A stretch of DNA of 22,576 nucleotides from IMG/VR virus record IMGVR_UViG_3300043410_000631, positions 1 through 22,576 of that record; one strand, given 5' to 3'. Below the pieces are notes generated by a model that was given only the letters and a program-made list of their open reading frames with translations, was not told where the DNA came from and did no database searches. Position numbers and translations under genes: made by a program. Every line of letters starts with the position of its first letter. Positions within the stretch are counted from its first letter, which is position 1. Positions 1-22,576 of the stretch are shown here, piece by piece. This DNA comes from a virus.

Positions 1-351
1 TGCCTTAATGGCATCTTCTGCTAAGATCGAGCAGTGTATTTTAACCGGAGGCAATGCTAGCTCTTCGGCGATTTGGCTGTTTTTAATTGATCCTGCTTCA
101 TCAAGTGTTTTTCCTTTGACCCATTCCGTGACAAGGCTCGAGCTTGCGATAGCCGATCCGCAGCCATACGTTTTAAATTTCGCATCTGTAATAATACCTG
201 TATCATGGTCAACCTTTATTTGTAGTTTCATTACATCGCCGCAAGCAGGTGCACCAACCATGCCGGTACCGACTGACCTATCATCTTTAGCGAAAGAACC
301 CACATTTCGTGGGTTCTCATAATGGTCAATAACTTGATTCGAATATGCCAT
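1..351 (-). CDS. iscU: IscU iron-sulfur cluster scaffold protein (3' end cut by window edge)
   Basis: The 117 visible codons translate to an IscU-type scaffold, which assembles [2Fe-2S] clusters from sulfur supplied by a cysteine desulfurase and passes them to apo-proteins. All hallmark residues are visible: Cys37 and Asp39 (in PACGD), Cys64 (in YGCGSA), and His106-Cys107 preceded by LPPVK, the motif bound by the HscA chaperone. The family is about 128 residues long, so roughly ten C-terminal residues lie beyond the window. The ATG at 351 follows a clear AGGAG (356-360). It lies downstream of csp and the 48-residue gene on the same strand, after a leader of about 110 nt. Identification as the IscU type, rather than NifU or SufU, rests on the LPPVK-IHC motif. 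Its presence in a phage is unusual. Confidence 0.93.
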   Translation of the reverse strand, partial: MAYSNQVIDHYENPRNVGSFAKDDRSVGTGMVGAPACGDVMKLQIKVDHDTGIITDAKFKTYGCGSAIASSSLVTEWVKGKTLDEAGSIKNSQIAEELALPPVKIHCSILAEDAIKA

Positions 352-364
352 AAAACTCCTATTT

Positions 365-397
365 GGTAGACCTCTCAGGGTGTGTGGGGCCTCTACC
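365..397 (-). other. Hairpin in the leader of iscU
   Basis: GGTAGA (365-370) and TCTACC (392-397) form a perfect 6-bp stem just upstream of the iscU ribosome binding site. There is no U-tract, so this is not a standard terminator. The same leader holds a perfect tandem repeat of taccgct (418-424 and 425-431). A role in controlling iscU translation is possible but is only inference. Confidence 0.35.
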
Positions 398-462
398 GAG
401 CCTATAGGAATTTGACCTACCGCTTACCGCTACACGGCCTGCCCCTGCAAAGGCACATGTAT

Positions 463-609
463 TTAATTGATGCGGGTATAATTTAGCACATTACCTGAAC
501 CGTATTGTGCTTCAGCAATCATCTTTGCTTCCCAATCGTTGTTTGCGTTAACACGAACATGGGCAGTTTGATAAGGGTTCAACCGAATCCAAACTTCATA
601 AAGATACAT
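463..609 (-). CDS. Small conserved phage protein, 48 aa
   Basis: The protein starts MYLYEVWIRLNPY and ends GNVLNYTRIN. A short beta-strand-like N-terminal half is followed by a helix-like WEAKMIAEAQYG segment. I recall small proteins of the same layout (ending in AEAQYG..NV) from marine T4-like phages, but no function is known to me. The ATG at 609 lies 2 nt past the csp stop, so translation is probably coupled to csp. Only a weak AAAAGG precedes it, within the csp 3' end. iscU follows on the same strand, suggesting one csp-orf48-iscU transcript from the promoter at 847-875. Confidence 0.72.
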   Translation of the reverse strand: MYLYEVWIRLNPYQTAHVRVNANNDWEAKMIAEAQYGSGNVLNYTRIN

Positions 610-611
610 GA

Positions 612-824
612 TTAGCCTTTTTCTACTAGTTGAATATTCTGTGCTTGTTTTCCGTTTGCACCGTCAATTACTTGAAATTGAACAACTGCATTTGTTTTTA
701 GTGTCTTATAACCTTCCATTTGGATTTGGCTGAAGTGGGCAAATATATCCTCTCCGCCGCCATCCGGTACAATAAATCCAAATCCCTTAGAATTATTGAA
801 CCATTTTACCTTTCCCTGTTGCAT
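612..824 (-). CDS. csp: Cold-shock protein, CspA family
   Basis: This 70-residue single cold-shock domain matches the family length. It begins with GKVKWFNNSKGFGFI, which carries RNP1 (KGFGFI), and continues with RNP2 in DIFAHFS, followed by a KTLK stretch and an Ala/Gln-rich C-terminal strand. These proteins bind single-stranded RNA or DNA as a beta barrel and act as RNA chaperones or antiterminators. The ATG at 824 follows AAGAAGG at a usable distance, and a perfect sigma70 promoter lies directly upstream. In a phage it may melt mRNA structure or favour read-through soon after infection; that role is inferred. Confidence 0.95.
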   Translation of the reverse strand: MQQGKVKWFNNSKGFGFIVPDGGGEDIFAHFSQIQMEGYKTLKTNAVVQFQVIDGANGKQAQNIQLVEKG

Positions 825-846
825 ACTACTTTACCTTCTTGTTTTA

Positions 847-875
847 ATTATACTGTACTTTTACCACTTTGTCAA
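847..875 (-). promoter_or_regulatory. Consensus sigma70 promoter driving csp
   Basis: On the minus strand, TTGACA (870-875) is followed by exactly 17 nt and then TATAAT (847-852). Both hexamers match the consensus perfectly. The -35 box overlaps the last codons and stop of the wall-hydrolase gene. Predicted transcripts begin about 15-20 nt upstream of the csp start. This is the classic host-polymerase type used for phage early genes. Confidence 0.88.
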
Positions 876-1702
876 GCGGTTTTTGTTGGTCTCCAGCAAC
901 TTACCCAATTTGAGTTGCTTGCAGAAGTACCATTTGGATACGAAAGTGTTATATCCCCATCATCTGGGTTATTGCTACCGCCCTTTGGAGTTTGGTTTCC
1001 GCCTACAAATGTATACTTTCCGTTACTCGCTCCGTAAACAAAGTTAACATGCCTATAACTCCAGAATGCTATATCGCCGGGTTTAGCTTGATCTTTAGGA
1101 ACCTGCACTGCTCCCCATCTTTCTGGATTAGTTGTGATTGCGGCAGCACTGGCAGTTTGGACATATTTGTAACCGGAGCTCTTTAATGCAAAGTTAACAA
1201 ATCCCATACACCATGCAGTTTGATCTGTGGTCCATGGACTGCTATTAGGATAACCTAAGTTTGTCCAAATTCCGGTAATATGTGGATTGCTTGGTTTTCC
1301 GCCTTGTCCTGTTTCGCGCCAGTACCCTTGAGCTGCCTGATCAAGGCACTGCGTTAAGAATGGAACTATATCACTAAAACTTGCATCAGTGGCTACAGTA
1401 CCTGTGCTAGTTGTTCCGTCCTCTGGAGTACCTGCATAATTTCCTTTAACTCCGTCAGCGGCTGCTGCCGCACTGTAATACTGATTTGGTTGTCCATTCT
1501 GTGCGGCAATATAGGTGTTAACTGCATTACTTGCCGCTTCTTGTACAGCCGGATCAAGTGATATTGCCGCACTAACACTAACACCACCAAATGATCCACT
1601 GGCGCCGGCAGCGTTCCATAGCGCGATGTTTACATTGTTTGCAAATACATTGCCGCTATGATATACGTCAGTAAGTCTACCAGTTCCTGGAATATAAGGC
1701 AT
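872..1702 (-). CDS. PAAR-like and CHAP/NlpC-P60-like cell-wall hydrolase, 276 aa
   Basis: The C-terminal half (from about residue 110) looks like a papain-fold peptidoglycan hydrolase of the CHAP/TIGR02594 type. It has a nucleophile candidate Cys165 in TAWCMGFVN, a PGDIAFW turn (208-214), a His218 in RHVNFVYG, and a polar residue Asn236 in VGGNQ. The N-terminus reads MPYIPGTGRLTDVYHSGNVFANNVNIALW, resembling one arm of a PAAR-type tail-tip repeat (G.....V..N..P.A). A linker rich in Ala, Gly and Ser joins the two halves. The combination suggests a tail-tip or baseplate enzyme that cuts peptidoglycan during entry, although an endolysin role is possible because no other lysin is seen here. The ATG follows GTAGGAGAG. 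The gene ends inside the csp promoter. Confidence 0.7.
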   Translation of the reverse strand: MPYIPGTGRLTDVYHSGNVFANNVNIALWNAAGASGSFGGVSVSAAISLDPAVQEAASNAVNTYIAAQNGQPNQYYSAAAAADGVKGNYAGTPEDGTTSTGTVATDASFSDIVPFLTQCLDQAAQGYWRETGQGGKPSNPHITGIWTNLGYPNSSPWTTDQTAWCMGFVNFALKSSGYKYVQTASAAAITTNPERWGAVQVPKDQAKPGDIAFWSYRHVNFVYGASNGKYTFVGGNQTPKGGSNNPDDGDITLSYPNGTSASNSNWVSCWRPTKTA

Positions 1703-1720
1703 AATCTCTCCTACACTTAT

Positions 1721-2008
1721 TTAAGCTAGTGCAATGCCAGTTGTACCTTGTATATATTGGTCTGATGCATCTTTTGCAGCCGCCGCCATTACAATAACAT
1801 GATTCTGTTTGATAGTCACTGTGTCTGCGCCTGCTAAAAACATAAATGGCATCATCCCTAATCCCTGAGGTCCGATACTAACGCTTTTAGGTTTATTGAG
1901 CTTAACGTGCTCGCTTGTCTCTTCATCTAAGCGACCGATAATTTCTTCTCCAGAAATTAATTTAATACTTACTACTTCGCCAACTGTGGCGCCTTTTGAA
2001 ATTAACAT
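1721..2008 (-). CDS. Conserved phage protein with Sm-like fold features, 95 aa
   Basis: The segment VSIKLISGEEIIGRLDEET followed by KLNKPKSVSIG has the strand-turn-strand pattern of Sm/LSm-like barrels. The C-terminus (KDASDQYIQGTTGIAL) is a sequence I recognise from small conserved proteins of T4-like marine phages. Function is unknown; an RNA-binding or structural role would only be inferred from the fold. The ATG at 2008 follows AAGGAT. The gene sits 9 nt after the 159-aa gene and 18 nt before the wall hydrolase, inside the run that starts at nrdA. Confidence 0.8.
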   Translation of the reverse strand: MLISKGATVGEVVSIKLISGEEIIGRLDEETSEHVKLNKPKSVSIGPQGLGMMPFMFLAGADTVTIKQNHVIVMAAAAKDASDQYIQGTTGIALA

Positions 2009-2017
2009 TTTATATCC

Positions 2018-2497
2018 TTATTTTTCTTCAGTGTCTTGTGGTATTTCACATAATGCTTCTAGTGTTTTATAATGCTCATAGGCTTTTTTAAGAGCTTCAA
2101 AGTGTTCTAACTTTGCAGGATCTGGTCTTAGAATTGCAAGTCTACTTTCGATTTTCTTAATGGTATCTAAAATACTAACGCCTTTAATCTTAACATCGCC
2201 CTCGAACACTGCATTATCTTTAACATGTAGTCCCGATGAAAGTGTTGTGTTGCTGCCGCTGGACCCCACAGCACCAGTTGTATACCACGGTGATGACCAT
2301 GTTGTGCCATTACTACCGCTAGTAGTCGAAATTGTTATATTCCCTATAGTACTGCTAGGGTAATTAATGGTGTTATAATTATACGAAGATGCCATACTTG
2401 CACTATCTATATAGACATCGTTTGTGAACAAATCATCTAATTTTATAGTATCTATTTGCTCAGAGGTTAGAGCAGGTATATCTTTATCATCATCCAT
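2018..2497 (-). CDS. Conserved phage protein, probable virion component, 159 aa
   Basis: Three parts are visible: an acidic N-terminus (MDDDKDIPALTSEQID), a Ser/Thr/Gly/Asn-rich middle without clear helices (about residues 33-90), and a C-terminus starting LHVKDNAVFEGDVKIKGVSILDTI, followed by a Glu/Lys coiled-coil-like helix (ERLAILRPDPAKLEHFEAL-like). The LHVK...FEGDVKIKG-S-DTI..IE.RLAIL pattern is one I associate with conserved proteins near structural genes of T4-like cyanophages. The function is not established. Its start overlaps the glutaredoxin stop by 8 nt, so translation is probably coupled. Confidence 0.75.
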   Translation of the reverse strand: MDDDKDIPALTSEQIDTIKLDDLFTNDVYIDSASMASSYNYNTINYPSSTIGNITISTTSGSNGTTWSSPWYTTGAVGSSGSNTTLSSGLHVKDNAVFEGDVKIKGVSILDTIKKIESRLAILRPDPAKLEHFEALKKAYEHYKTLEALCEIPQDTEEK

Positions 2498-2714
2498 TTA
2501 GGTGTGCCTTCAATTCTGTAAAGCCGCCAATAAGTTGATCGTCTAAAAAGATTTGAGGAACTGTACGTGCGTTAGGAACGGCTTCTAATAATTCTTCTTT
2601 GGTATATCCGTCTCCGATTTTCTTTTCTTCAAACGGAATACCTTTTTGACTTAATAATGCCTTTGCTTGATCGCAGTAAGGACAGTGATATTTAGACCAT
2701 ACAATTGCTTTCAT
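2490..2714 (-). CDS. grx: Glutaredoxin, 74 aa
   Basis: This is a compact thioredoxin-fold redoxin. It has the active-site CPYC (residues 11-14) in WSKYHCPYCDQAKALL, the cis-Pro motif RTVPQIFLDD, and the glycine pair GGFTEL that helps bind glutathione. It reduces disulfides, notably the C-terminal cysteines of ribonucleotide reductase. Here it is encoded downstream of nrdA and nrdB in the same run, which fits that job. The start at 2714 overlaps the stop of the preceding small gene (ATGA-type overlap) and its own stop overlaps the next gene. Confidence 0.95.
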   Translation of the reverse strand: MKAIVWSKYHCPYCDQAKALLSQKGIPFEEKKIGDGYTKEELLEAVPNARTVPQIFLDDQLIGGFTELKAHLNG

Positions 2715-2881
2715 TATGCTTTCTCCACTTCAACTAATACATCCCCTGCAACTAAACCTTGAACAACTTCTTCAATGGTTGCAGGTAGATCATCAAACCC
2801 TGTTTTTTCTGCATCATCACCTCTGTCTCTAACTAATTGACTTAATTTTACAACAAAGATAGTTTCTTCAATTCTTGCCAT
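2714..2881 (-). CDS. Small conserved phage protein, 55 aa
   Basis: The start at 2881 (MARIEETIFVVKLSQLV) is chosen because GGAGGT lies just upstream; a longer reading from 2944 lacks such a site and overlaps the previous gene. The product is acidic and ends DVLVEVEKA. A strand-like EETIFVVKLS segment is followed by a helix-like EEVVQGLV segment. I recall similar short proteins from marine T4-like phages between nrd genes and glutaredoxin, with no known function. It is 2 nt downstream of the 49-aa gene and overlaps the glutaredoxin start. Confidence 0.75.
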   Translation of the reverse strand: MARIEETIFVVKLSQLVRDRGDDAEKTGFDDLPATIEEVVQGLVAGDVLVEVEKA

Positions 2882-2883
2882 CT

Positions 2884-3033
2884 TTACCTCCAAGTTTTCT
2901 GTGCAATCCAGTGTTGTATGCGCTGGATACGCCATGCGGCCCACATTGGGGCTCTAAATAATGCTCGACCACTAGGTGTGTACAGCATTAGATCACTGCC
3001 TACTCCCATTAGTCCTATAAATGGTAATTTCAT
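2884..3033 (-). CDS. Small basic protein between nrdB and the 55-aa gene, 49 aa
   Basis: The product begins MKLPFIGLMGVGSDLMLYT and ends QHWIAQKTWR. It is Trp- and Arg-rich in its second half (FRAPMWAAWRIQRIQHW) with a hydrophobic N-terminus, so a peripheral membrane location is possible. The ATG at 3033 overlaps the nrdB stop as ATGA, and its stop lies 2 nt from the next ATG. The tight packing supports a real gene. No function is recognised. Confidence 0.68.
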   Translation of the reverse strand: MKLPFIGLMGVGSDLMLYTPSGRALFRAPMWAAWRIQRIQHWIAQKTWR

Positions 3034-4130
3034 AAATCCGGTAACTCCTCGTGTTCTACAGCATCTGACATTACACCAATAACGTAGTTTGTACTTTCGT
3101 TTTCTTGTAATGCGGTTTGCTTCTTATTAATGTTCACATGTTTGTTAAACCAAGGAATTGGAGTAGTTTTCGGATGTTCCTCAAGATACTTAATTCCTAT
3201 ATCTTTTAATTTAGTAAAAGCAGTATAGTCTACAAAGTCTTTTAGAATTTGTGCATTAAGTCCAATTACCACGCCTCGCCTGAATAGATAATCTGCCCAG
3301 TCTTTTTCTTCTTTAATCACTTCTATATACATGGCATAGACTTCTTCTCGGCATTCTTCTTCAATTGCCACAAACTCTGGATCATCTTTGATTACGTTGT
3401 TAATAATCCAAGCGGTCCACTCGCTGTGCAGGATTTCATCTTGTAAGATTAAACTGATAATGTTACCATTACCAATATAGATCTTATTTTCTACCATGGC
3501 CAATGAAGTGGCAAAAGATACCATGAACCGTAGGGCCTCAAGGGCGTAGGAGGCATGTAGTGCCATCCATATTGCTCGCTTGTGAGTATAGATTGGAATG
3601 TCTTCGCCCAACTCTTTACGGCTGTTAAGAATATGAAGAGCCTCATAGTAGCGACCAATATTAGCAGCCATGCCAGCAATTTCAGCTGTGTCATGAATCT
3701 TATTGAATTCATCTTTTGGTACTCCATATACGTTACGGATGATATGACTGTAACTCTTACTATGGATGCTGGTTTCAAAGAAACTCCAAGTAAGTGTTAG
3801 TGCTTCGAGTTCGGGGATTGAGCAAACCGGGCCGAAAACCTGGAAAGGCGCACGACCTTGAATGCTGTCTAATGCTGTCTGGCGTAGTAAGTTGCTGGTA
3901 AAGATATGTTTAACAGCATCACTAGCTTCCTTGTGATCCATTTTATCTTTGGTTAAACTAATTTCTTCAGGCACCCAAAAGAATCCACGAGCAAGTTCTT
4001 CAAATTTACTTAATTTAGGATACTTAACTTCTTCGAATCGCTGAACTGTAACTGGACCTTCTGGGTCCAGAAACATCTTACGCTTTAGATAGTTTGTAGG
4101 TTTTGTAAAATCGTATTGTGCTTTACTCAT
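3030..4130 (-). CDS. nrdB: Ribonucleoside-diphosphate reductase class Ia, beta subunit (NrdB), 366 aa
   Basis: This is the radical-generating small subunit that pairs with NrdA to make deoxynucleotides. Visible ligands of the diiron centre are Asp88 (in LDSIQGR), Glu119 and His123 (in FFETSIHSKSY), Glu198 (in ALEALRF), and Glu232 and His235 (in EILHSEW). The radical tyrosine is Tyr127. Length fits the family (about 350-380). The helix carrying the first Glu-His pair reads E-T-S-I-H, one residue longer than E-T-I-H in E. coli and T4. The start at 4130 overlaps the stop of the Cys/His mini-protein (ATGA), and its stop overlaps the 49-aa gene. Separation from nrdA by aceA is unusual. Confidence 0.97.
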   Translation of the reverse strand: MSKAQYDFTKPTNYLKRKMFLDPEGPVTVQRFEEVKYPKLSKFEELARGFFWVPEEISLTKDKMDHKEASDAVKHIFTSNLLRQTALDSIQGRAPFQVFGPVCSIPELEALTLTWSFFETSIHSKSYSHIIRNVYGVPKDEFNKIHDTAEIAGMAANIGRYYEALHILNSRKELGEDIPIYTHKRAIWMALHASYALEALRFMVSFATSLAMVENKIYIGNGNIISLILQDEILHSEWTAWIINNVIKDDPEFVAIEEECREEVYAMYIEVIKEEKDWADYLFRRGVVIGLNAQILKDFVDYTAFTKLKDIGIKYLEEHPKTTPIPWFNKHVNINKKQTALQENESTNYVIGVMSDAVEHEELPDL

Positions 4131-4210
4131 TTGTAGTCACCAGGTGGTATGTGTGGGCACGGCTGTTTATCACCATGTCGTGTGTGGCATTTAGGGCAGA
4201 ATGGTTCCAT
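4127..4210 (-). CDS. Cys/His-rich mini-protein, zinc-finger-like, 27 aa
   Basis: A 27-residue open frame begins MEPFCPKCHTRHGD and holds Cys5, Cys8, Cys18 and His20, a CX2C...CXH arrangement able to bind one zinc ion. Its start lies 2 nt after the aceA stop and its stop codon overlaps the nrdB ATG (ATGA), so it fills the gap exactly. That packing is the main support for a real gene, because the RBS is weak. No family is recognised. It might serve chiefly to couple nrdB translation to aceA. Confidence 0.55.
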   Translation of the reverse strand: MEPFCPKCHTRHGDKQPCPHIPPGDYK

Positions 4211-4212
4211 GA

Positions 4213-5418
4213 TTAAAATTGATCCGCCTCTGTTGAATGTGTGTTTGCTACTGTAGAGGTTGCACCGACTGCTGTACTGATAAGGTCAAAGTACCCAACA
4301 CCTACTTCTCGTTGGTGTTTGACCGTTGTGAATCCGCGAGCCTGTGCTTCAAACTCACGTTGTTGCATTTCGCTGTAACCAGCCATGCCACGTGCTTTAT
4401 ATGCTTCTGCTAGTTCAAAGGTAGCAAGGTTAACACTATGGAAACCTGCTAAGGTAATAAACTGGAACTTGTAGCCTAATTCACCTAGTTCACGTTGGAA
4501 TGTTTCACATTCTTCTATCGATAAGAATTTTTGCCAGTTAAACGACGGAGAGCAGTTATAAGCCAACATCTGATCTGGGAATTCTGCGTGGATTGCATCG
4601 GCAAACTTTTTGGCTTGTTTGATGTCTGGGGTACTAGTTTCGAACCATAGTAGGTCTGCATATGGAGCGTAAGCCAAGCCCCTTGCAATGCAAGCATCGA
4701 TACCGTTTCTAAATTTGTAAAACCCTTCTTCTGTTCTTTCATTGATTACAAAGTCCTTGTCTAATGGATCATGGTTGCTAGTAATTAGAGTAGCGGCTTC
4801 TGCATCTGTACGTGCCATGATCACAGTGTCAACACCGGCAACATCTGCGGCTAGGCGGGCGGCGTTGAGTGTACGAATCATTTGGCTGGTAGGTACAAGA
4901 ACCTTGCCACCCAAGTGTCCACATTTCTTTTCGCTAGCTAACTGATCTTCAAAGTGTACGCCTGCGGCGCCTGCTTCAATCATAGCACTCATTAATTCGT
5001 ATGCGTTCAAGGCACCACCAAAGCCGGCTTCTGCATCAGCAACAATGGGCAAGAAATAATCGGTAGATACATTCCCTTCACTATGTTCAATTTGATCAGC
5101 GCGACGGAAAGCATTGTTAATGCCTTTAACTACACGAGGTACAGAATCTACAGGGTACAAAGATTGATCTGGATATGTTTGATTTGCTGTATTGTTAGCG
5201 CCGGCAACTTGCCAACCTGACAAGTAAATCGCTTTCAACCCCGCCTTAGCGTGTTGTACGGCCATTTGACCGTTATATGCTCCGAGCGTATTGATGTACG
5301 GCTCATTTGCTAATAGCTCACGTAGTTTATATGCTCCACGCTTGGCTAATGTGTGTTCAATCTGTACACTACCCTGTAGCTTTCTGACTGTGTCTTGTGT
5401 GTAGTTGCGCTTTTTCAT
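4213..5418 (-). CDS. aceA: Isocitrate lyase, 401 aa
   Basis: Isocitrate lyase splits isocitrate into glyoxylate and succinate, the first step of the glyoxylate shunt. The signature KKCGH (164-168, catalytic Cys166) followed by LGGK is present. So are SGWQVAG and YPDQSLYPV (67-90), the Mg-binding ADAEAGFGG (127-135), HFEDQ (155-159), NCSPSFNW (288-295) and a C-terminus STEADQF, matching the conserved end of the family. At 401 residues it is slightly shorter than the bacterial 428-434, but all catalytic blocks are intact, so it looks functional. The ATG has AAGGAG upstream and lies 12 nt after nrdA, so it belongs to the nrdA-nrdB transcript. No malate synthase is seen in the window. Confidence 0.97.
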
Positions 5419-5430
5419 TTATTCTCCTTG

Positions 5431-7764
5431 TTATAATTTACACGCTTCGCAATCGTCGTCCTCTAATACTTCGTAGATAACAACATTATCTGCGGCGTTG
5501 ACGTTTGTAACAACGTTAGTATTTGTCACACTGGCCTTTGCGCCGACTTTATTAATTAGACTATAGTAGATGGTCTTAACGCCCCACTTGTAGGCAAGCA
5601 TAAGATTCTTTGCAATAATTGTTCCAGGAACCTTGCCACCATAATGAGCAGGGTTGTAGAATGTATTTGTTGATAATGACTGATCAATGTATGCGGCTAG
5701 TACTGCTGATGTCTTTAAATAATCAACACAATCATGTTGGTCCCACATCAATTGGTAACGATTCTTTAGACGTTTGTATTCAGGTACAACCTGTACAAAC
5801 GATCCAGCTTTCGATTCCTTCACAGAAATCAATTCCATCGGCATTTCAATTCCGTTGGTGGAGTTTAATACAACTGAGCTGGACTCTACTGGTGCTACTG
5901 CCATTAGTGTGGCATTACGAATACCGTACTTCTTCATACGCTCACGTAGTGGTTCCCAATCCATGCTAGGAGTAAAATCAGTTAATTCGTTTACTCCTGC
6001 ATTACGGCGTTCCCAAGGAAATACTCCCTTACCGTACCAAGTGTGTTGGCTACGCTCGCAGGCCCCTCTTTCTTGGGCAAGTTCCACACTAGTCTCTGTT
6101 AGGTAATATGCTTGGTGTTCCATCCAACGCTTAACTTCGGCAAGTGCTTCGGCAGTACCATATTTGTAACTACGACGAGCATGCCAGTATGCCAGGTTAG
6201 TAATGCCAACACCTAATGGTTCAAAGTCTTTATTGGCAAGGCGACTCTGAACACTTAAGAAGTCTTGATAGTTTAGTAAGTTGCTGAGCGAGCGAACCAA
6301 TACTCTACAAGCCTTACGCATTTCTTGAGGGTTGCGGAAAGCACCCCAATTGATTGACCCAAGTGTACAAAGAGCAATGCGTCCTGTAGGATCTTCAATT
6401 CTTTGGAAAGGCTTTGTGGGCAACAGAATTTCTTGGCACAGATTTGATTGATAGATCGGATCCACCGTCGTGTCGAACGGACCCTGGTTGATAACGTTAT
6501 CAATATTGACCAAATATATTCTGCCCGTATCAGTGCGTTCCTTAAGGATACCATTTTTGAATATCTCATCCGCCGATACAACTTTCTTTTTCTTTGTCTT
6601 ATCTTGCTCATACTGTAAGTATAATGCCTCAAATTCTGCACTGTCTCTGTAATATGCTTCGTACAAGTCTGGAACTTCGTGTGGATCGAACAATGTAATA
6701 TTCTCACCGTTCTTATAGCGGCGCCAGAACATGGCATTAACAACAACACTATAATCCATTTGACGTACACGAGTTTCTTCTGTACCTTGATTATTCTTTA
6801 GAACAATAAGGTCTTCGAATTGAGCGTGCCATACAGGGAATGTAACTGTACAACTAGCATTACGAATGCCACCTTGACTGCAACTACGCAGGTCAGCAAA
6901 CCATTTCTTCAAGAATGGTATCATACCCGTGTGTTTGATTTCTCCGTTGCGAATTGGGGCACCTAAGGGGCGAATTCTGCCTATTTCGAGACCAATTCCG
7001 GCTCGTTTTGAAGCATATTTGGCCATCATTTCGCCAGCTGCAAATATGCTATCCAAAGTATCGTCGCTACTAATGAGAACACAAGAACTAAACTGCTTTG
7101 TAGTAGTGCCGAGGCCAGCCAGCACAGGGGTAGCAAGAGTGAAATGACCATCACTAGCACATTCGTAGTATTCTTTGACATATTTTAACCTTTTATCTGC
7201 AGGTTCGCTATGGAACGCTGTGGCGGCTGCTATAGCGTAACGTACCTGGGGTGTTTCATAAATTTGACCTGTGGCGCGATTCTGTACAAGATACTTTTCT
7301 GCTAATTGTGCAATAGCGGCATAGGTATATTGTTCGTCCTTTGCGTGGTCGATGAACAGATCAATTATATCCCATTCTTCTTTTGTGTACCAGTCTAGTA
7401 GTTCACTAGTGTACATACTAAGTTCCACATTCTTCTTTACAATGTCGTAAAGTGCAGGAGGTTCGTATGTCCCATATACTTCTTTGCGTAGCATAGAGAC
7501 TTTTTGCCTGCCTGCTACGTATTGATAATTGACATTATTAATTTCTGGATTTTCAGTTTCGTCGATTAAGTCAACCATGGCCTTGAGTAATAGCTCGTCT
7601 ATGGTCTTTGTCGACATTCCGTCATGTAATTCTATTTGTGCTTTAATTTCGATCATCGAGGGGCTAACGCCGTCAATTCCTCTACATCCATAAGCTACCT
7701 GTCTCTGTATTTTTGCGATATCTAACGGAACGCGATGTCCGTTACGCTTGACCACTGTGATCAT
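5431..7764 (-). CDS. nrdA: Ribonucleoside-diphosphate reductase class Ia, alpha subunit (NrdA), 777 aa
   Basis: This is the catalytic large subunit reducing ribonucleoside diphosphates. An N-terminal ATP-cone (about residues 1-95, starting MITVVKRNGHRVPLD) is followed by the ten-stranded barrel. It has redox Cys228 (FSSCVL), the active-site NLCQE (Asn441, Cys443, Glu445), second redox Cys466 (ALCTLGS), and the radical-transfer pair Tyr733-Tyr734 (KTIYYSL). The tail ends DDDCEACKL with Cys772 and Cys775, the shuttle cysteines re-reduced by glutaredoxin; their spacing (CX2C) is shorter than in E. coli. An intact ATP-cone suggests dATP/ATP control. The RBS is GAGGG. It is the first gene of the nrd-ace run. 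Confidence 0.98.
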   Translation of the reverse strand: MITVVKRNGHRVPLDIAKIQRQVAYGCRGIDGVSPSMIEIKAQIELHDGMSTKTIDELLLKAMVDLIDETENPEINNVNYQYVAGRQKVSMLRKEVYGTYEPPALYDIVKKNVELSMYTSELLDWYTKEEWDIIDLFIDHAKDEQYTYAAIAQLAEKYLVQNRATGQIYETPQVRYAIAAATAFHSEPADKRLKYVKEYYECASDGHFTLATPVLAGLGTTTKQFSSCVLISSDDTLDSIFAAGEMMAKYASKRAGIGLEIGRIRPLGAPIRNGEIKHTGMIPFLKKWFADLRSCSQGGIRNASCTVTFPVWHAQFEDLIVLKNNQGTEETRVRQMDYSVVVNAMFWRRYKNGENITLFDPHEVPDLYEAYYRDSAEFEALYLQYEQDKTKKKKVVSADEIFKNGILKERTDTGRIYLVNIDNVINQGPFDTTVDPIYQSNLCQEILLPTKPFQRIEDPTGRIALCTLGSINWGAFRNPQEMRKACRVLVRSLSNLLNYQDFLSVQSRLANKDFEPLGVGITNLAYWHARRSYKYGTAEALAEVKRWMEHQAYYLTETSVELAQERGACERSQHTWYGKGVFPWERRNAGVNELTDFTPSMDWEPLRERMKKYGIRNATLMAVAPVESSSVVLNSTNGIEMPMELISVKESKAGSFVQVVPEYKRLKNRYQLMWDQHDCVDYLKTSAVLAAYIDQSLSTNTFYNPAHYGGKVPGTIIAKNLMLAYKWGVKTIYYSLINKVGAKASVTNTNVVTNVNAADNVVIYEVLEDDDCEACKL

Positions 7765-7798
7765 TAGTAACCCTCTTTTTATAGTTCTAGGTTGATAT

Positions 7799-8233
7799 TT
7801 ACCTTGGAGTGGTAACTTCTACCAAATTTTCTAGTCTAAATGAGCCGGTCAATTCTTCTTCGTGTACGGGCCCATTATCATTGTAGTTAATAACCCACTC
7901 GTCATTAACGTAAACTAAATTATACTGCCTGGTTTGGTTGCTGTCTATAAGAGTCCTAACCTCAATCTTGGAATCCTTAAATTTTTTTGTCAATTTAAGT
8001 GTCCAACCTATCATTAGTGCCTTGGTAAAATCATCATATTTGTTTTCTGCAATGATTTCCCAAGGACTGGGCCAGCTCTTTTGAAAATAAGGGTCTATAT
8101 TTTTATTATGCGGGACAAAGGGAGCTTGATGCCAGAAATCCCAAACTACCTGTAGGGGATCTTCAACCTCATCCAACTCTCTTCTATGATTTGCCCACTC
8201 TGTTAATCTACTATCTACAGGTTGGTTAAACAT
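7799..8233 (-). CDS. Conserved phage protein, 144 aa, unknown function
   Basis: The central block reads WDFWHQAPFVPHNKNIDPYFQ, then SWPSPWEIIAENKYDDFTKALMIGWTLKL and, later, RQYNLVYVNDEWVINYND. I recognise this Trp-rich arrangement from conserved hypothetical proteins of T4-like marine phages, where it often lies among tail genes. There are no membrane segments and no catalytic motif I can name. The ATG at 8233 follows AAGGA, 7 nt after the tail-spike stop, so the two are likely co-transcribed; the protein could be an accessory or chaperone for the spike, which is only inferred from position. Confidence 0.8.
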   Translation of the reverse strand: MFNQPVDSRLTEWANHRRELDEVEDPLQVVWDFWHQAPFVPHNKNIDPYFQKSWPSPWEIIAENKYDDFTKALMIGWTLKLTKKFKDSKIEVRTLIDSNQTRQYNLVYVNDEWVINYNDNGPVHEEELTGSFRLENLVEVTTPR

Positions 8234-8240
8234 GTTTTCC

Positions 8241-9992
8241 TTACAACATTAACTTAGTTTGCATTTCCACTATAACATCAGGGTTTGCTAGTAGAGGATT
8301 AATGCCACTTAACTCATAATACTTATATGCAGGCTCAACAGTTACACTCCAATATAGGCCGCCGTCGCTAGGAGATGAATTGTATTCGTCATATATTTTT
8401 ACATTAGCAGGTGTAGTTCCACCACGGACTAATATTTTTAAATTGCCGAATCTATTAATTGCGCCATTACCGGACGAAGCTCTATATTTTATGTCAAGGT
8501 GCTGAGGGTAACCAGTGATAGGTAATCTTATTAATGCCGTAGATGTATTTGCTATTAATGTTGATGTAGATACAGAGTTTAAATCAACAGTTGTTCTGCC
8601 TTCTATTAAAGGGTAGTAGGTATCGGTTGCACCTCTTGTTTCATCATGCCACTTTTGTCTATTAAAGAAATCATTTACACTAGAATTGCCTGCTGTTTCA
8701 AACCTAATTACAGATGTGCCGTCTGTATACGATTCTGTTGCCCTACCATAATTTCCTACTCTAATATAAGAGTTATTTTGACTGACATTATATGCCGGTG
8801 CTCCTGTAGCAGATGTACCTACTAAAAATCCTTGATATTCAATTTCTTCAAATTTATTACGTTCAACGCGAGAGTATGTAGGACCAGTAAGTGCTAGAGA
8901 ATTGTATTCAGATAAGAATGCGACACCATAGGCAGAATATTTAAAACTATTATTCTGAATGATAATGTGATTAGTATCCCAGTTAGATTTAACACAGTAG
9001 TACAATCCTGTAAATTGACAATTATCAATTAAAATGTTTTCCGAAGTAACCGCACTATATCCACGAATGTCAATACCTGTGTAATCCTCATCAGCAGGAG
9101 TTACATAAGAATGATGTCCTTGGAATTTTACATTGCGTACCACGCCATGATCAACACAGTCTAAGCTCAACAGGCTAAGATGAGGAGTTAATGCTGTAGA
9201 GGTGCTGTACATCAATGTCATGCCCTCTATGTGTATGTTTGCAGGCTGTCCTGTTCCCTGAATAGTGTTTGCAGAACTATCAGTTAAAGGATCAAATTTA
9301 CCTAAAGAACCTCTTAATGCAGGATTACCATCTTTGTCTAACGTTGCTTGTCTATTCTTCCAATCAACTGTTTGAAAAATTCCAGATCCGAGACCTACAT
9401 TTTCGATAATAGTCTTATCAATTCCCTCTCCTACAATTACTGTGTTTTTAGGAATATAAATTGTGTCGCTGATTCTATAGTGTCCTGCTGGAATATACAG
9501 CTTCTTGTTATAGCGTAAATCACCAGAAGTGTCAAATACAGTACCGTCATCAATGTCCATGTTTAGGAATAAATGGTCAACAGCCTTTTGAATTGCTGTA
9601 GTGCAATCAACAGCAGTAGACGATGTTGTTACTACCCCGAAGTCTGCAATACTAACAAAGTCGTCTAATTTGTCTTGGGCAGTTCTTATAGTCCTATTGG
9701 TATAATCCGGAACAGGATCTGTTGATGTTACAGTATCAGAGGAATTTAATTCCCAAGTGTAATTTGCGTTTAACGATGTGCTAGAGACAAACGAGCTAAA
9801 CAGCCTTAGGTCGTTTTCGGTTAAAACTCGAACATTTGCATCGCGAGCACCGCCGTCCTCTCTTTTAAGACCTATGTATAGGTTTTCAGTATCTTCCGCC
9901 CATGCAAATTCACCACCTGCAAGTTGCGGAATACCTGTTTGATTTTCTTGTCCTCGTCTGACCTGAATTCGAGCAATCTCAATAACAGCCAT
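8241..9992 (-). CDS. Tail spike or fibre protein with pectate-lyase-like beta-helix, 583 aa
   Basis: Residues 1-60 (IQVRRGQENQTGIPQLAGGEFAW... and LYIGLK) resemble the short attachment domain found at the N-terminus of phage tropism determinants and fibre proteins. A right-handed beta-helix of the pectate-lyase-3 type follows: DDFVSIADFGV, then DCTTAIQKAVDHL, LYIPAGHYRIS, repeated N-rich turns (ENILIDNCQFTG, HIIIQNNSFKYS). The C-terminal 110 residues are a separate Ser/Thr-rich domain, probably for trimerisation or receptor binding. It would bind or degrade a host surface polysaccharide. No catalytic residues can be assigned by eye. A late-type promoter and a hairpin lie immediately upstream. 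Confidence 0.85.
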   Translation of the reverse strand: MAVIEIARIQVRRGQENQTGIPQLAGGEFAWAEDTENLYIGLKREDGGARDANVRVLTENDLRLFSSFVSSTSLNANYTWELNSSDTVTSTDPVPDYTNRTIRTAQDKLDDFVSIADFGVVTTSSTAVDCTTAIQKAVDHLFLNMDIDDGTVFDTSGDLRYNKKLYIPAGHYRISDTIYIPKNTVIVGEGIDKTIIENVGLGSGIFQTVDWKNRQATLDKDGNPALRGSLGKFDPLTDSSANTIQGTGQPANIHIEGMTLMYSTSTALTPHLSLLSLDCVDHGVVRNVKFQGHHSYVTPADEDYTGIDIRGYSAVTSENILIDNCQFTGLYYCVKSNWDTNHIIIQNNSFKYSAYGVAFLSEYNSLALTGPTYSRVERNKFEEIEYQGFLVGTSATGAPAYNVSQNNSYIRVGNYGRATESYTDGTSVIRFETAGNSSVNDFFNRQKWHDETRGATDTYYPLIEGRTTVDLNSVSTSTLIANTSTALIRLPITGYPQHLDIKYRASSGNGAINRFGNLKILVRGGTTPANVKIYDEYNSSPSDGGLYWSVTVEPAYKYYELSGINPLLANPDVIVEMQTKLML

Positions 9993-9995
9993 ATA

Positions 9996-10019
9996 AAATA
10001 TCCCCTGTATGGGATATTT
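9996..10019 (-). repeat. Inverted repeat in the leader of the tail-spike gene
   Basis: AAATATCCC (9996-10004) and GGGATATTT (10011-10019) form a perfect 9-bp stem with a 6-nt loop. It lies between the nuclease stop and the tail-spike start, overlaps the late promoter at 10015-10022, and contains the probable RBS GGGGA of the spike gene. In RNA read through from upstream it would bury that RBS; in RNA started at the late promoter the 5' arm would be missing. Confidence 0.6.
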
Positions 10020-10022
10020 ATG
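10015..10022 (-). promoter_or_regulatory. T4-type late promoter (CATAAATA) for the tail-spike gene
   Basis: CATAAATA on the minus strand differs from the T4 late consensus TATAAATA only in its first base. It lies about 22 nt upstream of the tail-spike ATG and overlaps the stop of the nuclease gene. The same octamer with a variable first base precedes four other gene groups in this window, which supports it as a recurring element. Confidence 0.6.
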
Positions 10023-10743
10023 CTGTTAAGTGTTGTTTGAGTCCCCGCATTCCTGAAGTATAGTATTCTTCCACTTTAGCCAACCATTTATCTTGGTATT
10101 CATTGAATTCTGAGGGTTTTAAAATGAATTCTTGATATTGTAGATCCCTGCTACACATAAAAACAACACCTTTACGAATATTAGATCCGTATACTTCATT
10201 ATGTGCCATAATATAAGCCATTAACTGCATCTTATAGTCTTCAATCCACTCTTCTTTTTTAGGCTTATTGGTTTGTTTGTGATCCATGACTGCTTCGTCA
10301 CCGTCGTGGACTCCTACTAGGTCAGTAGTGCCGGAATACAATCCTGGAAAATAAAGACTTTGTTCCATTGCCCATACTTCATTTACTTTGCTAAGTCCGT
10401 TGGTAATAATAATATCAGCCATTTTGTTAGCTTGAACATGTACTGGATTATTTCCGGGCTGGCGTTGCTCCCCAATAAGGAAACGCTCTAAATTGGCGTG
10501 CATGGCTGTACCAATGCCTGCCGCTTCTCTTGTTATTTGGTTAGCTTTTTCCTCACCTATACGTTTTTTCCACTCATTCAGATGGGTCATATCCTTAGTA
10601 GCACTAAGAATCGTTGTTACACTAGGTAATGTTTCACCGTCTGGAGTTTGATAAACACGCTTGCGAGTTACAGGATCATTTACCTGAACACAGTTTTTAT
10701 ATTGGAATCGTTCGATGAACGGTGGCGGAGTATAAGATGTCAT
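10018..10743 (-). CDS. PD-(D/E)XK superfamily nuclease, 241 aa
   Basis: The layout is that of RecB/Cas4-like phage exonucleases: LPSVTTILSATKD, then GTAMHANLERFL (the early helix with a His), YSGTTDLVGVHDGDEAVMDHKQ, in which the Asp of GTTD and the D-x-K of MDHK are the metal-binding core, then YKMQLMAYIMAHNE (motif with Gln). Such enzymes process DNA ends during replication, recombination or packaging. The ATG at 10743 lies only 7 nt after a perfect TATAAT box and has no RBS; the next in-frame Met is about 50 residues in and would remove conserved sequence, so the first ATG is kept. Confidence 0.85.
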   Translation of the reverse strand: MTSYTPPPFIERFQYKNCVQVNDPVTRKRVYQTPDGETLPSVTTILSATKDMTHLNEWKKRIGEEKANQITREAAGIGTAMHANLERFLIGEQRQPGNNPVHVQANKMADIIITNGLSKVNEVWAMEQSLYFPGLYSGTTDLVGVHDGDEAVMDHKQTNKPKKEEWIEDYKMQLMAYIMAHNEVYGSNIRKGVVFMCSRDLQYQEFILKPSEFNEYQDKWLAKVEEYYTSGMRGLKQHLTA

Positions 10744-10750
10744 AAACTTA

Positions 10751-10778
10751 ATTATAACATCGTACGTCTATCTGTCAA
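10751..10778 (-). promoter_or_regulatory. Consensus sigma70 promoter for the nuclease gene
   Basis: On the minus strand TTGACA (10773-10778) and TATAAT (10751-10756) are both perfect and are separated by 16 nt. The nuclease ATG begins 7 nt after the -10 box, so transcription should begin at or next to the start codon. The promoter lies in the short gap after the 114-aa gene. Confidence 0.82.
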
Positions 10779-11119
10779 ATATTTGGAGTTAATTGTTTTG
10801 CGTTACTAGATGCCATTGCATCTACTGCTGGTGCCGTACCTTTTTCTGCTGCCGGATTTGCAGTTTGGCTTGGAGTTTTTGTTTTAAGAACTATAGATCC
10901 GTCATCAAGAATGTCTTGAATTACATCGCCTGCAGGATCTACTGTATTTTTAAGAGCAATTAATCCATCAGGTGTGCTTATACCTAAATGGAAAGGTCTT
11001 AATAATTTAAGTACAGCTTGAAAAGGCAAAGTCGAACTTTGCCCTTCCCTGTCTGCTTGTCCTTGAAGAACTGCTAGAACATCTCTAGCACTTCCAAGGT
11101 CTACTTCAAATAATCTCAT
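10775..11119 (-). CDS. Phage hypothetical protein, 114 aa
   Basis: An N-terminal segment (MRLFEVDLGSARDVLAVLQGQAD) and a compact middle (FQAVLKLLRPFHLGISTPDGLIALK, then GDVIQDILDDGSIVLKT) are followed by a low-complexity Ala/Thr/Pro/Ser tail. The start overlaps the stop of the 469-aa gene by ATGA, so they are coupled. The C-terminus runs into the sigma70 promoter of the nuclease gene. No family is recognised; the pairing suggests a partner of the 469-aa protein. Confidence 0.7.
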   Translation of the reverse strand: MRLFEVDLGSARDVLAVLQGQADREGQSSTLPFQAVLKLLRPFHLGISTPDGLIALKNTVDPAGDVIQDILDDGSIVLKTKTPSQTANPAAEKGTAPAVDAMASSNAKQLTPNI

Positions 11120-12525
11120 CTTGCTAGCTTAGATAGAATAGAATGAGATTCTGCTAGCTTGCGAGCAAACTTGCTTTCACGCATCTCGCGTCCTGGAGTA
11201 CCTGCGCCAGCGGCTGCATCACTAGCACCAAATTCGTCAGCGCCGCCAACTGGGTTCATCATATCTGGGCCAGCAGCATCCATACCTGGCTCTGCTGGAG
11301 GCATACCTGAGTCCATGCCTGGCTCCATTCCCATTCCCATATCTGGTGTTGCTTCTCCTGCTAGTACAGCAACGGCAGCACTAATTGCTTCACGTTGTTG
11401 AGTTAGTGTTTCTAGGGTAGAAGCTAATGCTGGACCAACTGCTTGCTTAAATGTCTCAGCTTCTTGTGCTCCGAAATCCGCCTTAATAGCATCTGCTAAT
11501 TCGATCATAGTCTTGGTCTGATACTGACCAACACGTTGCATCCAACTTGTATAGTCATTGACCATATCGCCAGCGGCAGTAATTGCCTTGGCTTTGCCTT
11601 CTTCGTCTTCCGCTAGTAGTGCCGCTAAACTTTCGTTAACAATCTTAACATGACGCTTGAAAATTTCCTTTGTTGATTCTTCTAGCTTACCTGCCTTCTT
11701 TAGCTTTTGACGAACTGCACCTGCTACACGCTCACCTGCTTCTTTGCTGCCATAGTGTTTTCCTGCGCTCTTAGCAATCTTAGCAAAGTTCTTACCTGGC
11801 TTGCCTTCGTCCTTACCTTCTTGTGCAACAGACTCTTTAGCCTTCTTAGCTTTCTTTTCTGCGTCATCGTCACTAGGACCTGCTAGTTGATCAGTCTTAC
11901 GTGTAACACGTTGAGCTGGATGTTTCTTACCGCTCTTGTCTGTCCAGGTTGTGTCAGTCTTGTCAAACTTACCTGTTTCTTCTTTGACCTTCTTGTCTTT
12001 TACAGCCTTCTTCATAGGCTCTTTCTTATTGCCATCTTTGTCCATGTCTAAGAAGTCTGGCTTTGCGCTTTCTTCAAATGGCTTACCTGCCTTCTTAGCT
12101 GCCTTAGCACGGCTACCCCATACTTCATCTTTAGGGGTTTCTACTTTTCCGTCACCGTCGTAGTCTTTGGCAGCTGTGCCTTGAGCATGAATCTTGTGCT
12201 TAGGAGCACGAACGCCCTTCTTAGCTTCACTTAGCTGATCCATTTTGTCGCGTAATTTTTTGATGTCTTCACCTAGCATTTCTTTAATCCTTGTGTTTAG
12301 CAAGGCAAGCATGGCCTTGTCTTTTTGATATGTTTCGTTAGTTAACAGATCATTAATACCTGCTCGTCCTTCTTGTTGGAACATACGTGTGCGAAGCTTA
12401 TTTCGCATGTCTTCTAGCTGTTCTCTAGAATACTTGCCTAGGTCAACATTAACTCCAAACATTTTATTCATGTTTTCTTTAAGTTGAGAGCTTGTTATTT
12501 TATTTCTAAAATCAGTAGTTTTCAT
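11116..12525 (-). CDS. Lys/Glu/Ala-rich phage protein with two DxDxDG loops, 469 aa
   Basis: Residues 1-100 are helical and charged (LGKYSREQLEDMRNKLRTRM). Two calcium-loop-like motifs follow: D121-Y-D123-G-D125-G and D160-M-D162-K-D164-G. Neither has the usual Glu at loop position 12, so they are EF-hand-like at best. A Lys-rich stretch (about 165-290) precedes a helical domain (about 290-390), a Met/Pro/Gly-rich linker and a basic C-terminus. The composition, size and location next to structural genes recall head-core or scaffold proteins of T4-like phages, but no motif proves this. A GATAAATA late-type promoter lies 27 nt upstream. Confidence 0.72.
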   Translation of the reverse strand: MKTTDFRNKITSSQLKENMNKMFGVNVDLGKYSREQLEDMRNKLRTRMFQQEGRAGINDLLTNETYQKDKAMLALLNTRIKEMLGEDIKKLRDKMDQLSEAKKGVRAPKHKIHAQGTAAKDYDGDGKVETPKDEVWGSRAKAAKKAGKPFEESAKPDFLDMDKDGNKKEPMKKAVKDKKVKEETGKFDKTDTTWTDKSGKKHPAQRVTRKTDQLAGPSDDDAEKKAKKAKESVAQEGKDEGKPGKNFAKIAKSAGKHYGSKEAGERVAGAVRQKLKKAGKLEESTKEIFKRHVKIVNESLAALLAEDEEGKAKAITAAGDMVNDYTSWMQRVGQYQTKTMIELADAIKADFGAQEAETFKQAVGPALASTLETLTQQREAISAAVAVLAGEATPDMGMGMEPGMDSGMPPAEPGMDAAGPDMMNPVGGADEFGASDAAAGAGTPGREMRESKFARKLAESHSILSKLAR

Positions 12526-12551
12526 ATTGGTTCCGAAAGATTGGTTAAATT

Positions 12552-12559
12552 TATTTATC
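12552..12559 (-). promoter_or_regulatory. T4-type late promoter variant (GATAAATA)
   Basis: GATAAATA on the minus strand lies 26 nt upstream of the 469-aa gene and overlaps the stop of the 156-aa gene. It matches the T4 late consensus in seven of eight positions, and an identical octamer is found at 20093-20100. Confidence 0.5.
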
Positions 12560-13025
12560 TAAACCTCATAAGTTTTTCAAAGCCTACAAGTATGGTCTTC
12601 CTGTATTGTTCTTTTTTATACTTAGCTATATTTCGCTTGGTGTACATAACTTCTGCTCTGTCTATGTTTTTAGATTTTAGGCTTTTTTCAGCCATTATGT
12701 CGTGCAGTTCTTCTTCAAACAATGCATGTCCGTACCTTCTATCGGCCATTAACATATCATCGTCAAGATACTTGCCCAGAGCAAGTTTATTAGCAATTAT
12801 AGCAGCGGTTTGGGGTAGATTTATCTTATCAATAACAATGTCGTTACTGTAGTCGAGTATATCATAGAATCCAGATTTTGTCTTTTTAATTCTATAATGT
12901 CCTACCCGTATAGTACCGTCAGTAGTTTTAGATGGAACAATTATGCCTTGGGCTTTTAATTGTTCTTTAACATCGTGCCCAAGTTTTTTAACTTTTTCTA
13001 AAATATTATCAGGAACTTGTTTCAT
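12555..13025 (-). CDS. Conserved phage protein, 156 aa
   Basis: Distinctive blocks are GHYRIKKTKSGFYDILDYS, KINLPQTAAIIANKLALGKY and DRRYGHALFEEELHDI. I recognise this INLPQTAA..AN.LALGK....D...D.RYG.ALFEE.L pattern from T4-like marine phages, always as an unnamed conserved protein near virion genes. The C-terminus is basic and helical. The start at 13025 overlaps the preceding gene by 17 nt. No enzymatic motif is visible. Confidence 0.78.
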   Translation of the reverse strand: MKQVPDNILEKVKKLGHDVKEQLKAQGIIVPSKTTDGTIRVGHYRIKKTKSGFYDILDYSNDIVIDKINLPQTAAIIANKLALGKYLDDDMLMADRRYGHALFEEELHDIMAEKSLKSKNIDRAEVMYTKRNIAKYKKEQYRKTILVGFEKLMRFR

Positions 13026-13218
13026 TTACATTCTTTATCAGATGTTGATTATCTTTACTTAGTGTATAGATACCTTTCCTGACAAGGTTCTGGGCTAACC
13101 ACTGATCGTGCTCAGCTAAACTATCTATATGGATATTGCCTGCATGATCCTGAATAAATTCTTGTTCTTGATTTGTAAGTGAGATGCTAACACCGGATAG
13201 TAACTGTGCAATTTTCAT
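13009..13218 (-). CDS. Small hypothetical protein, 69 aa
   Basis: The start at 13218 (MKIAQLLSGVSISL) is preferred because AGGAG lies 6 nt upstream; a reading from 13269 would overlap the preceding gene by about 50 nt without an RBS. The product has a TNQEQEFI.D segment and a compact C-terminal DQWLAQNLVRKGIYTLS, which looks like a short winged-helix-type hairpin. The gene begins 1 nt after the 136-aa gene stop and ends inside the 156-aa gene. Function unknown. Confidence 0.68.
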   Translation of the reverse strand: MKIAQLLSGVSISLTNQEQEFIQDHAGNIHIDSLAEHDQWLAQNLVRKGIYTLSKDNQHLIKNVNETSS

Positions 13219-13219
13219 A

Positions 13220-13630
13220 TCATGCTCCTGGTGTTGGTGCAACCTGGGCAGGAACTGGTTTATTAGCATCTGGTTGTTGTTTGCTACCGATTGCCTTCAT
13301 TAGCGTAGCAACCTGTGAAGTTAATCCAGGTTTAGCAATTACTGCCTTTGTAAAGGCGCCAAGTGTTTTTTCTTGTTGGGGTGTTAGGGTTTGTTTCTGT
13401 TGAATAGCGGCATAGGCCTTTGTAAATTCGTCTGGACTAGTAACATTGACTTGATTCTGTTTTAATAAATCTGCCAGTTGTTTAGCATTAGGATCTTGTT
13501 CGTCTTTTGCCTGTGTGTTAGAAGCGCCCGGTGTCTGCGATACTGACGCCACTGGTTGATTACTGGGCATAGTTGACGACCCAGTAGAACCTATCGGTTG
13601 TTGCTCTTGTATAAATTCGTAGGCTCTCAT
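13220..13630 (-). CDS. Gln/Ala/Pro-rich protein with capsid-targeting-like N-terminus, 136 aa
   Basis: The N-terminus MRAYEFIQEQQ closely resembles the T4 capsid-targeting sequence (MKTYQEFIAE...) and contains F-I-Q-E, which fits the hydrophobic-x-Glu rule for the T4 prohead protease. It is followed by a disordered Ser/Gln/Pro region (12-45), a helical domain (about 46-112, KQLADLLKQNQVNVTSPDEF and LGAFTKAVIAKPGLTSQVATL), and a Pro/Gln/Ala tail. This would fit an internal head protein packaged with the DNA. The function is inferred from the N-terminus only. It lies 1 nt after the coiled-coil membrane protein gene. Confidence 0.68.
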   Translation of the reverse strand: MRAYEFIQEQQPIGSTGSSTMPSNQPVASVSQTPGASNTQAKDEQDPNAKQLADLLKQNQVNVTSPDEFTKAYAAIQQKQTLTPQQEKTLGAFTKAVIAKPGLTSQVATLMKAIGSKQQPDANKPVPAQVAPTPGA

Positions 13631-13631
13631 G

Positions 13632-13919
13632 TTATTTGCCGAAAAACTTAGCTAGTGTTTCTAAGTGTCCGGACACCCATCCTAAGACCGCAACTCCACC
13701 TAATACTAGATATGTCCACTTGATTTTAAAACCTTCAAGTTCCTTAATTTTTTTAGCTAGCTCTGCATGTTGTGTACAGCTAGCATCATACATTGTTTTT
13801 AATTGTTCTTTTAGATCTGAGTGATTGGTATTAACGTCGCCCTTAACGTCGTCAATTTTTTCATTTAATCCGTCAACTTTTGTTTCGAGTATTCCGACTC
13901 GTTCTTGTACTGTGGCCAT
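13632..13919 (-). CDS. Coiled-coil protein with C-terminal membrane segment, XhlA/holin-like, 95 aa
   Basis: The start at 13919 (MATVQERVGILETKVDGL) is preferred because AAGGAG lies 10 nt upstream; the ATG at 13952 has no RBS. Residues 1-63 show heptad-like repeats (VGILETKVDGLNEKIDDVKGDV), then one hydrophobic helix (about 66-83, WTYLVLGGVAVLGWVSG) and a short amphipathic basic tail (HLETLAKFFGK). This order, coiled coil then one membrane helix, is like XhlA-type phage haemolysin/holin accessory proteins. No other holin candidate is seen, but a single-pass virion or membrane anchor is equally possible. Confidence 0.65.
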   Translation of the reverse strand: MATVQERVGILETKVDGLNEKIDDVKGDVNTNHSDLKEQLKTMYDASCTQHAELAKKIKELEGFKIKWTYLVLGGVAVLGWVSGHLETLAKFFGK

Positions 13920-13957
13920 TTCAGGCGGTCTCCTTTTAAACTGAAGTAACATGAACT

Positions 13958-14383
13958 TTAAAATGTGCCTTTGAGTGCCTTGATGATTGTATTTTTAGTT
14001 GCCGGATTTTTTAATTCAAATATAGTAGTGTCTATATTTATTGTTTCTTTTAATTTTTGTATGACTGGGACACCGCTGATATCTTCATATAGCGCACCTA
14101 ACTCATCACCATTATGAATATAAACACCAGAACGATCTGGGTGGAATCTCCAGGTCCATACTGCATGTTTACCTTTATAATCAGATCCAAACCCCATACC
14201 TTTTACATCCATTAGATCCATGCGGGGGTCTCCGTCGTAACTAATGATCGATCTAATTTCAACACACTGTTTTAGTGTTGTAAAATTTCTGTATTGGTCA
14301 TGCTCAAATTGAGTTCCCTGACTCGGCCTAATAATTTTAGTATTAGTAATATCTATTAAAGTTTGTATTTCAATGGTTTCCAT
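13958..14383 (-). CDS. Conserved T4-like phage protein, 141 aa
   Basis: It opens METIEIQTLIDITNTKIIRP and continues with FTTLKQCVEIRSIISYD, MDVKGMGFGSDYKGKHAVWTWRFHPDRSGVY and, near the end, PVIQKLKETINIDTTIFEL. I recognise this whole arrangement from conserved hypothetical proteins of marine T4-like phages. No function is known to me; the FGSDYKG.H.VWTWRF.PDR block is the most conserved part. A late-type promoter lies 17 nt upstream of its ATG, so it is likely a late, virion-related protein. Confidence 0.82.
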   Translation of the reverse strand: METIEIQTLIDITNTKIIRPSQGTQFEHDQYRNFTTLKQCVEIRSIISYDGDPRMDLMDVKGMGFGSDYKGKHAVWTWRFHPDRSGVYIHNGDELGALYEDISGVPVIQKLKETINIDTTIFELKNPATKNTIIKALKGTF

Positions 14384-14400
14384 AATGTACCTATATAATT

Positions 14401-14408
14401 TATTTATG
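14401..14408 (-). promoter_or_regulatory. T4-type late promoter (CATAAATA)
   Basis: CATAAATA on the minus strand lies 17 nt upstream of the 141-aa gene start and directly downstream of the terminator at 14413-14440, so it restarts transcription after that stop. It matches the T4 late octamer in seven of eight positions. Confidence 0.65.
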
Positions 14409-14412
14409 TCAT

Positions 14413-14440
14413 AAAAAAAGGCCTTCCGAAGAAAGCCTTT
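14413..14440 (-). terminator. Intrinsic terminator with TTCG loop
   Basis: On the minus strand GGCTTTC (14431-14437), loop TTCG and GAAGGCC (14420-14426) form a 7-bp stem with one G-U pair, followed by a run of seven T. It lies 20 nt after the stop of the 130-aa gene and ends that transcript. Confidence 0.9.
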
Positions 14441-14459
14441 CTGTTACGAACTATAAAAA

Positions 14460-14852
14460 TTATAGACCAGTGTTGATACCAGCTGTAACTAGTGTAGAAG
14501 CATTGTTAACGCTCTGGAAAGAACCAGTAGCTTGAACTAGGTCTTCTAGGTATTGTGCTAGAGTCTGGCTGGTAGAACCATCATATTCTTCTTCAGCGTG
14601 ATCGCCACCGATAGCAACAACACCGATAGAAATTTCTGTATTGCTGTTTTGTGGCTCGCCAACGATTTCGATAGAAACACGTTGAGCAATAGCGTCTAGA
14701 GCAGCAACAACTGGGCTACGAACGCCTGCTGTAGTTGCGCCTAATTTAGCGTTAATTGCGCTTGGGAAAGTGATAGTGAACCACTGTAGACGAGGACCGT
14801 TCTTGTATAGAGGTAATACAACTGCTTCGTTCTTTTTAACTTGAGTAACCAT
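14460..14852 (-). CDS. Probable abundant virion protein, 130 aa
   Basis: The sequence starts MVTQVKKNEAVVLPLYKNGP and continues LQWFTITFPSAINAKLG, with an acidic block (HAEEEYDGS) and an Ala/Ser/Thr/Gly-rich C-terminus. There is no membrane segment or catalytic motif. It is a one-gene unit: a perfect TATAAATA late promoter upstream, a strong AAGGAG before the ATG, and its own terminator downstream. That arrangement suggests high late expression, as for a decoration, tail tube or other structural protein. No family is recognised, so the structural role is inference. Confidence 0.75.
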   Translation of the reverse strand: MVTQVKKNEAVVLPLYKNGPRLQWFTITFPSAINAKLGATTAGVRSPVVAALDAIAQRVSIEIVGEPQNSNTEISIGVVAIGGDHAEEEYDGSTSQTLAQYLEDLVQATGSFQSVNNASTLVTAGINTGL

Positions 14853-14901
14853 TTTAATCTCCTTGATCTGGTAAAGTTTCCCTATGAAACTTATATGTGT
14901 T

Positions 14902-14909
14902 TATTTATA
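14902..14909 (-). promoter_or_regulatory. Perfect T4-type late promoter (TATAAATA)
   Basis: TATAAATA on the minus strand is the exact T4 late octamer. It lies about 50 nt upstream of the 130-aa gene, in a gene-free gap, with no -35 hexamer, as expected for the gp55-type late sigma factor. Confidence 0.8.
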
Positions 14910-14940
14910 CAAATCAAATGAAAATAGTTCAAATGGCTAT

Positions 14941-15240
14941 TTAATCGTCTTCTTTGAGGCTACCTTCGATGATTTTAAGCCCCTTGGCGGTTTCTTTGCT
15001 GTCTCTGAGCTTACGAATTCCCCTAGTAAACTTGCTAGGATCGCTTGCTTTAATTGAATTTAAAAATCTACGTTCTAATTCGTATGCCTGTTCAGGTGGG
15101 AAATTCTCCTTAATTATTGATAGCAGATTTATAGCACTGTTAATTACATGGGCGGCCCTAGATTCGATAACCGCTTCATTGTCTTTTTTAACAGTGATTG
15201 CATTTAGTTCTTCTAATAGACTTCGAGTGGCTCGTTTCAA
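14941..15240 (-). CDS. Conserved T4-like phage protein with TTG start, 99 aa
   Basis: The product reads (M)KRATRSLLEELNAITV, VIESRAAHVINSAINLLSII, and ELERRFLNSIKASDPSKFTRGIRKL. I recognise the ESRA.....SAINL...I....F....A.EL.RRFLN.IK..DP.KF.RGIRK pattern from marine T4-like phages; no function is known. It is an all-helical small protein. The start is TTG at 15240: no in-frame ATG exists between it and the upstream stop, and AAAAGGGA lies at a suitable distance. An extended -10 promoter lies about 30 nt upstream. Confidence 0.8.
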   Translation of the reverse strand: MKRATRSLLEELNAITVKKDNEAVIESRAAHVINSAINLLSIIKENFPPEQAYELERRFLNSIKASDPSKFTRGIRKLRDSKETAKGLKIIEGSLKEDD

Positions 15241-15406
15241 GATATAAATTCCCTTTTGGTATTTAGTTTATTATAACACATAGCGCCGGAAAATAAAATT
15301 AGTGTCAACTCACTAAAATATCTATTTTGTTGCACCGCAATAGAGTTTATACTAAATACTCAGTAGAAACCATGAGTATCTACACACATACAGAGGGTTA
15401 CACAAA
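15241..15406. promoter_or_regulatory. Divergent intergenic region between the minus-strand run and the plus-strand island
   Basis: This 166-nt gap has no gene. On the minus strand it holds an extended -10 promoter, TGTTATAAT (15270-15278), for the 99-aa gene, with no good -35 at 17 nt (a TTGACA at 15303-15308 is 27 nt away). On the plus strand a TATACT box (15348-15353) could start the small-gene island, with only a poor -35. The plus-strand leader is A/C-rich (acacacatac), a pattern repeated before the genes at 15839 and 16087. Confidence 0.55.
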
Positions 15407-15583
15407 ATGAAAATCATATCAGAATTTATGCAAGGACTGATGGAACGACTAGCAGAAATGTTTCCGGGAAGTTCTTATCAAAGCCGCTTAGACACTTATC
15501 TAAGTACCAAAGGCATAACAGATGCCGCTCAGTTAGAAAACTACATTAGAGAATTTAACTCCCGCAAGGAGAGCTATCTATGA
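15407..15583 (+). CDS. Small protein with DUF3563-like pattern, 58 aa
   Basis: The product begins MKIISEFMQGLMERLAEMFP and ends with SRLDTYLSTKGITDAAQLENYIREFNSRK-like sequence. The Y-L-(x)n-D-x2-x-LE-x2-IR order resembles DUF3563 proteins of proteobacteria, which end in a short YLA....D..DLE.R.R segment. The resemblance is by eye only. It is the first gene of the plus-strand island; its stop overlaps the next start (ATGA). The RBS is weak (AGAGGG about 11 nt upstream). Function unknown. Confidence 0.62.
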   Translation: MKIISEFMQGLMERLAEMFPGSSYQSRLDTYLSTKGITDAAQLENYIREFNSRKESYL

Positions 15584-15678
15584 AAAAAGTTTTAGAAGCT
15601 GTTTGGAATTTCTTAGTTGAAATAGGCGAAGCTCGCAGAGCTAACATGCAAAAGACAGGTTATAAAGGTTGGTACTGA
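15580..15678 (+). CDS. Tiny basic protein, 32 aa
   Basis: The product MKKVLEAVWNFLVEIGEARR... ends KTGYKGWY. It is one amphipathic helix with a basic, aromatic tail. AAGGAGAGC lies just upstream inside the previous gene, and its ATG overlaps that stop (ATGA), both of which support real translation. The last codons form the 5' arm of the long hairpin at 15673-15709. No family is recognised beyond a resemblance to other tiny helical proteins with an EARR core. Confidence 0.58.
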   Translation: MKKVLEAVWNFLVEIGEARRANMQKTGYKGWY

Positions 15679-15709
15679 TATGAATAACGATTCTTCATTC
15701 ATATCAGTA
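15673..15709 (+). repeat. 13-bp perfect inverted repeat spanning a stop and a start codon
   Basis: TACTGATATGAAT (15673-15685) pairs perfectly with ATTCATATCAGTA (15697-15709) around an 11-nt loop. The 5' arm contains the stop codon of the 32-aa gene and the ATG of the 24-aa gene. There is no U-tract, so it is not a standard terminator. It could block translation of the third gene unless ribosomes finish the second, or be an RNase III site. Confidence 0.85.
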
Positions 15710-15754
15710 TGCATCATGTTCCTACTTGTAGGACTTATGCTTATGGTTCTTTAA
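15680..15754 (+). CDS. Single-pass membrane mini-protein, 24 aa
   Basis: The short polar N-terminus MNNDSSF is followed by one hydrophobic helix of about 17 residues (ISVCIMFLLVGLMLMVL) that runs to the end. It would insert in the inner membrane. Its start is 1 nt after the stop of the 32-aa gene and lies within the 13-bp hairpin arm. No separate RBS is seen, so it depends on coupling. A random open frame of this length is possible, but the sharp polar/hydrophobic split and the packing favour a gene. Confidence 0.45.
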   Translation: MNNDSSFISVCIMFLLVGLMLMVL

Positions 15755-15778
15755 TCTTCTAGATTTAGCCAATATATG

Positions 15779-15808
15779 TTGTGTTTCATATAAACAGGCA
15801 TATATAAT
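15779..15808 (+). promoter_or_regulatory. Possible sigma70 promoter for the 70-aa gene
   Basis: TATAAT (15803-15808) in an AT-rich stretch is preceded, at 18 nt, by TTGTGT (15779-15784), a three-of-six match to the -35 consensus. It would give a leader of about 25 nt containing AGGAG before the ATG at 15839. Confidence 0.4.
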
Positions 15809-15838
15809 ATATACAAACATACACACAGGAGAAATAAT

Positions 15839-16051
15839 ATGTTTACACCAGAAACAATCATCGATAGCGTTCAGAACGCAAAGAAACAAGTCGTTAACAC
15901 TTTTGTTACCGATGACAAGTTTAAGAAAGAACTTGTAAAATTGATCGATGCTCAAACAGAATTTGCCAAAGGTCAGGTTAAAGCGACTCTAAGCATTTCC
16001 GAAGCACTCGTTAAGAACGCTTCTACAGCTTTTTATGCAGCTGGAAAATAA
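15839..16051 (+). CDS. Small helical protein, phasin-like pattern, 70 aa
   Basis: The product MFTPETIIDSVQNAKKQVVNTF...KLIDAQTEFAKGQVKATLSISEALVKNASTAF is fully helical and amphipathic, with Gln, Ala, Lys and few aromatics. Its opening and the FAKGQV.......EAL.K segment resemble short phasins, which coat polyhydroxyalkanoate granules in bacteria. The similarity is weak and judged by eye; a DNA- or membrane-binding helical protein is equally possible. It has a strong AGGAG and possibly its own promoter. It lies in the plus-strand island. Confidence 0.72.
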   Translation: MFTPETIIDSVQNAKKQVVNTFVTDDKFKKELVKLIDAQTEFAKGQVKATLSISEALVKNASTAFYAAGK

Positions 16052-16086
16052 TAGCATTACAGACATACACACATAAGGAGAAAAAC

Positions 16087-16362
16087 ATGTCTAATTTCGA
16101 AACACCCAAGCTACCAGAAGTTAAATTTAATAAGAACGGTTACGAAATCCGTACAGATATCCTACACATGGCTAAAGATCTAGTCATGCACGATTTCCAG
16201 GTTAAATGGAATGGTTGGGAAGTAACTGCGGCTCGTGACGAGAAGACCGGCCAGATCGTTAACAAGATCGATATGCCCCAGTTCCCAGGACTTGATAAAG
16301 TTCTTGAAACTGCTGAAAAAATGTACGGCTTTGTTAATGCTGGTGCTACCAATAAGAAATAA
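16087..16362 (+). CDS. Conserved T4-like phage protein, 91 aa
   Basis: It begins MSNFETPKLPEVKFNKNGYEIRTDIL and continues MAKDLVMHDFQVKWNGWEVTA, ending MPQFPGLDKVLETAEKMYGFVN. I recognise the FNKNGYEIR..(I/M)L..A......(Y/F)..K..GWE.TA......MP.FPG.DKVLE.AEK.Y.FVN pattern from T4-like cyanophages and relatives, as a conserved small protein of unknown function. A strong AAGGAG precedes the ATG. It ends the plus-strand island, before the terminator at 16417-16443. Confidence 0.82.
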   Translation: MSNFETPKLPEVKFNKNGYEIRTDILHMAKDLVMHDFQVKWNGWEVTAARDEKTGQIVNKIDMPQFPGLDKVLETAEKMYGFVNAGATNKK

Positions 16363-16416
16363 TATTATAAAAAATTATATTAGGGCGTAGCCAAACATTA
16401 TATTATATTAGAAAAT

Positions 16417-16443
16417 AAAAAAGGACCTTCGGGTCCTTTTTTT
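16417..16443. terminator. Bidirectional intrinsic terminator with TTCG loop
   Basis: GGACC (16423-16427), loop TTCG and GGTCC (16432-16436) form a 5-bp stem flanked by six A and seven T, which lengthen the stem and give a U-tract in both directions. It closes the plus-strand island and the convergent metalloprotease gene, whose stop codon (16442-16444) touches it. Confidence 0.93.
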
Positions 16444-16864
16444 ATGTCATTGGACGAAGTCTCATATATTCAGGATATGCCTTACTAAAGTTCCGCATAA
16501 TAATACCTGCATATTTGTGTGCTTCGTTTTCTTCTGGGCTACCTGTTTTACCGCTCTCATCATTGAGTTCGTGATTACAGTCCTGTTTCCAGTGTGTAAG
16601 TTCATGCGCCATTGTACGCAGTATATCGATTGGGTGTCGATTGTGCAAGGCAACATATAAAGTATTTTCCCCGTTTACATACATGCCAAATGTTGGTTGA
16701 TCGCCGGTTACTGTAATCTCTTTCTCAAGTACAATTTTAGGTAAACTTTTTAGATGTAGAGTTTTTATGCAAATAGTTAAAAATCTGCCCATCATTTCGC
16801 CAAACGTCTTGGCGTCCAGCGTTTTATCCATTACATCTTCACATAAAAAATGTCTTGCTCGCAT
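16442..16864 (-). CDS. Zinc metalloprotease-like protein (HExxH), 140 aa
   Basis: The zinc motif HELTH (87-91) lies in RTMAHELTHWKQD, and a downstream EENEAHKYAG (111-120) could supply the third ligand (Glu114), as in gluzincin/SprT-like small proteases. This would make it a metal-dependent peptidase. The N-terminus MRARHFLCED carries F-L-C-E, similar to the capsid-targeting-like start of the 136-aa gene. The start at 16864 is 7 nt after the large tail protein stop and lacks a clear RBS; a start at Met12 is possible. Its target (phage or host protein) is unknown. Confidence 0.8.
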   Translation of the reverse strand: MRARHFLCEDVMDKTLDAKTFGEMMGRFLTICIKTLHLKSLPKIVLEKEITVTGDQPTFGMYVNGENTLYVALHNRHPIDILRTMAHELTHWKQDCNHELNDESGKTGSPEENEAHKYAGIIMRNFSKAYPEYMRLRPMT

Positions 16865-16871
16865 TGTTATA

Positions 16872-19778
16872 TTAAGCCTGAGCTTCTGTCCAGTTCATAC
16901 GTGCTACAACAGATGGGTTAGCCGCAATAGGAATAACTGCAACTGTTAAAATATCCGGACCGTCTGGATACTTATTAGAATCAGTTGTTGGATAACTTAG
17001 TGAATTGCCTCCACCTAAGATACTATTACCGATATCTCGAACTTTTGATAAGTCCGCGGCTGTAACACCAGCCGCTGGCGCAAAGAATGTATAGATACAT
17101 TCTCCACCCTGCATTGTTTGTGTATTAGTATGTAAACAGGCCTGTGCTAGGCTGGAACCACCAACTGCGGCAAATGTTCCACCACTTACTCTGGCATTTA
17201 ACCATAATTCAATTTTTACACCAGCAACTGTTGGATAAACGTCCATAGATTGTGGTTGCAACTGCATACGGTTAATAATTTCTCTTTGTCCCAATAGACC
17301 AGTTAATCCGCTATCTACTGCTGGCGATAATCTAATACTAAAAACTGGATATCTTGTGCCCGCTGAAGCATAAACAATAGCCGTAGATTGCCCGTAGTTG
17401 AATTGAATAGCTTTATCGTCATCATAACGACCGTCCATAATTACAGAACTTCCCCAATGACTTATAGTTGCCGCACATTGAGGACCCCAGAATGCAACCA
17501 TTGTAGGTGCTGTAGCAGAGTAAGTAAATGCCTGCCCAGTTGAAGCGCCCCCCATACCAGTAAATCCACCGGGACCGGTTAAGTTAGTTAACCCCCTCGA
17601 TACGCCTGTAAAGGTAGTTGATGTTTTTCCAGTATATGACACATATTCTACGGCTGCGCCAGTATTTCCAGATGCCTGTAAGATTAGATTTCCAGCAGAT
17701 GGAAAACCTGTAGTGCTGTTTACTGTAATCGTAGTATCTGATGCTCCTACCGACGAAGTTATATAATTTGTTGGATAGAACGTATTAACTTCGTATCTAG
17801 CGGGTAGGTTACCTGATCGTAAATATGCCTCTGTCATTTGGTTACCGTGTGCCGTTCTATGACAATAAATTACTTCTCCTCGTTGATTCCTAATTCCCCA
17901 ACGAACTGTTCCGGCTCCATACCAAGCGTAGTCGATAAACCACATCTGCATCTTGGTAATATCTAGTGTAAATCCACTTGCGCCTGTCCCATCAGCTTTA
18001 TCGATATTCCATTGACTCTGAGGAATCCTATAATCGACAACTTTATTAACAATAACCTGAGAAGGAGATGCAATACTCGTTCCTTTGTACTCTGGGTAAA
18101 TGGTCATACTGGTGTTGCTTTCTATGCTTACAATTGTATGTACCATACCTCGAATAACGATGCTATCGCTAGGTTTTAAAGTCTGCGCCCAAACAGTATT
18201 AATACCTGTACAAACAGAAGCACCGTTTGTTAAAGAACTTAGATATCCTTGTAACTGAGTAGTACTATTTCTACGAACTGCATACAGAGTCTGTCCGTCA
18301 TATTCAAAAAACATACCGTTTGCACTATCAAACATTCCTACTCTCATTGTAGCACCATACCACTGGTACGGTTGAACTGTGAAAGAATTATTTGTTATGC
18401 AGGTAGCAGGGCTTGCACTTGGTGAACTTGTAGCGGTATAGGTAAATGTAGTATCAGTAGGAATACTTGTTACGGTAAATGTGCCGTTGTATTCTGCCTG
18501 ATCGGAACCTGATACCTTTATAGTTGCACCTATGTTTACGTTGTGAACAAATTTAGTTGTTACAGTAATAGTTGTTCCCGAAGCAGTTAAACTGTCGACT
18601 TGCCACGGTGAGCATAGGTTAGAACCGGTAGAGAATTGAATGCCCTTACCAGATTGATAACGGAAATAACGTCGTGTTTGACGAATCAATTGGTTTCCAT
18701 GATAAGGATAACCTGCCGTAAATGTAACACCGCCGTCGTATGCTCTATGGATACTAGATCCCCAAGAGCGGGCATAGATACTGGCATTTAATACGGCTGT
18801 TATAGCACCAGTCGGTGCACCTGCAAGACCACCACTTGTTTCAACTGTAAACGTGTTTGATGTAGGCACTGTTTTAACAAACCATGCGCCGTTTGGTGCG
18901 TTTGTTGATGCAGTAGTACCTACAATAAAAATTCCAGAGCCGGCAGTTAATCCATGGGCGTTTGTGGTAGTTACTGTTAATAATGTTCCTACGTTAGTGA
19001 TAGCTGCTGTACCGGCAGGAATTGCAGAACCTGTGTAAAATGCTCCAACAAATAGATAGGTCTTAGTACTATCAAATATACTACCGTTAGTTACGTTTGC
19101 GCGAGCATAGTAGGTAATACTTGTATTAGCAGTCACTGAGGCTGGTAGATACCAGCCATTAGCCTGTTGACTTGTTGTGTCCTGCACATATATCGGAGTG
19201 CTGGTTGTTATACCAGTTGTATTACTAATAGAAATAGTTACAAGTCTTGTTCCGTTTCCTGTAGCGGCAGTAATTTGATAACTACCAGATGCTGTGTTAG
19301 GTAATGTGACTGTAGCAGAAATATTGCTAATGCCCTGCGTAGGGTCATAAAATGCGGAAGGCCTATAATTCATCAATGACATAGTTTCCCACTTTGTCGA
19401 TTGTACACCGTATTCAAAGTCGGTATCTATTAACGCCTGTGGTGAGCTAGTCCTAAGTTTTTCAACAGGATCTCTATATGATTCTGCTGGAAGGAATGTT
19501 TCGTTTGTCTCATCTACTATAATTGATAACTTATCAGTAGCGCCCATGGCACCTGTATTATAAGTTAAAATAATTGTAGTAGTTTCGACGTTATTAGTTG
19601 TCGATACACTGTATGAAGATGCAGTTAACGAACTATCAGAAAAGTTATAGATAACTGTGTTAGTCGTAACGTTGGTAATGAGAATTAACTGTTCTCTCCT
19701 AATGGTTTTGCCATTTATAACAATTGTTCTCGTTGAAGGAGTGAACGTATAGTTTTCTAAAATTACGTGTTTTGCCAT
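16872..19778 (-). CDS. Large virion structural protein, baseplate/tail-fibre type, 968 aa
   Basis: The N-terminal domain (MAKHVILENYTFTPSTRTIVINGKTIRREQLILI...) looks like an attachment domain. The block DTDFEYGVQSTKWETMSLMNYRPSAFYDP (119-146) is one I know from large structural proteins of T4-like marine phages. Two related beta-sandwich repeats follow, with cores TVTTTNAHGLTAG and TVTTKFVHNVNIG, each ending in PT..TFT. Then come RRYFRYQSGKGIQFS, GEVIYCHRTAHGNQM and a Gly/Ser/Thr-rich VEYVSYTGKTSTTFTGV module. It is probably part of the baseplate or the fibre network. Exact assignment is not possible by eye. Confidence 0.82.
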   Translation of the reverse strand: MAKHVILENYTFTPSTRTIVINGKTIRREQLILITNVTTNTVIYNFSDSSLTASSYSVSTTNNVETTTIILTYNTGAMGATDKLSIIVDETNETFLPAESYRDPVEKLRTSSPQALIDTDFEYGVQSTKWETMSLMNYRPSAFYDPTQGISNISATVTLPNTASGSYQITAATGNGTRLVTISISNTTGITTSTPIYVQDTTSQQANGWYLPASVTANTSITYYARANVTNGSIFDSTKTYLFVGAFYTGSAIPAGTAAITNVGTLLTVTTTNAHGLTAGSGIFIVGTTASTNAPNGAWFVKTVPTSNTFTVETSGGLAGAPTGAITAVLNASIYARSWGSSIHRAYDGGVTFTAGYPYHGNQLIRQTRRYFRYQSGKGIQFSTGSNLCSPWQVDSLTASGTTITVTTKFVHNVNIGATIKVSGSDQAEYNGTFTVTSIPTDTTFTYTATSSPSASPATCITNNSFTVQPYQWYGATMRVGMFDSANGMFFEYDGQTLYAVRRNSTTQLQGYLSSLTNGASVCTGINTVWAQTLKPSDSIVIRGMVHTIVSIESNTSMTIYPEYKGTSIASPSQVIVNKVVDYRIPQSQWNIDKADGTGASGFTLDITKMQMWFIDYAWYGAGTVRWGIRNQRGEVIYCHRTAHGNQMTEAYLRSGNLPARYEVNTFYPTNYITSSVGASDTTITVNSTTGFPSAGNLILQASGNTGAAVEYVSYTGKTSTTFTGVSRGLTNLTGPGGFTGMGGASTGQAFTYSATAPTMVAFWGPQCAATISHWGSSVIMDGRYDDDKAIQFNYGQSTAIVYASAGTRYPVFSIRLSPAVDSGLTGLLGQREIINRMQLQPQSMDVYPTVAGVKIELWLNARVSGGTFAAVGGSSLAQACLHTNTQTMQGGECIYTFFAPAAGVTAADLSKVRDIGNSILGGGNSLSYPTTDSNKYPDGPDILTVAVIPIAANPSVVARMNWTEAQA

Positions 19779-19794
19779 TTAATTAATTCCCATA

Positions 19795-19826
19795 ATGAAT
19801 TTTAAAGATCGATCTTTAAAATTCAT
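19795..19826. repeat. 32-bp perfect palindrome
   Basis: ATGAATTTTAAAGATC (19795-19810) is followed at once by its exact reverse complement (19811-19826), with no spacer; the centre is GATCGATC, holding two GATC sites. It sits 1 nt after the stop of the 73-aa gene and 16 nt before the 968-aa gene start. As RNA it makes a long AU-rich hairpin, without a U-tract. Confidence 0.95.
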
Positions 19827-19827
19827 A

Positions 19828-20049
19828 TTAAACATCAATTGGAGAACCAGCAACAGGATTTAACCAACTAATGTTGGCGGTATCTAGGGCATGTTTTACA
19901 GCAAATATAATTTTTCCCTGAAAATTAAAAACCATTCCATCGTCGCCTGTTAGTCTGGCGCAACGCTCCATTGCTTCGCTCATGACTAGTCCACTTACTT
20001 CATAAAAATTAGAATGGTAAGGAAAAGCAGCATTTAATTCATCAAACAT
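19828..20049 (-). CDS. Small phage protein, 73 aa
   Basis: The start at 20049 (MFDELNAAFPYHSNFYEVSG) is chosen because GAGAGGA lies upstream; a longer reading needs a TTG inside that site. The product has a helix-like SEAMERCARL and a beta-like GMVFNFQGKIIFAVKHAL. It lies between the two giant structural genes, with the late-type promoter at 20093-20100 upstream and the palindrome just downstream. No family is recognised. An internal position between tail genes suggests a virion or assembly role. Confidence 0.7.
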   Translation of the reverse strand: MFDELNAAFPYHSNFYEVSGLVMSEAMERCARLTGDDGMVFNFQGKIIFAVKHALDTANISWLNPVAGSPIDV

Positions 20050-20092
20050 TTTATAAAATCCTCTCAAATATAAGTTCGTAGCTTATTTAATT

Positions 20093-20100
20093 TATTTATC
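20093..20100 (-). promoter_or_regulatory. T4-type late promoter variant (GATAAATA)
   Basis: GATAAATA on the minus strand lies about 43 nt upstream of the 73-aa gene, immediately after the stop of the 823+ aa gene. It is identical to the octamer at 12552-12559 and differs from the T4 late consensus only in its first base. Confidence 0.5.
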
Positions 20101-22576
20101 TTAGTTCCAGAATTGAATCGGCTCTTTCTTTGGAGCCGCGGGGTCGAAAATTCCTCTCTCTCCTTTGGCTGAATTTCCAGTCTTTAACTTTAAAATTAGT
20201 CCATTATTTGCAACAAAGAAGACCTGATTTTTATAATCCTTCAATTTTAGTGGGTTTAGGAACGTTATCTCTATTGGATTAGAAATTGTTCTCAGAACCA
20301 TTAACTGTTTTTCTAAATTACCGCTGTTAAGAGTTTCTCTAACAGCTCTAATTCTCCATTGATCTCGTTCAAGGCTGCTGATCTTAATATTATAAGGACT
20401 TTCATCACTTAGGCTGCTGCCCCAAACAGTATTGAGCTGTCCGTATTTGTAGCCTCCCGCAATATTGGCATAATATAACATTTCCCTAGGGGTCGTAGGG
20501 GCCACATTAGTTGTTACATACTTAGACTCAATTAATTCATTCAAATTGTCAGTTGAAATAATTGCCCTATCGGGCTCAAATACTTTACCTTGTTCTATAG
20601 ACAGATTATATCTAAAACCAGGAGCAAGTTTAAAAAATTGTAATCTTGCCTTTGGACTGTTAGGCAGGTAAACACTGCTATATGTTGATTGATCTTCCCA
20701 TAACTCAATTCGAGATGTAGGAGAGATAACAATTTTATCAGCTATAACTTTAACGGCTGCTGATAATTTACCGATCGGGTAACTAATTCCATCTGCTCGA
20801 AGCACAGCAGATGCAGATAATTTCGATACACTCGGTGTCTCTGTGCCTGGTTTCAATCTCCAATCTGGAGAGAGTTTCAAGGCCGCTGGAGTAAAAAATA
20901 CCTGAGTTGAATCGCTAGGAGTTTTTAAACGTTCAAATGCACCAGTTTGAATTGAGATAGAATCAGACCTAGCAACAAATCCATTGTTTAATTTATCAAA
21001 GTTTATTCTAAGATTAATATCTTTTACAACAAATCCTTGATATAAAAAATTGCTAGACGGCGTATCGAATAGTTCGGTTGTTATTGAAGGAACTGTAAAT
21101 TTATCCACTAATCCACTTTGAATTAGATTGCGATCTGTTGAAAGACGTTGTAAAGGATTTTCTACCCGCGATGTTACAATAGATGAAAGATCTGCAACTA
21201 TTTTAGCAATCGAATTAGCTTTATATACTGATAATATTGTTTTATCACCTTTAACTATTGATACTGGTTTTTCTAAAACTCCTTGCGGCAACAATATATC
21301 ACCATCTGTTAGCCTTGCTAAAGACTTTTCTAAAGTATTTGATACAGGAGAATCGAATATTTTTGTATCTTTGGATTTAATCTTTAATATATCAATGTAG
21401 TTACTCTTAGAAACATCTGATGCATCGGCTTTAACAACAAACCCGTCATACAATACCGAAAGATTTATTTTTGTTGTTTCTGCTTTAACAACGAGTCCGC
21501 CTTTTAATGAATCAAACGTCGGAGTAAAGAATATCTGTACTGTAGAAGTATTAAATTTGGCATTATTAACAAACGAAATACGATTTATATCTGATCTAGC
21601 TGTTGGTAAGAGTTTCGTGGCTGAACTTAATTTATCAACTGACAGCGTAATCTTATCAGAGATTAATGCAGAAACAGGTTTATTTAATGTATTGGCTGCT
21701 AATGTTGCATAGTCTGTAGCAACTGTTGATCCTTGTTCTAAAGTTCTATTATATCGATACCCGGGTGCAAGATTGAAATAATAAAAACGTTCGCCGGCAG
21801 TAACTGGACGAGTAGTGGTCCAAACAGATGTAGATGTCTGTGAATAGTATGTTTCTACTCTTGCTAGATTGCTGACATCTAAAGAATTTTTTATAACCTG
21901 TGCTGACCTTAACTTTCCTATTGCTACATTTGAATTATCTGCTCTAATTGCCAGTAGCTGTTTATTCAAGTATGAGGCTGCAAAAATTAAATTAGTATCC
22001 TTTAATTTAGCCGATGAAAGAGTTTTTCCTGTTGTTAAAATGCTGTCGGCCGAAGATAGTGAGTATCCCCAAGGTGTATATTCTGTTCCTAAAAGCCCCG
22101 GCGCTATCGCAGAATAATATAACATCTCTCTCGGTGTTGTAGGAGCAACTTGTGTATTAACAAATGATTGAGCGTAGACAGTATTAACCGTTCGTTCGAT
22201 AATAGATCCAATAGCAGGTGCAGGCGTGCTGGCAGTTGTTGCTACTTTAATATAAGTCGAGCCGCCTTCAATTACTGTAGTAGTAAGAATACTACCAGTT
22301 TGCGTGTTTCTAATTCTAACTGTACTTCCAGTTAGGAACGGTGCGGCACCTGTCTCAGGGAATGAAAGCACTCTAACAGATAATGTAGATGTTGAATAAC
22401 CTATAGTGTCAGAATCGTTAATATACCAAAGGGCAGTTGAGTAAGATACTCCAGTTGTTTCACCTGTAATTACAGTTTGAAATTCGCCTATTAAATTAGA
22501 GTCAGAAAAAGTTTCTAATCTATCTGTAGTCGGTTGATAAGTAATACCTTGTATATCTCTGTCAATAAACAATGTG
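20101..22576 (-). CDS. Large repeat-containing virion protein (5' end cut by window edge), more than 820 aa
   Basis: The frame is open to the window edge; the first possible start inside is a TTG at 22572 without RBS, so the real start is probably outside. The product is Ser/Thr/Asn-rich and beta-like. Two module types occur twice: VAPTTPREMLYY (near 22100-22150 and again near 20460-20515) and LAPG(Y/F)RYN...EQG (near 21700-21790 and 20560-20640). The centre repeats (G/D)GFVVK-like and KLS(S/A)A-like units many times. I take it as a tail fibre or baseplate protein, by composition and neighbours; no known domain is identified. Confidence 0.8.
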   Translation of the reverse strand, partial: TLFIDRDIQGITYQPTTDRLETFSDSNLIGEFQTVITGETTGVSYSTALWYINDSDTIGYSTSTLSVRVLSFPETGAAPFLTGSTVRIRNTQTGSILTTTVIEGGSTYIKVATTASTPAPAIGSIIERTVNTVYAQSFVNTQVAPTTPREMLYYSAIAPGLLGTEYTPWGYSLSSADSILTTGKTLSSAKLKDTNLIFAASYLNKQLLAIRADNSNVAIGKLRSAQVIKNSLDVSNLARVETYYSQTSTSVWTTTRPVTAGERFYYFNLAPGYRYNRTLEQGSTVATDYATLAANTLNKPVSALISDKITLSVDKLSSATKLLPTARSDINRISFVNNAKFNTSTVQIFFTPTFDSLKGGLVVKAETTKINLSVLYDGFVVKADASDVSKSNYIDILKIKSKDTKIFDSPVSNTLEKSLARLTDGDILLPQGVLEKPVSIVKGDKTILSVYKANSIAKIVADLSSIVTSRVENPLQRLSTDRNLIQSGLVDKFTVPSITTELFDTPSSNFLYQGFVVKDINLRINFDKLNNGFVARSDSISIQTGAFERLKTPSDSTQVFFTPAALKLSPDWRLKPGTETPSVSKLSASAVLRADGISYPIGKLSAAVKVIADKIVISPTSRIELWEDQSTYSSVYLPNSPKARLQFFKLAPGFRYNLSIEQGKVFEPDRAIISTDNLNELIESKYVTTNVAPTTPREMLYYANIAGGYKYGQLNTVWGSSLSDESPYNIKISSLERDQWRIRAVRETLNSGNLEKQLMVLRTISNPIEITFLNPLKLKDYKNQVFFVANNGLILKLKTGNSAKGERGIFDPAAPKKEPIQFWN

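Follow-up and report, generated by a model that had tools for sequence, protein, structure and literature searches.

Bacterial isocitrate lyases (ICL; AceA, NF011645), for which solved structures include those of Chloroflexus (6lrp), Bacillus cereus (7cmx), and M. tuberculosis (5dql), have the same single-domain fold and active-site residues as the phage protein described here, which starts roughly 20 to 30 residues later than they do. Genes for ICL have been reported from viruses before. Passages of earlier papers describe an aceBA operon in TARA_ERS478052_N000008, a viral genome with homologs of T4-like structural genes (PMC5332604), aceA and aceB in Pacific viromes (PMC4053976), viral aceA among viruses under Antarctic ice (PMC10721903) and from a Tibetan lake sediment, with nrdA named in the same sentence (PMC12783922), and Mimiviridae transcripts for ICL and malate synthase (PMC9270025); PMC12628691 contains isocitrate lyase solely in a reference. 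For the T-even phages, sections of PMC2988022 and PMC3653736 describe homing endonuclease genes between nrdA and nrdB, mobE among them.

We analyzed a whole linear, metagenome-derived IMG/VR record of 22,576 bp, hereafter the window, which encodes an ICL within a ribonucleotide reductase (RNR) operon. Whereas aceA is paired with aceB in TARA_ERS478052_N000008, the window ICL stands alone. The insertion site is the same gap in a class Ia RNR operon that holds mobE in T-even phages. In contrast to the T-even case, the cargo of sister phages includes metabolic genes (ICL, IscU, IscA, aldolase, and superoxide dismutase), with endonucleases in 5 sister loci and many cargo open reading frames (ORFs) unidentified. 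In the literature covered, mainly open-access main texts, we found no report of ICL in an RNR operon or of this slot as a site for metabolic genes, nor, in the same body of texts, of ICL neighboring a desaturase or an alternative oxidase. Viral aceA is already known; its standalone form, its two phage groups, and its mobility in the RNR slot appear to be new.

The isocitrate lyase and its operon

The features of the operon region, all on the minus strand, are as follows.

1 to 351, minus strand: Fe-S scaffold IscU (NifU_N), truncated at the edge of the window (profile searches)
2490 to 2714, minus strand: glutaredoxin (grx), the next recognizable member of the RNR set (PF00462)
2714 to 2944, minus strand: 76-aa ORF without known function in the nrdB-grx gap, a cargo position (ORF list)
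3030 to 4130, minus strand: nrdB, RNR small subunit, 366 aa (profile searches)
4127 to 4210, minus strand: 27-codon ORF, MEPFCPKCHTRHGDKQPCPHIPPGDYK, which shows a Cys/His pattern and ends in a stop codon overlapping the start of nrdB (predicted ORF, translation)
4213 to 5418, minus strand: isocitrate lyase (aceA), 401 aa, complete, ATG start (ORF list, profile and structure searches)
5424 to 5429, minus strand: AAGGAG, Shine-Dalgarno-like, 5 nt ahead of the ICL ATG (sequence)
5431 to 7764, minus strand: nrdA, class Ia RNR large subunit, 777 aa (profile searches)

The position of ICL in the first-pass annotation was exact; the strand, which it had not given, is minus, and the plus strand of this interval is full of stops. 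The end of nrdA is separated from the start of ICL by 12 bp, and ICL is followed by the 27-codon ORF and then by nrdB. That annotation had placed ICL inside a phage dNTP operon behind a strong ribosome binding site, and both observations held: the flanking genes nrdA and nrdB share the strand of ICL and have class Ia RNR subunits as their matches, and AAGGAG is found at 5429-5424. NrdB scored below the curated class Ia cutoff (298 versus 346) and matched the phage family phrog_86 at 366 bits. IscU is a cargo gene of the nrdA-nrdB slot in some relatives.

A scan of positions 2400 to 8300 detected no terminator-like site between nrdA, ICL, and nrdB; the single site found in this region (2453-2478) was on the plus strand. 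The same region had 13 promoter-like matches, compared with 14.9 in shuffles, one of which (9/12) lay directly ahead of ICL at 5513-5485 on the minus strand. Neither promoter-like nor terminator-like matches were commoner than in shuffled sequence. Judged from gene spacing, cotranscription of nrdA, ICL, and nrdB is plausible. The 27-codon ORF has close counterparts directly after ICL in the viral contigs L022, L023, and L067; the counterpart in L005 is more divergent. Because this small ORF recurs in L022, L023, and L067, where NrdA is only 68 to 71% identical to that of the window, ICL and the Cys/His ORF may travel as a pair.

The window protein matched NF011645, the NCBIfam ICL equivalog, at 682 bits against a cutoff of 562 (E = 2.1e-205), and its match to PF00463 was far above chance (E = 1e-102). 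The scores fell under the curated cutoffs of related families (118 versus 354 for TIGR02317, prpB; 52 versus 420 for TIGR02319), which ruled out a PEP mutase or methylisocitrate lyase. The same comparison (682 versus 562 bits; prpB, 118 versus 354) disposes of the concern, raised in the first-pass annotation, that the protein might be an inactive member of the PEP mutase family. The 401-aa ORF contains all of the catalytic blocks named there and an STE..QF end, as expected for the complete enzyme that it had claimed.

The best solved-structure matches were bacterial ICLs, 6lrp, 7cmx, and 5dql among them. In an alignment to M. tuberculosis ICL1 (5dql), window residues S67, G68, W69, D84, and D128 correspond to positions 91, 92, 93, 108, and 153; E130, E157, C166, H168, and R203 to 155, 182, 191, 193, and 228; and E260, N288, S290, S292, and T322 to 285, 313, 315, 317, and 347. 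None of the 15 catalytic or ligand positions checked varied across 19 aligned sequences, which included both viral and cellular ICLs. These positions include, in M. tuberculosis numbering, Cys191 and His193 of the catalytic KKCGH loop and the metal and substrate residues. The KKCGH and NCSPSFNW motifs were both intact in every one of the 152 viral ICLs of full length from the two viral sets; nine viral sequences below 380 aa are outside this count, in which the window itself (L001, reverse strand) is represented by the contig L002.

An AlphaFold model of the protein had a pLDDT of 83 and a pTM of 0.84, and Foldseek aligned it to the best solved ICLs with TM scores of 0.91 to 0.94 by query length. 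Confidence was lowest in the segment from 163 to 170, which is the KKCGH loop, and was also weak over the last 40 residues (block means of 48 to 63). A search of the BFVD with this model returned nothing ICL-like (TM < 0.4 by query length among the 50 matches listed), and a PHROGs search gave no match at an E value of 0.001. These data suggest that the window protein is probably a competent isocitrate lyase.

The contig L002 (IMGVR_UViG_3300047560_001489; 44,109 bp) matches the window end to end; identity is 100% over 11,443 bp, and a further 11,133 bp match at 99.93% (8 mismatches). Outside the window region it carries an A-type Fe-S carrier, a ClpX-like protein, and a DesA-family desaturase. 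A chimeric assembly was rejected as unlikely in view of this near-identical second contig and of the nrdA-ICL-nrdB order in 35 of 80 relatives (L002 included). Although the window is a linear record derived from a metagenome, assembly chimera or host contamination is an extremely improbable explanation given the recurrence of the gene order and a nearest sampled cellular ICL that is 67% identical among the matches listed. Alongside phage nrdA and nrdB, the window encodes a virion protein that matches the phage family phrog_5838 at 847 bits. Because this virion protein is approximately 43% identical to its cyanophage counterparts and is accompanied by the RNR genes, we infer that the window phage is T4-like.

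Viral relatives and gene neighborhoods

The first-pass annotation did not recognize ICL as a standard phage metabolic gene. The gene is no one-off: a scan of viral contigs with the window ICL identified 118 relatives, and viral aceA is already in print. We retained the best 80 of the 118 (87 to 100% identical), referred to here as window-type loci. A scan centered on the ICL of phage C48C1 (OQ984149; Kyanoviridae, complete) yielded 98 relatives, of which the best 80 were retained. The C48C1 protein (WJE87928.1), annotated as hypothetical, belongs to a second group that is 64 to 66% identical to the window ICL. In C48C1, unlike in the window, the ICL gene lies outside the RNR operon, and an alternative oxidase is encoded elsewhere in the genome; as with the window phage, no malate synthase was found. 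The C48C1-centered set of 81 loci includes L238, L239, and L242; L239 belongs to the window clade, and L242 falls among cellular ICLs.

Cellular ICLs from several phyla were at most 67% identical to the window ICL among the matches listed in a genome scan with two peptide patterns. A phylogeny against bacterial AceA and viral contigs had been proposed in the first-pass annotation, and we ran it as a quick tree search with 121 representatives (71 viral and 50 cellular). The window clade (38 sequences plus L239) had a support of 99, and the C48C1-type clade (31 sequences) had a support of 100. Both viral groups were separate from the sampled cellular ICLs, with L242 as the lone viral exception.

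We considered and rejected a recent transfer of ICL from a host in the order to which a Burkholderiaceae genome belongs, as sampled here. Of 150 genomes sampled from that order, 78 had an ICL match, with a full-length identity of 65% at best and one partial match at 67%. The window IscU was up to 91% identical in the same order (300 genomes, among the matches listed), so IscU and ICL, at only 65 to 67%, need not share a source. LD12/SAR11 was also rejected as a candidate host; glyoxylate genes are covered in PMC6018831, in whose relevant passages no link to the window phage was found.

ICL lay in an nrd cluster in 48 of the 80 window-type loci, with the order nrdA-ICL-nrdB in 35, nrdA-nrdB-ICL-grx in 9, nrdB-ICL in 2, and ICL-nrdB in 2. 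A fatty acid desaturase was encoded within 1.3 kb of ICL in 27 of the 32 other loci, one to three genes downstream in 26 and four genes upstream in one, and in these 27 no nrd gene was found within the fetched flanks. All neighbor counts refer to fetched flanks, which are cut short in several contigs; L031 was scored as nrdB-ICL although its NrdB was only 41% identical and 1.1 kb away. At 90% nucleotide identity over 80% of the region, the 80 loci formed 61 groups, comprising 29 nrdA-ICL-nrdB, 8 nrdA-nrdB-ICL, 2 nrdB-ICL, 2 ICL-nrdB, 15 desaturase, and 5 other groups. The distance from ICL to nrdA or nrdB was often 11 to 17 bp, but other cargo can intervene, and within the nrd cluster of L016 ICL and nrdB were up to 4.6 kb apart with other genes between them.

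None of the 81 loci in the C48C1-centered set showed nrdA, nrdB, or the desaturase in the fetched flanks, and an alternative oxidase was encoded within approximately 2.1 kb of ICL, on either side, in 26 of 81 (for example, L230:1779-2360; PF01786, 223 bits). Counted per record, an alternative oxidase was present in 6 of 30 viral records and in 0 of 19 window-type ones, a desaturase above the cutoff in 12 of 30, all of them window-type, and IscU in 16 of 30. Examples of the DesA-family desaturase are L030:2125-2835 and, in the window's own phage, L256:1995-2705, and another is found in the 338-kb contig L024. A class II aldolase/adducin-family gene also adjoins ICL in some desaturase-context loci. 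In L078, two related ORFs bracket ICL, one of them at 7208-7975; the one tested (255 aa) had no Pfam or PHROGs match.

Malate synthase (PF01274) was not found in 29 of the 30 related viral records, the 44-kb contig of the window phage being one of the 29 and many records being fragments, in line with the lack of the gene noted in the first-pass annotation. The one exception was L242/G028, whose ICL groups with cellular ICLs and which, with both enzymes, resembles the published aceBA virus. A whole glyoxylate shunt on the phage was not seen in these records, many of them fragments; PF01274 occurred in 1 of 30. The serine hydroxymethyltransferase (SHMT) family was found in 0 of 30 records; a supply of glycine, also suggested in that annotation, gained no support from a phage SHMT.

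The nrdA-nrdB slot and the separate history of ICL

The RNR operon was also examined in loci chosen without regard to ICL. Among the 80 listed loci whose NrdA is nearest to that of the window, a single one carried ICL in its fetched flanks, and this carrier was already known from the ICL set (L274 = L074). In an NrdA set centered on the ICL carrier L045, ICL was present in 10 of 80 loci among the matches listed, four of them contigs already in the window-type set (L353, L401, L402, and L418). The nrdA-nrdB gap of this set was shorter than 80 bp in 22 of the 74 loci having both genes, among the matches listed. Elsewhere, nrdA-nrdB gaps contained IscU, IscA, a class II aldolase, an Fe/Mn superoxide dismutase, an FAD-dependent oxidoreductase, an aspartyl/asparaginyl hydroxylase, a homing endonuclease, or unidentified ORFs. 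The homing endonuclease (phrog_655, 197 bits) lay in the nrdA-nrdB gap of L293 and L359, and its cluster occupied this gap in 5 sister loci; none was seen in the window's own gap. Between nrdB and grx, a tryptophan halogenase was encoded in L070/L071.

Cargo genes located near nrdB include the Fe/Mn superoxide dismutase (L385:3848-4399), the tryptophan halogenase (L070:3041-4507), the FAD-dependent oxidoreductase (DAO; L378:2329-3516), and the aspartyl/asparaginyl hydroxylase (L269:7548-8297). The class II aldolase/adducin family is a frequent slot cargo (L042:6224-6877 and L418:7337-7993).

Because sister phages hold unrelated cargo or a near-empty gap at this position, the nrdA-nrdB interval appears to be a recurrent insertion slot with ICL as one of its cargoes. 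In a comparison among nrdA-nrdB-grx gaps only, ICL looks like mobile cargo in such a slot.

Mantel comparisons of protein distances also separated ICL from the operon. In 27 of the 80 loci with full NrdA, NrdB, and ICL, NrdA and NrdB distances were correlated (0.818; 0 of 1,000 permutations as high), whereas ICL distances followed neither NrdA (-0.015) nor NrdB (-0.008); larger sets (28 loci for NrdA and 45 for NrdB) behaved alike. Mean ICL identity was 90.2% in pairs with NrdA identity below 75% and 90.7% in pairs above 85% (28 loci). By parsimony, the ICL tree requires at least 20 changes of context, and the NrdB tree at least 6 changes of position among carriers of ICL; both counts come from quick trees that include near-copies. 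The history of ICL, as read from these sequences, is decoupled from that of the RNR genes. Because ICL distances follow neither NrdA nor NrdB and context changes are many, repeated arrival, or repeated replacement in place, fits better than one insertion inherited with the operon. The median dN/dS of viral ICL was 0.058 (264 pairs with dS of 0.1 to 1.2), a value indicating that the viral enzyme is kept under purifying selection.

The nesting of ICL between the two reductase genes had been read in the first-pass annotation as a tie to dNTP synthesis. That reading is weakened by the unrelated cargo in the same gap, by the single ICL among the 80 nearest NrdA relatives listed, and by ICL distances that are uncorrelated with those of NrdA and NrdB.

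Possible roles during infection

Taking the evidence as a whole, we lean toward an explanation in which T4-like phages carry a probably competent ICL as a mobile auxiliary metabolic gene (AMG) that redirects host carbon and electron flow. Transcribed with nrdA and nrdB, the enzyme would be present during phage DNA synthesis, free of the control exerted on host aceA. By cleaving the isocitrate of the host to succinate and glyoxylate, it would skip the two steps of the tricarboxylic acid (TCA) cycle that release CO2 and generate NAD(P)H. Succinate would feed respiration at succinate dehydrogenase, sparing complex I and its iron, and glyoxylate would be consumed by host malate synthase or leave by another host route, for instance by transamination to glycine. 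The position of the gene would be accounted for by the slot, and its retention by the redirected carbon and electron flow. Against this explanation, ICL activity lowers the flux through isocitrate dehydrogenase and could cost NADPH needed by RNR.

The alternative oxidase near ICL in 26 of 81 C48C1-centered loci and the Fe-S genes fit the succinate dehydrogenase route, but the alternative oxidase neighbors come from the other ICL set, and 0 of 19 window-type records had a match to this oxidase. Some ICL neighbors may be present merely because the slot takes cargo. A succinate dehydrogenase route past complex I under iron limitation is raised as a possibility in a passage of PMC11069385. In Acinetobacter oleivorans, according to sections of PMC6779741, aceA but not malate synthase is required on 1% acetate or hexadecane, and the glyoxylate exit proposed there is oxalate, not glycine. 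In such a case, ICL without malate synthase can sustain growth, given another glyoxylate exit.

An alternative that we consider unlikely is that glyoxylate from the phage ICL is turned into glycine by host transaminases for purines and C1 units, which would make ICL and RNR parts of one dNTP program. The presence of ICL in the nrd cluster in 48 of 80 window-type loci, at two positions and with different RNR lineages, is consistent with such a program, as is the failure to find malate synthase in 29 of 30 records. However, the same gap carries unrelated cargo, 27 of 80 loci have ICL near a desaturase with no nrd gene in the fetched flanks, nrdA and nrdB occur in 0 of 81 C48C1-centered loci, and an SHMT family match in 0 of 30 records. 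Glycine from glyoxylate, together with succinyl-CoA from succinate, could instead feed heme synthesis, since both are substrates of a phage 5-aminolevulinate synthase (AlaS), and we give this proposal a small chance. AlaS matches were found in 10 of 50 ICL records searched (10 of 34 window-type and 0 of 16 others), two tested proteins scored 584 and 591 bits for TIGR01821 against a cutoff of 339, and phage AlaS is active according to PMC11480375, the main text of which mentions neither isocitrate nor glyoxylate. A scan for AlaS returned 478 viral relatives (genes at L444:1366-2568 and L446:1366-2562, for example). Against a general role, 9 of the 10 AlaS records were among 11 desaturase-context ones, several of them near-identical, and among window-type records AlaS occurred in 1 of 18 with RNR context and 0 of 5 others. 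Only 5 of 33 AlaS records contained ICL; the ICL scan had already yielded four of these, and in the fifth the match was partial and lay where the contig ends. No AlaS match was found in the window phage's own 44-kb contig or in the 374-, 338-, and 184-kb records. The AlaS link is real but lies mostly in desaturase-context relatives. We rank both proposals lower because SHMT was not found and because of this distribution of AlaS.

It is also quite improbable, in our view, that ICL is a passenger carried by the mobility of the slot, with small benefit to the window phage. Homing endonucleases do occupy the same gap, and ICL occurs in 1 of the 80 nearest NrdA relatives listed, as a passenger might, but the dN/dS of 0.058 and the intact KKCGH and NCSPSFNW motifs in all 152 full-length viral ICLs argue against this.

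A more far-reaching reading, to which we give a modest chance, is that the nrdA-nrdB-grx region might be a general docking platform for metabolic genes in a large group of uncultured T4-like phages, with ICL repeatedly placed near iron and oxygen enzymes in an iron-sparing rewiring. The company of ICL includes NrdB (48 of 80 loci), the desaturase (27 of 80), and the alternative oxidase (26 of 81 C48C1-centered loci), all three of them di-iron enzymes. If this reading is true, electrons would enter at succinate dehydrogenase and complex I would be bypassed, leaving more iron to the di-iron enzymes of the phage; the phage-encoded IscU, IscA, glutaredoxin, and superoxide dismutase would form part of the same rewiring.

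Earlier records of viral aceA were isolated virome matches or an aceBA pair; the gene now appears as a large family of phage enzymes, mostly without a phage malate synthase. The slot offers a simple search rule for phage metabolic genes, namely, to inspect the intervals between nrdA, nrdB, and grx, and a site already used by homing endonucleases is a possible route for the spread of such genes. The company that ICL keeps (RNR, desaturase, alternative oxidase, and Fe-S assembly) leads to testable ideas on the TCA cycle of infected cells.
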